Shown piece after piece: positions 1-64,000 of a stretch of DNA of 64,000 bases. The DNA lies in assembly GCA_020161395.1 (NCBI GenBank), contig JAIUOE010000004.1, positions 310,001 through 374,000 on the forward strand, written 5' to 3'. The position numbers and the translations under genes were made by a program. The stretch is from Bacteroidota bacterium (GTDB lineage: Bacteria; Bacteroidota; Ignavibacteria; Ignavibacteriales; Ignavibacteriaceae). The notes under the pieces are model-generated. The model was not told the DNA's origin. It saw nothing but the letters and a program-made list of their open reading frames with translations, and did not search any database. The number at the start of each line of letters is the position of its first letter. Positions within the stretch are counted from its first letter, which is position 1.

Positions 1-574
1 CTGTACCAACATCAACGGTTTCCTGTTCCTGAACAAGAATTTCCATAACCACACCGTCTGATGGTGAGGTTACTTCGGTATCCACTTTATCGGTACTGAT
101 TTCAAAAAATGTTTCATCCTGCTTGACGGATTCCCCGACCTTCTTGTACCACTTTATTATGGTACCTTCCATAACCGATTCACCCATCTTGGGCATTGGA
201 ATATCTACAAGGTCGGAAGCAACTGCAAGTTCATTTACTTCAACCGGTTCGGGTGCAGTTTGAGCCTGAGTTACAGTCTCTTTTACAACTTCCGGGACAT
301 CAATAGCTGCAGGCGGGGCTGCTTCCGCATTTTCTCCGGCAGTGGATAACCGCGCAACTACAACACCAGCATCAACGGTTTCCTGCTCCTGGACCAGTAT
401 TTCGCTCAGAATACCTTCTTCGGGAGACGGTATTTCAGTATCAACTTTATCTGTGCTAATCTCAAAAATAATTTCATCCCGCTTTACACTGTCACCCGGT
501 TTTTTGTACCATTTAATGATGGTTCCCTCGGTGACACTCTCACCCATTTTAGGCATTACAATGTCAATCTTCAT
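1..574 (-). CDS. 2-oxoacid dehydrogenase E2 acyltransferase, N-terminal part (partial)
   Basis: The frame starts at the ATG complementary to 572-574 and runs off the left edge, so only about 191 N-terminal residues are visible. They contain two lipoyl domains in tandem (roughly residues 1-80 and 125-191). Each begins with PKMGES and carries the lipoylation site STDKVDTE, whose Lys would hold the swinging lipoyl arm. A Pro/Ala/Glu-rich linker joins them. The two domains are also close at the DNA level (compare 9-30 with 367-390), which points to a recent internal duplication. The catalytic domain lies outside the window, so acetyl, succinyl or branched-chain specificity cannot be read. It sits 14 bases after the E1 gene and is the last visible gene of the lpd-lipB-E1-E2 operon. 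Confidence 0.9.
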   Translation of the reverse strand, partial: MKIDIVMPKMGESVTEGTIIKWYKKPGDSVKRDEIIFEISTDKVDTEIPSPEEGILSEILVQEQETVDAGVVVARLSTAGENAEAAPPAAIDVPEVVKETVTQAQTAPEPVEVNELAVASDLVDIPMPKMGESVMEGTIIKWYKKVGESVKQDETFFEISTDKVDTEVTSPSDGVVMEILVQEQETVDVGT

Positions 575-588
575 TCAAAACCTCAATT

Positions 589-2673
589 TTAGTATTGTGC
601 TAAATCTTTAATTGCTTGATAAACGCCTGTTCTCGAAGGCAAAATTACATCCTCCAGAATCGGGCTGTAGGGAATATGTGCATCTTTTGCGGCATATCGT
701 TTTACGGGACCATCGAGATATTCAAAACAATCGGATGCAATTCTTGCGGAAATTTCCGCACCAAATCCACCGGTAAGAGTATCCTCATGAATAACTATCG
801 CCTTGCCCGTCTTTTTGATGGATGAGAAGATTGTCTCGATATCCAAAGGAATGATGGTTCTGATGTCGATTACCTCGACACTGTACCCTTCATCTTCCAG
901 TTTTTTCGCTGCCATTACTGCTTCCCATACAGTGGCTCCCCATGAAACTACAGTAAGGTCTTTTCCTTCCCTTACGACTTTCGCCTTTCCGAAAGGAATC
1001 AGGTACTCTGCATCCGGTTCAGGTGCCATGGCGAATGACTGTCTGTAGAGCCCTTTGTGCTCACAGAAAATCACAGGATCGTTTATCCTGATTGCGGTTT
1101 TGAGCAGTCCTTTTGCATCTGCTGCGTTCGAAGGATATGCAATATAGAGACCCGGAACATGTGCAAAGAATGCCTCGATGTTCTGGCTGTGATACAATCC
1201 ACCATGAATATAACCTCCAACAGCTACTCTCGTGACGAAAGGAGCAGCCCACTCATTATTTGAGCGGTACCTGAATGTTGCGGTTTCGTTTTTGTACTGC
1301 ATGAAAGCGGGCCAGATGTAATCACCAAATTGAATCTCAACTACAGGTTTCATGCCGGCAAGTGCCATACCTGTTGCCACTCCCGCAATGCTCGCTTCAG
1401 CCAAAGGACTGTTAAAAACTCTTCGACTCCCGTATTTAGTCGATAGTCCCTTCGTTGCAGTAAACACTCCACCTTTTCCATCGGCGATATCCTCGCCAAA
1501 TACATAGATCTTATCGTTGATTTCCATCTCTTCGAGCAGTGCATGATTTATGGCATCAACCATAACCACTGATTTTCCATCCGGTGTCGATTTTTCATAT
1601 TCAAGCGATTCCTTAAAGCCACTTTCGTCGAAAACATGATCAACTGCTGTAGCAGGATCAGGATTTGCAGCAGTAAATGCCTCATCAACCGCAGAATTGA
1701 TTGACTCATCCACTTCTTTACGAATCAGTTCAAGTTCATCTTCCGTAAAAATATTTTGAACAAGTACATCGTGACCGAATCTAAAAATCGGATCCCTTTT
1801 CTGATCCTCTTTCAATTCATTTTCCGATCTGTACTTTTTATGGTCATCGGATGATGAGTGAGAATGTAAACGGACCAGATCAGCCTCTATAAGGGCAGGT
1901 CCTTTTCCTGACCTGATATACTCAACTGCTTCCTGAACAGTTTTGTATGACTCGAAAAAGTTTGTTCCATCCACATGGAATCTTTTCAGGTTGGCATATC
2001 CCTTCATCATTTCGGAAATAAGGTTTCCTTCACCACCACTCTGCTGTGACACATGCACAGAAATGGCATATTTATTATTCTGAATTACAAATAATACCGG
2101 AAGTTTCTCCCTCGAAGCCCAGTTTACAGCCTCATGAAACTCACCCTGACTGGTGGTTCCTTCACCGGAACTTACATAAGAGATATTTTTGATCCCCTGG
2201 CGTTCGGATGCCAGAGCTGTTCCGACTGCCTGCAAAAATTGGGTGCCGGTCGGGCTCGATTGAGTTGGTACAAGATTTGGTTTTTTCACTCCAAAATGAC
2301 AAGGTAATTGTCTTCCACCACAAGCGGGGTCATCAGCTTTTCCAAAACAGGCGAGGAAAAAATCTTTCGGAGTCATTCCTGACATTAGAGTCAGGGTCAA
2401 ATCCCTGTAATAGGGAAAAATCCAATCGATCCGTGAATCGAGTATCAAACCGATAGCCGATTGTATAGCCTCATGACCTGCACCTGCGATATGAAAAAAA
2501 GTTTTTCCCTGTCTGAGCAAATTCATGGCTTTGTTATCGATCTGTCTGGCGAGATACATATATCTGTAGGCAGCAATGAGAGTGTTTTTATCTATATTTA
2601 TTTTCTCACTACCGTTATTCGATTGTGAAGTTTTTTTAACCGGTTTTTCTTCCAATACCGCAGTTTTTGCCAT
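589..2673 (-). CDS. Fused E1 alpha/beta subunit of a 2-oxoacid dehydrogenase (branched-chain type likely)
   Basis: A 694-residue thiamine-diphosphate enzyme that decarboxylates a 2-oxoacid and passes the acyl group to the lipoyl arm of E2. The N-terminal half (about 30-355) is the alpha subunit, with the ThDP/Mg motif GEG at 170-172 and NN at 199-200. The C-terminal half (about 365-694) is the beta subunit, starting near VVMVDAINHALLEEM. In many bacteria these are separate genes; here they are one chain. The alpha phosphorylation-loop region reads HSHSSSDD..KYR (about 270), closer to the HSxSDDxxxYR of branched-chain 2-oxoacid dehydrogenases than to the HSMSDP of pyruvate dehydrogenase. Substrate therefore remains an inference. 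It lies 11 bases downstream of lipB and just upstream of E2. Confidence 0.92.
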   Translation of the reverse strand: MAKTAVLEEKPVKKTSQSNNGSEKINIDKNTLIAAYRYMYLARQIDNKAMNLLRQGKTFFHIAGAGHEAIQSAIGLILDSRIDWIFPYYRDLTLTLMSGMTPKDFFLACFGKADDPACGGRQLPCHFGVKKPNLVPTQSSPTGTQFLQAVGTALASERQGIKNISYVSSGEGTTSQGEFHEAVNWASREKLPVLFVIQNNKYAISVHVSQQSGGEGNLISEMMKGYANLKRFHVDGTNFFESYKTVQEAVEYIRSGKGPALIEADLVRLHSHSSSDDHKKYRSENELKEDQKRDPIFRFGHDVLVQNIFTEDELELIRKEVDESINSAVDEAFTAANPDPATAVDHVFDESGFKESLEYEKSTPDGKSVVMVDAINHALLEEMEINDKIYVFGEDIADGKGGVFTATKGLSTKYGSRRVFNSPLAEASIAGVATGMALAGMKPVVEIQFGDYIWPAFMQYKNETATFRYRSNNEWAAPFVTRVAVGGYIHGGLYHSQNIEAFFAHVPGLYIAYPSNAADAKGLLKTAIRINDPVIFCEHKGLYRQSFAMAPEPDAEYLIPFGKAKVVREGKDLTVVSWGATVWEAVMAAKKLEDEGYSVEVIDIRTIIPLDIETIFSSIKKTGKAIVIHEDTLTGGFGAEISARIASDCFEYLDGPVKRYAAKDAHIPYSPILEDVILPSRTGVYQAIKDLAQY

Positions 2674-2684
2674 TTCGGTCCTTT

Positions 2685-3386
2685 TTAAGTTTTTAATTGA
2701 ACCAATTGATAGATATTAATTTCTTTTTTCTCAGTGAAACTAAAATGCTCCATAAACCGCAGAAGCAGTTTCGCCTTAACTTCGCTGATTTTTATTTCTT
2801 TATTCAATAATTTTTTCAATGATGTCACTTCCTTTTCCTTTATTCCACACGGAATTATGCCATTGAAAAGGTCAAGGTCGGTGTTGATGTTGAATGCAAA
2901 TCCATGCATGGTTATCCAGCGTGATATCTTAATTCCTATGGCAGCAATTTTGCTCTCTCCCACCCATACACCCGTATATTCAGGTTTCCTTCCGGATTCT
3001 ATCCCGTATTCTTCGAGCACATCAATGATAACCTGCTCAAGGGTTCTGAGATACAGATGTGTATCCGGCTTCCAGTCCTGCAAATTGATTATGGGATATC
3101 CAACAATTTGCCCGGGACCGTGGTAGGTTATGTCACCACCTCTGTCAATCTCAAAAACTTTGATGTCTCTTTCTTGAAGAAACTCATCGGAGCCAATGAG
3201 GTTGTTTTTATCGGCAGTTTTACCCAGGGTATATGTATGCGGATGCTCGAGCATGATGAAGGTATCCTTGATTTTGCCCTCGTACCTAAGTGAATGCAGA
3301 GATTTTTGCAGATCCCAGGCTTCCTGATAACCTGTTAATCCGGGATCTGCATAAAATAATTCCTTAGATATGGATTGCCTCACCAT
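2685..3386 (-). CDS. lipB: Octanoyltransferase LipB
   Basis: Transfers octanoate from acyl carrier protein to lipoyl domains, the first step of endogenous lipoate synthesis. The 233 residues contain the family signature RGGDITYHGPGQ (82-93), the catalytic Lys at 146 (GESKIAAIG) and the acyl-accepting Cys at 180 in IIPCGIKEKEVTSL. The start overlaps the last 23 bases of lpd, which suggests translational coupling. Being inside the lpd-E1-E2 operon, it probably supplies the lipoyl groups for the E2 of this operon. Lipoyl synthase (lipA) is not in the window. Confidence 0.95.
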   Translation of the reverse strand: MVRQSISKELFYADPGLTGYQEAWDLQKSLHSLRYEGKIKDTFIMLEHPHTYTLGKTADKNNLIGSDEFLQERDIKVFEIDRGGDITYHGPGQIVGYPIINLQDWKPDTHLYLRTLEQVIIDVLEEYGIESGRKPEYTGVWVGESKIAAIGIKISRWITMHGFAFNINTDLDLFNGIIPCGIKEKEVTSLKKLLNKEIKISEVKAKLLLRFMEHFSFTEKKEINIYQLVQLKT

Positions 3387-4764
3387 TTGCCATTGCGGCA
3401 GCTTCCATCACCGACTCGGAAAGAGTGGGATGAGCATGAACAGTTTTAATTATCGTTTCATAAGTGGCTTCGAGTGCTCTGGCTATACCGAGTTCCGCAA
3501 TCATTTCTGTTGCCTCTGATCCGATGATATGTGCACCGAGCAATTCACCATACTGTTCATCAAAGATCAGTTTAACAAAACCGTCCCTCTCACCTATGGC
3601 AAAAGCCTTTCCTGACGCCATGAACGGGAATTTACCGATTTTGAGTTTATATCCCTGTTCCTTTGCTTTTTCTTCCGTAAGACCGATACTTGCAACCTGT
3701 GGCTGGCAATAGGTACAACCCGGTATGTTGTCGTAGTTTACTGGAGCTGAATGTGCGCCTTTGATCACTTCAACGCAACGGATTCCCTCTGCACTTGCCA
3801 CATGAGCCAACCAGGGTGGTCCAATTACATCACCAATTGCATAAATACCTGGTATGTTTGTTGAATAGTCAGACTTGTCAACTATTATGTGATTTTTAAA
3901 TATTTCCACACCGAGTTCCTCAAGTCCGATTCCCTCTATGTTTCCGGTTACTCCGATTGCGGAAAGGACTTTATCACCTTTCAGTTCAATCTTTTTGCCA
4001 TCTTTGTTGATAGTTACTTTAACGCCGTCATTTCCGGGGACTGCGGATTCAACCACTGCTCCGGTATGAATCTCGATACCTCTTTTTTTGAAACTTTTAG
4101 CGAGTGCATCAGACACTTCCCTGTCCTCCACGGGCAGGATTCTGTCCAACATCTCTATTATTGTCACTTTTGTGCCGAGAACGGAATAAAAATAAGCAAA
4201 TTCGATTCCTATCGCTCCGGCTCCGACCACAATCAGGCTGGAAGGAAGTTCAGGAAGTGTCATGGCTTCCGAACTGGTTATAATATCTTTTCGGTCAACC
4301 GGAATTGAAGGGAGAATTCTTGGTCTCGCGCCGGTTGCCACAATTATTTTATCAGCTTCGATTGTCTGGAACTTCTTCCCGTCAGTATCGAATACATCGA
4401 TTGAAGACGCAGCTGCCAGCTTGCCAAAACCTCTTACTCTGTCAACTTTGTTCTTTTTTATCAATAATTCAACATTTTTAGAAATTTTCTCAGAGATATC
4501 CCGGCTTCTCTTTATCACTTTGGAAAAATCGATGCTCAATTCCTTAAAAGAGATCCCAAAATCAGCGCTGTGATTTGAGAGAGTATCATAGATTTCTGCG
4601 TTTTTAAGGAGAGATTTTGTTGGTATGCAACCCCAGTTCAGACAAATACCGCCCAGATTGTCTTTGTCTATCACTACTGTCTTTAATCCTAACTGACCTG
4701 CTCGAATTGCAGCCACATAGCCGCCCGGTCCTCCGCCAAGTATGGCGAGATCGTATTTCGACAT
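3364..4764 (-). CDS. lpdA: Dihydrolipoyl dehydrogenase (E3)
   Basis: FAD-dependent disulfide oxidoreductase of 466 residues that re-oxidises dihydrolipoamide on E2 and reduces NAD+. Seen in the sequence: an N-terminal FAD-binding GGGPGG (10-15), the redox-active pair Cys41/Cys46 in GGICLNWGCIPTK, a second nucleotide-binding glycine motif GAGAIGIEFA near the middle, and the C-terminal active-site HAHPTLSE. Length is normal for the family. A GAGGAA ribosome-binding site precedes the ATG, and a TATATTTG box lies about 36 bases further upstream, so the gene probably leads the operon. Confidence 0.95.
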   Translation of the reverse strand: MSKYDLAILGGGPGGYVAAIRAGQLGLKTVVIDKDNLGGICLNWGCIPTKSLLKNAEIYDTLSNHSADFGISFKELSIDFSKVIKRSRDISEKISKNVELLIKKNKVDRVRGFGKLAAASSIDVFDTDGKKFQTIEADKIIVATGARPRILPSIPVDRKDIITSSEAMTLPELPSSLIVVGAGAIGIEFAYFYSVLGTKVTIIEMLDRILPVEDREVSDALAKSFKKRGIEIHTGAVVESAVPGNDGVKVTINKDGKKIELKGDKVLSAIGVTGNIEGIGLEELGVEIFKNHIIVDKSDYSTNIPGIYAIGDVIGPPWLAHVASAEGIRCVEVIKGAHSAPVNYDNIPGCTYCQPQVASIGLTEEKAKEQGYKLKIGKFPFMASGKAFAIGERDGFVKLIFDEQYGELLGAHIIGSEATEMIAELGIARALEATYETIIKTVHAHPTLSESVMEAAAMANGEAIHI

Positions 4765-4799
4765 CTAAATGTTCCTCGAATTTGATGGAAATTGAATTC

Positions 4800-4807
4800 C
4801 AAATATA
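4800..4807 (-). promoter_or_regulatory. Candidate Bacteroidota-type -7 box upstream of lpd
   Basis: The minus strand reads TATATTTG here, an exact match to the TAnnTTTG box of Bacteroidota sigma-A promoters. It sits about 36 bases before the lpd start, in the 91-base gap after the acetoacetyl-CoA synthetase gene. A TTG is present further upstream but with a spacing of 16, shorter than the usual 19-21, so only the -7 element is well supported. Confidence 0.45.
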
Positions 4808-4855
4808 CTCATTTTAACCCTGCCAATAAAACACCCGAATTTAGGAGGTGATTGA

Positions 4856-6823
4856 TCAGCTAATTGAGGATTTAAAAATGTAGAATTGTTGCAGAGATTC
4901 CGGGTTGGCAAGTGCTTCCCTGTTATCGGGTTCTTCACCTGAAAGGAGTTTGGTGATTGCCATTTCAACTTTTTTCCCGGAGATTGTTCTCGGGATGTCT
5001 GTCACCGGGAAAATTCTGTGGGGTACATGTCTTGGTGAGGCTTTGCTTTTTAACGACTTCCGTATTTTGAGTGTGAGATCAGGAGTCAGTTCCAAGCCCG
5101 GTTTTAAGACTACAAAAAGAAAAACTTCAATTTCTCCCTTTGATTCAAAACCACAAACTATAGAATCTGAAACTTCATCCAGTTCCTCAACTATTCTGTA
5201 AATCTCTGCCGTGCCGATTCTTACTCCACCCGGATTCAAAGTGGCATCGCTTCTCCCGTAGACTACAATTCCGCCTCTTTCGTTAATCATTATGTAGTCA
5301 CCATGGCGCCATGCTCCCGGAAAATGAGAGAAATAGGCATCCCTGTATTTTTTATCCCCCGTATCATTCCAAAATTTTACGGGCATGCTCGGAAATGGAG
5401 CAGTACAAACAAGCTCCCCTTTCTTTCCGGAAACACTCTCCCCTTCTGCAATAAAAACTTCCACTTTCATACCCAGTCCCCGACATTGTATCTCTCCCGA
5501 ATAAACTGGAAGCAGAGGTGAACCCAACATAAAACATGATACAATGTCAGTTCCTCCTGAAATTGAGGACAACTGAATATCAGCTTTTACATTTTTGTAA
5601 ACCCACTCATAATTATTTTCTGTCAGTGGTGATCCGGTTGAAAGGATCGTCTTTAACTTGTTGTAATGAAAAAGCTTAGCCGGTATTACCTGATTCTTTT
5701 CACTAATGGAAAGGAATTTTGGACTTGTGCCAAAAACATCAATTTCCTCATTCGAAACGAATTCCCACAACACCTTTTCGTCAGGATAGATAACCGAACC
5801 GTCAAAAAGTACAATTTCGGCTCCGGCAAGCATACCACTGACAAGCCAGTTCCACATCATCCAGCCCGTGGTGGTGAAATAGAGTAGTTTCTCTCCATGT
5901 TTTAGATCAGTGTGCAGCGAAAGTTCCTTATAATGTTGAAGCATCGTTCCACCCGTGCCATGAACAATGCATTTGGGTATTCCCGTAGTACCGGAAGAGT
6001 ATAAAATATACAACGGATGGGAAAACTCAACCTGTTCGAAACCGGTAATCTCACTTTGTTCAGCAATGTAATCATCGAACCAGATGAAACTTTCGGGGAT
6101 GCTTTGACAGAGATGAAGTGTATCATTTTCGAAATTTTGAAAGGCAGGAATAAGAATGACCTTTTCGAAGGATGGAACTGCAGCTACAATTTCTTTTATT
6201 TTCTCAATACAATCAAATCGTTTGCCGTTGTACTCGTAGGATTCAGATGCGAAGAGAATTTTTGGTTTAATTTGTCCGAACCTGTCGATCACTGCAGTTG
6301 TACCAAAATCAGGCGAACAGGAACTCCAGATTGCTCCAATCGAAGCGGAAGCCAACAAACCCATTACTGCTTCAGGGATATTAGCAGAAAATGCAGCGAC
6401 TCTGTCACCTTTGGCAATCCCCGATTGTCGCATTGCCGACGCCAGCTTCAGAGTTACTTCTTTGAGCCTGGTCGATTTTAGCCTGAATGAACCGTAACCC
6501 TCACGATACGAGGTTATGGCATATTCTCCGGTCAATTTTGAAAAGACATTTTCCGTGTAATTCAGAGAAACACCTTCAAACCATTTCGCTCCCGGCATCT
6601 CCGTGTTGCTTATTATTTTTTGGTAACTGCCTGAATAAATCAGACCCGAGAAACGAAGAATATCTTCCCAAAATGTCTCAATGTTATCTATGGAGAATTG
6701 ATAGATGCCGGGATAATCAGTAATCTCGAGTTCATGTCTTTTATTTACAAATTCTATAAACCTTTTAAGATTAGAACTGTTCTGCCGTTCCGGGGAGGGC
6801 GACCAAAGAAGTTTGGGTTCCAT
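4856..6823 (-). CDS. Acetoacetyl-CoA synthetase
   Basis: ATP-dependent acyl-adenylate-forming ligase of 655 residues that activates acetoacetate (or a similar short oxo-acid) to its CoA ester. The AMP-binding motif YSSGTTGIPK is at 275-284, the GTSPK and STGSPL segments follow, and the C-terminal domain ends with the catalytic Lys region ISGKKVE. The N-terminus (LLWSPSPER) and overall length fit the acetoacetyl-CoA synthetase branch better than acetyl-CoA synthetase. It follows the flavin reductase gene by 12 bases, at the end of the purC-recA run. The combination suggests use of ketone-body or polyester-derived acetoacetate, but no partner thiolase or CoA-transferase is present. Confidence 0.9.
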   Translation of the reverse strand: MEPKLLWSPSPERQNSSNLKRFIEFVNKRHELEITDYPGIYQFSIDNIETFWEDILRFSGLIYSGSYQKIISNTEMPGAKWFEGVSLNYTENVFSKLTGEYAITSYREGYGSFRLKSTRLKEVTLKLASAMRQSGIAKGDRVAAFSANIPEAVMGLLASASIGAIWSSCSPDFGTTAVIDRFGQIKPKILFASESYEYNGKRFDCIEKIKEIVAAVPSFEKVILIPAFQNFENDTLHLCQSIPESFIWFDDYIAEQSEITGFEQVEFSHPLYILYSSGTTGIPKCIVHGTGGTMLQHYKELSLHTDLKHGEKLLYFTTTGWMMWNWLVSGMLAGAEIVLFDGSVIYPDEKVLWEFVSNEEIDVFGTSPKFLSISEKNQVIPAKLFHYNKLKTILSTGSPLTENNYEWVYKNVKADIQLSSISGGTDIVSCFMLGSPLLPVYSGEIQCRGLGMKVEVFIAEGESVSGKKGELVCTAPFPSMPVKFWNDTGDKKYRDAYFSHFPGAWRHGDYIMINERGGIVVYGRSDATLNPGGVRIGTAEIYRIVEELDEVSDSIVCGFESKGEIEVFLFVVLKPGLELTPDLTLKIRKSLKSKASPRHVPHRIFPVTDIPRTISGKKVEMAITKLLSGEEPDNREALANPESLQQFYIFKSSIS

Positions 6824-6835
6824 GCTATATCCTTG

Positions 6836-7819
6836 TTAAAGCTTTTCGACTTCGAGAACGAGTGCCCAGGCAATATCAATTTTCTTTAAATGCAGAGCAA
6901 GTTTCGTTGCCTGCTCAAGCAATTTTACCCGCTTCTCTTTTGGATAATTTTTTATCTCTTCGTTTGTAAAAATGAGCTTGACTGCTTTCTCAAGTTCATT
7001 TCTGCGTAAATAGCGGTTTATGGAGGCAGAATTTTTTTCAAACCCCGGAAATTCTTTGCTGGTAATGCTTAGGATTAGTTGTCTGTTTTCGGAATTGTCA
7101 GGGATGAATTCAGAATTTGCGAATGCACCAAGTTCATTTCCGGTAAATGAGTGAGAATTGAGCATGAATGCAGGAAGATTGTCAAATCCGATACATTTTT
7201 TCCCGACAGGTTTCTCAACTTCGAATATCGCACTTCCTGAAGCCCTGCAGTAGTAATCCCCCGACATCCTCGCTACGAGATCGATTTTTTGAGGATCAAT
7301 GACAGAATTGGTAAAAATATCCTCTGCAACATGAAATCCGATCACCTCACAGATAGCAATGTTGGCTGCTGCTCCCCCTTCACCAACACTAACCATTTGA
7401 TGCAGCCTGCATTCCATTCTGAATGGGGATTCTTTCACTCCGAAAGGTCTTACGAAAGTGGAATCGACTTTAGAGAGACCTGATTTAACGAACTCATCAA
7501 CTGTACTCTCATATTCGGCTGAAGCAAGACTTATCTGTTCAACCATTTCGAAAGTAACCGCACTAATGACACATTCTTTTGTTGCCATCAGATTGTTGTA
7601 AGTATCTTTAAAAGTGGCGTCCCGACCTCTCCTGGAAGCGGAAAATGCTACAACCGGTGGATTTGCACCAAAGACATTAAAGAAAGAGAATGGTGATAAA
7701 TTGGGTGTTCCATCTTCAGAAAGCGTTGAAACAAGAGCAATGGGTCTGGGGGCAACTCCACCCTGAATCAACCGCTGCACTTCCATCACAGAAATTGATT
7801 TTGGATCAAATGTCAGCAT
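6836..7819 (-). CDS. Flavin reductase-like FMN-binding protein
   Basis: 327 residues. The first two thirds form a flavin reductase-like split barrel, recognisable from the start (GGVAPRPIALVST and NLSPFSFFNVFGANPP), which binds FMN and usually reduces it with NAD(P)H for a partner enzyme. The remaining C-terminal 100 or so residues are mostly helical and charged. The start codon lies directly after the recX stop (7820-7822), so the two are co-transcribed. No flavin-dependent oxygenase lies nearby, so the partner is unknown. Confidence 0.85.
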   Translation of the reverse strand: MLTFDPKSISVMEVQRLIQGGVAPRPIALVSTLSEDGTPNLSPFSFFNVFGANPPVVAFSASRRGRDATFKDTYNNLMATKECVISAVTFEMVEQISLASAEYESTVDEFVKSGLSKVDSTFVRPFGVKESPFRMECRLHQMVSVGEGGAAANIAICEVIGFHVAEDIFTNSVIDPQKIDLVARMSGDYYCRASGSAIFEVEKPVGKKCIGFDNLPAFMLNSHSFTGNELGAFANSEFIPDNSENRQLILSITSKEFPGFEKNSASINRYLRRNELEKAVKLIFTNEEIKNYPKEKRVKLLEQATKLALHLKKIDIAWALVLEVEKL

Positions 7820-8470
7820 TTAATACTCCTCATTCAGGTCAGTTTCCTGATCGATATTTTTGAAATAATTCTTAATGGCGGAAAAGGAATAACCTTTTGA
7901 TAAAAGAAAGGCAGTCAACTTTTGGTTGATCTCCTTCTTATCAGTAAATCTCTTTTTCAGGGAAGAAAGTTTCCTGTCTGCCGTTAATTTTATATTATCC
8001 GCTTCAATCTCATCATTAAGCATATAAGACAATACTTCTGAAATCAACTCTTTTGCGATGCCTTTTTCAATTAATCTTGCTTTTATTTTTTGCAGCCCGT
8101 CGTGCCTGAGATTGAGAGATTCATTTACCAGCAGTTCGGAGTACTTTTTGTCATCCAGATAGGTCAGATCCTTCATCTTCAGGATAACAGGTTCAATAAC
8201 CTTTTTGGAAAACTTCTTTTGATACAACTTCCTTTTCAACTCCATTGTGGAGTGGAGTCTCTTCCCAAGATAATAGAGTGCCTTTTGTTCACACAGGTAG
8301 AGTTCATTCTCGAAATTCAGCGATTCCAACATCTCTTCTGTAAGAAGATCACCCTTCCGTAATCCCATCTCGTAAACGAGCAGTTTAGGTACAATAAGCG
8401 GAGGTAAATTATCGAATTCGATAATTACAAAATTTTCGGATTTGAGCCTGATATTAAGAATTGTATTCAT
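7820..8470 (-). CDS. recX: Recombination regulator RecX
   Basis: A 216-residue, Lys/Leu-rich helical protein with the RecX three-helix repeats (for example KALYYLGKRLHSTMELKRKL and DLTYLDDKKYSELLV). RecX caps RecA filaments and limits their growth. I place the start at the ATG complementary to 8468-8470 (MNTILNIRL). An in-frame ATG twelve codons upstream would begin inside a perfect hairpin with a T-tract that looks like the recA terminator, so it is unlikely to be used. Synteny right after recA supports the assignment. Confidence 0.9.
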   Translation of the reverse strand: MNTILNIRLKSENFVIIEFDNLPPLIVPKLLVYEMGLRKGDLLTEEMLESLNFENELYLCEQKALYYLGKRLHSTMELKRKLYQKKFSKKVIEPVILKMKDLTYLDDKKYSELLVNESLNLRHDGLQKIKARLIEKGIAKELISEVLSYMLNDEIEADNIKLTADRKLSSLKKRFTDKKEINQKLTAFLLSKGYSFSAIKNYFKNIDQETDLNEEY

Positions 8471-8503
8471 GAAAACAAAAAATGGCATCCCGAAAGATGC
8501 CAT
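8471..8503 (-). terminator. Intrinsic terminator/attenuator between recA and recX
   Basis: Arms at 8482-8489 and 8496-8503 form a perfect 8-bp stem around a 6-base loop. On the minus strand it is followed by a TTTTT-G-TTTT tract that ends at the recX start codon. It would end most recA transcripts and let a minority read on into recX, as is known for recA-recX in Escherichia coli. Confidence 0.85.
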
Positions 8504-8508
8504 CAAAA

Positions 8509-9525
8509 TTATTTTGTTTCCTCGTTGGCTTCAATAAGACCGATTTTTACTTTAACCTCGTATGAAAGTTTGTTGAAAAGATCGGGTAATTCAAGAAGTT
8601 TTTGACGAAACTGCTCTCTTCCCTGGAATCTGTCCTCACCGAATGTAAACCAGCTGCCACCTTTTTTAATTATTCCGGTATCGACACCGAGATCGATCAG
8701 ATCTCCGGTTTTGCTGATTCCCTCATTATAGAGGATATCAAACTCAACTTCTTTGAAGGGGGCTGCCACTTTACTCTTTACGATTTTTATTTTGGTCCTG
8801 TTCCCGACCACATCATTTCCATCTTTAATCTGAGCAACCCGTCTGATATCAAGTCGAAGTGAAGCATAGAATTTAAGGGCATTACCGCCGGTGGTGGTTT
8901 CAGGATTTCCAAACATTACACCAATTTTGCTGCGAAGCTGATTCGTAAAAATAACCGCCGTTTTGCTTCTTGAAATTGCCCCGGTGAGCTTTCTAAGAGC
9001 CTGGGACATCAGTCTCGCCTGAACTGCCATATGTGAATCACCCATTTCACCTTCGATTTCGGCACGGGGAACAAGAGCTGCAACAGAGTCAATAACAATT
9101 ACATCAAGAGCATTGCTTCTGACGAGTGTATCGGTAATTTCAAGAGCCTGCTCACCAAAATCGGGCTGGGAAAGGAGAAGATTGGAAACATCCACACCGA
9201 GTCTCTTTGCGTAATTGATATCAAGAGCATGTTCTGCATCGATGAACGCAGCAATTCCGCCTGTTTTCTGAGCTTCTGCTATTACATGGAGACAAATGGT
9301 GGTTTTACCACTCGATTCGGGACCGTAAATTTCAGTTATTCTTCCGCGGGGAATGCCACCAATGCCAAGTATCCGGTCAAGAGAAAGAGCACCCGTCGGA
9401 ATGCACTCCACTTTATTTATCACACCGTCTCCAAGGCGCATAATTGAGCCTTTTCCAAACGATTTCTCAATATTGGAGATTGTATCTTCAATAATTTTAT
9501 TTTTTACTTCTCGAGTATCACTCAT
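8509..9525 (-). CDS. recA: Recombinase RecA
   Basis: 338-residue DNA strand-exchange ATPase acting in homologous recombination and as co-protease in the DNA damage response. Walker A GPESSGKT is at 68-75. The Walker B region [12 protein letters not shown], the loop [19 protein letters not shown] and the filament/DNA loop [21 protein letters not shown] follow in the usual order. The acidic C-terminal tail is short. The start overlaps the end of thpR by 4 bases. I see no clear LexA-type operator at its start, which lies inside an upstream gene. Confidence 0.98.
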
Positions 9526-10073
9526 TCTAACTCCTGATAATTGTGTAAAATTGTATAAATGGCACCCTTTTCGGTCAGTACGCTGCTAAAAAGAGTGATG
9601 TTATAAATTGTAGTTGTCAAATTTAATGCCGGTTCATTCAGTATCTTCTGAATAAGCACATGTTCGGGTTCTCTTTTTATCCTGCTTAGAGTCAGATGAG
9701 GAACAAATTCCCTATCCTCTTTCTTGAATCCAATTTTTTCACAAACGGTTTCCAGTTTGTTTACAGTCATCATAACTTTCTCTCCAACCTCGCATTTCAA
9801 CCAAAAAACCGAAGGAACCCGATTTCTGTAAAAGAACCCGTACCGGGAGAAATTAACTGCCTCTCCTCGAATCGATTTGAGAAAATCCAGACTGCTTATA
9901 ATCTCAGGGATTTTGGTTTCCTCAACATCCCCCAAAAATTTTATTGTAATATGTAAATTTTCGGGTTTGCTGATTCTTAAATCAGAACCTTTGATCAAAT
10001 TTTTCGCATTCTGATAAATTGATCGCTTTACCTCGTCCGCAAAATCGATCGCGATAAAAAGTCTATGCTTCAA
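9522..10073 (-). CDS. thpR: RNA 2',3'-cyclic phosphodiesterase (2H family)
   Basis: A 2H phosphoesterase with the two HxTx motifs that define the active site: HITI (in [12 protein letters not shown]) and HLTL (in [11 protein letters not shown]). Family members hydrolyse 2',3'-cyclic phosphates of RNA and have been called 2'-5' RNA ligases. There is no ATG in frame. The likely start is the TTG complementary to 10071-10073, giving [11 protein letters not shown], with GGAA just upstream; a TTG at 10091 is the longer alternative. It overlaps the end of cinA and the start of recA, so translation is probably coupled. Product is about 183 residues. Confidence 0.87.
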
Positions 10074-11319
10074 TCGGAATTCCAAGTACAAATCGTCTTA
10101 GCAATTCCAGAGCAGCCTGCGATGCCCTCACCTTGTTTTCAATTCGCGTTCCGCCAAAATTAAATTTTTTCACAACCGCCCGCTCGTGGGAAGCCACGCC
10201 AATGAATACCAGACCGACAGGTTTTGTCGCCGTGGCACCTTTTGGACCCAGTATTCCTGTAATCGAGAGCCCCAGATCAGTTCCGGAGATTGACCGGACG
10301 CCTTTACACATCTCCAATGCAACTTCTTCCGAGACAGACCCCTTCTCGTTAATGAGATCCTCGTTTACATCGAGAATTTCAACTTTAGATGCATTACTGT
10401 AAGCGATGATCCCCCTCTCAAAATACTCGCTGCTGCCCGAATTATCTGTGAGCAGATTCGAGATATTGCCACCTGTACAGGATTCGGCTATAGCGAGAGT
10501 CAGTTGCCTTTCACGCAAGAGGTTTCCTATCACTTTGCTAAGGTTATCCTCTCCATTACTGTAGATGTATCTGCCAACTCTTAGTCTGAGTTGCTGCTCT
10601 GCGGCTGTGACAATCTCATTTGCCTCTTCCATGGTGTGAGCTTCTGCTGTGAGTCTGATTTTTACACCGTTCAGATTTGGAAGAAACGCAACTTTAACAT
10701 TCGGGAAGACTTCATCAATCGGTGTCAACTTGTCATATAAATTGGATTCTGCAATTCCTGTTGTCAGTATATTGCGTCGTGCAATTTTTCTAAGTTTTTC
10801 TCCGTATTTGGTTTTTAGGTTTGGTATTACAAAATTTTCAACCATTGCCTGCATTTCTCTCGGCACGCCCGGCATTACGACCACAACCTTATTGCCTTCT
10901 TCGATCCAAAAACCCGGCGCGGTGCCGTGAAAATTTCTGATCGGCTGACAGCATTCAGGAACCCTGCATTGATCTTCATTGGTAGGAGTCAGATCTCTCC
11001 CAAATCTTGCAAATCTGTCCTTGATATCGTTGTACACATCTTCATCCGGTACAAGCTCAGCCTTGAAAAATCGACAAATTGCCTCTCTTGTTATATCATC
11101 GTGAGTGGGGCCCAGTCCTCCTGTTACAATTACAACATCATGCTCATTCAATCCATTTTCAAGTTCGCTGATAATGCTGTCCATGTCATCGGGAGAAGTA
11201 ACAACCTTCATAACTCTTAACCCGGTTTCGGTTAATTTTGCACCGATGAAAGAGGCATTCGTATTCACTGTTTGTCCGATTAATAATTCATCACCAATCG
11301 AAATCACAATTGCATTCAT
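10063..11319 (-). CDS. cinA: CinA family protein (nucleotide pyrophosphatase/NMN deamidase)
   Basis: 418 residues with the standard two-domain layout. The N-terminal MoaB-like CinA domain (about 1-170) carries IGDELLIGQTVNTN and TGGLGPTHDDITRE. The C-terminal PncC domain (about 255-415) carries AESCTGGNISNLLTD and SITGILGPKGAT. PncC converts nicotinamide mononucleotide to nicotinate mononucleotide in NAD recycling; the CinA domain hydrolyses ADP-ribose-like compounds. It sits next to recA as in many bacteria. It starts 10 bases after the pgpA stop. Confidence 0.95.
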   Translation of the reverse strand: MNAIVISIGDELLIGQTVNTNASFIGAKLTETGLRVMKVVTSPDDMDSIISELENGLNEHDVVIVTGGLGPTHDDITREAICRFFKAELVPDEDVYNDIKDRFARFGRDLTPTNEDQCRVPECCQPIRNFHGTAPGFWIEEGNKVVVVMPGVPREMQAMVENFVIPNLKTKYGEKLRKIARRNILTTGIAESNLYDKLTPIDEVFPNVKVAFLPNLNGVKIRLTAEAHTMEEANEIVTAAEQQLRLRVGRYIYSNGEDNLSKVIGNLLRERQLTLAIAESCTGGNISNLLTDNSGSSEYFERGIIAYSNASKVEILDVNEDLINEKGSVSEEVALEMCKGVRSISGTDLGLSITGILGPKGATATKPVGLVFIGVASHERAVVKKFNFGGTRIENKVRASQAALELLRRFVLGIPIEA

Positions 11320-11329
11320 TTACAATACC

Positions 11330-11785
11330 TTATTTAAACATTGCTATAATTACCTGCATCACAATCAAAGTGTAAACTCCACTCATAATATCATCAGCCA
11401 TCACTCCCAGTCCGCCTTCAAGTTTTTCAAAGTTTCTTGCCGGAGGAGGTTTAATAATATCAAATATCCGCCAAAGAAAAAATGCGAGAATCAGGTAAAC
11501 GGGCTCTTTGGGTACCAGAATTAGAGAAATCCACATTCCTGCAAATTCGTCTATCGTTGCCTCCCCGGGATCTTTTCCATACAATTCCTCAAATTTACCA
11601 CAAACCCAGATTCCATAAATTGAAGTGACAATAATCAAGGGGATTAAAAAGGCAAGATTTTCAACTCCCGGAATCAGATAAATGCCTAAAGCAACGGCGC
11701 TTCCGTAAGTTCCGGTTGGTCCCTTTAAATATCCTGTAAGAAAGCCGCTTCCCAAGAATTTATGGAAAACATTCAATTTACTCAC
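11330..11785 (-). CDS. pgpA: Phosphatidylglycerophosphatase A
   Basis: 151-residue membrane phosphatase that removes phosphate from phosphatidylglycerophosphate to give phosphatidylglycerol. The family motifs DPGEATIDEFAGMW and the late DDIMSGVY are both present, with hydrophobic segments between. Its start overlaps the end of pgsA by 8 bases, so the two consecutive steps of phosphatidylglycerol synthesis are translated together. Confidence 0.93.
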   Translation of the reverse strand: MSKLNVFHKFLGSGFLTGYLKGPTGTYGSAVALGIYLIPGVENLAFLIPLIIVTSIYGIWVCGKFEELYGKDPGEATIDEFAGMWISLILVPKEPVYLILAFFLWRIFDIIKPPPARNFEKLEGGLGVMADDIMSGVYTLIVMQVIIAMFK

Positions 11786-12371
11786 CCTTCAGGATCTCCT
11801 TGAATAAATGGAAATTATCCTTAACATAAATATACGCAGAGTGAACTGTAATAAACGCGACAATGATCAGTCCCCAATAGACTACTGATTCGACATGTAT
11901 CATGCCAAAGAAGCTCCGGACATCAAGCGGTAAAATTTCGGAATTCTTCAATAGATAACTGATCAGTACATAATTGAGGTAGACCATTTCTATGAATGTC
12001 TTTACTTTAGCGTACCTGCTTGTGGGAAAGGGTTTGTGGATGTGTTCTGAGTATGATCTGAATCCGGTCATAAAGATATCTCTCAAGATAATGACCGCCA
12101 CAGGAATAAGTGGAAGAACATTGAGATAAACCAGTGAGAGCATTGTGCCTGCTGTAAGGATTTTGTCGGCAATCGGATCCCAAATTTTACCCCAGTTTGT
12201 GAAGTAATTAAATTTCTTCGCGAGCCAGCCGTCATACCAGTCTGTCAGAGCTGCAATGATGTAGATGACAATGGTTATCTCTTCGAAATAGGCGCCGTCA
12301 CCGAGAAGGAAGAAAACGACGAAGGGAGTGAGTATTATCCTTAAAACAGTCAACTGGTTTGGGAGTATCAT
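11778..12371 (-). CDS. pgsA: CDP-diacylglycerol--glycerol-3-phosphate 3-phosphatidyltransferase
   Basis: 197-residue integral membrane enzyme that makes phosphatidylglycerophosphate from CDP-diacylglycerol. The CDP-alcohol phosphotransferase signature is visible near residue 42 as DWYDGWLAKKF...GKIWDPIADK, although the usual DGxxAR is DGWLAK here. Four or more membrane segments follow. Its ATG comes directly after the purC stop codon. Confidence 0.93.
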   Translation of the reverse strand: MILPNQLTVLRIILTPFVVFFLLGDGAYFEEITIVIYIIAALTDWYDGWLAKKFNYFTNWGKIWDPIADKILTAGTMLSLVYLNVLPLIPVAVIILRDIFMTGFRSYSEHIHKPFPTSRYAKVKTFIEMVYLNYVLISYLLKNSEILPLDVRSFFGMIHVESVVYWGLIIVAFITVHSAYIYVKDNFHLFKEILKGE

Positions 12372-13268
12372 CTAGATGAGCTCTTTACCTGTTATTATTT
12401 TGAATGCTTCAAGATATTTTTCTGCGGTTTTCTCAATTACTTCTTCCGGTAATCCCGGAGGTGGAGGCTGTTTGTTGAAATTTATCGAAAGCAAATAGTC
12501 TCTTACAAATTGTTTATCATAACTGAATTGTGCCTTACCGGGAGAGTAAAGAGATTTGTCCCAGAATCTGGAGGAATCAGGTGTAAGCAGTTCATCTGCG
12601 AGCATCAATTCACCCTCTTGATCAATGGCAAACTCCATCTTTGTGTCAGCAATAATAATTCCTTTTTCGAGAGCGTATTCAGCACATTTTTTATAAATTG
12701 CTATCGCTTTTTCTCTCACAGTTTCCATAAGGGGACCTCCGGCTATCCTGCAAGCCTCGTCGAATGAGATATTCTCATCATGCTCCCCTATTTCAGCTTT
12801 CGTTGAGGGAGTAAAAACCGGTTCATCCAGCTTATCTGATTCTTTCATTCCTGCCCTCAACGGAATTCCGGATATTTTACCGGTATCTTTATAATCATTC
12901 CATCCGGATCCACTGATATAACCCCTCACAATACATTCAATCGGAATAATTTTCCCTCTTTTGACTATCATAGATCTTCCGTCAAGAAGTTCTCCATATT
13001 CCTGCATTTCGGATGGATATTCAGAGACATTAGTCGTAAGGAGATGATTATTTACGATATCTTTTGTATGATTAAACCAAAACGCGGAAATTGAATTCAG
13101 AACCGTTCCTTTAAATGGAATTCCTTGAGCCATTATGACATCAAAAGCCGATAAACGGTCAGTCGAAATGAATAACAAGTCATCACCGGCTTCGTAGATT
13201 TCTCTCACTTTTCCGGAGGCGACCTTCTTAAGTTTTTGCAGGGCAGGGGCTAAAATTATCTCTGGCAT
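12372..13268 (-). CDS. purC: Phosphoribosylaminoimidazole-succinocarboxamide synthase
   Basis: 298-residue SAICAR synthetase of de novo purine synthesis. It couples aspartate to CAIR with ATP. Recognisable segments are SGKVREIYEAGDDLLFISTDRLSAFDVIM at the start, PIECIVRGYISGSGW in the middle, and TKMEFAIDQEGELMLADELLTPDSSRFW towards the end. It is the first gene of the long minus-strand run and is divergent from the secreted protein at 13407. A TAAATTTG box at 13294-13301 (minus) is a candidate promoter element. Confidence 0.97.
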   Translation of the reverse strand: MPEIILAPALQKLKKVASGKVREIYEAGDDLLFISTDRLSAFDVIMAQGIPFKGTVLNSISAFWFNHTKDIVNNHLLTTNVSEYPSEMQEYGELLDGRSMIVKRGKIIPIECIVRGYISGSGWNDYKDTGKISGIPLRAGMKESDKLDEPVFTPSTKAEIGEHDENISFDEACRIAGGPLMETVREKAIAIYKKCAEYALEKGIIIADTKMEFAIDQEGELMLADELLTPDSSRFWDKSLYSPGKAQFSYDKQFVRDYLLSINFNKQPPPPGLPEEVIEKTAEKYLEAFKIITGKELI

Positions 13269-13293
13269 CAGATATCTTTAAAAAAATGAATAA

Positions 13294-13301
13294 CAAATTT
13301 A
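13294..13301 (-). promoter_or_regulatory. Candidate -7 box for purC operon
   Basis: The minus strand reads TAAATTTG, matching TAnnTTTG, 26 bases before the purC start. No convincing -33 TTG was found at the expected distance, so this is a moderate call. Confidence 0.4.
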
Positions 13302-13406
13302 GGAAATTACAAAAAATATTCACTTCTCATTTTCTAATATTAAATTTTCTTAGTAACTTTATGTTACATCATATCTTAATTAATCTCATCACCAAACGGA
13401 GTCCCG

Positions 13407-15686
13407 ATGACATCATCGTTACGCCCCAAAGTTGCGGCATTTTTTATTATTGCCGGCTTTTTTAGTAGTATTTTTTCACAAGGAAGCCCTGATGCCATAT
13501 TTGACAGGTTTCCGAAGGATCTGGAGAAGACATCTCCTCCATTCATCTCAATCGAATCAGTCCCTGTCACCATTGGGGATTACGATAATTTCTTTTTTGG
13601 TACAGAACAGGCTGAACCTCATTTTTCAATGGACCCGACGAATCCGAAGAGGATGTTTGCAGCTTATAATATTAATGCTGCATATTACACCGCCGATGGC
13701 TGGAACTGGACACGCATTGTTCCTTCATTCGGTGTCTCAGTTCAGGGTGATCCGTTAACCGCATGGGGAAGAGATGGCGTTCTCCATTATCAAAGCATGT
13801 TTGGAAACATTACCGGTTCAAAAAACATCCGGTCAACAGACGGAGGTGTGACCTGGACAGCCGCAGTTACCGGAGTTGATGGCGTCGATAAAAACTGGAT
13901 GGCGATCGATCAAACCACAGGTCCCTATTCGAATTATATCTATAATGTTATGACCGCCGGCTCAGGAATGGGTAACATCCACCGGAGCACCGATGGCGGA
14001 GTTACATTTTCCCGGGTCACACAGCTCTCCACTCAGGCACTTCCCGGAATGATGTCTGCAGTTGGACCATATTACAATGGTACAAGCTGGGTAGATGGCG
14101 GATCAGTTTTTGTAGTTACCCACTCAGGTACAAATGCTGCAGGAATTTACAGTTTCTATCACTCCACCAATGGCGGAGCCACCTTCACATTAAAATCACA
14201 GCAGACTTTCTCAAATGTGATAGGTACAGAAATTTCAGGAAGATCGACTGTTCAGAACATGCGTACCAGACCATATCCGATGATAGCTGCTGACAACAGT
14301 ACCGGACCTTACAGAGGAAGATTGTATCTTGTGTATGCATCAAACAGTCCGGCAGGAAGCGGTAATAAATCAGATGTTTTCAGTCGCTATTCAACCGACT
14401 ATGGTGCTACATGGTCAGCCCCCAAGTTGGTGAATGATGATGCAAATCCTCAGAATAACCACAGCTTCTTCCCCGCCATCTGGTGCGACATTTCATCCGG
14501 AAGACTTTATGTAAAATTCTACGACACAAGGCTCGTTCCAACTTCAGACAGCATGGATGTCTTCGCGACCTATACCGATGATGGCGGGCAGTCTTTCGCC
14601 GCCAACTACCGGATTACCAACAAGACAGCCAAGATTAAACAATCATCAGGCACGGGAGCAAATTATCAAGGTGACTACGATGCAATTCAATCCGTTGGTA
14701 ATCAGGCTTTCATGGCGTATACCGATTTCAGAAATAACAGTTTTGGTGCTTATGGTTCCTATTTCCCTGATTATGGTATGAGAGTGTTACCCGCCAATGT
14801 CTCTGTTGGAAACGATCTCGACAGTACATTTATTTATGTTTCGGTACCTTCGGTGAAGGCGTACACAAAGAGCGTTAAATTCTCTGCGGCGATCTCACCT
14901 GCACCCACAAGCGGTAATTTCTTTCTCCGGTTTGAAGGAAAAGATTCACTCACTACTTATCCCGACAGTTTGAAACTTTGGATTCGTACTTCAGGTGGAG
15001 TTCCCGAAGCTAATTATACAGTTACTGTAACAGGTGAAGGTGCCGGTGGTACTCCCGTTCATAAGAGAACTTCAAATGTCACTGTTACTGCTGCGGTACC
15101 TGTTGAATTGACTTCCTTCATTGCAAATTCCGATGGTTACACAGTCAAACTTGACTGGACAACCGCTACCGAAACCAACAACAAGGGATTCGAGGTTGAA
15201 AGAGCCGTAGATCAGGCTTCCGGACTTGCATGGTCAAGAATTTCATTTGTTGAAGGAAAAGGAACAACTTCTGAAGAGAACAGCTATGTATTTACTGACA
15301 GAAGTGTCACCAAACCCGGAAGATACTTCTACAGACTCCGTCAGGTGGATTTTGACGGAAGATTTGAGTACACAAAAGCTGTTGAAGCGATAATTACCAC
15401 TCCGTCAACTTTTGAATTGCACCAAAATTATCCGAATCCATTCAATCCTTCAACCGTTGTTTCTTTCTCGTTACCTGTTGAAAGCAGAGTAAAATTGAAC
15501 TTTTATGATGCTGCAGGCAACCTCGTGGAAAGTTACGACAAAGGAACCCTGGCTGCGGGATTGCACCAGCATTCACAGGTCATGGCTTCAGTTGCATCAG
15601 GTGCATATTTCTATTCGATTGAAGCTGTCTCATCAGACGGCAAGTCGAGTTTCAGAGCAAACAGAAAAATGATGTTAATAAAATAA
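13407..15686 (+). CDS. Secreted Asp-box (BNR) protein with type IX sorting domain
   Basis: 759 residues. The N-terminus is a signal peptide (hydrophobic VAAFFIIAGFFSSIFS). At least five Asp-box repeats of the S-x-D-x-G-x-T-W type follow, including STDGGVTW, STDGGVTF, STNGGATF, STDYGATW and TDDGGQSF, which mark a six-bladed sialidase-like beta-propeller. A fibronectin-like module (LDWTTATETNNKGFEVERA) comes next. The last 90 residues form the type IX sorting domain beginning NYPNPFNPSTVVSFSLP and ending in basic residues. The protein is probably exported through the outer membrane and attached to the surface. Asp-boxes alone do not prove sialidase activity. The sialidase FRIP motif was not seen, so no substrate is claimed. 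Confidence 0.88.
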   Translation: MTSSLRPKVAAFFIIAGFFSSIFSQGSPDAIFDRFPKDLEKTSPPFISIESVPVTIGDYDNFFFGTEQAEPHFSMDPTNPKRMFAAYNINAAYYTADGWNWTRIVPSFGVSVQGDPLTAWGRDGVLHYQSMFGNITGSKNIRSTDGGVTWTAAVTGVDGVDKNWMAIDQTTGPYSNYIYNVMTAGSGMGNIHRSTDGGVTFSRVTQLSTQALPGMMSAVGPYYNGTSWVDGGSVFVVTHSGTNAAGIYSFYHSTNGGATFTLKSQQTFSNVIGTEISGRSTVQNMRTRPYPMIAADNSTGPYRGRLYLVYASNSPAGSGNKSDVFSRYSTDYGATWSAPKLVNDDANPQNNHSFFPAIWCDISSGRLYVKFYDTRLVPTSDSMDVFATYTDDGGQSFAANYRITNKTAKIKQSSGTGANYQGDYDAIQSVGNQAFMAYTDFRNNSFGAYGSYFPDYGMRVLPANVSVGNDLDSTFIYVSVPSVKAYTKSVKFSAAISPAPTSGNFFLRFEGKDSLTTYPDSLKLWIRTSGGVPEANYTVTVTGEGAGGTPVHKRTSNVTVTAAVPVELTSFIANSDGYTVKLDWTTATETNNKGFEVERAVDQASGLAWSRISFVEGKGTTSEENSYVFTDRSVTKPGRYFYRLRQVDFDGRFEYTKAVEAIITTPSTFELHQNYPNPFNPSTVVSFSLPVESRVKLNFYDAAGNLVESYDKGTLAAGLHQHSQVMASVASGAYFYSIEAVSSDGKSSFRANRKMMLIK

Positions 15687-15709
15687 CCGGCCAATTAAAA
15701 ACGGTTCTT

Positions 15710-15750
15710 GAGAGGAGTGATTCAAAATTGCTCCTCTCTTTTTATTTTTT
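15710..15750 (+). terminator. Intrinsic terminator after the Asp-box protein
   Basis: Arms GAGAGGAG (15710-15717) and CTCCTCTC (15731-15738) pair perfectly around a 13-base loop and are followed by TTTTTATTTTTT. Confidence 0.9.
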
Positions 15751-15783
15751 ACCGATTTTTTTTGATTTTTTTGCTTTCAGGTC

Positions 15784-15814
15784 TTGCTCAATATTGAGAA
15801 TTTCCTTAAATTTA
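15784..15814 (+). promoter_or_regulatory. Candidate promoter of tRNA-Phe
   Basis: TTG at 15784-15786 and TAAATTTA at 15807-15814 are separated by 20 bases. This matches the Bacteroidota layout TTG-N19-21-TAnnTTTG except for the last base. Transcription would start about 15 bases before the tRNA. Confidence 0.5.
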
Positions 15815-15836
15815 CAGTCTAAATATTTAATTTAGA

Positions 15837-15909
15837 GGGCAGGTAGCTCAGTCGGTAGAGCAAAGGACTGAAAATCCTTGTGTCGGCGGTTCGATTCCGT
15901 CCCTGCCCA
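15837..15909 (+). tRNA. tRNA-Phe (GAA)
   Basis: A 73-base cloverleaf. The acceptor stem GGGCAGG pairs with CCTGCCC (15902-15908). The anticodon stem AAGGA/TCCTT encloses CTGAAAA, giving anticodon GAA at 15870-15872. The T arm has the usual GGTTCGATTCC. The CCA end is not encoded. Confidence 0.97.
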
Positions 15910-15915
15910 CTTTCC

Positions 15916-15946
15916 TGCCACGATACCGACCGTGGCAATTTTTTTT
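15916..15946 (+). terminator. Terminator-like hairpin between two tRNAs
   Basis: TGCCACG (15916-15922) and CGTGGCA (15931-15937) form a 7-bp stem with an 8-base loop, followed by eight T residues. It lies 7 bases after tRNA-Phe and ends only 7 bases before tRNA-Leu. Confidence 0.8.
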
Positions 15947-15953
15947 CAGGTAT

Positions 15954-16042
15954 GCCGAAATGGCGAAATTGGCAGACGCGCTGGACTCAAAATCCAGTCT
16001 GGCTCACACCAGGTGCCGGTTCGACCCCGGCTTTCGGCACCA
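15954..16042 (+). tRNA. tRNA-Leu (CAA)
   Basis: A class II tRNA with a long variable arm. The acceptor GCCGAAA pairs with TTTCGGC (16032-16038). The anticodon stem CTGGA/TCCAG encloses CTCAAAA with CAA at 15988-15990. The discriminator A at 16039 is followed by an encoded CCA (16040-16042). Confidence 0.97.
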
Positions 16043-16057
16043 CCTTTATTCCCTTCT

Positions 16058-16390
16058 TTAACTCGTAAGCTTCAATCCTACAATTCCCGCAACTATCAGA
16101 AAAAACGACAGAATTCTACCTGCTGTAGCTGCATCCTTGAAGAATAAAATCCCAATTATAAAAGTCCCAGCAGCTCCCACTCCTGTCCAAATCGCATACG
16201 CCGTACCTATTGGAATACTCCTTTGTGCGAGCCACAGGAAATAACCACTCCCTGCCATACAAACAGCAGCCGCGGTTATCCATCCAGCTTTACTCCAGCC
16301 CTCCTCAGTAACTTGCGATAATTTAAATCCGAGGGGCCAACCCATCTCTAATATACCGGCAATAAGTAGAAAAATCCAATCCAATTTCAT
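16058..16390 (-). CDS. Small multidrug resistance (SugE/Gdx-type) exporter
   Basis: About 110 residues with four membrane helices, typical of SMR proteins, which work as antiparallel dimers exchanging cations for protons. The essential membrane Glu is in GILEMGWPLGFKLSQ. The segment YAIWTGVGAAGTFIIGILFF is closer to the SugE/Gdx group (guanidinium exporters) than to EmrE; substrate is inferred from that resemblance only. I start at the ATG at 16388-16390 (MKLDWIFLL), which follows a GAAAG motif. A longer frame to 16480 would add 30 hydrophilic residues that begin at the predicted transcription start. Confidence 0.88.
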   Translation of the reverse strand: MKLDWIFLLIAGILEMGWPLGFKLSQVTEEGWSKAGWITAAAVCMAGSGYFLWLAQRSIPIGTAYAIWTGVGAAGTFIIGILFFKDAATAGRILSFFLIVAGIVGLKLTS

Positions 16391-16485
16391 TTTTCTTTCT
16401 GTTTCATTGTGAATCGTAAAAATATGATTAATTTTACGGTCAATTCTAATTTTCATTGTGCAAAAAAAACCACTTATCATAAATT

Positions 16486-16514
16486 CAAATATATGGGTAA
16501 TCTATTATTTTCAA
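16486..16514 (-). promoter_or_regulatory. Candidate promoter of the SugE-type exporter
   Basis: On the minus strand TTG (16512-16514) is followed after 18 bases by TATATTTG (16486-16493). The predicted start site is near 16479, giving a leader of about 90 bases before the ATG at 16390. Confidence 0.45.
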
Positions 16515-16531
16515 TTATGGGTCAGATATTT

Positions 16532-16539
16532 TATATTTG
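16532..16539 (+). promoter_or_regulatory. Candidate -7 box of the tetR-tolC-RND operon
   Basis: TATATTTG is an exact TAnnTTTG match 43 bases before the ATG at 16582. The TTG at 16537 that opens the longest tetR frame lies inside this box, which argues against that start. The box is divergent from the SugE promoter 40 bases away, so a TetR dimer bound between them could control both. Confidence 0.5.
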
Positions 16540-16581
16540 AACTCACTTTTGAACATTTTAAGAAAATACTCAAATATTCAC

Positions 16582-17202
16582 ATGAATGAAAACAAGCTTT
16601 GCCGGCGAACAAAAATTCTAAATGCTTTTACCGAACTTGTCAGCAGGTTTGGTGTAGAGAAAACAACCATGTCAGATATCGCCAGAAATGTCGGTTGCAG
16701 CGTAGGAACTCTTTATAATGAATTTAAAGATAAAGAAGAGCTGATCTACGAGTTTTTTCTCGAACACCTTAACAACATCATCTCGAGGCTCGAAGAGATA
16801 AAAAATTCTGAGCTCCCCCCTGAAGAAAAGCTTCATCAAATGATTCCCGGAAACTTAAAGTTTGTGATTCATGAACTTAAAGACAACTCCCTCTTTGCCG
16901 AATATCTAAGATCCAATACCGTCACAGTCAGATATTTGGGACAACCGGAATTAATTTCCCGTAAAGTATTCAGAAAGAAATATGTCTCTTTAATCGAATC
17001 AGTGCTTGAAGAAGGAATCCGGGCAGGGGTTTTTGAGGTCGAAGATACTGCATCAGCAGCTTCGATTCTTTCTGATTCAATGGATACTTATGCTCTCAGA
17101 GTCTTGATAATGCAGGAAAAACCGAAAAAGAATCTTGAAAGAGCAGAACTTATGTTTCAAATGTTGTTAAAATCCATTAAGAAAAATGATTCTAAAAATT
17201 AA
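16582..17202 (+). CDS. TetR family transcriptional regulator
   Basis: About 206 residues. The N-terminal helix-turn-helix is clear (ILNAFTELVSRFGVEKTTM, then ARNVGCSVGTLYNEFKDKEEL), and the C-terminal half is the helical ligand-binding and dimer domain. I use the ATG at 16582 because the alternative TTG at 16537 sits in the predicted promoter. It ends 9 bases before tolC and leads the tripartite pump operon, so it most likely represses that operon and is released by a pump substrate. Which compound is sensed cannot be told. Confidence 0.9.
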   Translation: MNENKLCRRTKILNAFTELVSRFGVEKTTMSDIARNVGCSVGTLYNEFKDKEELIYEFFLEHLNNIISRLEEIKNSELPPEEKLHQMIPGNLKFVIHELKDNSLFAEYLRSNTVTVRYLGQPELISRKVFRKKYVSLIESVLEEGIRAGVFEVEDTASAASILSDSMDTYALRVLIMQEKPKKNLERAELMFQMLLKSIKKNDSKN

Positions 17203-17211
17203 GGAAAATAA

Positions 17212-18540
17212 ATGTTAAAGCACTTGTTATATGTGGCAAGCTTTATCCTTCTGTCAATCACCGTTTTAACCGCCCAAAAAAGTGTTGAAATGAGCCTGGA
17301 GGATTGTATAAAGTTTGGACTGGAAAACAACAAATCGATCAAAATTGCCGCAGAAAAGGTTAATTCGGCAAAACTGAAAAGATCTGAAGCAGGTACCACA
17401 GGACTCCCCTCGCTCTCCCTTCAGGCAGGTTACACCAGACTGAGTGAGGTTGATCCGTTTGCAATAAGCATACCTTTTGGTGGCTCGATGCAAACATTCA
17501 CAGTCTCCCCAAGCATCCTGAATAATTATTCAGCAAAACTGACTCTGACACAGCCCGTCTTTACAGGTTTCAAAATTGACCTGAGCAAAGAGCTTTCCGA
17601 TCAGGCGATAGCTGCCGGGCTTTTTGATCTTCAGAGTGAGAAAAGTAAATTGAAATATTCAATTGCCAATGCCTACTGGTCGCTCTATAAGGTTACCGAA
17701 GGCAAAAAGGTTGTCGAGGAATACATCAAGACGATTGAATTGCACTTGAAAGATCTGGGAAATTTCTTCAAACAGGGTTTGATTACGGAAAACGAAATTC
17801 TCAAACTCGAAGTGCAACTTTCTTCGGCAAAGGTGCAATTGTTGGAAACTGAAAATGCGAAACAGATGGCAAAGTTGATGTTGCTTAACAGCATGGACAT
17901 GCCGTATGAAACCGAACTGACACTCAAACCGTCACTGATCACCGATCAACCCGCTACGAATCTTACACTCGATGAAATAAACTCTCTCGCCCTGACAGGC
18001 AGACCTGAACTGAAGGCTATGGAAGTAAGATTAAACTCCAGAAAAAGTGCAATCGAGCTTACCCGGTCGGCATGGTACCCTGATGTTTATTTCATCGGAA
18101 ACTATAATTATTCAAGACCAAACCAGAGGATTGTTCCGACAAAGGATGAATTTAAAGGTACCTGGGATATTACACTTTCACTTTCATACACTTTGTGGAA
18201 CTGGAATGCCACTTCTTATAAGACACAGCAGGCTGAGTCTGAACTCGCTCAATCCAATTATCAGTATCAAATGATGAAAGATGGCATTCTTATCGAAGTA
18301 AAACAAGCCTTTTTGAACTATACTGCCAACAAGAGCAGGATTGAACTTGCCCAAAACACTGTAAAACAGGCGGAAGAAAACTACAGAGTAAGCTACAACC
18401 TCTTCCGGCAAGGTTTGATTAAAAATTCCGATCTGATAGATGCTGAAGTGGCGTTGTTTGATGCAAAAATAAAACTTGTCACCTCAATTTCCGATCTCAG
18501 AAACGCAGAAGCACTTTTAGACAAAGCAACCGGTAACTAA
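17212..18540 (+). CDS. TolC family outer-membrane efflux channel
   Basis: 442 residues with a signal peptide (LLYVASFILLSITVLTAQ) and the two outer-membrane-efflux-protein repeats with long coiled coils. The exit duct of a tripartite pump spanning outer membrane and periplasm. The start has AAGGAAAA just upstream. It is followed by the adaptor (21 bases) and inner-membrane pump in one operon under the TetR regulator. Confidence 0.93.
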   Translation: MLKHLLYVASFILLSITVLTAQKSVEMSLEDCIKFGLENNKSIKIAAEKVNSAKLKRSEAGTTGLPSLSLQAGYTRLSEVDPFAISIPFGGSMQTFTVSPSILNNYSAKLTLTQPVFTGFKIDLSKELSDQAIAAGLFDLQSEKSKLKYSIANAYWSLYKVTEGKKVVEEYIKTIELHLKDLGNFFKQGLITENEILKLEVQLSSAKVQLLETENAKQMAKLMLLNSMDMPYETELTLKPSLITDQPATNLTLDEINSLALTGRPELKAMEVRLNSRKSAIELTRSAWYPDVYFIGNYNYSRPNQRIVPTKDEFKGTWDITLSLSYTLWNWNATSYKTQQAESELAQSNYQYQMMKDGILIEVKQAFLNYTANKSRIELAQNTVKQAEENYRVSYNLFRQGLIKNSDLIDAEVALFDAKIKLVTSISDLRNAEALLDKATGN

Positions 18541-18561
18541 TAAAGAATTTAAGAGAAAAAA

Positions 18562-19614
18562 ATGCTAAAAAAGATTATTTACATCCTGATTGTTGTAGCA
18601 ATAATTGGAGTTATTGCTTTTGTACTTATTAACAACAAACAGAAAATGGCTGCAAAAGTTGAAACAAAAAAAATGACCTCTGTTGCAGTCTCGGTGATTG
18701 AGGCAGCAATCGAGACTATTGATAAAAAACTCACACAGACAGGAACGGTTTTCGCTGATAAGGAAGTCGCGGTTGTCTCCGAGGCACCCGGACTTATAAG
18801 AGCAGTTTATTGCGATGTTGGTGATATGGTGAAAGCCGGTCAGATACTGTTTAAGGTGGACGACGAATTGAAAGTTGCTGCACTTAGACTCAGGGAGGCT
18901 GATTACGAAAAATCGAAGAAAGACCTTGAAAAATTCGAAGCACTCCTCAAAGAAGGTTCTGCAACTGAGGCACAGGTGGATGCCTACAGACTGGCATTCA
19001 AGTCATCAGAAGCTCAACTGACGATTGCGAGGCGACAGGTTGAAGATACAAAAATAAAGGCTCCTTTCTCCGGGGTGATAACTCAGCGAATGGTTAATCT
19101 CGGAAGTAATGTGATTGGCGGAACAGTTGTCGTCAATCTTGTAGATATCAGTGCTCCGAGAGTAAAGGTAAGTGTTGCTGAAAGTGATGTGTTTTTTCTA
19201 AAAAATGGCGATCTCGCCACCATTACCACCGACATTTTCCCGGGAAAGGAATTCAGTGCGCGAATCAAATCGATTGGTGTTAAAGGTGATGAAGTCCACA
19301 GTTTCCCAGTGGAACTTGTTATTCTGAACAACAAAAATTTGAAAGCCGGGATGAATGTAAATGTTGAATTTAACAGAAGAGTGAATCGTGAATCTGTGGT
19401 GATCCCAAGAACCGCCATTATCGGCAGCATGGCAGATGCCCAAATCTTTATCATCGAAAATAATGTTGCAAAACTGAAAAAAGTAACAACCGGAATCGAA
19501 TCCGGAACGAACATCGAGATTCTTTCAGGAATAGAAAAAGGTGATCAGATCGCGATATCGGGTCAGGTAAATTTGAAAGATGGCAGTCCTGTAAATATCG
19601 TTAAATCAAAATAA
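18562..19614 (+). CDS. RND efflux periplasmic adaptor subunit
   Basis: 350-residue membrane-fusion protein. An N-terminal transmembrane anchor (about 4-24) is followed by a barrel-sandwich/lipoyl-like domain split by a helical hairpin. The hairpin (about 110-150) is flanked by GLIRAVYCDVGDMVKAGQ and DTKIKAPFSGVI. A beta-barrel and membrane-proximal domain complete it. It joins the inner-membrane pump encoded 15 bases downstream to the TolC channel encoded upstream. No Cys lipobox is present, so it is anchored by the helix. Confidence 0.93.
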   Translation: MLKKIIYILIVVAIIGVIAFVLINNKQKMAAKVETKKMTSVAVSVIEAAIETIDKKLTQTGTVFADKEVAVVSEAPGLIRAVYCDVGDMVKAGQILFKVDDELKVAALRLREADYEKSKKDLEKFEALLKEGSATEAQVDAYRLAFKSSEAQLTIARRQVEDTKIKAPFSGVITQRMVNLGSNVIGGTVVVNLVDISAPRVKVSVAESDVFFLKNGDLATITTDIFPGKEFSARIKSIGVKGDEVHSFPVELVILNNKNLKAGMNVNVEFNRRVNRESVVIPRTAIIGSMADAQIFIIENNVAKLKKVTTGIESGTNIEILSGIEKGDQIAISGQVNLKDGSPVNIVKSK

Positions 19615-19629
19615 GTTTGAGAACAAAAA

Positions 19630-22600
19630 ATGACAATTACTGAATTATCGATCAAGCGACCCTCCCTGATCATTGTTTTGTTTACGGTACTGATCCTTTT
19701 AGGACTGTTCAGTTACCAGCAACTGAGCTATGAGCTGCTTCCAAAAATCAGCCCTCCGGTTATAGTGATCATTACCACCTATCCGGGTGCATCACCCGAT
19801 GAAGTGGAAACTTCGGTTACCAAAATAATTGAAGATGCCGTTTCCGGACAGGATCAGGTTTCAACTGTAAACGCAACTTCCTCGGAAAACTTATCCCTCA
19901 TTACAGTTGAGTTTAATCAGTCTGTTAATATTGATCTTGCACTCCAGGATGCACAAAGGAGAGTAAACCAGATAGTGGCAAAACTCCCCGATGACATTGA
20001 TCCGCCCACACTTCTTAAAATTGCTCTGGATGAAATACCCATTTTAAGAATCGGAACGACCAGTAACCTTCCCCCCAGCGAATTCAGAACCTTCCTGAAT
20101 GATTTTGTGAAGCCGGAACTCGCACAGGTAAAAGGTGTTGCTCAGATTTCATTTGTTGGTGGTCAGGAACGCGAGATACAAATCCTTCTAAATGAGCAAA
20201 AATTAAAGAGTTATAACCTCTCAATCAATACAGTAACCCAGATCATCCGGGCTTCCAATCTTGATTTTCCTGCGGGCGCAATCAAAGATGCAGATGCACA
20301 ATATGTGGTCAGAATTGCGGGCAAGTTCAACAATATTGACGATCTTCGGAATATGGTGATATTGCGAAACTTCAATGGCTCAGACATTATGTTAAGCGAT
20401 GTTGCCGAAGTTGTGGACGGCACCAAGGAATTCACCCAGCAATCGCGTATTGATGGTGTGCCATCAGTGGGAGTACTGATACAAAAGCAATCTGACGCGA
20501 ACGCAGTGGAAGTCGCAAAAGTGAGCAAGCAAACCCTTCTCGACCTCGAAAAGCAGTATGCGAATATCAATCTGAAGTTCGATATTGCTCAGGATGGTTC
20601 CCTTTATACTATCGCCGCTGCAGATGCTGTAAAAGAAGATCTTGCAATTGCGGTTGTGCTCGTTGCTCTTGTGATGCTTCTGTTCCTGCATTCATTCAGA
20701 AACTCGGTCATCGTTTTGATTGCAATTCCGTCGTCACTGATTTCCACCTTTATAGCTATATACGCGTTTGGATTCACATTGAACCTGATGACTTTGCTGG
20801 CTCTGTCTCTCGTCGTAGGTATCCTCGTCGACGATTCTATTGTGGTGCTGGAGAATATCTATCACCACCTGGAAAAAGGTGCTGACAGAAGAGTTGCCGC
20901 TCTGAAAGGGAGAAATGAGATTGGATTTGCCGCTTTGTCAATTACTCTTGTGGATGTGGCGGTTTTCCTTCCCCTTGCGTTAGTAACGGGTATAGTGGGT
21001 AATATTTTGAGGCAGTTTTCTCTCGTGGTTGTTGTATCCACTCTGATGAGTCTGCTTGTTTCGTTTACCATCACTCCCATGCTCGCATCACGGTTCTCGA
21101 ACATCGAAAAGTTCTCCGAAAACACACTTTTCGGCAGATTTGTCAATGGATTCGAAAGAGCATTCAAAAAGTTGACCGAGGATTACCTGGCACTTCTTAA
21201 ATGGGGTCTGAACCACAAGAAGACAGTCTTTCTCGTCACTACAATTCTTCTTCTTGGCTCTTTAAGTCTTGTCCCGTTCGGCTTCATAGGTGCAGAGTTT
21301 ATGACAGTTGCCGACAGAGGTGAATTTACCGTTGTCGTCGAGATGCCATCGTCAACGAATATCAGGGAAACAAATTTCAAATCGATGGAAATTGAAAAGT
21401 TGATTTCTCAGATCCCCGAGGTCAAAAGAATAAACACAACAGCAGGTCTTGCTGCAGAAGGAATGCTTGGTCAAAATGCCAATAATATCTCATCAATTGA
21501 TGTAACGCTGATTCCCAGAAAAGAGAGAAAAAGATCAACTGATGAGATAAGTGAAGAAATACGCCAAAAACTGAACGCAATGCCGGGAATAAAGGTTCAT
21601 GTGAATCCGATTGGTATTTTTGGTACTGCCAACCAGACACCGATTATGCTGGTGGTTTCGGGTGCTAATCTCGACAGTGTGAGAGTGGCTGCGGAACGAC
21701 TCGCTGAGGTTGTCAAAAAAGTGCCCGGAACAGCGGATGTCAGACTTTCTTCCGAGCAGGGTAAGAAAGAAATTTCGGTTAAGGTTAACAGAAGACTGAT
21801 GGCGAGCTACGGACTTACTCTTGCAGAAGTGGGACAGACACTGAGAATTGCTTTTACAGGTGACGATAATACTAAATTCCGGGACGGCCGGAATGAGTTT
21901 GATATCAGGATCATGCTCGATAATGTATCCCGAAATAAAACATCTTCGCTTGAGGAGATGATATTTACTTCGCGAACCGGAAAGCAGGTAAAACTGAGTC
22001 AGTTCGCTATACTTGAATCGACAACAGGTCCTTCAAAATTAACCAGAACTGACAGAAGTAATGCATTGTATGTCTATTCCCAGGCGGTTGGGAGACCCAC
22101 AGGCTCCATCGCTCAGGATATAGATATTGCCAGAGCAAAGGTGAAATTCCCCGCAGGTGTAACCTTCAAATACATGGGTGATGTCAAGATGCAAGGTGAG
22201 TCTTTCTCGAGCATGTTCCTTGCCCTTACCGCTGCAATACTTTTCGTCTATTTGATTATGGTTGCTTTATACGATAACTGGGTATATCCTTTCGTAGTGC
22301 TCTTTTCGATACCGGTTGCCATGGTGGGAGCACTCCTTGCCCTCGCAATGTCGATGAAATCCCTGTCGATCTTTTCCATGCTCGGCATAGTAATGCTTGT
22401 CGGTCTGGTTGCGAAAAATGCTATTCTCCTCGTGGATCGTGCAAACCAGATGAAACTGGAACAAGGGGTTTCATCAAGAGATGCACTTCTTGAAGCCGGA
22501 AAATCGAGACTGAGACCCATCGTAATGACAACCCTTACGATGATTATGGGTATGATACCGATAGCGATGTCATCAAGTGATGGATCGGAGTGGAAATCAG

Positions 22601-22740
22601 GTCTTGCCTGGGGTATTATAGGTGGTCTGTCAAGTTCCCTTCTATTGACACTTGTTCTTGTTCCTGTGGTTTATGAACTTGTGGATAACACGGGAGCCAG
22701 AATCAAAAAACTGTTTAAGAGAAAAGAATCTGTGATTTAA
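19630..22740 (+). CDS. RND efflux pump permease (hydrophobe/amphiphile type)
   Basis: 1036 residues, full length for the AcrB/MexB-like family: 12 membrane helices and two large periplasmic loops. The proton-relay pair appears in VVGILVDDSIVVLENI, and the second half repeats the fold (GIVMLVGLVAKNAILLVD). The charge pair DD and absence of the heavy-metal DFG signature place it in the drug/solvent group. Driven by proton import, it would expel lipophilic compounds through the TolC channel of the same operon. A bidirectional terminator follows. Confidence 0.95.
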   Translation: MTITELSIKRPSLIIVLFTVLILLGLFSYQQLSYELLPKISPPVIVIITTYPGASPDEVETSVTKIIEDAVSGQDQVSTVNATSSENLSLITVEFNQSVNIDLALQDAQRRVNQIVAKLPDDIDPPTLLKIALDEIPILRIGTTSNLPPSEFRTFLNDFVKPELAQVKGVAQISFVGGQEREIQILLNEQKLKSYNLSINTVTQIIRASNLDFPAGAIKDADAQYVVRIAGKFNNIDDLRNMVILRNFNGSDIMLSDVAEVVDGTKEFTQQSRIDGVPSVGVLIQKQSDANAVEVAKVSKQTLLDLEKQYANINLKFDIAQDGSLYTIAAADAVKEDLAIAVVLVALVMLLFLHSFRNSVIVLIAIPSSLISTFIAIYAFGFTLNLMTLLALSLVVGILVDDSIVVLENIYHHLEKGADRRVAALKGRNEIGFAALSITLVDVAVFLPLALVTGIVGNILRQFSLVVVVSTLMSLLVSFTITPMLASRFSNIEKFSENTLFGRFVNGFERAFKKLTEDYLALLKWGLNHKKTVFLVTTILLLGSLSLVPFGFIGAEFMTVADRGEFTVVVEMPSSTNIRETNFKSMEIEKLISQIPEVKRINTTAGLAAEGMLGQNANNISSIDVTLIPRKERKRSTDEISEEIRQKLNAMPGIKVHVNPIGIFGTANQTPIMLVVSGANLDSVRVAAERLAEVVKKVPGTADVRLSSEQGKKEISVKVNRRLMASYGLTLAEVGQTLRIAFTGDDNTKFRDGRNEFDIRIMLDNVSRNKTSSLEEMIFTSRTGKQVKLSQFAILESTTGPSKLTRTDRSNALYVYSQAVGRPTGSIAQDIDIARAKVKFPAGVTFKYMGDVKMQGESFSSMFLALTAAILFVYLIMVALYDNWVYPFVVLFSIPVAMVGALLALAMSMKSLSIFSMLGIVMLVGLVAKNAILLVDRANQMKLEQGVSSRDALLEAGKSRLRPIVMTTLTMIMGMIPIAMSSSDGSEWKSGLAWGIIGGLSSSLLLTLVLVPVVYELVDNTGARIKKLFKRKESVI

Positions 22741-22746
22741 TAAATT

Positions 22747-22778
22747 AAAAGGCTGCCTAATCAAGGGCAGCCTTTTTT
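22747..22778. terminator. Bidirectional terminator between convergent pump operons
   Basis: GGCTGCC (22751-22757) and GGCAGCC (22766-22772) pair around an 8-base loop. AAAA lies on the left and TTTTTT on the right, so it can stop transcription from both the drug pump and the metal pump operon. Confidence 0.9.
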
Positions 22779-22785
22779 ATTTTAT

Positions 22786-25700
22786 CTAATTTTCAACGGT
22801 GTTTGGAATTTCTGTTGAGATTGCAGTCTCTTTCTTCTTCTTTCTGTTTTCAACAATATAATAAATGACAGGCAGCAGCATTAGCGTTGCGAGTGTTGAG
22901 GTAACCAGACCTCCGATTACAACCGTGGCGAGTGGACGCTGCACTTCCGAGCCGGGACCTGTATTAAATGCCATAGGGATAAAGCCGAAACTTGCAACCA
23001 GTGCCGTCATAAGGACCGGTCTTAGTCTGTCCGCTGTCCCTTCGATCACGGCTTTCCGAAGGTCGCTTGTTTTTTCGCGCATATGATTAAGATGCTCCAG
23101 CAATACTATGCCATTTAATACAGCCACACCGAACAGGGCTACAAATCCGATACTCGCTGAAATGGAAAGGTATAAACCCCTCGCAAGCAGGAGAAGTATT
23201 CCACCGGAGAGAGCATAAGGCAAATTAAGGAAAATTAATCCGGCATAAACAAATTTTCCAAACATCAGATAAAGAAGTCCCAGAATGATAAAAATCGCAA
23301 GGGGTACCACAATGTAAAGATGCTTCATCGCTCTCTGCTGATCTTCAAAAGATCCGCCGTATTGAATAAAATAGCCCGACGGAACTTCAATATTTTCCGA
23401 GATTCGAGACTGAAGATCAGCTACATATGATCCAATATCCCGACCTGCAAGATTTATTCCGACGATCACCCTTCTCCAGCCATTTTCTCTGGCAATCTCG
23501 CGCGGTCCCTCCTGGTTTGATATGCGGGCAACTTCCCTCAGTGGAATATTTCCACCAGAGGGTATTTGAACAGGTATGTTCGAAATGTCATCGAATGATT
23601 TTCTAAAATCTTCTCTTAATCTTACAATTATGTCAAATCTTTTTTGTCCTTCGTACACAGTTCCGGCAGTATTTCCACCAATACCTGTCTCAATAACCTG
23701 TTGAACATCATCCACATTTAATCCGTATTTAGAGATCGCTTCCCTGTCGATTTCAATTGTTAAATATGGTTGTCCCGACGGTTTCTCTATGAAGTAATTG
23801 TCAGTTCCTTCAATTGAAGCCACTTCTTTCGAGATGTTTTCAGCAATCATTGAGAGCTTTTCGAGATCGTCACCATAGATTTTCACAGCCAGATCGGATT
23901 TTACACCTGAAGTCAATTCATCAACTCTCATTGCGATTGGCTGCGTGAAATTGTACGACAAACCCGGTTCCTTTTCAAGAAAAGGTTTTATTTGTTCCTG
24001 AATTTTTTCCTTTGTCATTCCATCCCTCCATTCGGAGGTTGGTTTCAAAATTACCCAAACATCAGTTTGGTGTACTCCCATCCAGTCGTTAGCCAGGTCA
24101 GACCTGCCGGTCTTGGGAACCACAGTCTTCACTTCCGGAACATTTGCCATGATAAATTTACCGAGCTCGTTCGCCTTTTCCATCGATTCTTTAAGAGTAA
24201 CACTCGGAAGTCTCACTTCCTCTATTAATATCGATCCCTCATCGAGTTCAGGAAGGAACTCTGTTCCCAGGAAAGGAAGTGTGGCGAGTGAGCCAAATAT
24301 TATGAGAGTTGATACTCCCAGCACCAGTGCTTTCTTGTCAAGATGCAACTCAAGTTGCTTTGTGTAAATCGGTTTCAGCCATTCGATCAGGTAGTTCTTC
24401 CGAATCTTCACACCTTTCCTGAAAACAATTGAAGAGAGAGCCGGAACATAAACCAAAGCAAGGATGAGGGAGCCGAATACCGCTGTGGCTACCGTAATTG
24501 CCATGGGTCTGAAAAGTATCCCTTCAATCCCTGAAAAAGTGGCTATTGGTACATATACCATCAAAATGATCAGGACACCGAAGAAAATGGGTCGTGCGAC
24601 CTCATGCGCCGCCTCCCTGATAATTTGACTTTTATCCTTTTCTCCACCCTTTTGCAGTTTTGTTATTATGTTTTCCACCATTACGACGGATCCGTCGACG
24701 ACCATTCCAAAATCGATGGCACCGAGGCTCATCAGATTTGCAGCAAGTCCAAACTCTCTCATCCCGATAAATGCAAATAGCATGGAAAATGGTATGACAG
24801 ATGCCACAATGAGGGCACCTTTTAACTCACCAAGAAGTAGTAACAACACTGCAATTACAAAGAACCCGCCTTCCAAAAGATTGGTTTGAATGGTGGATGT
24901 GGTACGGTCTACGAGATCGGACTGGTCATAAAATTTCTCAATGGTTACTCCCTCCGGCAAATTCTCATTTATTGAGTTAATCTTGGCATCGATATCTGCT
25001 ATTACCTCCCTGCCGTTCCCACCTCTTAACATCATCACGATGCCGGTAACAACCTCTCCTTTTCCATCCTGGGTGACACCCCCCTGCCGGAGTTGTTCGG
25101 TGATTCGTACATCTGCGATATCGCCAATCGAAATGGATCTGTTAGCAAACTTTTTTACAATTATTTGAGATATGTCGGTCGCATTTTTAATCTGACCAAA
25201 ACCTCTCACTATATACTGTTCTCTGTTATGTTCGAGATAGTTTCCGCCGGAGACGCTGTTATTACTCTGAATTGCATCAAGGACATCCTTGAACCCAAGG
25301 TCATAAGCGCGGAGTTTACCGGGAGTCACTACCACTTCGTACTGTTTTACATAACCACCAAATGAGTTAATCTCCGTTACTCCCTTTACTGTCTTCAGTT
25401 GAGGCATAATCAGCCAGTCCTGAATCGTCCTGAGGTCTGTTAACGAGTATTTTTCACCTCTTACAACATACTGGTATATCTCTCCAAGAGCTGTTGAGAT
25501 GGGTCCAAGGTTTGGAGTTGATACACCCGGTGGAAGCTGGTCCTGGACACTCTGAAGCCTCTGTGAGACCATCTGACGGGCAAAATAGATATCCTGATCC
25601 TCTTCGAATTCGATGATAACCGCTGAAAGCCCAAACTGGGAGATGGACCTTACCTGCTTTACCCCCGGTAGTCCGTTCATCGAAGTCTCTATAGGGTAAC

Positions 25701-25896
25701 TGACGAGTTTTTCAACATCGTAAGGGGAATATCTTCCTGATTTTGTAATAACGAGTACCTGAACCGGTGTTACATCAGGAAGTGAATTTATTGGCAGCTC
25801 CGTAAGTGAATAATAACCGCCGAAAGCCATTAATATCATCAGACTGAGTGCGACTACCTTTTGCCGTAAACTAAAATCGATTATTCCTTTCAGCAT
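22786..25896 (-). CDS. Heavy-metal RND efflux permease (CzcA/CusA family)
   Basis: 1036 residues, 12 membrane helices. The helix-4 signature is DFGMVVDGSVVMVEN, the form seen in divalent-cation pumps (zinc, cobalt, cadmium, nickel) rather than the copper/silver pumps that lack the DFG. Metal choice is an inference from this motif. The start is taken as the ATG complementary to 25894-25896 (MLKGIIDFSLRQ), 4 bases after the adaptor stop and with GGTGGAG as ribosome-binding site; a GTG 5 codons upstream is the alternative. It is the last gene of a channel-adaptor-pump operon. Confidence 0.93.
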   Translation of the reverse strand: MLKGIIDFSLRQKVVALSLMILMAFGGYYSLTELPINSLPDVTPVQVLVITKSGRYSPYDVEKLVSYPIETSMNGLPGVKQVRSISQFGLSAVIIEFEEDQDIYFARQMVSQRLQSVQDQLPPGVSTPNLGPISTALGEIYQYVVRGEKYSLTDLRTIQDWLIMPQLKTVKGVTEINSFGGYVKQYEVVVTPGKLRAYDLGFKDVLDAIQSNNSVSGGNYLEHNREQYIVRGFGQIKNATDISQIIVKKFANRSISIGDIADVRITEQLRQGGVTQDGKGEVVTGIVMMLRGGNGREVIADIDAKINSINENLPEGVTIEKFYDQSDLVDRTTSTIQTNLLEGGFFVIAVLLLLLGELKGALIVASVIPFSMLFAFIGMREFGLAANLMSLGAIDFGMVVDGSVVMVENIITKLQKGGEKDKSQIIREAAHEVARPIFFGVLIILMVYVPIATFSGIEGILFRPMAITVATAVFGSLILALVYVPALSSIVFRKGVKIRKNYLIEWLKPIYTKQLELHLDKKALVLGVSTLIIFGSLATLPFLGTEFLPELDEGSILIEEVRLPSVTLKESMEKANELGKFIMANVPEVKTVVPKTGRSDLANDWMGVHQTDVWVILKPTSEWRDGMTKEKIQEQIKPFLEKEPGLSYNFTQPIAMRVDELTSGVKSDLAVKIYGDDLEKLSMIAENISKEVASIEGTDNYFIEKPSGQPYLTIEIDREAISKYGLNVDDVQQVIETGIGGNTAGTVYEGQKRFDIIVRLREDFRKSFDDISNIPVQIPSGGNIPLREVARISNQEGPREIARENGWRRVIVGINLAGRDIGSYVADLQSRISENIEVPSGYFIQYGGSFEDQQRAMKHLYIVVPLAIFIILGLLYLMFGKFVYAGLIFLNLPYALSGGILLLLARGLYLSISASIGFVALFGVAVLNGIVLLEHLNHMREKTSDLRKAVIEGTADRLRPVLMTALVASFGFIPMAFNTGPGSEVQRPLATVVIGGLVTSTLATLMLLPVIYYIVENRKKKKETAISTEIPNTVEN

Positions 25897-25900
25897 AATT

Positions 25901-27070
25901 TTATTCTCCACCTTCGGCGGATTTTGACAGGGCTTTCAAATCAAACACATTACTCGAGGCAATCTCCTCCCCTTCAGACAAACCTTCTTTTACAATCGCA
26001 ATCTTCTCCGTGGATTTTTCGAGCCTCACGGGTCTTAGAATAAAAGTGTTTTCACTTTTCTTCACAAATACATATGGTACATCGCCCTGATATATGATTG
26101 CATCCAAAGGTATGCCTATCACCGGTTCTTCCGTACCGGTTGAAATTTCCATTCTTAGAATCTGACCTGGTTTTGGCCACTCATTTTTTGTTGTGACTGT
26201 GGAATTGACAGTAATAGCCTTGTTCACTTCATCAAGTGAGGGATTGATACTTCCTATGGTTCCTGAGACAAACTGATCAGGATTATCTTTTGAGAAGGCT
26301 GTAAATCTGTCACCAGTGTTGACAAGTTTAAGATCCTCGGGTGAAACGAAACCACGAATTTGAACTTTACTCAGATTTACTATGGACATCATGTTTTGGT
26401 AGGAGGTTACAGCCTGACCCGGATCGATCATATCTTCGTTTACAAGTCCGGACATTGGACTGAAAATCTTCAGAACCGGATCTTTAATGTTTGAGGAATT
26501 TAGCGATTCAATCTGTTTTTCAGGCACCCCGACAGATCTCAACCTCGCTTTTGCTGCTGCAAGAGCGGCAACAGCCCTCTCGTATTCAGCTTTTACTTCT
26601 TCGAGTCTGCTCTCTGTGCTGATTCCCTTTTCCTTTAACTGTAAATTTCTGTCGAGTTTGTTAGTCTGATAATTCAGTTCTGACTTTGCTTTTACCAGAT
26701 CGGCTATCAGATCGGCAAACTCAAGACTTTCGAGCTCACAAATCACTTCTCCCTGTCTGACCCGGTCACCTTCATTTTTATAAATTTTGATAATTCTCCC
26801 ACTGATTGGTGCACTTACTTTGGCGATATTTTGGGGTGCCGGAACAACCGTGGAAGCTAATACTAAAGAGTAGTCGAGAGATTTCTTTTCAATCTTGAAA
26901 AGTTTGACATTCAGGATTGCTGCCTGCTCTTTTGTTAAGGTGATCTCCTGATATTTTTTAGGTTGTTCCTTTTTTTGTTCCTTGGTTTTAGGTTTTTGTT
27001 CATCTCCACAACCGCCAGATGTGAAAGCCAAAATCAGAAAAAACGAAATAAGTGTAAGCTGTATTTTCAT
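25901..27070 (-). CDS. Heavy-metal RND efflux adaptor (CzcB/CusB-like lipoprotein)
   Basis: About 389 residues. The ATG complementary to 27068-27070 gives a good signal peptide (MKIQLTLISFFLILAF) followed by SGGC, a plausible but not canonical lipobox, then a long Lys/Glu/Gln-rich tether. Barrel-sandwich halves flank a coiled-coil hairpin (about 130-175). A longer frame from 27124 would add 18 residues and overlap the upstream gene, with no signal peptide at its end. The adaptor links the permease downstream to the channel upstream. Confidence 0.9.
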   Translation of the reverse strand: MKIQLTLISFFLILAFTSGGCGDEQKPKTKEQKKEQPKKYQEITLTKEQAAILNVKLFKIEKKSLDYSLVLASTVVPAPQNIAKVSAPISGRIIKIYKNEGDRVRQGEVICELESLEFADLIADLVKAKSELNYQTNKLDRNLQLKEKGISTESRLEEVKAEYERAVAALAAAKARLRSVGVPEKQIESLNSSNIKDPVLKIFSPMSGLVNEDMIDPGQAVTSYQNMMSIVNLSKVQIRGFVSPEDLKLVNTGDRFTAFSKDNPDQFVSGTIGSINPSLDEVNKAITVNSTVTTKNEWPKPGQILRMEISTGTEEPVIGIPLDAIIYQGDVPYVFVKKSENTFILRPVRLEKSTEKIAIVKEGLSEGEEIASSNVFDLKALSKSAEGGE

Positions 27071-27083
27071 GGTAAACCTGTAT

Positions 27084-28352
27084 CTAATCATTATATAAAA
27101 ATTCTTTTGGCGAAAATTTCTCAAGCTCGATCAGTCTAAAATTGTAATCGAGCAGATAGTCGTAATATCTTTTGGAACTGGTCAGGTAAGTTCTCCTCGC
27201 CTCGAGCAGAGTGAGGAAATCGATTTCTCCGAGTTTATAACCCTGAGTTGTGAGATTCAGGAGTTCTTCACTTTCAGCAAGTATCCCGTTTGCGAACCGG
27301 TTAAGATTTTCACCTGCGGATTCATAGCCATGCCATGCGATTTCAACTTCCTTTTTCATCAAAAGAAGCTCCTCACGGTAGTTTTCATCAGATATTTTAA
27401 CTGATGAAATTGAGTGATCGATGACACTGCGTTGATTACTTTGAAACCAGAGCGGAAGTGATAGACCTACCTCAAAGCCCAGTGCCTTAAAACCGGATCC
27501 GAAGTCCTGACCAAAAAGATTAAGTGATATATTTGGAAAATAACCTGCTTCCGCGACACGAAGATGATTTTCGGCAGCTTCAATTAATTTCTTTTTCGAA
27601 CGGACTCCGGGCATGTCGTAAAAAGTGGAGAGTATATCGCTTTGTGATATTTCAGTTTTTTTATAATAGAGTGTGTCGGGGAAATTGATGGAATATTTCT
27701 GGTTTGTCGTCTCCAGTCCAATCTGATTGAACAGACTGTATCGTGACTGATGCAGGTAATTTTGCGCCTCTGAAATCGAATTTTCAGCCTCATTCACCTG
27801 TATTTTAGCTTTAAGCAGCTCAATTTTTGTCGCCTCACCGGAATCGTATTTCAGTTTCACTGCTTCATAGACACCTTTTGAAATTTCAAGTTCACTTTGG
27901 GCAAGATGTAATAACTCCAATCCATATTGAAGTTGTGAGTAGGTCTTCTTTATCTCTTCACGGAGAAGGAGGAGAGCGTTTTCATATTCGAGTTGAAGAG
28001 CTTCGATTTCTGAGGAGATTCTGTCACTAATCCGGGATGTTGTAATAGGAAAGACAATTTCTTGAGTAATGCCAAGTCTTTGTTCGTCATACGAGGAAAA
28101 ACTTGAATTTCCCATGCCCTCCCGTGAGTATGAAAGCACAGGATCTGAGAGTCCGCTGTTTCCTCTTAATTCCGCTTTTTTTTGATTTACTGACTGGGCA
28201 AGCTTTTGTAATTTAGGGCTTTTCTGTTTAGCCAGATGAAGAGCCCGTTTTACGGAGAGCGTATCGACGAAGGAGGGGTCTTCAACCGGTTGTGAGCATA
28301 TCGTAACTGAAAAGAAGAAGAATATTAGAGGTAAATACCTATTTATGGTCAT
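27084..28352 (-). CDS. TolC-like outer-membrane channel of the metal pump (CzcC/CusC-like)
   Basis: 422 residues with an N-terminal signal peptide (LPLIFFFFSVTICSQ) and two outer-membrane-efflux repeats rich in Glu/Leu coiled coil. The first gene of the metal-efflux operon, ending 13 bases before the adaptor start. No metal-responsive regulator lies next to it. A TAATTTTG box at 28400-28407 (minus) is a candidate promoter 48 bases upstream. Confidence 0.9.
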   Translation of the reverse strand: MTINRYLPLIFFFFSVTICSQPVEDPSFVDTLSVKRALHLAKQKSPKLQKLAQSVNQKKAELRGNSGLSDPVLSYSREGMGNSSFSSYDEQRLGITQEIVFPITTSRISDRISSEIEALQLEYENALLLLREEIKKTYSQLQYGLELLHLAQSELEISKGVYEAVKLKYDSGEATKIELLKAKIQVNEAENSISEAQNYLHQSRYSLFNQIGLETTNQKYSINFPDTLYYKKTEISQSDILSTFYDMPGVRSKKKLIEAAENHLRVAEAGYFPNISLNLFGQDFGSGFKALGFEVGLSLPLWFQSNQRSVIDHSISSVKISDENYREELLLMKKEVEIAWHGYESAGENLNRFANGILAESEELLNLTTQGYKLGEIDFLTLLEARRTYLTSSKRYYDYLLDYNFRLIELEKFSPKEFLYND

Positions 28353-28399
28353 GTTTTATACTTCCGGTGGATTGCTTCAAATAACTTTAATTCCATTAA

Positions 28400-28407
28400 C
28401 AAAATTA
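28400..28407 (-). promoter_or_regulatory. Candidate -7 box of the metal-efflux operon
   Basis: The minus strand reads TAATTTTG, matching TAnnTTTG, 48 bases before the channel gene. No -33 TTG is evident. Confidence 0.35.
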
Positions 28408-28454
28408 GTAATAATCACTCTAAAATATTAATTTCACTCGCTTAAAAAATGATT

Positions 28455-28480
28455 AAAAAAAAACCGCCCGAAGGCGGTTT
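28455..28480 (-). terminator. Intrinsic terminator after the phosphate permease
   Basis: AAACCGCC (28461-28468) and GGCGGTTT (28473-28480) close a four-base loop that reads TTCG on the minus strand, where nine T residues follow. A strong terminator for the PiT gene. Confidence 0.92.
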
Positions 28481-28501
28481 TCTTAAATTATGGAATCGGA
28501 A

Positions 28502-30100
28502 TTATGAGGCGGCTTTTTCGCTCTCATCTTCTTTTTTCTCCTGTTCACCGTGATATTTGTGAGTCCTGTAAATCAGGAATGCAGAGAAGAAAAGCAACAG
28601 CATAATGAATGTAAGGCCCCCGGCGGAGATCAGCAGTCCAAAGACAAATGAAAGCATCAGGGCAAAGACTGCTGTGAGGAACCAGCCACCTACTACTGTC
28701 AGAACACCATTCACCCTGTTCACGGCATTATCATGTTCCCATGCCCTGTCTGCCAGGGAAGTGCCCATTGCCACAATAAATGTTACAAAAGTGGTGGAAA
28801 GCGGCAATTTTAATGATGTCCCAAAAGAAATCAGACTTGAAGCAACAACAAGATTGACTGATGCTCTGATCAGATCAAAGGCAGGCATTTTACCGTCTGG
28901 TCCCGGAACAGGTACATATTTGGATTTATCGAACCTGGAATTAACCCAGTTGGTCACTATTTTAGGTGATAGTGTCTTGAACATATCGAGGATAAAAAGG
29001 GAAGATTTCACAACATTTTTTGCCACAGCGGATTTCTTAAACTTTTCTTTCCCTTTTCCCTGTCTGGAGAGGTTAACTTCAGTCTTTGTTACCGTATTCG
29101 ACTTTTTTGATTTCCAAATTGTTACAATCATAATTGCTCCGGAAATCACCAGAATCAAAAACGGAACTGCGCCCTGATCATTTAAAGCTGTCATCATGGT
29201 CGATGACGGGTCGGTTGCGAAGCTGACACTCTGAAAAGCCTGGTATCCCGCGAGCGGAACGCCAATGAAATTGACAAGATCGTTGGCCGCAAATGAAAAA
29301 GCAAGGGCAAAAGTACCTGCTATAACGATCGGTTTGAATATGTTGATCTTAATGATGTTGTTCAGGATAAAGAACACAAAAAGGAGAATTGCAAAAGAAT
29401 AAAGAAGACTTTCACTCATATGCTTCGTAATCCATTTTGCAAATTCGGTATTTTCAAATATTGACCCTTTGATTCCCTTTGTAAAAAGAAAGAATGTGAT
29501 CAATGTAAAAGCTACCGCTCCAAAGATGGCACCATATTTTTGGATTCTCGGTTTGTAATCGAAGGTAAATATCATCCTGACAATATACTGGACGATTAGA
29601 GAGGCATTAAAGGAAATGATGACTGAGAGGAAAATTCCACTGATAATTATGAAGGCTCGCTCGGTGTTGATATAACTCATCACCGTTTCCAACCCCCCGG
29701 ATGAAGCGAGTACGCTGTATGTTGCTGTACCCAGAGCTGCCCCCAGCAGTCCAAATACCAGGGAGACCGTTGTTGAAGTTGGTAAGCCAAATGTGTTATA
29801 GAGATCGAGTAAAAGAACATCTGTGAACATTACGGCTACAAAAAGCCCCATCACTTGTGCAAAATTGAACATCTCCGGATTGAAGAGACCTTTCCTTGCC
29901 ACCTCCATCATTCCACTCGAAAAGAGAGCACCACCTAACACACCCAAACTTGCGAATACAAGTATAATATGTCTCGGTGCCACTTTCGATCCAATAGCAG
30001 AATTTAGAAAATTAACGGCATCATTTGCTACGCCAAATATCAAATCGGAAACTGCAAGTATAAAAAGAACAAATACTATAACCAGGTAATAGATTTCCAT
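28502..30100 (-). CDS. PiT family inorganic phosphate permease
   Basis: 532 residues with about 11 membrane helices. The two PiT/PHO4 repeats are visible: an N-terminal half with FGVANDAVNFLNSAIGS and a matching ANDLVNFIGVPLAGYQ segment, and a later GTSLKLPLSTTFVTFIVAMGTSLADRAWEHDNAVNRVNG. It takes up phosphate, usually as a metal-phosphate complex with a proton or sodium ion. The central loop is long and basic. No PhoU-like partner gene is adjacent, which is somewhat unusual. It ends in a strong terminator and stands alone. Confidence 0.92.
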   Translation of the reverse strand: MEIYYLVIVFVLFILAVSDLIFGVANDAVNFLNSAIGSKVAPRHIILVFASLGVLGGALFSSGMMEVARKGLFNPEMFNFAQVMGLFVAVMFTDVLLLDLYNTFGLPTSTTVSLVFGLLGAALGTATYSVLASSGGLETVMSYINTERAFIIISGIFLSVIISFNASLIVQYIVRMIFTFDYKPRIQKYGAIFGAVAFTLITFFLFTKGIKGSIFENTEFAKWITKHMSESLLYSFAILLFVFFILNNIIKINIFKPIVIAGTFALAFSFAANDLVNFIGVPLAGYQAFQSVSFATDPSSTMMTALNDQGAVPFLILVISGAIMIVTIWKSKKSNTVTKTEVNLSRQGKGKEKFKKSAVAKNVVKSSLFILDMFKTLSPKIVTNWVNSRFDKSKYVPVPGPDGKMPAFDLIRASVNLVVASSLISFGTSLKLPLSTTFVTFIVAMGTSLADRAWEHDNAVNRVNGVLTVVGGWFLTAVFALMLSFVFGLLISAGGLTFIMLLLFFSAFLIYRTHKYHGEQEKKEDESEKAAS

Positions 30101-30222
30101 GATTTTCTCATATGTGAATCAATCGCCAAAAAATTAAAATTATGGCTTCAAAACTTACAAATCATGGATTTGAATTTTTACACCAGCAAGATTAACAAAT
30201 TATTAACAATTGTTATTCAGAA

Positions 30223-30744
30223 CTATATTCTGGCTCCGGGTCTGTATCCCCGATAAGGAAGTGATGACTGGATTGAAATGAATGCCTTTGAGTCGATCGA
30301 TTCTACCAGTTTCATGAGATGTCTTTGTTTTTTTCTGTCAACGACGGAAATAAGCATTTTGATGTTTCCGGTGAGACCCTCTGCCGGAAGAATTGTAACT
30401 CCGAAGGCAGATGATCTGAGTTCCGCTGCAATTTCCTCCGATTTCTCCAAAGAAAAAATTGTTACCTGGACGAATCCCAGTCCTATCTTCTGTTCGAACC
30501 ACACGCCGATAACATTACCAAGCCCGTAACCTGTTGCATACCCGAGTATCATCCATGGATTGTCATTTAAATACGCAAATATCTGACTGACTGCAATAAC
30601 CCAGATTGCAGCTTCGAAGAATCCAACAAAGCCGGCAAGATATTTTTTGCCCTGAACAACAAGTATGGTTCTGAGTGTTCCCAGACTAACATCGCAAATC
30701 CTAAGTAGTCCAACAATTACAGGACCGAAAGCACCTTCAAACAT
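30223..30744 (-). CDS. UPF0316 family membrane protein (DUF5698/DUF2179)
   Basis: 173 residues. Three hydrophobic segments in the first 95 residues are followed by a soluble alpha/beta domain of the DUF2179 type (about 95-165). The conserved opening LRICDVSLGTLRTILVVQG is typical of the UPF0316 family. Function is not known; DUF2179 domains are thought to bind small ligands. It stands between the spermidine synthase gene and the phosphate permease in the same direction, with gaps of 58 and 122 bases, so operon membership is unclear. Confidence 0.85.
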   Translation of the reverse strand: MFEGAFGPVIVGLLRICDVSLGTLRTILVVQGKKYLAGFVGFFEAAIWVIAVSQIFAYLNDNPWMILGYATGYGLGNVIGVWFEQKIGLGFVQVTIFSLEKSEEIAAELRSSAFGVTILPAEGLTGNIKMLISVVDRKKQRHLMKLVESIDSKAFISIQSSLPYRGYRPGARI

Positions 30745-30802
30745 TTGAATTCCAAAAAGTATTAAAACAAAGTATCAATATAGCAGTTTCATTTCTATTT
30801 GG

Positions 30803-32335
30803 TTAATAAAGTCCCCAGTCTCCCTGTTCGAAATACCTGTAAAGAACGGGTTCAGTCAGATTGTTTACCTTAATTTCCTCATTATCTTTCAGAGGTGACT
30901 TGCCAAATGAGACAAGGGCATCTAACACATTGTTATTTAACCAGTTTGTCGTTCGTTCATCAATTTTAATTTCAGAATATTTTAGTTTGAGCTGCTCCCC
31001 GTCAAGTGAAGCGGAGCCAATAATAAATCCCCACTCCCCCATCGTTGGAACATGATTTCTCATTCGAAGCGAACTGAAACCGGAAGCTTTAATTGTTGTA
31101 TCAATACAGGCGAAAGCCTTTGCAGCAAAATATGGACTGCATGCCTGGGTTATGAATATTCCATCTTTTGAAAGGTGTTTTTTTACAATCGAATAGAACT
31201 CTTTGGAATAGAGACGACTAATATCGGAGTTTCTTGGGTCGGGAAAATCTGCAATAATTACATCGTAAAGACTATTGCTTTCCTCCAAATAACGAAAGGC
31301 GTCTGTGTTGACAATTTTGACTTTTTTGTCGTTCAGAGAGCCTTTATTAATCTCGAGGAGTATATCGTTTTTTTGAGCGAGGTCCGTAATTGCCTTATCA
31401 ATATCCACGAGATAGATTTCCTTAACTTCAGGATATTTCAAGACTTCCCTCACGGCACATCCGTCACCACCTCCAAGTATCAGCACACGATCCTTACTCC
31501 CTGACATCTGAAGAGGAATATGTACGAGTGGTTCGTGATACAGTGACTCATCGTAAGTGCTGAATTGAACACTGTTATTTAAGTAAAGCCAGTGATATTC
31601 TTTCCATTTTGTTATAACAATTTTCTGATATTTGGTCTGCTCTTCATACACAATGTTGTCTAGGTATTTTAACTGCTCGGAAAAACGGATTATTGGATTT
31701 GAAAATATAGCACCCGAGACAATAATAAAAGTTACCGAAATAATCAGCGTACCCATGGCAACCTTTGAGTATTTAAAGTGCTCACGCAGATGCAGGTAAA
31801 GCAGTAGTGCCACAGTGAAATCAATCGCTCCAAGGATAAACGGAGTATAAGTCAGTCCGATAATTGGCAAACCAACAAAAGCGAAAAAAATGCCACCGAC
31901 CAGACTTCCATAGTAATCTTTTTCGAGTACATTCGCAATATTTACCCTGAGCTCTTCGAACTCTTCGTTCAAACGGGTAACAATTGGAATCTCAAGGCCG
32001 ATTAATAATCCGATAAAAATGGAAAGTGAATAGATTGTAATTCCCCGAAATTCAGGGAAAGCAGAGATCGAGTAGACGATAATTGCTGAAAATGAGGTCG
32101 CTATAGAGAGAGTAAATTCAATCAGGATAAATTTTTCAAGTAAATTCTGTTTTATAAATTTACTTAAACTGCTCCCAAGTCCCATGGAAAACAGCATCAA
32201 CGATACAATAAGCGTCCATTGAATGACCGAGTCTCCCAAAAAATAGGCTGCAAGAGTGGAAAGAATATACTCTGCCACAATGCCCGAAACTCCTGTGGCA
32301 AAGAGACATAATTTTAAAAGGTTGGATTTTTTCAC
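30803..32335 (-). CDS. speE: Membrane-anchored polyamine aminopropyltransferase (spermidine synthase)
   Basis: 510 residues, much longer than soluble SpeE (about 280-300). The first 215 residues hold about seven membrane helices. The rest is a spermidine synthase domain with LILGGGDGCAVREVL (286-299) for decarboxylated SAM, VDIDKAITD after it, and an active-site loop IADFPDPRN before RLYSKEFY. It would transfer an aminopropyl group to putrescine (or a related amine) at the membrane face. It lies 4 bases after the DUF350 gene in the PspA operon, and the SAM decarboxylase that makes its co-substrate is at the other end of the locus. Confidence 0.9.
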   Translation of the reverse strand: MKKSNLLKLCLFATGVSGIVAEYILSTLAAYFLGDSVIQWTLIVSLMLFSMGLGSSLSKFIKQNLLEKFILIEFTLSIATSFSAIIVYSISAFPEFRGITIYSLSIFIGLLIGLEIPIVTRLNEEFEELRVNIANVLEKDYYGSLVGGIFFAFVGLPIIGLTYTPFILGAIDFTVALLLYLHLREHFKYSKVAMGTLIISVTFIIVSGAIFSNPIIRFSEQLKYLDNIVYEEQTKYQKIVITKWKEYHWLYLNNSVQFSTYDESLYHEPLVHIPLQMSGSKDRVLILGGGDGCAVREVLKYPEVKEIYLVDIDKAITDLAQKNDILLEINKGSLNDKKVKIVNTDAFRYLEESNSLYDVIIADFPDPRNSDISRLYSKEFYSIVKKHLSKDGIFITQACSPYFAAKAFACIDTTIKASGFSSLRMRNHVPTMGEWGFIIGSASLDGEQLKLKYSEIKIDERTTNWLNNNVLDALVSFGKSPLKDNEEIKVNNLTEPVLYRYFEQGDWGLY

Positions 32336-32339
32336 TAAC

Positions 32340-33185
32340 CTATAGAGCCCAGCCTATTAGAAGAGCAGATCCTACATAAACGAAAGCCTCTATCAGTCCG
32401 GCACCCGTATTTGGCACTGCCTGTCCCTGAACCTCATAACTCAAGCGCTTGCCGGGAAGTATCACTTTATCTGTCAGGATTCTGACCAGAGGAAGTAGAA
32501 CAATTCCAATCAATAAATCGACCACGACATCAGAAATGAAATTTTCCCAGCCCGGAAAATCACCAAACATCGCTTCATTGATAATTATGGAAATGGCAAT
32601 CAGAATACCTGCGAATCCAAGCCCGACCGCCACATTGTCCTGTTCTATCTCTTTTAAATAATCGTAAGGAGTGATAAACTGATATAAAAACGAGAACAGG
32701 ATGAGAGCGAACTGACCGATTACCCAAAATGCAATTGCTGTCAGTATACTTCCTCCTTCACCTGAAACAGCACTCGAAACCACAAGACCGGTGGCGATGG
32801 ATGAGGCACCCAGTACAACCGCAGTTCCGGCATTCCTGTCAACCGTTATTTCTTTGGGAGCATCAATCTTGCGCAAAATAAACCAGTCGTTTATATATGC
32901 AGAAATATTATGCAGTATTATGGCAAGAAGCCCGTAAATGGCAATATCAATCAGATCATTGACAAGCCCTCCGGATGGACCAAAAAAGACCCCTCCTATT
33001 GAAATAATTACTCCCGCAAAATAGCTTGCGAAAACTATTGCAAATGCAAGATTATCTTTCTCGACGAGTTCATCTTTTACATTATATTTAGGATTGAACA
33101 ACCGGAATGCAAAGATACCAAGAAGCATCAGAATAACTCCGGCAGCAAAATAAACTGCAGCAGTGAGTAAATGGTCTAAAATCAT
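32340..33185 (-). CDS. DUF350 (YjfL-like) membrane protein
   Basis: About 281 residues containing two DUF350 repeats, each of about four membrane helices, with repeated Asn/Asp-Asn-x-Ala motifs (DNLAFAIVFASYF and DNVAVGLGFAGIL). Function unknown; the Escherichia coli relative YjfL is encoded beside a PspA homologue. The ATG complementary to 33183-33185 is chosen because GGGAGG sits 8-9 bases before it and it starts one base after the lipoprotein stop. A longer frame from 33239 would overlap the lipoprotein by 53 bases. Confidence 0.88.
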   Translation of the reverse strand: MILDHLLTAAVYFAAGVILMLLGIFAFRLFNPKYNVKDELVEKDNLAFAIVFASYFAGVIISIGGVFFGPSGGLVNDLIDIAIYGLLAIILHNISAYINDWFILRKIDAPKEITVDRNAGTAVVLGASSIATGLVVSSAVSGEGGSILTAIAFWVIGQFALILFSFLYQFITPYDYLKEIEQDNVAVGLGFAGILIAISIIINEAMFGDFPGWENFISDVVVDLLIGIVLLPLVRILTDKVILPGKRLSYEVQGQAVPNTGAGLIEAFVYVGSALLIGWAL

Positions 33186-33186
33186 T

Positions 33187-33921
33187 TCATTTACCTCCCG
33201 ATCCACCGCGTGATCTGACATTGGGAGTGCCTCTGCCAACCGAACGGGATACTTTGTTGTTTACTTTTTCTTTAAAGCTCTGCGAACCGCTCTTTATCTT
33301 CGAAATCTTTTCTCCGAAAGATGCGGGCTTTGTTTTGGTTGTGTAGGAACCGTAAGTTCCATATTTATAACTTCCTCCCGACATGGGACCGTAATACGGT
33401 TTTCGATTTCTGTAATTTCTGTTATAGTCATCGTATTCACCGCGGAAAACCGATCCGGATGCAAGGTTCATCATAGAACTGAGGAACATATACTGTCCAT
33501 AAAACTGCCAGAATGAACCGGAACCGCTGTTCACCCAACTCCCGTATTTTGGATTTCCCACATAATTGTTATAACCTGCGGGGGCGATAGCCTTGCTCAC
33601 CTTTCCGTCAGCACCTTTGGAGGCAACTTCCATTCCGAGATAGTTCTCATTCTCCCAGAAGACTTCCTCGCTGACTTCGATCCAGTCGGTAGTCTCATCT
33701 TTTATTTTGATTGAGTCAAACTGTTTGATAATCTGATATTTATGTTTGTAGTCCTTAAAAAATGTGCCGTCAACATCCATATCGCTCAGGATGATCGAAT
33801 ACATAGGAACTTTTTCATTGTTAAGCTTTGTAATCAGATCATCGACTGGTGGCTTTTTGTACTCTTTACCACAACCCGCGAGAAACAGGAGGAAAAGAGT
33901 TGCAAGAAATATCTTCTTCAT
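33187..33921 (-). CDS. Lipoprotein of the PspA locus, unknown function
   Basis: 244 residues. A classical lipoprotein signal is seen (MKKIFLATLFLLFLAGC), so the mature protein begins at Cys17 and is membrane-attached in the envelope. The middle is rich in aromatic residues. The C-terminal third is a low-complexity Gly/Tyr/Ser/Lys stretch ending in an Arg/Gly/Ser tail. I recognise no domain. Its place next to DUF350 recalls YjfM (DUF1190) of the E. coli yjf cluster, which also has a Gly-rich C-terminus, but homology is not shown. It starts 1 base from the DUF4178 gene stop. Confidence 0.8.
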   Translation of the reverse strand: MKKIFLATLFLLFLAGCGKEYKKPPVDDLITKLNNEKVPMYSIILSDMDVDGTFFKDYKHKYQIIKQFDSIKIKDETTDWIEVSEEVFWENENYLGMEVASKGADGKVSKAIAPAGYNNYVGNPKYGSWVNSGSGSFWQFYGQYMFLSSMMNLASGSVFRGEYDDYNRNYRNRKPYYGPMSGGSYKYGTYGSYTTKTKPASFGEKISKIKSGSQSFKEKVNNKVSRSVGRGTPNVRSRGGSGGK

Positions 33922-34473
33922 TTAAATCTTTCCGGGGAAAATGTTGCTGATCTCATAATCTTGTACCACCCTGCCGATACTTGCTTCAAAATCTTCTTCA
34001 CCCCATTGTTCAATCGACAGAATATACTTTCCGGTTTCATCCCGGTAATCCCAACTGATAAAGGGTTCCCATGCGTTCCCCGAAATATCCCTGAAATTTC
34101 CCGCTGCTTCAGCTTTTCTGAAAAAAGTTCTGCCGCTGAATTCAATTACCCGTCTTGGTTTTTCCTGTTCGATAATCTCTTCAATCAGATTTTTGTCAAT
34201 ATTATTAATATCCACTTCCTTCATCACGGTAATTTCGATTTCATCGTCTTCTTCGACATGTAAATATGCAGTGGCATCAGAGGATTTTATTTGGAACTCA
34301 AGAGTAAAAAAATCGTCACCCCAGTCATATTCAAACTCCTTTGTCACTTCCCAGCTTGCACCCTCAACATCAAGGATAAATCCTTTTCTAAGGTCTGTGA
34401 CTTTAAGGTTAGTCGGATCGTACGACGGCTGTTCTTCTTCTTTTTTCTTCTTTTTAAACCAGTTAAAGACCAT
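33922..34473 (-). CDS. DUF4178 domain protein
   Basis: 183 residues, predicted soluble, no signal peptide. A basic N-terminus (NWFKKKKKEEE) precedes a beta-rich domain that resembles DUF4178 (LKVTDLRKGFILDVEGASWEV, YDWGDDFFTLEFQ). DUF4178 proteins recur next to PspA and DUF350 genes; the matching position in the E. coli yjf cluster is held by YjfK (DUF2491). Biochemical role unknown; the basic N-terminus could contact membrane lipid. The gene follows a terminator hairpin after pspA, so it is probably made at a lower level than PspA. Confidence 0.75.
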   Translation of the reverse strand: MVFNWFKKKKKEEEQPSYDPTNLKVTDLRKGFILDVEGASWEVTKEFEYDWGDDFFTLEFQIKSSDATAYLHVEEDDEIEITVMKEVDINNIDKNLIEEIIEQEKPRRVIEFSGRTFFRKAEAAGNFRDISGNAWEPFISWDYRDETGKYILSIEQWGEEDFEASIGRVVQDYEISNIFPGKI

Positions 34474-34490
34474 GTTATCATCCCGTTATG

Positions 34491-34523
34491 AAAAAAAACA
34501 AGGGCACCCTGAGAAGGATGCCC
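34491..34523 (-). terminator. Terminator/attenuator inside the PspA operon
   Basis: Arms at 34502-34509 and 34516-34523 pair over 8 bp (one G-U) around a 6-base loop and, on the minus strand, are followed by TTG and eight T residues. It lies between the pspA stop (34535) and the DUF4178 start (34473). Confidence 0.8.
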
Positions 34524-34534
34524 AAAATGAGTGA

Positions 34535-35239
34535 TTAAGGTTTTTTCAACTTACTCTTCAAATCTTCAAGCAGAAGATCACCCTGCAGGTCAGTCTCTGA
34601 AAGAGCTTTGTCAATTTTTGTATTGAGCCCCTCGTTAAGACCTTCCATTTCAGCATATGCCTGAGCAAGAGTTTCGTCTGCTTCCACTTTTTGTTTCATT
34701 CTCTCAAGCATTGCGATAGTGCTGTCTGCATCAATTCCTGAGAGTTGTTTATTAACCTTCTTCATTGATTCAGCAGTTTTGGCTCTTGCTTTAAGGGTAA
34801 TCAGATCATTTTCCTGCTGTTGGATGGTCCTTCTCAATTTTTCAATCTGCATCTGGAGTTTTCCAATCATTTCATTCTGTTTTTCCAGATTGATTGAAGA
34901 TTCAGAGGCTTTTTTAACACTGTCTTCTTTTTGGATCAATGCTTCTTTTGCAAGCCTTTCAGCTTCTTCCGGAGCCATCTGACCCGACTCTGCACGCTGG
35001 AGAAGCAGTACTGCTTTTCTTTCCCACTCAATTGATCTTTCATTGTAGAGATTTTTGTCTCTCTCCATTTTAATCGCCTGAGCTTTTACTTCAGCAAATG
35101 CCTGCATCGCTTGTGATAAATTGTTTTTAAGATCCCTGATTGCCTGCTCCGACATCTTGATTGGATCCTCGAGTTTGTCGATCACTGTATGGGCTTCTGC
35201 TTGACCGATTTTAAACAGCCTTTTGAAAATACTCATCAT
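34535..35239 (-). CDS. pspA: PspA/IM30 family membrane-stress protein
   Basis: About 234 residues, almost wholly coiled coil, as in PspA/Vipp1, which form ESCRT-III-like rings on damaged inner membrane. The N-terminal amphipathic helix MSIFKRLFKIGQAEAHTVIDKLEDP is the membrane-binding segment and is followed by the conserved KMSEQAIRDLKNNLSQAMQAFAEVKAQ. I start at the first of two adjacent ATGs (35237-35239) because GAGGAG lies just before it; a longer frame to 35257 would overlap the upstream gene. The E. coli homologue closest by context is YjfJ rather than PspA itself. Confidence 0.93.
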   Translation of the reverse strand: MMSIFKRLFKIGQAEAHTVIDKLEDPIKMSEQAIRDLKNNLSQAMQAFAEVKAQAIKMERDKNLYNERSIEWERKAVLLLQRAESGQMAPEEAERLAKEALIQKEDSVKKASESSINLEKQNEMIGKLQMQIEKLRRTIQQQENDLITLKARAKTAESMKKVNKQLSGIDADSTIAMLERMKQKVEADETLAQAYAEMEGLNEGLNTKIDKALSETDLQGDLLLEDLKSKLKKP

Positions 35240-35247
35240 GTTCTCCT

Positions 35248-35640
35248 CTATTTGCAAATTTCAATAAGAAAATCAGTATGCTCTGCCATAGCGAAATGTA
35301 TGGCTGACATGGTGCCTTCGACCTCGTTTTCATCAAGATTCTCCAATTGGAGGGTATCTCTAAAAAGAAGTGTGTTATTATCCTCTTCGAGGACAAATGC
35401 CCCGTGAACGAGTTTTCTGTTTACCTGCAGGAGCTTTTTGTAAACATCTTTCTCATCTTTTTTGAGTTTTCCAATGTACTGTTCAAAGATCAAAAGAGGG
35501 TTTTCGCAATCTATTATAAGATTCGAAATGCCCTTGTCTGTATCATCAACAATCACTATTTCCTCTTCCGGTATTTCCCTTGAGATATGATATCCCAGAT
35601 TAATTAAATAATTTTTTACCAATTCATATTTTGAAGACAT
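35248..35640 (-). CDS. YbjN/DUF2170-like small protein, first gene of the PspA operon
   Basis: 130 residues, acidic, no signal peptide. The alpha/beta pattern (VKNYLINLGYHI, VDDTDKGISNLIIDCENPLLIFEQYIGKL, KLLQVNRKLVHGAFVLEEDNNTLLFRDTLQLENLD) resembles YbjN/type III chaperone-like proteins. In the E. coli yjf cluster this place is taken by YjfI (DUF2170). A chaperone or binding partner for PspA is a reasonable guess from position only. It stops 8 bases before the pspA start. Confidence 0.75.
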   Translation of the reverse strand: MSSKYELVKNYLINLGYHISREIPEEEIVIVDDTDKGISNLIIDCENPLLIFEQYIGKLKKDEKDVYKKLLQVNRKLVHGAFVLEEDNNTLLFRDTLQLENLDENEVEGTMSAIHFAMAEHTDFLIEICK

Positions 35641-35751
35641 ATTTTTTCCTCGAATGATTTAATTTTGTTCGAAATATAATTAAAAATCTGCTAAATTATA
35701 CTCTGTTTTTGATTAAATTTTATAATCGCTGACAAGCGGCGAATTTTTGCC

Positions 35752-36105
35752 ATGATGAACAAATACACCCTGATTTTTGAACTTTGTAATTGTAAAGGTC
35801 ACGATCTTTACGATAATGAGAAAATCAGCTCTGTTTTCAACTCGCTTCTCAAGAGATCCGGATTTTCAATAGTATCCTCGATGAAGCACGAGTTCACTCC
35901 ACAGGGTCTGACTTTCGTTTCCATTCTTAGTGAATCTCATGCATTGGTACATACATTTCCTGAGGAATCCAGACTTTCCATCGATTTATACACCTGTTCG
36001 GAACCCGATAAACTGGAAATATTTATTGAGGAAGCACTTCAGGAATTTGAACCGGGTAAATACTTCTTCAAAGTTGTCGACAGGAATAAAATAGTTGAAG
36101 TGTAA
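35752..36105 (+). CDS. speD: S-adenosylmethionine decarboxylase proenzyme
   Basis: 117 residues, the small prokaryotic (class 1B) form. The self-cleavage site is in LSESHALVHTFPE: Ser62 after Glu61 would become the pyruvoyl group. The proton-donor Cys82 is in DLYTCSE. It makes decarboxylated SAM, the aminopropyl donor for the spermidine synthase encoded at the far end of the divergent operon. The 111-base AT-rich gap to the YbjN-like gene must hold both promoters. It ends exactly where the convergent fructosamine-kinase gene ends. Two ATGs in a row (35752, 35755) are possible starts. Confidence 0.92.
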   Translation: MMNKYTLIFELCNCKGHDLYDNEKISSVFNSLLKRSGFSIVSSMKHEFTPQGLTFVSILSESHALVHTFPEESRLSIDLYTCSEPDKLEIFIEEALQEFEPGKYFFKVVDRNKIVEV

Positions 36106-36954
36106 CTAAGCATATTTTTGAATTATGCTCTTCACTTGCTCCAGATAACCTGACCCAAAAAGATTTAAATGATTCATGAGATGGTAAAGCTGGTAGACAT
36201 CTCTTCTCTTTTTGTATTGGTTATACCAACTGTAACTTTCGAAATACGCCCCGTAAAAGTCGCCGTCGAATCCGCCAAACAGCTCTGTCATTGCAATATC
36301 TGTTTCCCGGTCACCATAATAAACTGCCGGATCGATGATTACAGCCTCGCCTTTCTCGTCAGTCAATACATTTCCGTACCATAAATCACCATGCAGCAAT
36401 GATGGTTTAACCGATTTGTCATCGATCAATTCAGGTAATCTTTTTAACAGAGCATCAAATTTCAAAGCAAGCGATTTATCGGTGTAACCGTTTTGGCTCA
36501 TCATTCGAAATTGAGGTACAAGCCTTTTTTCCCTGTAGAAATCGATCCAAGACGCCATGAATGGAGTATTTTGCTGCAATGTGTCCCCGATAAAATTGTT
36601 TTCATGGAAACCGAAACCCGAGTCAGACACTATTTCGTGAAAAATAAAGAGATCTCTGCCGAAATTTTCCGAAAAATTATATCGTTCACGCCCTTCTTTT
36701 ATCATTTCCATTACAAGAGTATTCCCCGAGCAGGTAAAGACTTTTGGAACACGAATCAACTTCTGTTTTGCAAGTTCATTCAGCCCTTTTTCTTCCGCTC
36801 CCGCCTTCAGATTGCCACCTGCACCCCTGTAGGTTTTTACAAAATAATAAGTACCGCTTGCTCCTGAGAAGATAGCAGAATCAGCTATGCAACCACCTCC
36901 GGCCCTCCTCACAAAACTGACATTCTCGCCAATTAACTCTGATAAATTAATCAT
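36106..36954 (-). CDS. Fructosamine/ribulosamine 3-kinase family protein
   Basis: 282 residues of the fructosamine-kinase/APH kinase fold. Catalytic loop LLHGDLWYGNVL and metal-binding AVIIDPAVYYGDRETDIAM are intact. Such kinases phosphorylate sugar adducts on protein lysines so that they fall off. It overlaps the upstream phosphatase gene by 4 bases (ATGA), so both are made together. That pairing is known for bacterial relatives and fits a deglycation role. Confidence 0.9.
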   Translation of the reverse strand: MINLSELIGENVSFVRRAGGGCIADSAIFSGASGTYYFVKTYRGAGGNLKAGAEEKGLNELAKQKLIRVPKVFTCSGNTLVMEMIKEGRERYNFSENFGRDLFIFHEIVSDSGFGFHENNFIGDTLQQNTPFMASWIDFYREKRLVPQFRMMSQNGYTDKSLALKFDALLKRLPELIDDKSVKPSLLHGDLWYGNVLTDEKGEAVIIDPAVYYGDRETDIAMTELFGGFDGDFYGAYFESYSWYNQYKKRRDVYQLYHLMNHLNLFGSGYLEQVKSIIQKYA

Positions 36955-37430
36955 TTGGAATTGTAATGATTTAGAAGGTAATTCAATAAATTGTCACATC
37001 CATCTTCGAGGAGGTCGATTACATGGTGGAATGCCTCAGGTCCGTCATAATACGGATCCGGCACTTCAGTCACATTCCACTGAGTAACAAAATCGGTCAT
37101 CATTCTGATTTTTTCGCGATATTTCCCCTCCGGATCCAGGGATGTAATGTTATAATAATTCGACCGGTCCATCGCCAGAATGATGTCATATTCTCCCAGA
37201 TCAGTTGCAGACAGTTTTCTAGCCCTGTGAGGTGATATATCATAACCTCTTTCTTTACAATGTGTTATCATTCTTCTGTCAGCCGATTCACCAATATGGT
37301 AACCTGCAGTCCCTGCTGAATCTATCTCAAAATTACTTTCCAGCCCGGCTATTTTAACTTTCTCACGAAACACTCCCTCTGCAGCAGGTGAACGGCAGAT
37401 ATTCCCGAGACAAACAAACAGTACTTTCAC
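36951..37430 (-). CDS. Low-molecular-weight protein-tyrosine-phosphatase family protein
   Basis: About 159 residues from a GTG start complementary to 37428-37430 (VKVLFVCLGNICRSP), preceded by GGAAAA. The phosphate loop C7-x5-R13-S and the general-acid segment VPDPYYDG are present. The longer frame to 37523 adds 31 residues with no family match before the usual N-terminus. With the kinase translated from its stop codon, it probably removes phosphate from ribulosamine-5-phosphate-type adducts before the kinase acts, though tyrosine phosphatase activity is equally possible from sequence. Confidence 0.9.
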   Translation of the reverse strand: MKVLFVCLGNICRSPAAEGVFREKVKIAGLESNFEIDSAGTAGYHIGESADRRMITHCKERGYDISPHRARKLSATDLGEYDIILAMDRSNYYNITSLDPEGKYREKIRMMTDFVTQWNVTEVPDPYYDGPEAFHHVIDLLEDGCDNLLNYLLNHYNSK

Positions 37431-37531
37431 ATTTTTTCCATTTTTTATGAATTCTTTAATACAAACATAGTTTAGACAGCCCGATTTTAAAAGAACATTT
37501 GTGAGTAGAGCCCTGACAAACAAATTTTCAC

Positions 37532-37539
37532 TAAATTTG
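37532..37539 (+). promoter_or_regulatory. Candidate -7 box of asnS
   Basis: TAAATTTG matches TAnnTTTG, 31 bases before the asnS ATG; no clear -33 TTG. Confidence 0.4.
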
Positions 37540-37569
37540 GAATTGAATTAGAAAAAATTTTGGATCAAT

Positions 37570-38967
37570 ATGTCATATAATGCCGTTACGGTTAAAGATC
37601 TGCTCGCCGGAGGAGAAAAATTTGAAGGCGAAAAATTAAAACTTACCGGTTGGGTAAGAACTTCCCGCACATCAAAGAATTTTGGATTTATAGAGCTAAA
37701 TGACGGTTCCTGCTTCAAGAACCTTCAGGTTGTTTTTGATGACTCAATCTCCAATTTTGAAGAAATCGAAAAGATTTCCATCGGATCATCACTCGAAATC
37801 AATGGTGCTTATGTCCGCTCATTGGGTGACAAGCAACCATTCGAATTAAAAGCTGATGAAATAAAAGTGGTTGGCTTTGCATCACTTGATAATCCCATCC
37901 AGAAGAAACGCCATTCCTTCGAATTTCTCAGAACTATCGCTCATCTAAGACCCCGAACCAATACTTTTATGGCTACTTTCCGGGTTAGATCGATAGTTTC
38001 GTATGCAATCCACAAATTCTTTCAGGAAAAGGGTTTCGTTTATGTCCACACCCCAATCATCACAAGTACTGATGCAGAGGGTGCGGGAGAAATGTTTCGA
38101 GTCACGACTCTGAACATTGACAATCCTCCACGGGATGAAAACAGGCAGATAGATTTTTCACAGGAACTCTTTGGAAAACCGTCTTTTCTTACCGTGTCGG
38201 GACAACTCGCAGTGGAAGCATTCTGTTTTGCCTTCAGAAATGTTTACACATTTGGTCCGACTTTCCGTGCTGAAAATTCAAATACTGCCCGTCATGCGAA
38301 TGAATTTTGGATGATCGAACCGGAAATAGCATTTGCAGAGCTGGAAGATGACATGAAACTCGCTCAGGATATGATGAAATTCGTCCTGAATGAAGTAATG
38401 ACACAGGCGCCTGATGAACTGGAATTTTTTAACAAGTTTGTTGATAACGAACTTTTGTCCCGTCTTGACAATGTTTTGAACTCGGATTTCGTAACCATTA
38501 CATACACAGAAGCAATCGATTATCTAAAAAAATCGGGTCATACATTTGAATATCCTGTTGAATGGGGTGAAAATCTCCAAACGGAACATGAAAGATACAT
38601 CACCGAGGAAATCTTTAAAAAACCCGTCTTTGTTATTGACTATCCAAAGGATATCAAAGCGTTTTACATGAAGCTGAACAGCGACAACAAGACTGTTAGA
38701 GCCATGGATTTACTGGTTCCCGGTGTTGGTGAGATAATCGGCGGAAGCCAGAGAGAGGAAAACTATGATGTTCTCCATCAGAAGATGCTTGCTGTCGGTA
38801 TAGTACCGGAAGAGTATGAGTGGTATCAGGATATCAGAAAATTCGGTTCATTCCCTCATGCGGGATTCGGGCTTGGTCTCGAGCGTGCTGTCATGTATCT
38901 TACAGGAATGAAAAACATCCGTGATGTTATTCCCTACCCAAGAACTCCCAACAATCTGTTATTCTAA
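37570..38967 (+). CDS. asnS: Asparaginyl-tRNA synthetase
   Basis: 465-residue class IIb synthetase charging tRNA-Asn. The N-terminal OB fold ([24 protein letters not shown]) binds the anticodon. The catalytic domain has motif 2 ([25 protein letters not shown]) and motif 3 ([27 protein letters not shown]). It ends at the normal ...PNNLLF. The gene stands alone between a -7 box and a terminator. Confidence 0.97.
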
Positions 38968-38973
38968 ATTTAC

Positions 38974-39019
38974 AGGCGGTCAGATTTAATGATAATTTGA
39001 TCGCCTTTTTCTTTTTTTT
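38974..39019 (+). terminator. Intrinsic terminator after asnS
   Basis: AGGCGGTC (38974-38981) pairs with GATCGCCT (38999-39006) with one G-U, around a 17-base loop, followed by a long T-rich tract. Confidence 0.8.
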
Positions 39020-39064
39020 ACTCTCGATTTCTGTTATCTTGCTTTAACAATTTTAAAGATTTTA

Positions 39065-40207
39065 ATGGAAAAAAGCCTTAATCGAATATTCGTTCTGCTT
39101 CTCTTTTTTGCGGTAGTGTTAGCTTTCTATCTTCTCGCAGCATTCTCCGCAATTATTATACCTCTTACCTTCGCATTTCTTGCTGCAACCATGTTTCAAC
39201 CGATTACAATTTTCTTAAGAAGCAAGAAAGTGCCGTTTTATCTCATAATCCCCTCAATTTCAATTATAACATTGGGGGTGTTGTTTATGATGTACCTGAT
39301 AATTTCATCGACTTTCGGTGAGATTGGAGCACAAAGTGATGACTTTGTGCAGGTGCTGATAGTAAAACTTGACAGGTTGCTCAACGGAATCGAAAATGTT
39401 ATAAACCTTCGTTTTCATACTACAGTCGATATTGAAAAGGAGTTGACTCAACTCCTTTCAAAAGATTTTATTACTTCGACGGCGAAGGGACTGGTCTCTT
39501 CATTCACTGCATTCACAAACAGTTTTTTCTGGTTTTCCATATATTTTGTTGTTTTTCTTTTTGCCCTTCCTAACTATAAAAGATATTTGAGGTATGTGGC
39601 TGGTGGACAGAATCTTGAAATGGTTACCAGTGCATATCTGACCATTCAAAAATTCATCTACTCTTATGCCAACATAAAACTCTTCATCAATCTGATTGTT
39701 GGTATTCTTGTCTATACAGTCTGCATAATTTTTGGAGTTAAATTTGCATTTTTATGGGGATTTGTAGCTTTTTTACTCCATTTTATACCATTTATCGGAG
39801 CAATAATCTCGGTGCTTTTCCCTTCACTTATGGCACTCGTCCAGTTTGATAATATTTTCGTTCCGGGACTGGTTTTTGTGCTGCTTACAACAATTCAGAT
39901 GGGAATGGGAAACATTCTGGAACCCGTCTTAATGGGCAATAAACTGAGACTTAATACCATTACTGCGATGTTTGGACTTGTCTTCTGGGGCAGTCTCTGG
40001 GGTGTCAGCGGTTTATTTCTCGGCATACCAATGCTCGTTATTTTTAAAGTGATGCTGGAACAATTTCCCGAGACTGCAATGTTTGGCAGAGTGATGGGAT
40101 TTCCAGAGGATACCGAAGGAAAAAGGATGCGGAGTTGGGATCCGACTACGATTATTACAAAAAGTTTTAAAATGAAACCTCCGACTGAAACTAATAAGGA
40201 CGAATAG
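39065..40207 (+). CDS. AI-2E family transporter (PerM-like permease)
   Basis: 380 residues with about seven to eight membrane helices arranged 3+5 around a soluble insert (residues about 75-140), the layout of the AI-2E/PerM family. The conserved late segment LEPVLMGNKLRLNTITAMFGLVFWGSLWGVSGLFLGIPM is clear. Family members export varied small solutes or sodium; the autoinducer role is not general. It is 35 bases upstream of tpx and may be co-transcribed. Confidence 0.9.
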   Translation: MEKSLNRIFVLLLFFAVVLAFYLLAAFSAIIIPLTFAFLAATMFQPITIFLRSKKVPFYLIIPSISIITLGVLFMMYLIISSTFGEIGAQSDDFVQVLIVKLDRLLNGIENVINLRFHTTVDIEKELTQLLSKDFITSTAKGLVSSFTAFTNSFFWFSIYFVVFLFALPNYKRYLRYVAGGQNLEMVTSAYLTIQKFIYSYANIKLFINLIVGILVYTVCIIFGVKFAFLWGFVAFLLHFIPFIGAIISVLFPSLMALVQFDNIFVPGLVFVLLTTIQMGMGNILEPVLMGNKLRLNTITAMFGLVFWGSLWGVSGLFLGIPMLVIFKVMLEQFPETAMFGRVMGFPEDTEGKRMRSWDPTTIITKSFKMKPPTETNKDE

Positions 40208-40242
40208 AGGTTATTTTATTATCACTAATTTATGGAGAACCC

Positions 40243-40743
40243 ATGGCAGAAATTACACTAAAAGGCAATAAAATAAACACGATTGGTTTCCTTCCCGAAG
40301 AAGGAACTGATGCACCCGATTTTAGTCTCGTAAATACTTCACTGGCAGAAGTATCACTCAACGAATTAAAAGGTAAAAGACTTGTCCTGAATATTTTTCC
40401 CAGTCTGGATACCGGTGTGTGCGCCGCTTCTGTAAGAAAATTTAACGCCGAGGCTTCAAACTTGACAAATACTGAAGTTCTTTGCATTTCGATGGACCTA
40501 CCTTTCGCTCATTCAAGATTTTGTACGACTGAAGGTCTGGACAAAGTTCGCGGACTTAGCGGATTTCGTAGCTCATCTTTTGGCGAAGATTACGGTGTTA
40601 CAATAGTTGAAGGTGGTTTCACCGGATTGTATTCAAGAGCGGTTGTTGTGGTTAATGAAGAAGGTAAAGTTATCTATAAAGAACAGGTACCAGAGATTGC
40701 ACAGGAACCTGATTATGCTGCTGCGCTTGCCGCTTTGAAATAG
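40243..40743 (+). CDS. tpx: Thiol peroxidase (atypical 2-Cys peroxiredoxin)
   Basis: 166 residues that reduce hydrogen peroxide and lipid hydroperoxides using thioredoxin. Peroxidatic Cys60 is in FPSLDTGVCAASVRKFN and resolving Cys94 in AHSRFCTTEG, the exact Tpx spacing; Cys81 is also conserved. Cytoplasmic, no signal peptide. TATGGAGAA provides the ribosome-binding site. Confidence 0.97.
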   Translation: MAEITLKGNKINTIGFLPEEGTDAPDFSLVNTSLAEVSLNELKGKRLVLNIFPSLDTGVCAASVRKFNAEASNLTNTEVLCISMDLPFAHSRFCTTEGLDKVRGLSGFRSSSFGEDYGVTIVEGGFTGLYSRAVVVVNEEGKVIYKEQVPEIAQEPDYAAALAALK

Positions 40744-40762
40744 TCTTAACAGAAGTTAAATA

Positions 40763-40790
40763 AAGAGCCGGGTTTTAAGCCGGCTCTTTT
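40763..40790. terminator. Bidirectional terminator between tpx and the beta-helix protein
   Basis: AAGAGCCGG (40763-40771) and CCGGCTCTT (40780-40788) form a 9-bp perfect stem with an 8-base loop. The T-run on the plus side is short, and it serves the two convergent genes. Confidence 0.85.
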
Positions 40791-40799
40791 GTTTTTAAA

Positions 40800-42911
40800 C
40801 TATTTTAAGAGGGTCATTTTTTTGAATGATGTGAAGATTTTTCCTTGTTTTACACCTGTTGCTGTAAATCTGTAAAAGTAGTTACCCGAGCTTAAGCCAT
40901 ACTTTTGAAGGTCAAGTGTCATGGAATAGAAACCAGGTTCATTGATTCCATTATAAAGAGTTGCAGCCTTTGATCCTGAGATGTCGAACAGCTCAATGCT
41001 GACTGATGCGAGTTCTGCAACTGAAAAATCTATCTTTGTCGTTGGATTAAATGGATTGGGATAATTCTGCGAAATATTGAATTCAGAAGGTATTCCTATT
41101 TCCACTTCACTTGCGAGTTGATAGTACCTAACAGAACCGTCGTGATCAATTTGCTTCAGACGATACGAATACTTACCGGCAACAAGTCCTTTATCAACAA
41201 ACGAATATTCGTTTAATGAAACTGATGTACCTTTGCCGGTAACAAATCCGACCGAAGCCCAATCACTCTTTCCGGTTGATCTCTCAATCTGGAAACCGCT
41301 GTTATTCTTTTCTGACGCTGTAACCCATTTTAATGTTACAGAATTTCCAGTGACATTGGAAATAAAAGATGCAAGTTCGACCGGGACAGGATTGGTTGCC
41401 TCATCAGCTCCCCTGTAAGGAGCAGTGGCATTCCTGATCTGGTTATCGATATCTGATGTTATTTCGGGAACAGGCATACCTGCAAGATCGGGATCACCAT
41501 CGGATGGTGGCAGAAGGTGCAAATCTGTTGCAGAAGTGTACGAAATGTCTTTGAAGATGGTATTGGACTCATGTGGCGAAGCAGCGGTTTTATACTGACC
41601 AAGGTCGTTATACAATGTACCTCCCCATCCGGCATGAAAATTATCCACTGAACCTGTCGAGAAAGAAACATTAAAGTTCATTTCAGCAATACCGTTTGGA
41701 GTAATAATGCTGCCTGCATGGAAACCACCTGCAACACCACCTGTCCGTGTGTTTTTAAAAAGGTTGTTTCTGATCTTAAACACAGAGGTATCGTTAGTCG
41801 AACTCTTCGCAAATGCTGCTGAGAGTACGGTAGCTGTGGTCCCACCACTGTGCACACCGCCGATGTTCACCGAATTAAAATCGAAGGAAAATGTGAACGG
41901 GATGGTACCGGATACAAGAACCCCGTAACAGGCACTAACATTCGAGGGTCCATTCTGATCAAGGGCTATAAAATTATTGAATATCTTAAAGTTGGCATCC
42001 CTGCCGGGAGTTATGGCAATACCTCTAATTTGGGTGGAGCTCGTGGAAGCACTGTTCATGCCGAAAATTTTATTGCCTGATATGGTCAGATTCTGCCCGA
42101 CTACTGCTCCGGTTATAATACCCGACACGATGGTGTTGTTATAACCCTGCGTCTGGTAGATTATATTGTTTTTAACTACAACATCTGAACATGCCGAGAG
42201 TAACCATATACCGGCATATCCCCAGTTAAATATTTCATTCTCTTCAATAACCAGAAATCTATTGAAAACAGTTACTGTGCCACTCGATGCTATCCCGGTC
42301 CTGCTTCCTTCAATTTTGCAATTGGTCACTTTGTTATATGAGTTGCCTTCAGGATTGTTGGCTGAAGTGGAGAACAAAATAACACGGGGACCTGCAGAGT
42401 TCTGCAGGCTGTTTTTAGCATGTAGATACCTTAATTCATTGTATGTCGCGCCATTAATAAAATTGATTGTGGTGGTATTTGCACCGGACAGTGTGGTGTT
42501 TTCGATATAGAGATTTATTGAAGAGCCGATTCCACCCGCTCGCCCGTCGATAGTAATAAAATCTCCACCGTCAAACAGAATCACAGGAAGACTTGCCTGA
42601 AGCGAAGAAATTGTCACCAGATTTACTCCGGCTGCCGGTCTGATTGTGATCCTTTTCGAAGAATCTATACCTGCCTTTTGAGTTAAGGAAATTGGAAAGG
42701 TCTCGTTGGCACCTGTGTAACCACTGGTAAGTTCTATTATATAACCCTGTGTCATTGGTGTTACGATCGCACCATATGCTTCAGTAATTGAGGCATGTGT
42801 GCTGATTGGCGAACCGCTGCCATCCTTCAGGGCGACCGATGCCGGTTGTGTCAGAGCATCAGTGGTAAAGAGAGTGAAAAACAAAAAAACAATCTGAATC
42901 GTTTTTTTCAT
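40800..42911 (-). CDS. Secreted right-handed beta-helix protein with type IX sorting domain
   Basis: 703 residues. A signal peptide (IQIVFLFFTLFTTDALT) opens the protein. Residues about 80-400 show repeated short beta-strand turns with NNxI/NKI segments (for example VVKNNIIY, TISGNKIFGM, KIFNNFIALD) typical of parallel beta-helices. A fibronectin-like module (LKWVTASEKNNSGFQIERS) and the sorting domain (NYPNPFNPTTKIDFSV to the basic C-terminus) follow. The same last two modules occur in the Asp-box protein at 13407. Surface-exposed; beta-helices often bind or cleave polysaccharide, but no catalytic residues were identified. AGGAGAAG precedes the ATG. Confidence 0.87.
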   Translation of the reverse strand: MKKTIQIVFLFFTLFTTDALTQPASVALKDGSGSPISTHASITEAYGAIVTPMTQGYIIELTSGYTGANETFPISLTQKAGIDSSKRITIRPAAGVNLVTISSLQASLPVILFDGGDFITIDGRAGGIGSSINLYIENTTLSGANTTTINFINGATYNELRYLHAKNSLQNSAGPRVILFSTSANNPEGNSYNKVTNCKIEGSRTGIASSGTVTVFNRFLVIEENEIFNWGYAGIWLLSACSDVVVKNNIIYQTQGYNNTIVSGIITGAVVGQNLTISGNKIFGMNSASTSSTQIRGIAITPGRDANFKIFNNFIALDQNGPSNVSACYGVLVSGTIPFTFSFDFNSVNIGGVHSGGTTATVLSAAFAKSSTNDTSVFKIRNNLFKNTRTGGVAGGFHAGSIITPNGIAEMNFNVSFSTGSVDNFHAGWGGTLYNDLGQYKTAASPHESNTIFKDISYTSATDLHLLPPSDGDPDLAGMPVPEITSDIDNQIRNATAPYRGADEATNPVPVELASFISNVTGNSVTLKWVTASEKNNSGFQIERSTGKSDWASVGFVTGKGTSVSLNEYSFVDKGLVAGKYSYRLKQIDHDGSVRYYQLASEVEIGIPSEFNISQNYPNPFNPTTKIDFSVAELASVSIELFDISGSKAATLYNGINEPGFYSMTLDLQKYGLSSGNYFYRFTATGVKQGKIFTSFKKMTLLK

Positions 42912-43080
42912 GACTTCTCCTGTGTTAGTGTGATTGATTTGAGAGTATTGATTTGATATACAATTTTAGTTTTTGTCCTGTAAATTTCAGGAACCATAGC
43001 GAAGTTTTGAATTCAAGAATAAATGAATGTTAAATTAATGTAAAAAAGTTGAAATATCATGCTGTGTCTTCAAAATGCTC

Positions 43081-43111
43081 TTGACTGTCACGAAAAAAAA
43101 TGTTAATTTAG
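43081..43111 (+). promoter_or_regulatory. Candidate groES promoter
   Basis: TTG (43081-43083) and TAATTTAG (43104-43111) are 20 bases apart, close to TTG-N19-21-TAnnTTTG. The -7 box overlaps the left arm of the CIRCE element, which would let HrcA block RNA polymerase. Confidence 0.55.
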
Positions 43112-43134
43112 CACTCGCAATTATTGAGTGCTAA
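43108..43134 (+). promoter_or_regulatory. CIRCE operator (HrcA binding site)
   Basis: TTAGCACTC, nine bases, GAGTGCTAA: a perfect match to the CIRCE consensus, 36 bases before the groES ATG. HrcA represses groESL here at low temperature and releases it on heat shock when GroEL is busy. The hrcA gene is not in the window. Confidence 0.97.
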
Positions 43135-43170
43135 TAACAATTGTTTTTCAAACAAAAAACAGAGGTAAAT

Positions 43171-43464
43171 ATGTCATTAAATCTTCAACCCCTCGCTGAC
43201 AGGGTTATTATTAAACCACAGGAAGCTGAGGAAGTGACCAAAAGTGGTTTATATCTTCCCGACACCGCAAAAGAAAAACCAATTGAAGGCTTAGTGGTAG
43301 CTGCAGGACCGGGAAAAGTTACCGATGACGGTAAAACCGCTCCAATGTCAGTTAAGGTAAACGATAAAGTTCTCTATGGTAAATATTCAGGTACCGAAGT
43401 AACCATCGACGGTACACAGTATTTGATCATGCGTGAGAGCGATATTTTTGCAATCATTAAGTAA
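43171..43464 (+). CDS. groES: Co-chaperonin GroES
   Basis: 97 residues from the ATG at 43171 ([16 protein letters not shown]), which has AGAGG at the right distance; an in-frame ATG at 43141 lies in the leader and is rejected. The lid of the GroEL folding chamber, a heptamer. The mobile loop ([18 protein letters not shown]) and the roof segment [11 protein letters not shown] are present. First gene of groESL under CIRCE control. Confidence 0.97.
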
Positions 43465-45120
<1,656 letters not shown>

Positions 45121-45136
45121 TAGTTCACCCCTTTTC

Positions 45137-45171
45137 AAAGCCCCTTGCAGAAATGTCGGGGGCTTTTTTTT
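45137..45171 (+). terminator. Intrinsic terminator after groEL
   Basis: AAAGCCCC (45137-45144) pairs with GGGGCTTT (45159-45166) and is followed by T residues. Confidence 0.85.
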
Positions 45172-45262
45172 ATTATCCAATTCACTTCTTTTATCTTTAT
45201 CATAAATCAAGTATATTCTAATTTCGATTTTGAAGTTTCCGGAAGAGATCAGCACAAGAAAA

Positions 45263-48200
45263 ATGAACCAGGTATTAAGTTCCAAAGATATAAGAGAGTT
45301 GAAGGATCAGGTTAATATTAACCTGCAAAAAAAGGATATTAAGGCTGCCAGAGAAGCTGCTTCGAGGATGCTGGAAGCATTCCCTCTCGACCCCGAGGCA
45401 AACTATCTCTTCGCAGTGGTATGTCTCGAAGATTTTCGCATCTCAGATGCTTTTGAATATGCGAATATTGCCGTAAAACTTGCCGACAGGGATCCCAATG
45501 CCAGATTTTTCAGAGGACAAATTCAGTACAAAATGGGGATGTATGAATCTGCACTTCTCGATTTCGACTATGTAATTAACCTTTCCGCAGAATTCGGAGC
45601 CAAAGCTCTCGAATACAAAGTTTCCTGCCTTGCCGCTCTTGGTAAATATGCCGATGCCATGAGATTCTACGACACTACCTTGAGCATCGACCATTCCCTC
45701 TCCCACAGGAAACCAAGACTCCGTGAATGGTTGAAAAGTCTTGCGGGACAGAAATCTTCCTTCCTGAGTAAATTACTCGCTCCGGCAGGTGATTTACTGA
45801 TCGACGCAGAAGACGCGATTGCCTGTCAGGAACTTTGGTACGCGGAGTATGCTCTTAAAAAGATCATTGATGGTACCGGTGATGAGGACAAAAAGAATAA
45901 TGCGAAGCTTTTACAGTTAAAAATCCTTTTTAGTCAATTCAAATTATTACCTGCAAAAGCCTTGCTTAAAGAATTGCACCCTCTTTTCCCGGGTAATCCT
46001 GTTCTGATCGAAATCGCCGTTAAAATGGAGGAGATCGAAACCAGAAATACAGTTCAGGAAGATATAATTGAGGAAGTGCCGCTTAAACCGGAACCGGTCG
46101 AACCTTCACTCCCCTCCCCCTCCGAGCCGGCAACAAAACCGGAACCAAAAGGAGTAATCGATCTTAGTCCTGAAAGTAAAAGAGAAAGCAAAGCAGAAGA
46201 ATCCAAAAAGGAAAAGGCTTCGGTTTCCGCTCCTGCTTCCTCCGGCAAACGAACTGACTTCGAACTTCAAAAGGGAGTCAAATTCAGAGGCTATTATGCC
46301 AGAACTTTTGACCTTTCAGAACAGTTGAAGTCGGGCAGGAAATATTTTGTCCATCAGTTTAATGCACCCGCTCAAGGTTTTATCGCAGTAGAACTTATCG
46401 TCAAGAACCCTTATTTCAACAATAAAGATGTTTCAGTCGATGGTCAGGCTCTTTGGTATATTAATGAAAAACAGATTGGTGAAAGCAATTTTGAGCTCCA
46501 AATTGAATCTGAATGGAGCAATGTCGCTGTTGTGCAGAGTTGGGGAACAGGAAACCCCGGATTTTGGACTCCAGGACAGGGACGGGTTGAAATATACCTC
46601 AACAACGAATTAATCTGCACCAAATGGTTCATTCTCGGATTCTCTGTTATTTATGACCTCGAGCACTATGATATTAATGAAATAGAGGAAATGGAGGAAT
46701 CGCAGGCCTCACAAGGAGCTGACGGTGAACTTACTGTAGAAAAGGTTCTTGCTGATCTGGACGGTTTTATCGGCTTGGGAACAGTGAAACAGACAATGCG
46801 CGATTTCGTTGACTATCTGAACTTTATCCAGGAGAGAAAAAAGCTGGGTCTAAAAACAAAAGAAGGGCTCTCCATCAATTCTGTGTTTTTGGGCAATCCC
46901 GGAACCGGAAAAACAACTGTTGCAAGAGTTATTGGAGATGTTTTCAAGGCTATGAACCTTCTCCCGAAGGGACATATCATCGAAGTTGACAGGGCTACAT
47001 TGGTTGGACAGTATGTAGGCGAAACTGCCCAAAAAACTGAAAAAGTGATCGAAGATGCCATGGGGGGAATCCTCTTTATCGATGAGGCTTATACTCTCGT
47101 AAAAAAAGGGGGTACCGGGCAGGATTTTGGTCAGGAAGCAATTGATACCCTGCTAAAACGGATGGAAGACAAAGCCGGTGAGTTCGTGACTATCGTCGCC
47201 GGTTACCCCAATGAAATGAATGATTTTCTCGAATCAAACCCCGGAATGAAATCAAGGTTCACACAGTTCTTCCAATTTGAGGATTATACTCCGGATGAGA
47301 TGATTCAAATTTTCGAGATGATGGCAAAGAAAGAAGATTATTCTTTGTCTCAACAGGCGAAGGATATTCTCAATAAAGAGTTCACAAATCTTTACAGAAA
47401 TCGTGACAAAACTTTTGGGAACGGAAGGCTTGTCAGGAATGTATATGACGATGCGAAAATGAGGTTAAGCAAAAGATACCTCAAACTGCCTCCCGGAATG
47501 AGAACCGAAGAAGCACTGACCACATTCGAACCCGAAGATATAGCGGCGGTATTTAAGAAGGATGAAGCCAAACAATTTGATGTGGGAATTAATGAGGAAA
47601 AACTTAAGGAATCGCTGGATAAACTCAACGGTTTGATGGGTTTAACCCTTGTCAAAAAAGAAATTAATGAACTCGTGAAGATTGCCAGATTCTATTTTGA
47701 GAGGGGTGAGAATCTCCAGAACAAATTTTCTGACCACATCATATTCCTCGGGAATCCCGGAACCGGAAAAACAACTGTTGCAAGAATATTCAGCGATATC
47801 TACTCGTCTTTGGGGATACTGCCCAAGGGCCATCTCGTGGAAACGGACAGGCAAAATCTTGTTTCGAGCTATGTGGGTCAAACTGCCGCCAAGACCACCG
47901 AAGTAATCAATCAGTCGTTAGGTGGCACCCTGTTTGTGGATGAAGCCTATACGCTTGTAAAAGCCGGTGATAATTCAGGCAGCGATTTTGGGAAGGAAGC
48001 AATCGATACTCTTCTAAAAAGAATGGAAGATGACCGCGGTAAATTTATAGTAATCGCAGCCGGCTATACAGAGGATATGGAAAAATTCCTTGACAGTAAT
48101 GCGGGCCTCAAGTCACGGTTTACAAAATTTATCCTCTTCGAGGACTATACCCCTGATGAACTGGTCAGCATAGCCGTTAATATCTTTAAGTCGAAACAAC

Positions 48201-49270
48201 TGGCTATGACCCCTGAGACGATGGCGAAACTTAAAGTTTATTTTAATGAAAAGTATCGCCAGCGCGACAAAACATTTTCCAATGCCCGAATGGTGAGAAA
48301 CATTGCGGAAGCTGCAATAAAAAGACAGCTTCTGAGAATGGTTGAAGTGCCCAAAGAATCGATTACCGACGAAATGTCGCACACAATAACTGTGGAAGAT
48401 ATTGAAGAACTGGCACCGGTTGCGGCAAAGAAGCAGGTCAGGGTTGAAGGTGATGCCAAACTATTGGAGCAACATCTCAAAGAACTTGAATCTCTCACCG
48501 GATTGGGTGAAGTAAAAAAGGCAACGGAAAAACTTATAAGCTCATTAAAGATTGCCAAACTTCGGGAAGAACGGGGCTTAAAAGTTATCAAGAAAAATCT
48601 TCATGTTGTCTTCATGGGTAACCCGGGTACAGGAAAAACCACCGTTGCCAGACTGCTTAGCAAGATATACAAAGAACTGGGACTGCTCGAAAAGGGACAT
48701 CTGATAGAAGTTGACAGGTCATCCCTGGTAGCCGGTTATCAGGGTCAGACAGCCCAAAAAACCGATGATGTAATAAAACAGGCTCTTGGAGGCACTCTTT
48801 TCATTGATGAGGCTTATACTCTTTCCCGCGGCGGTAATGACTTCGGTCAGGAAGCAATCGATACACTTCTGAAAAGAATGGAAGATTACTCAGACAAACT
48901 TGTTGTAATCGTCGCCGGATATCCCAATGAGATGAGAAATTTCCTCGACTCCAATCCGGGTCTTCAGAGCCGGTTTACAAATTTCTTTATGTTTGAGGAT
49001 TACACTCCCGATGAGATGCTTGATATCACCAAAGTGCTGAGTGAAAAGAGCGGATACAAACTGGATGAATCAGCAATGGCGCACCTGACGCATGTCTTCA
49101 AGGAAATTTATGATAACAGGGATCAAAATTTTGGAAATGCCAGAACAGTACGGAATGTCCTTTATAAGGCTATCGGGAATCAGGAAGAAAGAATTCTGAC
49201 TTTGAGCAACCTAAGCGATGACGATCTCGTTAAGATAACCATTGAGGATGTACAGAATCTTGAATTGTAG
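45263..49270 (+). CDS. Large TPR protein with three CbxX/CfqX-type AAA+ modules
   Basis: About 1335 residues from the ATG at 45263; a TTG at 45230 would add 11. Layout: TPR-like helical repeats (1-245); a Pro/Glu/Lys linker (265-330); a beta-rich module (about 330-445) with GVKFRGYYARTFDL and VIYDLEHYDI; then three AAA+ modules with Walker A GNPGTGKTT at about 544, 830 and 1119. Each has Walker B FIDEAYTL or FVDEAYTL and a sensor GYxxxM segment. All three look catalytically intact. CbxX-type ATPases include rubisco activase CbbX and the TPR-AAA protein EccA of type VII secretion; both have one module. Here three in one chain could form half of a hexamer. No rubisco or secretion genes are nearby, so the client is unknown. 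Confidence 0.9.
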   Translation: MNQVLSSKDIRELKDQVNINLQKKDIKAAREAASRMLEAFPLDPEANYLFAVVCLEDFRISDAFEYANIAVKLADRDPNARFFRGQIQYKMGMYESALLDFDYVINLSAEFGAKALEYKVSCLAALGKYADAMRFYDTTLSIDHSLSHRKPRLREWLKSLAGQKSSFLSKLLAPAGDLLIDAEDAIACQELWYAEYALKKIIDGTGDEDKKNNAKLLQLKILFSQFKLLPAKALLKELHPLFPGNPVLIEIAVKMEEIETRNTVQEDIIEEVPLKPEPVEPSLPSPSEPATKPEPKGVIDLSPESKRESKAEESKKEKASVSAPASSGKRTDFELQKGVKFRGYYARTFDLSEQLKSGRKYFVHQFNAPAQGFIAVELIVKNPYFNNKDVSVDGQALWYINEKQIGESNFELQIESEWSNVAVVQSWGTGNPGFWTPGQGRVEIYLNNELICTKWFILGFSVIYDLEHYDINEIEEMEESQASQGADGELTVEKVLADLDGFIGLGTVKQTMRDFVDYLNFIQERKKLGLKTKEGLSINSVFLGNPGTGKTTVARVIGDVFKAMNLLPKGHIIEVDRATLVGQYVGETAQKTEKVIEDAMGGILFIDEAYTLVKKGGTGQDFGQEAIDTLLKRMEDKAGEFVTIVAGYPNEMNDFLESNPGMKSRFTQFFQFEDYTPDEMIQIFEMMAKKEDYSLSQQAKDILNKEFTNLYRNRDKTFGNGRLVRNVYDDAKMRLSKRYLKLPPGMRTEEALTTFEPEDIAAVFKKDEAKQFDVGINEEKLKESLDKLNGLMGLTLVKKEINELVKIARFYFERGENLQNKFSDHIIFLGNPGTGKTTVARIFSDIYSSLGILPKGHLVETDRQNLVSSYVGQTAAKTTEVINQSLGGTLFVDEAYTLVKAGDNSGSDFGKEAIDTLLKRMEDDRGKFIVIAAGYTEDMEKFLDSNAGLKSRFTKFILFEDYTPDELVSIAVNIFKSKQLAMTPETMAKLKVYFNEKYRQRDKTFSNARMVRNIAEAAIKRQLLRMVEVPKESITDEMSHTITVEDIEELAPVAAKKQVRVEGDAKLLEQHLKELESLTGLGEVKKATEKLISSLKIAKLREERGLKVIKKNLHVVFMGNPGTGKTTVARLLSKIYKELGLLEKGHLIEVDRSSLVAGYQGQTAQKTDDVIKQALGGTLFIDEAYTLSRGGNDFGQEAIDTLLKRMEDYSDKLVVIVAGYPNEMRNFLDSNPGLQSRFTNFFMFEDYTPDEMLDITKVLSEKSGYKLDESAMAHLTHVFKEIYDNRDQNFGNARTVRNVLYKAIGNQEERILTLSNLSDDDLVKITIEDVQNLEL

Positions 49271-50035
49271 CTAAAGTTCTTCGGAAGCTGCTTTTTCCAT
49301 CAACTGATGGGCAATATCCTTGCCAAGATAACGGTCGATTATTGTATGTAATACATATAATATGGGGGTTAGAAAGATTGCTACGCCACACTTGTAGATG
49401 TAGTTCATCATGCCAATTGCCAAAACAAGACCAAGGCTCCAGTTCGCTCCGAAGTAAAATGCGATAAAAAGCACAACAAAACTGTCAATAAACTGGGATA
49501 TAAGGGTTGATCCTGTAGCTCTTGCCCAAATCCATTTTGATCCCGTGTGTTTTCTTACCCATTGGAATACCGTGACATCGACAATCTGACCCACTAAAAA
49601 AGCAACCAGCGAACCAATAATAATCCACAGTCCCTGTCCGAATATGGCATTAAATGCTGTGTTCATGTTAACCGGTCCGGTTGCAGTGTCCCGCATGACC
49701 CAAAAATCTGCAGGCACAAGTCCCATCGAAAAATAGACCATCACATATGCGTAACCGATTAAACCGGCTGATATGAAGGAAAGCAGGCGAACTCCTTTCC
49801 TGCCAAAATATTCATTTATGATGTCTGTAAAGATGAAGACGATGGGCCAGAGAAGCACACCGGCGGTAAGATTGAAGGAAAGATTTTCCTGACCAAAGAA
49901 TGAAAATGAGACGGGATCGAGACCGAATGTCTTTTCAAGTGAGAAGATTTTTACTCCAATAAATTCAGCTAATACAGCATTGGAAACAAAAAACATTCCC
50001 AGGAATAGAAAAACTAAATTCGGCTTGTCTTTCAC
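49271..50035 (-). CDS. Queuosine precursor transporter (YhhQ/QPTR family)
   Basis: 254 residues with about six to seven membrane helices. Matches the YhhQ/COG1738 pattern: NAVLAEFIGVKIF near the N-terminus, WPIVFIFTDIINEYFGRKGVR after it, and ARATGSTLISQFIDSFVVLFIAF later. Imports the queuosine precursors preQ0/preQ1 for tRNA wobble-base modification. No queuosine riboswitch was evident upstream. It converges with the triple AAA+ gene with no gap and is transcribed after the Cys-rich unknown gene. Confidence 0.88.
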   Translation of the reverse strand: MKDKPNLVFLFLGMFFVSNAVLAEFIGVKIFSLEKTFGLDPVSFSFFGQENLSFNLTAGVLLWPIVFIFTDIINEYFGRKGVRLLSFISAGLIGYAYVMVYFSMGLVPADFWVMRDTATGPVNMNTAFNAIFGQGLWIIIGSLVAFLVGQIVDVTVFQWVRKHTGSKWIWARATGSTLISQFIDSFVVLFIAFYFGANWSLGLVLAIGMMNYIYKCGVAIFLTPILYVLHTIIDRYLGKDIAHQLMEKAASEEL

Positions 50036-50058
50036 AAAATACCCTTCCCGACAGTTAA

Positions 50059-50823
50059 CTAATCATTAAATGACTTTACAAAAAATTCTATCTCATCGAT
50101 CATCTTTTCGTTGATCGTAAATGTTACATATTCCGCAAAATTGTTCAGAATTATCAGACTGTTGATGCTTGCATCCTTTTCCTCAAGGAGAACAATCTGT
50201 TTACTGACATTTCTGTTCAGAATCGAGATTCTGTTGTAAATCTCGACAAGATTATTCATTTCCCAATCAGGTTGATCACCTTTTTTATACCTGATATATT
50301 GTGAAAGAAGATAGAGAGAAAAAACTCTCAACTGGGTTTCATCGAGTGTGGCAAACGGTAAATGACTGTATAAAAGCGGTTTCAGTTTTCCCATGATGGG
50401 ACAGCCACTCGAAACCATCAAAATACCAAGAAGGCTGCTGACTCCCGACTGAAGAGCTGTGCTTTTGGTAAAGTTTCTCGAATAAGTTTCGACTTCCACT
50501 TCCACATCGTCATAGGAAGCAAAATGGTTGAATTCCATAATAAGATGGTAGAGATTCAACGCCAGAGGACAATATTCGTTTACTGTTTGATCGAGTGGGC
50601 AATGCGGACAGGCAAAATTTTTCAGGAGTGCCCAGTCGGTTTTTACTGAGTTCTCTTCATCTCTGATTATGGAAAGATCAGAGCGCCGCAGACAGACTGA
50701 GAACTCTTTCACTTCAGATGGAAGCTTAAAACGATAAATAAATGATAGTGTTTCTTCGTCAGTCATCGGTCTTGAGAAATTTTTGTACCTTTTGTTATCA
50801 AAAATAGTTTTTCTTAAGATCAT
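50059..50823 (-). CDS. Conserved Cys-containing protein of unknown function
   Basis: 254 residues, soluble, no signal peptide or membrane helix. Cysteines at 72, 75, 85 and 141 lie in FACPHCPLDQ...EYCPLALNL and SSGCPIMGKLKP, which looks like a metal or Fe-S site. The surrounding segments DVEVEVETYSRNFTKSTALQSGVSSLLGILMVSSGCP and PFATLDETQLRVFSLYLLSQYIR seem strongly patterned. I recall this from a widespread uncharacterised family (perhaps DUF6901) but cannot confirm it. It precedes the queuosine transporter by 23 bases; whether the two act together is unknown. Confidence 0.8.
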   Translation of the reverse strand: MILRKTIFDNKRYKNFSRPMTDEETLSFIYRFKLPSEVKEFSVCLRRSDLSIIRDEENSVKTDWALLKNFACPHCPLDQTVNEYCPLALNLYHLIMEFNHFASYDDVEVEVETYSRNFTKSTALQSGVSSLLGILMVSSGCPIMGKLKPLLYSHLPFATLDETQLRVFSLYLLSQYIRYKKGDQPDWEMNNLVEIYNRISILNRNVSKQIVLLEEKDASINSLIILNNFAEYVTFTINEKMIDEIEFFVKSFND

Positions 50824-50871
50824 AAAAAAGAAACAATATGATTATTTATAGTTAAAATCACCTTTTAAAAT

Positions 50872-50899
50872 AAAAAAACGGCATATTTCAGCCGTTTTT
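50872..50899 (-). terminator. Intrinsic terminator after the LiaF-like gene
   Basis: AAAAACGGC (50874-50882) and GCCGTTTTT (50891-50899) form a 9-bp stem with an 8-base loop; seven T residues follow on the minus strand. Confidence 0.85.
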
Positions 50900-50926
50900 A
50901 ACAATATTTTCCAAATGTAAACTAAA

Positions 50927-51850
50927 TTAATCTCTTCTGATCTTCAAACTGTTCACTCCCCCGTCAAGTTTTATGGTGAGAATGTCTCCGGTTCCGGTGA
51001 AATTTTCAGAGTAAATGACACCATTTTTCTCCACAAAACCTTTTGGCACATGTGAATCGCTTAATGCCATGGAATTAATCAATTTTACCTGAGCATCCTT
51101 GCTCACAATTATATCCATGCTGCTGGCACCACATTCAATCGTCACTTCACTGCTTCCCGGTGCAGGCTTTGGAAGAAACAGTCTCGTCGAACTGGCACCC
51201 ATATCGATGTTAAGTTTCCTGAACTGCAACTGGGATATATTCAGCTCAAACTCGGATGCACCAATTTGAAAATTAAGGCTTTCATAAAATGGTTTCGGGT
51301 TTATATTCAACTCTACAAGTGAAGCAAACGAAGTGTCGTCAGTGTCAAAATGAAACTCAGCCATCTGAATATCAAGGTTTGCTTTACCGCCTGCGATATT
51401 GTTATTTACCGAAAATTTCCTGTTGCTTCTGTCAGTTTTTAATGTCATTAAATTTGTGTCTCTACAGTTCACAATATAGGTTCCGGCACCGCCATCAAAA
51501 CTTAGTTCAACAAATTTTATCGTTGTATCGTAGGGTTCAGTTTTTATCGATATAAGGCTGTTTTTGTCCTTTGACGACTTTACATGTCCAAAAAACTTCT
51601 TTGGCAGATTATGTATGGATGCTGAAACCGTGAGCAGAAAGAACGCCAGGCAAAATCCGGCAACTCCCGCAAGCACATTTCGGACGATCAGGTTTTTTGT
51701 CAGATAAACCACTCCACCAGCGATCAGAAGCAATGGCCAGAATTTCCTTATTTCCGGCATATAAAAATCAACATCTGAAAAGTTCTTAACCAGTAACAGG
51801 ACCCCAAGTCCCAGAAAAAAGACTCCCCAGAAAATTTTACTCGGTTTCAT
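50927..51850 (-). CDS. LiaF-like membrane protein (DUF5668/adhesin-like C-terminus)
   Basis: About 307 residues. The first 75 residues hold paired membrane helices of the LiaI/LiaF type (IFWGVFFLGLGVLLLVKNF, FWPLLLIAGGVVYL). The C-terminal 200 residues are repeated beta strands with the pattern expected for the LiaF/DUF4097 beta-helix (LNIDMGASSTRLFLPKPAPG, VTIECGASSMDIIV). LiaF proteins tune cell-envelope stress sensing in Firmicutes. I start at the ATG at 51848-51850 because GGAGAG precedes it; an ATG at 51862 is possible. It overlaps the pspC end and is probably co-translated with it. Confidence 0.85.
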   Translation of the reverse strand: MKPSKIFWGVFFLGLGVLLLVKNFSDVDFYMPEIRKFWPLLLIAGGVVYLTKNLIVRNVLAGVAGFCLAFFLLTVSASIHNLPKKFFGHVKSSKDKNSLISIKTEPYDTTIKFVELSFDGGAGTYIVNCRDTNLMTLKTDRSNRKFSVNNNIAGGKANLDIQMAEFHFDTDDTSFASLVELNINPKPFYESLNFQIGASEFELNISQLQFRKLNIDMGASSTRLFLPKPAPGSSEVTIECGASSMDIIVSKDAQVKLINSMALSDSHVPKGFVEKNGVIYSENFTGTGDILTIKLDGGVNSLKIRRD

Positions 51851-52277
51851 ATTTCTCTCCATGGCTTTTTTTCCTTCCGGTGAATATTATCCAAACACCC
51901 AGCAGGACAAGAATTAACGGGAAAGCGTCAACAATATCAAAATGAGGAACAAAATTATCGAGACCGAATAAAATACCGGCAACGATAAGCAAGACTCCTA
52001 AATAGATTGAGAACTTCCCTTTATTTTCAGCTGAAGGTTTTATATCAGGTACAGCGAACGGGGTTGACTGCTCTGAATTGACATTATATTGCATAACCTG
52101 CTCAGGAATTATTATCAAACCAACTATGTATATAGCAAGTCCCACTCCATTTACCAAAGTCAATGCAATAAATGCAAATCTGATGATGACGGGATCAACA
52201 TCAAAATATTCCGCGATACCACCGGCAACTCCACCAATCATTCTTTCTTTGCGTGATTTGTATATTCTCTTTTCCAT
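51837..52277 (-). CDS. PspC domain membrane protein
   Basis: 146 residues. The PspC domain is clear at the N-terminus (RIYKSRKERMIGGVAGGIAEYFDVDPVIIRFAFI, GLIIIPEQ). Two further membrane helices lie at about 95-130. PspC proteins sit in the inner membrane and take part in the phage-shock envelope response. Forms an operon with the LiaF-like gene downstream. PspA itself is encoded 17 kb away at 34535, so the window contains two separate envelope-stress loci. Confidence 0.9.
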   Translation of the reverse strand: MEKRIYKSRKERMIGGVAGGIAEYFDVDPVIIRFAFIALTLVNGVGLAIYIVGLIIIPEQVMQYNVNSEQSTPFAVPDIKPSAENKGKFSIYLGVLLIVAGILFGLDNFVPHFDIVDAFPLILVLLGVWIIFTGRKKSHGEKYETE

Positions 52278-52470
52278 CTCGGACTCCTGTTTGTTTACGG
52301 CGTAAAATTACATCCGCAATGATAAAATTTCAATCCATTAATGATAAATGGATATAAAATGAGATGAACGATTAATTTTAATGTTACAGTTTTGCCGGAA
52401 TATAACGAATCACAGGCATAATCTCCCCTGATGAAAGAACGGGTGCAAAATTGAAGATGTTTACCTGTTT

Positions 52471-52503
52471 AAAACAGAAAAGATCAGTAAAAACTGATCT
52501 TTT
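52471..52503 (-). terminator. Terminator after the tRNA-Ser pair
   Basis: AAAAGATCAG (52478-52487) and CTGATCTTTT (52494-52503) form a perfect 10-bp stem with a 6-base loop, ending in TTTTCTGTTTT on the minus strand. Confidence 0.85.
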
Positions 52504-52511
52504 CCAATGAG

Positions 52512-52598
52512 CGGAAAGGGCGGGATTCGAACCCGCGGTACCGGTAAAAGTACACACGCTTTCCAGGCGAGCCTATTCAACCACTCTAGCACCTTTCC
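52512..52598 (-). tRNA. tRNA-Ser (GGA)
   Basis: An 87-base class II tRNA with long variable arm. The acceptor GGAAAGG pairs with CCTTTCC; the T stem GCGGG/CCCGC is perfect; the D stem is CTA/TAG. Anticodon GGA lies at 52562-52564 within loop CTGGAAA. The anticodon stem CTCGC/GCGTG has a T-T mismatch at its second pair. CCA is not encoded. Confidence 0.95.
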
Positions 52599-52651
52599 AA
52601 TTGCCCATACAATTTCTGTTCATTGAAGATATAACGGAAGCATCCATAAAG

Positions 52652-52741
52652 TGGCGGAGAGAGGGAGATTCGAACTCCCGGTGAACCGTAGCCCACAACA
52701 GTTTTCGAGACTGCCGCATTCAACCACTCTGCCATCTCTCC
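52652..52741 (-). tRNA. tRNA-Ser (CGA)
   Basis: A class II tRNA. Acceptor GGAGAGA pairs with TCTCTCC; T stem GGGAG/CTCCC; anticodon CGA at 52705-52707 in loop CTCGAAA, with stem GCAGT/ACTGT. The discriminator G (52655) is followed by an encoded CCA (52652-52654). It lies 53 bases upstream of the other tRNA-Ser and is probably co-transcribed. Confidence 0.95.
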
Positions 52742-52822
52742 ATAATTTCCATCATAAATTTCAGATAAACAGACTGTAAATGTAGGAATATTGTCAAAGA
52801 TTTCAAAGAAAATGTTTGGCTT

Positions 52823-52895
52823 TTATCCGGTAAATAAATGACCGTTCATCATAAATAACGACAAAACATAATTTATCCGGCAAAAAATAGCCGTT
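52823..52895 (+). repeat. Imperfect direct repeat upstream of the MATE gene
   Basis: TTATCCGG...CCGTT occurs twice, at 52823-52846 and 52873-52895, with AT-rich centres that differ slightly in length. The copies start 50 bases apart, about five helical turns, and lie just upstream of a TACATTTG box (52913-52920). They could be binding sites for a regulator of the MATE gene. Confidence 0.5.
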
Positions 52896-52912
52896 TATTT
52901 TATTTGAATATT

Positions 52913-52920
52913 TACATTTG
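52913..52920 (+). promoter_or_regulatory. Candidate -7 box of the MATE gene
   Basis: TACATTTG matches TAnnTTTG, 24 bases before the ATG at 52944. No -33 TTG at the normal distance; an activator at the upstream repeats could compensate. Confidence 0.4.
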
Positions 52921-52943
52921 CCATCTGATTTATTAAAAATAGC

Positions 52944-54284
52944 ATGACCATAAAAGAACATTTAAAAGAAACGGTATCGCTGGCTTTGCCTGTCGTGATC
53001 GCCCAGGTGGGTTTTGTCATGATGGGTGTAGTGGATTCAGCCATGGTTGGTCGCCTTGGTGATGCTCCGCTTGCTGCCTCCTCACTAAGTTTAAGCCTGT
53101 TCTTCATCATTACCGTAATCGGCTTGGGAATCGTGATGGCTATGACTCCCCTTGTAGCAATTGCAGTCGGTTCCTCCGACAGTGAGAAATGTTCCAGAGT
53201 TTTTCATCAGGGAATTTGGGTAAGTCTTTTCTCAGCCATCATTTTGAATATTGTTGTTTACTTTGGGACGGACATAATTTCTTATATGGATCAACCCAAA
53301 GAAGTGGTTGATCTTGCATTAAGTTACACCCGTATTATCTCATTTTCCATCCCCCCGATGCTCCTGTTTACCGGATACAAACAGTTTATAGAAGGTCTTT
53401 CTTTCACCCGTCCGGCAATGGTAATTTCAATTGCTGCGAATGTTGTCAACTTCTTTTTTAACTGGATATTCATTTACGGGAACTGGGGAGCCCCTGCGTT
53501 GGGATTGGATGGAGCCGGTTACGCAACCCTCGGATCACGAATCTTCATGTTCGTTGCTCTTGCGGTTTTTGTGCACAAAAACAGAGAATTCAAGCGATTT
53601 GGTCTAAAAATATTTCCTTTCAAAGGTCTTGATGAAAACGGAAAGGAAATTTTGCGTATCGGAATACCGAGTGGAATCCAGTATTTTTTTGAAGTTGGTT
53701 GTTTTGCCACCGCTGCTTTCATGGTTGGCTGGATAGGAAAAGATGAGCTTGCATCACATCAAATTGCTTTAAATGTGGCTTCTCTGACATATCTGGTATG
53801 TTTGGGCTTATCCACTGCAGGCACAATAAGAGTGGGAAATGCTGTCGGGGCAAAAAACATCACGCAAGTGAGGAAAGCAGCCTCTGTGGCGATTTTTCTC
53901 GGGGCATCGTTCATGGTTTGCGCCGGGATTCTTCTGATTGTATTTAAAGAATACATTCCATTTCTTTACACATCCGATCCCGAGGTGGTAACGATAGCAC
54001 CAAAGTTGTTAATGATTGCCGCTTTCTTTCAGATATTTGATGGCACTCAAGCTATCGCACTCGGAAATTTACGAGGTATTACAGATGTTAAAATTCCAAC
54101 TGTAATCACTTTCATTGCCTACTGGCTGATTGGACTGCCGGGGGCTTATATTCTCGGATTTCCATTGGGATTGGGTACTGAAGGGATCTGGTATGGTCTG
54201 TCTCTCAGCCTGATCGCCTCCTCACTAATGCTTAATATGAGATTTTTTGTAAAAACAGGAAACCGGAATCTGCTCACGGAATGA
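52944..54284 (+). CDS. MATE family multidrug efflux transporter
   Basis: 446 residues with 12 membrane helices in two six-helix bundles. The typical opening (ETVSLALPVVIAQVGFVMMGVVDSAMVGRLGDAPLAA) is the NorM-type start. The repeat at the second half begins near IGIPSGIQYFFEVGCFATAAFMVGWIG. It exports cationic drugs or metabolites using sodium or protons; the substrate is unknown. It stands alone downstream of two imperfect direct repeats. Confidence 0.93.
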   Translation: MTIKEHLKETVSLALPVVIAQVGFVMMGVVDSAMVGRLGDAPLAASSLSLSLFFIITVIGLGIVMAMTPLVAIAVGSSDSEKCSRVFHQGIWVSLFSAIILNIVVYFGTDIISYMDQPKEVVDLALSYTRIISFSIPPMLLFTGYKQFIEGLSFTRPAMVISIAANVVNFFFNWIFIYGNWGAPALGLDGAGYATLGSRIFMFVALAVFVHKNREFKRFGLKIFPFKGLDENGKEILRIGIPSGIQYFFEVGCFATAAFMVGWIGKDELASHQIALNVASLTYLVCLGLSTAGTIRVGNAVGAKNITQVRKAASVAIFLGASFMVCAGILLIVFKEYIPFLYTSDPEVVTIAPKLLMIAAFFQIFDGTQAIALGNLRGITDVKIPTVITFIAYWLIGLPGAYILGFPLGLGTEGIWYGLSLSLIASSLMLNMRFFVKTGNRNLLTE

Positions 54285-54416
54285 ACCTGATCAGGAAAGC
54301 CGCCCGCTTTTCCAATTTAACAGGAATTGATTATTTCAGGGGATGATGTTTTTTTTTAATCGAATTATTTATAATTTCCGCTTTGCTTTTACATCATTCT
54401 GACAAAGGAGCGTGCC

Positions 54417-55256
54417 ATGAGCTACAAAATCCGTAAAATCCTGCCAAAAGAAATTAAGATCTTCATACAGTGGGCTGAAAAGGAAGGCTGGAATCCCGGT
54501 TTACATGATGATCGTCCGTTTTTGTTTTCGGACCCGGCAGGATTTCTCGTCGGTGAACTGGACGGAGAGATAATTGCGACAAAATCGGCTGTCAGATATG
54601 GAAATGAATTCGGTTTCATGGGATTTTATATAGTTAAGCCTGAGTTCCGCGGCAAAGGATACGGATACCAGCTTTGGAAAGCGGGGTTTGAGAGAATCCG
54701 GGATATTCCCTCAGGGATGGATGGTGTAGTCGAGCAGCAACACAATTATATTCAATCAGGATATGAATTCGCCTACAGGCATATCCGGTTTGAAGCGAAG
54801 GATTTGATACCTAAAAAATCATTTGAAGTAAAACCCGTCACTGATGAAGATCTCTGCAATTTGCTTGATTACGACAAGACGGTTTTTCCAGCCAACAGAG
54901 CGGCTTTTATTAAAGAATGGGTAGCCATGCCCGAAAGCCTGACACTAAAAGCGGAACAGGGTATTGTTATTCAAGGGTATGGAACCATAAGAAAATGTCA
55001 CAATAGTGGCTTTAAAATCGGCCCATTATTTGCAGATGACTATGAAATTGCCAGGAAACTATTTTTGGCATTAGCGGATTTTGCAGAAGGCAAGCCGGTT
55101 TATCTTGATACTCCGGAGATTAACCCGCAGGCAATTACACTGGCGAAAGAGTTTGGAATGCAGTTCGTGTTTGAAACTGCCCGAATGTATCACAACGGAA
55201 ATCCTGAAAGGGACAGTGAGAAGATTTTCGGTGTTACTTCCTTTGAACTGGGTTAG
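54417..55256 (+). CDS. GNAT family N-acetyltransferase
   Basis: 279 residues. The GNAT fold occupies the first 130 or so residues, with the acetyl-CoA loop in FRGKGYGYQLWKAGFERI. The C-terminal half (about 145-275) resembles the second domain found in YitH-like acetyltransferases (YGTIRKCHNSGFKIGPLFADD). Substrate unknown. AAAGGAG precedes the start. It converges with the DUF6265 gene across a 3-base gap. Confidence 0.88.
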   Translation: MSYKIRKILPKEIKIFIQWAEKEGWNPGLHDDRPFLFSDPAGFLVGELDGEIIATKSAVRYGNEFGFMGFYIVKPEFRGKGYGYQLWKAGFERIRDIPSGMDGVVEQQHNYIQSGYEFAYRHIRFEAKDLIPKKSFEVKPVTDEDLCNLLDYDKTVFPANRAAFIKEWVAMPESLTLKAEQGIVIQGYGTIRKCHNSGFKIGPLFADDYEIARKLFLALADFAEGKPVYLDTPEINPQAITLAKEFGMQFVFETARMYHNGNPERDSEKIFGVTSFELG

Positions 55257-55259
55257 CAA

Positions 55260-55739
55260 TCACCTTTTGGTTACGAGTTTAAAGCTCATGGATCTTTTAT
55301 TCTGACCTGAGTTGTCACTAAGAATGACTTTAAAGTCCCGTTTACTCGTTTTGATATAGGTTATCTTGTTAGGATAATCATGAGTTCGATTTTCGAATAC
55401 TGCCATAGTATCGTTAAGAAATATATTCTCGAAGTTTACTGGTCCGTCGTTCCCGGGAACATCAGCAATATAAAACAGTTTTTTGTTAATCCACCTGATT
55501 GCAAGTTTTTCGGTGACTTTTTTGTTATTGGTTTTCATATAATAACCTTCACCCTCGAGCAAAGAGTCTTTAACGATATTCCACAATTCATAGTGTTCCA
55601 CTCCGGAAGCAATTCTAGACCACTTCCCTTTCAACCAGTGGAGTTGAGTAATGGAAGGATCTTTTCTTTCTACCGAATAAAAACCGGCTGCTGTGAGCAG
55701 AAATACTGCCAGAAGTGAAACACTCAGATATCTTTTCAT
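55260..55739 (-). CDS. DUF6265 family exported protein
   Basis: 159 residues. An N-terminal signal peptide (YLSVSLLAVFLLTAAGFYS) is followed by a lipocalin-like beta-barrel pattern, LHWLKGKWSR...ELWNIVKDSLLEGEGYY, and the FENRTHDYPNKITY segment near the end, which is typical of DUF6265. Function unknown; a small-ligand binder is a guess from the fold. It is downstream of the VOC gene by 1 base. Confidence 0.8.
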   Translation of the reverse strand: MKRYLSVSLLAVFLLTAAGFYSVERKDPSITQLHWLKGKWSRIASGVEHYELWNIVKDSLLEGEGYYMKTNNKKVTEKLAIRWINKKLFYIADVPGNDGPVNFENIFLNDTMAVFENRTHDYPNKITYIKTSKRDFKVILSDNSGQNKRSMSFKLVTKR

Positions 55740-55740
55740 G

Positions 55741-56112
55741 CTATTTCAATGAATGAAGTGCGAGCCTGTTGCCTTCAGTATCCATAAAAAGTGCCATAAA
55801 CCCGTATTCGGCTGAGATCTCTCTTTTAGGGAGAAGTATCACGCCCCCCGCTCCAGGTATGCGATCCAGTATTTTTTGCATATCAGGATTACCGCTAAAG
55901 TAAACAAGTGTACCCTCAGAAGAAGGATTATAATCGGGACCGGCACACAGTGCTCCGGAAATGTCACCCATCCCCTCGGAAGGGAAAAATGCCATGTCAT
56001 GGCCGCCGAACGACATCAAAGTCATCTCAACATTAAACACTTCTTCATAGAATTTTTTGGCTCTTTTCATATCCTTTACAGGAATCTCGAACCAGCTTAT
56101 CATGTGTGCCAT
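55741..56112 (-). CDS. VOC (glyoxalase-like) superfamily protein
   Basis: 123 residues of the vicinal-oxygen-chelate fold with two beta-alpha-beta-beta-beta modules. The start MISWFEIPVKDMKRAKKFYEEVFN is the usual VOC opening and the end is FMDTEGNRLALHS. Members include glyoxalases, dioxygenases and resistance proteins, and this small type is seldom characterised, so no reaction is assigned. It forms a short minus-strand run with the DUF6265 gene and the outer-membrane protein. Confidence 0.87.
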   Translation of the reverse strand: MAHMISWFEIPVKDMKRAKKFYEEVFNVEMTLMSFGGHDMAFFPSEGMGDISGALCAGPDYNPSSEGTLVYFSGNPDMQKILDRIPGAGGVILLPKREISAEYGFMALFMDTEGNRLALHSLK

Positions 56113-56138
56113 TTCTACTCCGTAACTTTTGTAAATTG

Positions 56139-56720
56139 TTAATAAAACTTAAATTTAACGCCAATGTTTAATGCGAGATTTGAACCTTCATCGCCAAGAT
56201 AGTTGTAGAGACCCAACCCTTCAACCGCAATCAGGTCACTAAAATGGTATGTATAACCGCCACCGATTATCAAACCAAATTTTTCGGCAGTGCTCGAAGA
56301 GGTGCTTTCCTGCTTCCATCCGCCTAAATATTGAACGACATCTGTTCTCCTCATCAACGAATTTATACTGATTCCGGCAAGTCCGAAATAGTTTTTGTCA
56401 GAAAGAAATTTCACTCCGGTCGAAATCTCACCGTCATTGAAGTAGGTCTTGTAAGTAATTCCATTCGAAGTCGCCTGTCTACCGTTGATATAGTAGTACC
56501 CTCCTTGAAGATACCATGCTATCCGCTTCCCGAGTTTCCATTCAAATTTTAGATTACCTCCGGCACCAAGTCCCGCTTGATTCATCCAAGGGCCCGTGGA
56601 ATAGATTCCCCTTAACCCGATTGTGAATGATTTCTCTTGTTTTGGTGTGACTGTTGTCTGTGAAAGAATGTTGGAATAGAACAGAATAAAGATTAAAAAT
56701 GTTGCTTGAAAATAACGCAC
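56139..56720 (-). CDS. Outer-membrane beta-barrel protein, unknown
   Basis: 193 residues. A signal peptide (TFLIFILFYSNILSQ) is followed by alternating amphipathic strands (LRGIYSTGPW, GYYYINGRQAT, ISTGVKFLSD, NYFGLAGISINSLM) and a terminal aromatic residue (KFKFY), the pattern of small eight- to ten-stranded barrels. Porin-like or OmpW/OmpX-like; no specific family recognised. Located upstream of the VOC gene and divergent from the SbtA-type gene. Confidence 0.75.
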   Translation of the reverse strand: MRYFQATFLIFILFYSNILSQTTVTPKQEKSFTIGLRGIYSTGPWMNQAGLGAGGNLKFEWKLGKRIAWYLQGGYYYINGRQATSNGITYKTYFNDGEISTGVKFLSDKNYFGLAGISINSLMRRTDVVQYLGGWKQESTSSSTAEKFGLIIGGGYTYHFSDLIAVEGLGLYNYLGDEGSNLALNIGVKFKFY

Positions 56721-56826
56721 TAAAGTCTATCTAATAATTATTAAAATATTGTACCGCAAAATAGTTTTTTTTTCGTTCTTTTGCGAGTCAATTTTCGATT
56801 TTTTTTGTCTCAAAAAGAGAGGTTGT

Positions 56827-57816
56827 ATGTTCGATTTTATCTCAAATGGACTTATTAACTTAAAAAACCCGGCAATTCTCTTCTTTCTTCTTGGGCTTAC
56901 AGTTGCCTTGATCAGATCGGAATTGAAGATTCCCGATCCGATTATTAAGATGTTTTCCTACTATTTGATGGCTTCGATTGGTTTTAAAGGTGGTTATGAG
57001 ATATCAAAAACAGGTTTTAGTCCTGAACTGATGGCTTCTGCGGGTTTGGCACTGGTTCTGGCAGCTATTATTCCGGTGATGGCGTTTTATCTGTTGCGGG
57101 GGTTTGTAAAACTTGATGCTATCAATTCAGGTGCACTTGCTGCACACTACGGTTCTGTAAGTGTTGTTACATTTGTTACTGCAATATCGTACATCGACAG
57201 AGCAGGAATTGAATTCGGCGGGTTTATGGTCGGAGTAATGGCTCTGATGGAATTCCCTGCGATTCTGGCTGGTATCGGACTTGCACTTTACTATACATCC
57301 AAATCTTCCGGTTCAAAATCGATGCGGACTGTGATTCACGAGTCAATTACCAACGAAAGTGTAATACTTCTTGGTGGAAGTCTTCTGATAGGAATTATAA
57401 CAGCTGACAAAGGGTATGCTCTCACTAAACCATTTTTTATCGATCCGTTTCAAGGTGTGTTGACTTTTTTCCTGCTTGACATGGGAATTGTAGCCGGAAG
57501 GAAACTTCATGAATTTGGAAAAGTCGGAATTCCCCTCACGATATTCGCCATAACTTTTCCGATTTTCAACGGAATTACAGGCACTCTCTTTGCAACATTA
57601 CTGGGACTTGGTACAGGTAACTCACTGTTATTTGGGGTACTGGCGGCAAGCTCTTCATATATCGCAGCTCCGGCAGCAGTGAGAATAGTGTTACCTGAAG
57701 CGAACCCCTCCATCTACCTGACGGCGTCGCTTGCAATAACTTTTCCGTTTAATATAATATTAGGTATCCCACTTTATTTCTCTTTGGCAGAATTTTTCGC
57801 CAAAATTTTCACTTAG
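56827..57816 (+). CDS. Sodium-dependent bicarbonate transporter family protein (SbtA-like)
   Basis: About 329 residues with ten membrane helices in two inverted halves, as in cyanobacterial SbtA. Segments such as FKGGYEISKTGFSPELM, SGALAAHYGSVSVVTFVTAISYI and LAASSSYIAAPAAVRIVLPEANPSIYL are characteristic. The ATG at 56827 follows AGAGAGG and starts at the first helix; a longer frame from 56749 adds a Phe/Cys-rich stretch with no match. Bicarbonate uptake is inferred; family members outside cyanobacteria are rarely tested. No SbtB/PII-like gene is adjacent. It overlaps the convergent murB by 4 bases. Confidence 0.87.
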   Translation: MFDFISNGLINLKNPAILFFLLGLTVALIRSELKIPDPIIKMFSYYLMASIGFKGGYEISKTGFSPELMASAGLALVLAAIIPVMAFYLLRGFVKLDAINSGALAAHYGSVSVVTFVTAISYIDRAGIEFGGFMVGVMALMEFPAILAGIGLALYYTSKSSGSKSMRTVIHESITNESVILLGGSLLIGIITADKGYALTKPFFIDPFQGVLTFFLLDMGIVAGRKLHEFGKVGIPLTIFAITFPIFNGITGTLFATLLGLGTGNSLLFGVLAASSSYIAAPAAVRIVLPEANPSIYLTASLAITFPFNIILGIPLYFSLAEFFAKIFT

Positions 57817-58835
57817 AAAAAATTGACCTCTGCGGTCAGCTTAATACCGAATGTTTCGAAGACATCGTTAATAATTTTTTTGGCAACTGAAGCAATTTCT
57901 GACCCTTTGGCTCCACCATAGTTTACCAGGACAAGGGAATGATTCTCGTAAACTCCGCAGTTTCCTTCCCGTCTCCCTTTCCATCCTGAAAGTTCGATTA
58001 ATTTTGCGGCAGAAAGTTTAACTTTACCATCTTTGGTCTTGAATCCTTCTATTTCAGGAGAAAACCGTTTTAAAATGTTGTAAGATTCTTCCAGTATTTC
58101 GGGATTTTTGAAAAAACTTCCTGCATTCCCAAGAATCGCAGGATCAGGCAATTTTTCAGTTCGCAACTGAATTATTGCATTTCTGATCTCCTTTACTGTC
58201 ACCTGCTCATCACCTCGAACAAATATAATCTCCCTTACTCCCTTGTATGAGTAGTTCAGTTTAGGATTTTTTCTCAATTTCAGGGTTACATACAAAATTA
58301 CCGCTTTGTCCTTGAGTTCTTTTTTGAATATACTGTCCCGATAGCCGAAATTGCACTCTTCATTGGAAATGTCGACAGTTTTTTTTGTATCGGTAAGCAG
58401 AACCCTGGCTTCCACGAAAGTATCTTTGAGCTCCTGTCCATAAGCCCCAATGTTCTGAATTGGTGCCGCCCCGATGGTTCCCGGTATGAGCGACATGTTC
58501 TCAATTCCACCCAATCCCCTCTCAACAGAAAATGCAACCACATCATCCCAGTTTTCGCCTGCGGCACATCGAATTGTTATACTCTCATCGTCTTCATCGA
58601 TAATCTCTATTCCGGAGGTTTGGATGTGGAGAGCTGCCATATTATATTTTTCCGAGGTTAAAAGGATATTGCTTCCCCCACCGAGAAAAAAATATTTAAG
58701 CCGGTTTTTCTCGACATACTTTATTGAATCATACAAATCCTCCTCTGTGGCTATTTTAAGATAATGTGCCACGGTGGATTCCACACCAAATGTATTAAAT
58801 TCCAGGAGAGATTTGTTTTTCTTGATATTCATCAA
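57813..58835 (-). CDS. murB: UDP-N-acetylenolpyruvoylglucosamine reductase
   Basis: 340 residues, the length of type I MurB. This FAD enzyme makes UDP-N-acetylmuramate for peptidoglycan. FAD-binding segments FLGGGSNIL, SLIPGTIGAAPIQNIGAYGQEL and CNFGYRDSIFK, and the catalytic Ser region ILGNAGSFFKNP, are present. It stands outside the usual mur/division cluster and is divergent from the transporter operon starting at 58943. Confidence 0.95.
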   Translation of the reverse strand: MMNIKKNKSLLEFNTFGVESTVAHYLKIATEEDLYDSIKYVEKNRLKYFFLGGGSNILLTSEKYNMAALHIQTSGIEIIDEDDESITIRCAAGENWDDVVAFSVERGLGGIENMSLIPGTIGAAPIQNIGAYGQELKDTFVEARVLLTDTKKTVDISNEECNFGYRDSIFKKELKDKAVILYVTLKLRKNPKLNYSYKGVREIIFVRGDEQVTVKEIRNAIIQLRTEKLPDPAILGNAGSFFKNPEILEESYNILKRFSPEIEGFKTKDGKVKLSAAKLIELSGWKGRREGNCGVYENHSLVLVNYGGAKGSEIASVAKKIINDVFETFGIKLTAEVNFF

Positions 58836-58900
58836 TTTCCTTAACTTAAAAAAACAACCTGTTTAATTTAAATAATCCACCATCGAATAAAAAATTATTT

Positions 58901-58908
58901 TAAATTTG
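58901..58908 (+). promoter_or_regulatory. Candidate -7 box of the transporter-hyuA-nanE operon
   Basis: TAAATTTG matches TAnnTTTG, 35 bases before the transporter ATG, in the 107-base divergent gap with murB. No clear -33 TTG. Confidence 0.4.
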
Positions 58909-58942
58909 AGTTTTGGATAATAAATATTAATAACAATATTTC

Positions 58943-60412
58943 ATGGAAACACTACAACTCTTTTTACTGCTCGCAGTATTTTTAGCCTTTGTCATCCTGA
59001 TGTTTCTCAGGAAGATACCGGCACTACTGGCGTTACCGATTCTTGCATTCTTTATTCCTGTGATTTCAGGGGTGAATGTTGTTGATGTGGTGACCCTCGT
59101 CCTTGGGAACGGATCAACCAAATTATCAGAAGCATACACCATCGCAATATTTGGAAGTATGCTTTCTATAATGATGCAAAAGACCGGCGTGGCAGAAAGT
59201 TTTATTAAAACAGGTGCCGAACTGTCGGGTGACAAACCATGGGCAATTTCAATGGTTATGTTGCTCCTGATTACTCTGCTTTTCACGACTCTTGGAGGAC
59301 TTGGCGCCATTATAATGGTTTCAACAGTTGTGCTGCCAATTCTTGCTTCGGTAGGTGTCGGTCCCGTGACTACAACCGGAATTTTCCTGACCGGCTTGAG
59401 TATTGGCGGTATCCTGAATGTCGGAAACTGGGCTGTTTACACTCAAGTGTTGAAATTGCAAACAGGTGAGGTTCAGTCATTTGCACTTGTGATGCTTCTG
59501 ATTATGTTTGTGATTGCCATCATATATATAACTATTCAACTCTACAGGGACGGTCATGATATCAATTTTTCCAAAATTGCAATCTACTCTGTTATTATCC
59601 TTGCAGTTGGATCGGCGGGATATGCAGTCTGGAATTTCCTCCCCGATAACCTTAAAACGGGAATTTCAGACCTGCTCTCATTTTTCCCCTCTTTTTTGAA
59701 GTATCTGACCGGTTCAGGAATCGCACTGCTGGTATTGCTTTCAGTAATTAGAGTATTCAGAGACGGAGAGACTGATAAAGTTTACTTTACAGCTTATTTT
59801 ATTCCAATTGTACCCCTGTTTCTGATTCTGGTATTCGGAATCAATTTTATTGCGGCTTTCATAGCAGGTTTGGCTTACGGTTATCTCTCTACATATCGTA
59901 AAAGTTCACTGAATATTCTTATCAGGTCGGTGCTTGATGGCGGAGCTGTTGTGATGCCTGCAGTCGCTCTGATGCTGGGAATTGGAATGCTTTTAAATGC
60001 TGTCATGGGTCCACCCGCTGCCCTGATGGAGAACTACAAAGCCGGATGGCCTGTCTTGTTGCTGCTAAAGCCTGTTTTACAGGCGATCAAACCTGAATCA
60101 GCCTTAAGTTATATCCTTTTGTTCAGTCTCGCCGCTCCTCTTGCCCTCTATAGAGGACCCCTTAATGTGTGGGGTATGGGATATGGAATCGCTGCCATTT
60201 TTCTTGCCGGTGGAATGCCGGCAGGTGCGATCATGGGCTTGCTCATGGCAGTAGGACAGATTCAGGGAATTTCTGATCCGACGAACACCCAAAATGTCTG
60301 GCTGGCAAATGAAATGAAAATCGATGTACAAAAAATTATGTGGAACACTATTCCCTATACATGGGGTGCTGCAATTCTTGGACTCATGGCTTCTGCCCTG
60401 ATTTTCTATTGA
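58943..60412 (+). CDS. Putative transporter of the ion-transporter superfamily
   Basis: 489 residues with about 12-13 membrane helices and two re-entrant, Gly-rich segments (TTLGGLGAIIMVSTVVLP and GGMPAGAIMGLLMAVGQIQGISDP). The architecture resembles citrate/gluconate-type secondary transporters (CitMHS, GntP and relatives), but I do not recognise the exact family. The first gene of a three-gene operon with a HyuA-like and a NanE-like gene, starting 10 bases upstream of hyuA, so it most likely imports the substrate used by those enzymes. No clear ribosome-binding site precedes the ATG. Confidence 0.8.
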   Translation: METLQLFLLLAVFLAFVILMFLRKIPALLALPILAFFIPVISGVNVVDVVTLVLGNGSTKLSEAYTIAIFGSMLSIMMQKTGVAESFIKTGAELSGDKPWAISMVMLLLITLLFTTLGGLGAIIMVSTVVLPILASVGVGPVTTTGIFLTGLSIGGILNVGNWAVYTQVLKLQTGEVQSFALVMLLIMFVIAIIYITIQLYRDGHDINFSKIAIYSVIILAVGSAGYAVWNFLPDNLKTGISDLLSFFPSFLKYLTGSGIALLVLLSVIRVFRDGETDKVYFTAYFIPIVPLFLILVFGINFIAAFIAGLAYGYLSTYRKSSLNILIRSVLDGGAVVMPAVALMLGIGMLLNAVMGPPAALMENYKAGWPVLLLLKPVLQAIKPESALSYILLFSLAAPLALYRGPLNVWGMGYGIAAIFLAGGMPAGAIMGLLMAVGQIQGISDPTNTQNVWLANEMKIDVQKIMWNTIPYTWGAAILGLMASALIFY

Positions 60413-60422
60413 GGTTTTAAAT

Positions 60423-62585
60423 ATGAATAAAAACAGAAAAATTAAAATAGGAATCGATGTTGGCGGCACCTTTACGCATGCAGTAGCTGTGGACATTTCC
60501 GACTATTCCATTGTGGGAAAATCGTGCGTTCCCACTACACATAAATCGAAAGAAGGCGTGGCAAGAGGTGTGGTTGATTCGATGCTCACTCTCGTTAAGG
60601 AATGTGAGATTCACCCTGAAGAGGTAATCCTTATCGCACATTCCACGACACAGGCGACAAATGCCCTTCTTGAGGGAGATGTAGCGACTGTGGGCGTTAT
60701 CGGAATGGCAAAGGGATTCGAAGCCTTACTCGCAAAAAAAGAGTGTAACCCTACGAATATTGAGTTGTCGCCCGGAAAACTGCTTAACGCAAAGTTCAGG
60801 TTTATTGACTGTGGTACAAAAAACTGGAGAGATTCAGTCCCGCAGATGATCGATGAACTTGTTCAGGAAGGTGCACAGGTTATTGTTGCCACTGAAGCCT
60901 TTGGGGTTGATGACCCGGCGAACGAAGATTTCGTTGCAGAGACTGCTTCAAAAAAAGGGATACTGACTACGACAGCAAGTGGGATCACTAAACTCTACGG
61001 ACTTCGGGTAAGAACCCGGACAGCCGTTATCAACGCAAGCATGATGCCGAAAATGCTTGAGACTGCTGATATGACAGAGAAAGCGGTAAGAGAAAGCGGA
61101 ATCAATGCTCCTTTGATGGTTATGCGTTCTGATGGTGGCATTATGGACATCAATGAGATGAGGAAAAGACCCATTCTTACAATGCTCTCCGGTCCTGCTG
61201 CCGGTGTGGCTGCGGCATTGAAATATGTGAAAATATCAGATGGAATTTTTCTCGAGGTAGGCGGTACTTCCACTGACATCAGTGTAATTAAAAACGGTAA
61301 ACCGCAGGTTAAAACCGCACAAATTGGTAAAAACAGACTCTTTGTAAGAACTCTCGATGTAAGAACTCTGGGTATTGCAGGCGGATCGGTCCCAAGATAC
61401 TCAAACGGTCATTTTATTGATGTTGGTCCAAGATCAGCACATATTGCCGGTTTGCATTATGCTGCATACTCAAAGAATGTTGATTTTAGCCAGGGTCAGA
61501 TCGAACCGGTCACACCTCTGAAAGGTGATCCCGGTGACTATTTGAGTATAAAACTGCCAAGTGAAGAGACGAGTTACACTCTTACACCGACCGAGTGTTC
61601 CTACTTCCTGGGATTGGTATCAGATTTTGGACATGGCGCTGCCAACAGTGACGCAATCGCAAAAATTTTGGAACGACTCGAAAATCTGACGCATATTTCC
61701 GCGAAGGAAATGGCAAAGCAAATCCTGACCATATCTGCCGAAAAGGTTAAACCGGTAATAAAGCAACTCAGTCGGGAATATAAACTGGATGAAGCCTTGA
61801 TTGAGTTTGTCGGAGGTGGCGGTGGAGCATCAGCCATTGTACCGTTTACTGCAAACTATATGAATCTGCCCCATAAAATTGCCGAAAACAGTGAGGTTAT
61901 TTCTGCAATTGGTGCCGCACTGGGAATTATCAGAGATTCAGTTGAAAGAAACATCATTAATCCCTCGGAAAACGATATCCTGTCGATCAGACAGGAAGCC
62001 TTCGAGTCTGTCGTCAAAATGGGTGCCAATCCTGATTCAGTGGAAGTCACCATCGAGATCGATAATCAAAATAAAAAAGTGATTGCCACTGCCCTTGGAT
62101 CGGGAGAATTGCGCACAAAAGACCTGGGTATTACCACTCTTGATTTTGCCGGAATTCATAAAACCGCATCGAATGCCTTCAGACTTCCTGAAAACAAAAT
62201 TGAGTTCAAGGGAGATACAGGTTCCCTGTTCGTTTTCTCTGCAGAACATCAAAAATCGAAGTTGTTTGGACTGTTCAAGGAAAAAGGAACCGGAGTAAAG
62301 GTTATTGACGATGAAGGAACCGTTAAACTCCAGATTAATGGTGCAAAAGCTTATGCTGTCAGTGCCGAAGGGGTGAAGAGCAAAATCAGTTCAATTATTG
62401 CCGAAATGACTACTTACGGCGATGCCGGAGCTCTGATTCCCGGAATTTATCTCATTGCAGGTCCAAAAATTATCGACTTGAGCGGATTGATTTCCGAGAC
62501 CCAACTCGTTTCCATCGCTGAAATCGAAATTAAGAATCTCCCGGCTGATTCCAAATGTGTAATTATTGCAGAAGAGAAAAAATGA
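60423..62585 (+). CDS. Hydantoinase/oxoprolinase family protein (HyuA-like, stand-alone)
   Basis: 720 residues. The actin/ASKHA ATPase fold shows phosphate motif 1 as GIDVGGTFTHAVAVD (10-24), an SGPAAGVAAAL segment and LEVGGTSTDISVI. HyuA-type proteins use ATP to activate a cyclic amide or a ketone, usually with a HyuB partner; none is present here. After LDVRTLGIAGGSVPRY the chain lacks the PGPACYGRGG...PTVTDAN segment common in HyuA, and its last 250 residues are also divergent. Reaction therefore unknown. Tightly placed between the transporter (10 bases) and the NanE-like gene (4-base overlap). Confidence 0.85.
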   Translation: MNKNRKIKIGIDVGGTFTHAVAVDISDYSIVGKSCVPTTHKSKEGVARGVVDSMLTLVKECEIHPEEVILIAHSTTQATNALLEGDVATVGVIGMAKGFEALLAKKECNPTNIELSPGKLLNAKFRFIDCGTKNWRDSVPQMIDELVQEGAQVIVATEAFGVDDPANEDFVAETASKKGILTTTASGITKLYGLRVRTRTAVINASMMPKMLETADMTEKAVRESGINAPLMVMRSDGGIMDINEMRKRPILTMLSGPAAGVAAALKYVKISDGIFLEVGGTSTDISVIKNGKPQVKTAQIGKNRLFVRTLDVRTLGIAGGSVPRYSNGHFIDVGPRSAHIAGLHYAAYSKNVDFSQGQIEPVTPLKGDPGDYLSIKLPSEETSYTLTPTECSYFLGLVSDFGHGAANSDAIAKILERLENLTHISAKEMAKQILTISAEKVKPVIKQLSREYKLDEALIEFVGGGGGASAIVPFTANYMNLPHKIAENSEVISAIGAALGIIRDSVERNIINPSENDILSIRQEAFESVVKMGANPDSVEVTIEIDNQNKKVIATALGSGELRTKDLGITTLDFAGIHKTASNAFRLPENKIEFKGDTGSLFVFSAEHQKSKLFGLFKEKGTGVKVIDDEGTVKLQINGAKAYAVSAEGVKSKISSIIAEMTTYGDAGALIPGIYLIAGPKIIDLSGLISETQLVSIAEIEIKNLPADSKCVIIAEEKK

Positions 62586-63280
62586 ACAAGGTATTCGAAC
62601 AAATTAAAAACGGATTGATCGTCTCCTGTCAGTCTGAAGGCTCCGACCCTTTCAACACACCATCCGGTGTCACACTTTTTGCAAAAGCAGCTCAAATGGC
62701 GGGTGCTGCGGCAATCAGATCGCAGGGTCTTGCCAAGATTCGGATGATCAAAAAGCATGTACCGCTGCCGATTATTGGTTTATTAAAAGGAACCTTTCCG
62801 GATGGTACGGTTAAAATAACCGGATCGACACACCAGGTCAAACAACTTGTCAAGCTGGGTTGCGAAATTATTGCAATTGATGGTACCTTCAGAAAAAGGG
62901 AAAACCTTACAGGTCCTGAATTTATCAAAAAAATAAAATCTGAATTTCCCGGCACTCTGATTATGGCTGACATCGCTACCCATGATGAGGGGATAGCTTG
63001 TGAAGAAAGCGGAGCAGATTGTCTTTCTACAACGCTTAGCGGCTACACCCCGGAAACTATACATCTGCCAAAAGATGTTCCCGACTTTTCACTCCTTGAG
63101 AGACTGGCGAAAGACAGCAGCATTCCTGTTATTGCTGAAGGAAAGATAAAATCGCCTGAAGAGGCAAAAAAAATGATGGAACTTGGTGCTTTTGCTGTCG
63201 TTGTCGGCACTGTAATCACCCGTCCAAGAGTGGTTATGGGCTGGTATAAAGATGCTGTAACGAAAGGTGTTTCCGGTTAA
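62582..63280 (+). CDS. NanE-like (N-acetylmannosamine-6-phosphate 2-epimerase family) TIM barrel
   Basis: About 232 residues from the ATG at 62582, which overlaps the hyuA stop as ATGA. NanE interconverts ManNAc-6-phosphate and GlcNAc-6-phosphate. Conserved positions seen are Arg46 (AAIRSQG), Lys69 (PIIGLLK), MADIATHDEG, the phosphate loop TTLSGYTPE, VIAEGKI and VVGTVITRP. The usual KRDY after the catalytic Lys is KGTF here, so the sugar specificity may differ. No nanA, nanK or sialidase gene sits nearby. A phosphate-bearing substrate is still suggested by the intact phosphate-binding end of the barrel. Confidence 0.85.
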   Translation: MNKVFEQIKNGLIVSCQSEGSDPFNTPSGVTLFAKAAQMAGAAAIRSQGLAKIRMIKKHVPLPIIGLLKGTFPDGTVKITGSTHQVKQLVKLGCEIIAIDGTFRKRENLTGPEFIKKIKSEFPGTLIMADIATHDEGIACEESGADCLSTTLSGYTPETIHLPKDVPDFSLLERLAKDSSIPVIAEGKIKSPEEAKKMMELGAFAVVVGTVITRPRVVMGWYKDAVTKGVSG

Positions 63281-63353
63281 CCTGCGTTTTAGTCCTTAAA
63301 TAACAGTATTTTACTCCCCATCACTTCAGATTATGCGTGATATTCCCATTAGT

Positions 63354-63361
63354 TAATTTTG
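63354..63361 (+). promoter_or_regulatory. Candidate -7 box before the methyltransferase gene
   Basis: TAATTTTG matches TAnnTTTG, 33 bases before the ATG at 63394. No -33 TTG evident. It suggests that the methyltransferase is not part of the hyuA-nanE operon. Confidence 0.35.
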
Positions 63362-63393
63362 TCTCAGTCAATTTAGTTTAATTGGAGAGAGAA

Positions 63394-64000
63394 ATGGAAA
63401 TGCACCTTAATCAGGAGTTTTACAATGTTGAGGACGGAATTGTATCCGTTCTTAATGGTTCCGAAAAAGCTTTATACGACAATAAAGCACGACTTTATGA
63501 AAAACTGGTCAGTTCGGAATTTTACAACAAATTTATGTGGGGAACCACTGTTCAGGATTATGCAGGCTTTGCTACTTTGGCATACAATTCTGCTAACGGG
63601 AAAATTCTTGATATCGGATGTGGCGGTTTGGTTCAAACCCATAAAATCTATGCAAGAAACCGGCATGAAGTGGTACTTCTCGATAACTCCATTGAGATGC
63701 TAAAGATCGGAAAAGAAAGACTGATGGAACAATCAATCCCCTTCCCCGGCAAGATTACTCTCCTCCACGCGGATGCCATAAAACTTCCATTTGATGACAA
63801 TCATTTCGAATCTGTCGTAAGTTTTGGTATGCTTCACATGTTCGACAACAAAACCGAATTTATTAACGAGGGTCTGAGGGTTCTGGCTGATGGTGGTGAG
63901 TTCTACTTTTCCTGCCTTACCACAGATCGCAAACGGGGTGGCAGGTATCTTCGATTTCTATATAAACGGGGTGAGGTCGGCACACCAATCGCAATGACCG
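63394..64000 (+). CDS. Class I SAM-dependent methyltransferase (partial)
   Basis: The frame opens at 63394 after GGAGAGAG and runs off the right edge, showing about 202 residues. SAM-binding motif I is GKILDIGCGG (near residue 70), followed by an acidic end VVLLDNSIEML, then HADAIKLPFDDNHFESVVSFGMLHMF and LRVLADGGEFYFSCL, the classic type 11 methyltransferase pattern. The substrate cannot be told. It starts 114 bases after the nanE-like gene. Confidence 0.88.
   Translation, partial: MEMHLNQEFYNVEDGIVSVLNGSEKALYDNKARLYEKLVSSEFYNKFMWGTTVQDYAGFATLAYNSANGKILDIGCGGLVQTHKIYARNRHEVVLLDNSIEMLKIGKERLMEQSIPFPGKITLLHADAIKLPFDDNHFESVVSFGMLHMFDNKTEFINEGLRVLADGGEFYFSCLTTDRKRGGRYLRFLYKRGEVGTPIAMT

What the first reader, a model, noticed from the sequence alone, without database searches (positions are those of the whole stretch)
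30803..36105. A PspA membrane-stress locus fused to spermidine synthesis
Seen: six minus-strand genes in the order YbjN-like, PspA, DUF4178, lipoprotein, DUF350, membrane-anchored spermidine synthase, with SAM decarboxylase divergent at the head. Established: in E. coli the yjfIJKLMC cluster sets DUF2170, a PspA homologue, DUF2491, DUF350, DUF1190 and a glutathionylspermidine-synthase-like ATP-grasp protein side by side, and comparative studies link PspA, DUF350 and polyamine enzymes. Inference: here the ATP-grasp enzyme is replaced by both dedicated steps of spermidine synthesis, with the synthase carrying its own seven-helix membrane domain. The system could make or deliver polyamine at the membrane surface where PspA coats acidic lipid. 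The biochemistry is, as far as I know, untested.
Basis: partly seen in the sequence, partly recalled or inferred. Interest (0 to 1): 0.78.

Follow-up and report, generated by a model that had tools for sequence, protein, structure and literature searches.

The report
Membrane enzyme tagging lipoprotein tails
This published but unexplained bacterial membrane-stress gene cluster encodes a membrane-bound relative of spermidine synthase whose active part probably faces outward, and a partner protein that almost always ends in lysine, which suggests that the enzyme tags that protein's tail rather than making free spermidine.

Summary
In detail: CesT/YbjN-like, PspA, DUF4178, lipoprotein, DUF350 and membrane SpeE (mSpeE) on the minus strand, SpeD divergent. 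This operon type is in print (Ravi 2024) without a settled mechanism.

New here: (1) The SpeE domain probably lies outside the inner membrane: residues 1-188 model as a six-helix MFS half, one more helix follows, and K/R counts agree in 81 of 81 and 26 of 26 sequences. (2) The lipoprotein ends in Gly-Lys in 66 of 66; 11 of 11 genomes whose mSpeE lacks it nearby hold it. In a second subfamily a different protein, mostly tiny, ends in Lys in 15 of 17 loci; the other two carry an ATP-grasp ligase and a Gly-Gly tail. Ligase-linked tails end -GG in 9 of 10.

Best reading: aminopropylation of a membrane protein's C-terminal lysine outside the cytoplasm. No biochemistry supports it yet. Spermidine synthesis is not excluded: this genome seems able to make putrescine and shows one SpeE and one SpeD. 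PspA is an exchangeable module.

The parts
30803..32335 (-). membrane aminopropyltransferase (mSpeE), 510 aa: MFS half + seventh helix + SpeE domain
   Evidence: NF002956 552.5 bits over cut-off; PF01564; AlphaFold pLDDT 90.9
31772..32335 (-). residues 1-188 of mSpeE: six-helix major-facilitator half
   Evidence: membrane-part model pLDDT 93.8; VIA Z 16.8-18.9 to MFS halves; no Foldseek match at E <= 0.001
31673..31765 (-). residues 191-221: seventh helix, puts the catalytic domain outside
   Evidence: helix in model; hydropathy and K/R pattern
30806..31672 (-). residues 222-510: aminopropyltransferase domain, catalytic residues kept
   Evidence: VIA Z 34.2 to T. thermophilus SpeE 3anx; residues kept in nearly all relatives
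32340..33182 (-). DUF350 membrane protein (two DUF350 stretches)
   Evidence: PF03994 177.3 bits
33187..33921 (-). lipoprotein, proposed acceptor
   Evidence: lipoprotein-attachment match; family in 65 of 80 loci
33190..33324 (-). basic tail of the lipoprotein ending in Gly-Lys (Lys codon 33190-33192)
   Evidence: 66 of 66 family members, this one included, end in GK
33922..34473 (-). DUF4178 protein
   Evidence: PF13785 72.9 bits
34502..34523 (-). terminator-like hairpin between pspA and DUF4178
   Evidence: 9-pair stem + T run; -17.1 kcal/mol, z -2.8 for the 60-base stretch
34535..35239 (-). PspA/IM30 family protein
   Evidence: PF04012 143.1 bits
35248..35640 (-). CesT/Tir-like (YbjN-related) protein
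   Evidence: PF22550 155 bits, PF10722 31 bits
35641..35751 (.). intergenic region between the CesT-like gene and speD
35752..36105 (+). S-adenosylmethionine decarboxylase SpeD
   Evidence: PF02675 85.9 bits; processing Ser and catalytic His/Cys kept

Best explanation
The locus encodes an envelope system that puts aminopropyl groups on a membrane-tethered protein tail. SpeD in the cytoplasm makes decarboxylated S-adenosylmethionine (family knowledge; active-site residues present). The half-transporter of mSpeE, with DUF350, brings this cation to the outer face of the inner membrane (inferred). There the SpeE domain transfers the aminopropyl group to the side-chain amine of the lipoprotein's C-terminal lysine (inferred), perhaps repeatedly, giving a strongly cationic tail that could bind acidic lipid or other envelope polyanions. 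PspA with its CesT-like partner, or an AAA+ ATPase in other genomes, is an exchangeable module on the inner side (inferred). It would be the amine-acceptor counterpart of the YjfC/YgiC systems, where an ATP-grasp ligase would join spermidine to a Gly-Gly tail.
For: Lipoprotein ends in Gly-Lys in 66 of 66; Lys ends 13.6% of 971 other predicted frames; of the seven families with 40 or more members it alone has a fixed end. Lipoprotein and mSpeE go together: 7 of 395 phylum genomes have the lipoprotein, all among the 8 with an mSpeE above 700 bits; in the eighth the DUF4178 protein ends RGFGK. The 11 genomes whose mSpeE has no lipoprotein nearby hold one elsewhere; with two more genomes searched, 15 copies, all ending in Lys, 14 in Gly-Lys. 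Second subfamily: Lys end in 15 of 17 loci; the two exceptions have an ATP-grasp ligase and a Gly-Gly tail. Ligase systems: -GG in 9 of 10 tails, -CG in one, Lys in none. Topology: residues 1-188 align with MFS halves, K/R pattern 81 of 81 and 26 of 26. Catalytic residues kept in SpeE and SpeD. Amine-oxidase-like neighbours start with a twin-arginine motif in 13 of 14 and 9 of 11 by a loose pattern.
Against: No biochemistry. The genome has a pyruvoyl arginine decarboxylase, AguA-like and AguB-like genes, one SpeE and one SpeD match, and no carboxyspermidine decarboxylase over cut-off, so spermidine synthesis by this enzyme remains possible. How decarboxylated AdoMet would leave the cytoplasm is not shown. 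AlphaFold draws helix 133-182 as continuous (129-182), so seven crossings rest on the MFS alignment and charges; Foldseek gave no match at E <= 0.001 for the membrane part. 26 of 66 lipoproteins lack a strict lipobox. The orientation of the tiny partner proteins was not tested. In the plasmid loci I looked for Lys-ending frames, which biases that count. A fixed C-terminal Lys could be a recognition signal and not the acceptor.
Confidence: 0.55

Rival explanations
1. mSpeE is this genome's spermidine (or similar polyamine) synthase, anchored in the membrane; the C-terminal Lys of the lipoprotein serves another purpose.
For: One SpeE and one SpeD match in the genome; arginine-agmatine-putrescine genes present; no carboxyspermidine decarboxylase over cut-off; aminopropyltransferase catalytic residues kept.
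Against: Predicted outside location; 4 of 8 genomes with this subfamily hold a second SpeE-family match; close pairing with a Lys-ending protein. Ravi 2024 cites Li 2019 for aminopropylation of other substrates (passage); Li 2019 was not held, and I recall it reporting that an MFS-SpeE fusion did not complement a speE mutant.
Confidence: 0.2
2. mSpeE aminopropylates a lipid or other small envelope amine; the Lys-ending protein binds or senses the product.
For: Membrane embedding, MFS-like half; closest fold is the Thermus triamine/agmatine enzyme.
Against: Does not explain why the last residue is Lys in different partner families or Gly-Gly beside ligases.
Confidence: 0.15
3. Polyamine sensing or supply at the inner face with PspA (first reader; Ravi 2024 in part).
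For: Recurring PspA-polyamine gene linkage.
Against: PspA not in the stretch held in 37 of 80 loci, terminator-like break, topology.
Confidence: 0.1

Closest known systems
CesT/Tir-PspA + DUF4178 + lipoprotein + DUF350 + 7TM-SpeE operon, Ravi et al. 2024 (PMC11237479; outline, section 19 in full, passages of sections 20 and 30)
   Same: Same gene set; the window is a member of it
   Different: The parts I read propose PspA-linked polyamine monitoring or aminopropylation of unnamed substrates; they do not mention an outside catalytic domain or a fixed C-terminal Lys, and section 19 does not list SpeD for this group. Supplements were not read.
E. coli yjfIJKLMC and ygiBC (YjfC/YgiC annotated peptide--spermidine ligases; Pederick 2023, title seen in reference lists only)
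   Same: A membrane or lipoprotein partner with a basic Ser/Gly/Arg tail; the yjf cluster also has CesT-like, PspA and DUF350 genes
   Different: ATP-grasp ligase in place of SpeE/SpeD; DUF1190 tail ending Gly-Gly instead of Gly-Lys
Fused MFS/spermidine synthase family (NF037959) and Li et al. 2019 (not held, recalled)
   Same: Membrane part followed by a SpeE-like domain (58.7 bits over a 40-bit cut-off)
   Different: Window scores far higher with NF002956 (552.5 bits)
Hypusine and silaffin lysine modifications (recalled)
   Same: Polyamine-derived group carried on a protein lysine
   Different: Different enzymes, position and compartment; no relation tested

Membership tests
Ravi 2024 CesT/Tir-PspA-SpeE operon | CesT/Tir-like gene next to PspA | tested here: met
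   PF22550 and PF04012
Ravi 2024 CesT/Tir-PspA-SpeE operon | 7TM domain fused to SpeE domain | tested here: met
Ravi 2024 CesT/Tir-PspA-SpeE operon | DUF350 (8TM) and DUF4178 genes | tested here: met
   two DUF350 stretches, helix count not tested
Ravi 2024 CesT/Tir-PspA-SpeE operon | Ctha_1186-domain lipoprotein | not tested
   The domain model is in supplementary material, not available here; position and lipobox fit
Polyamine aminopropyltransferase (NF002956) | score over curated cut-off | tested here: met
   552.5 against 472 bits
Cytoplasmic spermidine synthase | catalytic residues | tested here: met
Cytoplasmic spermidine synthase | catalytic domain in the cytoplasm | tested here: inconclusive
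   predicted outside by charges and MFS alignment; no experiment
Cytoplasmic spermidine synthase | makes spermidine from putrescine | not testable with these tools
   needs an assay
Major facilitator superfamily (N-terminal part) | six-helix half fold | tested here: met
   VIA Z 16.8-18.9 over residues 1-188; Foldseek E-values all above 0.001
E. coli YjfC/YgiC peptide-spermidine ligase system | ATP-grasp ligase (PF03738) in the cluster | tested here: not met
   no such match among the ten proteins scanned at the locus
E. coli YjfC/YgiC peptide-spermidine ligase system | DUF1190 protein with Gly-Gly end | tested here: not met
   no DUF1190 match; tail ends Gly-Lys
S-adenosylmethionine decarboxylase class 1b | processing Ser, catalytic His and Cys | tested here: met
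   Ser and His 73 of 73, Cys 69 of 73 in the alignment, window has all three; roles of these residues recalled
Protein lysine aminopropyltransferase (proposed) | aminopropyl group on the C-terminal Lys | not testable with these tools
   needs mass spectrometry

The most novel reading that the evidence does not exclude
A previously unrecognised post-translational modification: aminopropyl transfer outside the inner membrane onto the C-terminal lysine of a membrane-tethered protein, possibly extended to an oligo-propylamine chain or oxidised by the neighbouring exported amine-oxidase-like enzyme to make cross-links, within a wider code in which the last residue of the tail (Lys or Gly) matches the chemistry of the linked enzyme (aminopropyltransferase or ATP-grasp ligase).
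Probability: 0.5. Interest if true: 0.92.

Novelty: new variant of a known kind. Interest (0 to 1): 0.8.

Why it matters
It would give a function to a large family annotated as polyamine aminopropyltransferase (539 relatives confirmed in one capped scan), suggest what AdoMet decarboxylase does where spermidine is not made (Li 2019, recalled), and add a hypusine-like protein modification on the outer face of the bacterial inner membrane. It turns a vague link between PspA and polyamines into a direct test: weigh the end of one protein.

Tried and rejected
Putrescine absence as an argument: PF02784 gave only LysA and a LysA/FslC-like gene, which first looked like no putrescine route, but PvlArgDC and AguA/AguB-like genes are present, so I dropped that argument.

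Reading the continuous helix 133-182 as a single crossing (which would put SpeE inside): rejected because residues 1-188 align with whole six-helix MFS halves and because the stretches on both of its sides carry K/R. The call gives ranges, not coordinates, so this stays an inference.

Controls and weak spots: two families of nine sequences also have an invariant last residue; among the seven families of 40 or more only the lipoprotein does (SpeE: Tyr in 77 of 94). Burkholderia loci first seemed to lack a partner; a Ser/Gly tail ending SHK was found about 3 kb away on the other strand, a weaker case. The divergent Azospirillum and Leptolyngbya ligase loci gave no recognisable tail protein. Rhodovulum L183 matched a third of the query and was left out. 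Row P_L176 was misframed and dropped. Plasmid hits H8 and H10 and genomes G280, G338 and G393 (genera already represented) were not fetched. At most six candidates per genome were scored and three, so misses are possible. In the hairpin scan several hits at short gaps run into the next gene.

Literature: ten searches of open PMC papers, judged by listing; those aimed at this idea were 98, 110 and 116 (110 listed 20 of 28). I saw no paper on aminopropylation of a C-terminal lysine. Longer lists were cut (10: 30 of 35; 11: 30 of 390; 51: 25 of 34; 62: 15 of 79). Two key papers are not held. Passages of PMC10407285, PMC11107197 and PMC8503589 gave nothing on membrane SpeE.
Full report
1. The observation. 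The six minus-strand genes and the divergent SpeD are present at the stated places and match their families. In the 80 loci kept of 539 relatives of the membrane SpeE (mSpeE, a capped list of the closest) the same set recurs: DUF350 66, lipoprotein 65, DUF4178 63, SpeD 54, PspA 43, CesT-like 40. By their titles most of these loci are Bacteroidota; a Sulfidibacter, a Vicinamibacterales and a Caldithrix are among them. A full-length mSpeE is in 3 of 149 genomes sampled from the window's class, its own included, so the system is patchy.

2. What is already known. Ravi et al. 2024 (PMC11237479; outline, section 19 in full, passages) describe this six-to-seven-gene operon, including the 7TM-SpeE fusion, DUF350, DUF4178 and a new lipoprotein, and discuss polyamine monitoring or aminopropylation of other substrates. 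Li et al. 2019, which that paper cites for other substrates, is not held; from recall it reports that MFS-SpeE fusions do not replace spermidine synthase and are linked to DUF350.

3. Where the enzyme domain lies. An AlphaFold model from an alignment of 54 sequences has mean pLDDT 90.9. Its C-terminal domain matches solved aminopropyltransferases, best the Thermus triamine/agmatine enzyme (Z 34.2, rmsd 2.2, 280 residues). A model of the membrane part alone (pLDDT 93.8) aligns over residues 1-188 with halves of major-facilitator transporters (Z 16.8-18.9), among them choline carriers and an entry titled as a spermine-bound structure; Foldseek itself gave no E-value at or below 0.001. Such halves have six helices and begin and end in the cytoplasm (recalled). 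A seventh hydrophobic helix (191-221) follows, so the catalytic domain would be outside. Charges agree: mean K/R per loop is 3.6, 2.9 and 4.1 on one side and 0.04, 0.01 and 0.01 on the other in 81 sequences, and 2.2, 3.3, 3.7 against 0.4, 0.5, 1.0 in 26 divergent ones; every sequence in both sets has more on the inside. The catalytic residues are kept in nearly all, as are those of SpeD.

4. The lysine end. All 66 members of the lipoprotein family (65 loci and the window) end in Gly-Lys after an Arg/Ser/Gly-rich tail. Lys is last in 13.6% of 971 other predicted frames. Of seven families with 40 or more members only this one has a fixed end; two families of nine sequences also do. Of the 15 loci without the lipoprotein, three begin at a contig end inside the cassette, one has such a tail on its DUF4178 protein, and in 11 no other cassette gene is in the stretch held (in one of these, L050, only about 430 bases precede mSpeE). 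I searched 13 genomes, these 11 and two that already had it: 13 of 13 hold the lipoprotein, and all 15 copies end in Lys, 14 of them in Gly-Lys. In a phylum sample the lipoprotein occurs in 7 of 395 genomes, all among the 8 with an mSpeE above 700 bits; in the eighth the DUF4178 protein ends RGFGK.

5. A second subfamily. Twenty genomes of that sample hold a divergent mSpeE (456-580 bits) and no lipoprotein match. I fetched 17. The usual cassette there is SpeD, a 410-490-residue protein with CxxC motifs (a DUF4178 match in the one scanned), a tiny protein with one hydrophobic segment, a mini DUF350 (about 72 residues), mSpeE and an amine-oxidase-like protein. Same-strand frames of 40 or more residues in the 2.6 kb before mSpeE were listed: the tiny protein ends in His-Lys in 12 loci, a 76- or 78-residue protein ends in Gly-Lys in 2 others, and in one more the CxxC protein itself ends in His-Lys. 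The remaining two have a gene of the glutathionylspermidine-synthase ATP-grasp family (PF03738, 273.5 bits in the one scanned; the other is about 76% identical) and a protein with one N-terminal hydrophobic segment whose tail ends in Gly-Gly. In ten mSpeE loci on large plasmid records of Alpha-, Beta- and Gammaproteobacteria and Gemmatimonadota (10 of the 12 hits that cover most of the query) a Lys-ending protein with a hydrophobic segment is present in all ten, but there I searched for frames ending in Lys, and the two Burkholderia cases lie about 3 kb away.

6. The ligase counterpart. RefSeq names E. coli YjfC and YgiC peptide--spermidine ligases; Pederick 2023 bears that title (seen in reference lists; paper not held). 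I examined 12 ligase loci: two in E. coli K-12, eight of 164 plasmid records with a match, and the two above. A similar tail was found in 10: Gly-Gly end in 9, Cys-Gly in one, Lys in none; the two most divergent plasmid ligases showed no such protein. A carboxyl end beside an amide ligase and an amine-bearing end beside an aminopropyltransferase is what one expects if the tail end is the substrate. This is an inference from pattern; no modification has been seen.

7. Role of PspA. PspA and the DUF3686-type ATPase (one member scanned) are nearly exclusive (43 and 14 loci, both in 1). In the window a strong terminator-like hairpin separates pspA from DUF4178 (34502-34523), and by my simple scan 19 of 40 such junctions have one, against 0 of 41, 1 of 61, 7 of 63, 7 of 59 and 1 of 41 at the other junctions (several of the 19 run into the next gene). 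The tight unit is DUF4178-lipoprotein-DUF350-mSpeE, usually with SpeD; PspA-CesT is a separable partner. A K+ channel family (29 loci) or another ion channel family (16 loci) also recurs.

8. Against this reading. The window's genome has one SpeE and one SpeD match, a PvlArgDC over cut-off, AguA- and AguB-like genes side by side (below the NCBIfam cut-offs) and no carboxyspermidine decarboxylase over cut-off. Spermidine synthesis by mSpeE is thus possible here. How decarboxylated AdoMet would reach the outside is unknown; invariant acidic residues in or near the membrane helices (E73, E115, D140) would suit a cation path, which is speculation. The orientation of the tiny Lys-ending proteins was not tested.

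9. Verdict. A real, conserved and already described operon, for which the evidence here proposes an outside-facing aminopropyltransferase acting on the lysine end of a membrane-tethered protein. Confidence 0.55 for that acceptor; the outside location is the firmer part.

Noticed in passing
L099:11589-13097, L159:9466-11097 and relatives: An amine-oxidase-like flavoprotein family with a twin-arginine start, often followed by a lipobox-like Cys, is in 14 of 80 loci and a similar one in 11 of 20 later loci; it may act on the proposed aminopropyl-lysine.
   Followed up: partly
L082:1832-6694 and 13 other loci: A 1600-residue protein (DUF3686 and AAA matches in the one scanned), often with a second family (11 loci, no Pfam match), mostly stands where CesT-PspA stands elsewhere.
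   Followed up: partly
L086:10960-11985: A K+ channel family with TrkA_N domain is near mSpeE/SpeD in 29 of 80 loci; a different ion channel family in 16.
   Followed up: no
L077, L083, L084, L088, L097, L099, L109: Some flavobacterial loci carry two mSpeE genes facing each other with the amine-oxidase-like gene between them; only one of the two stands in a lipoprotein cassette.
   Followed up: no
window 36106-37523: A fructosamine-kinase-family gene next to a low-molecular-weight phosphotyrosine phosphatase gene; neither was found in the 80 relatives' loci, so not part of the system.
   Followed up: no
L110:6836-8125, L193:1360-3192: DUF4178 and the lipoprotein family match one and the same frame, which ends in the same basic tail and Lys, although DUF4178 is predicted intracellular by Ravi 2024.
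   Followed up: no
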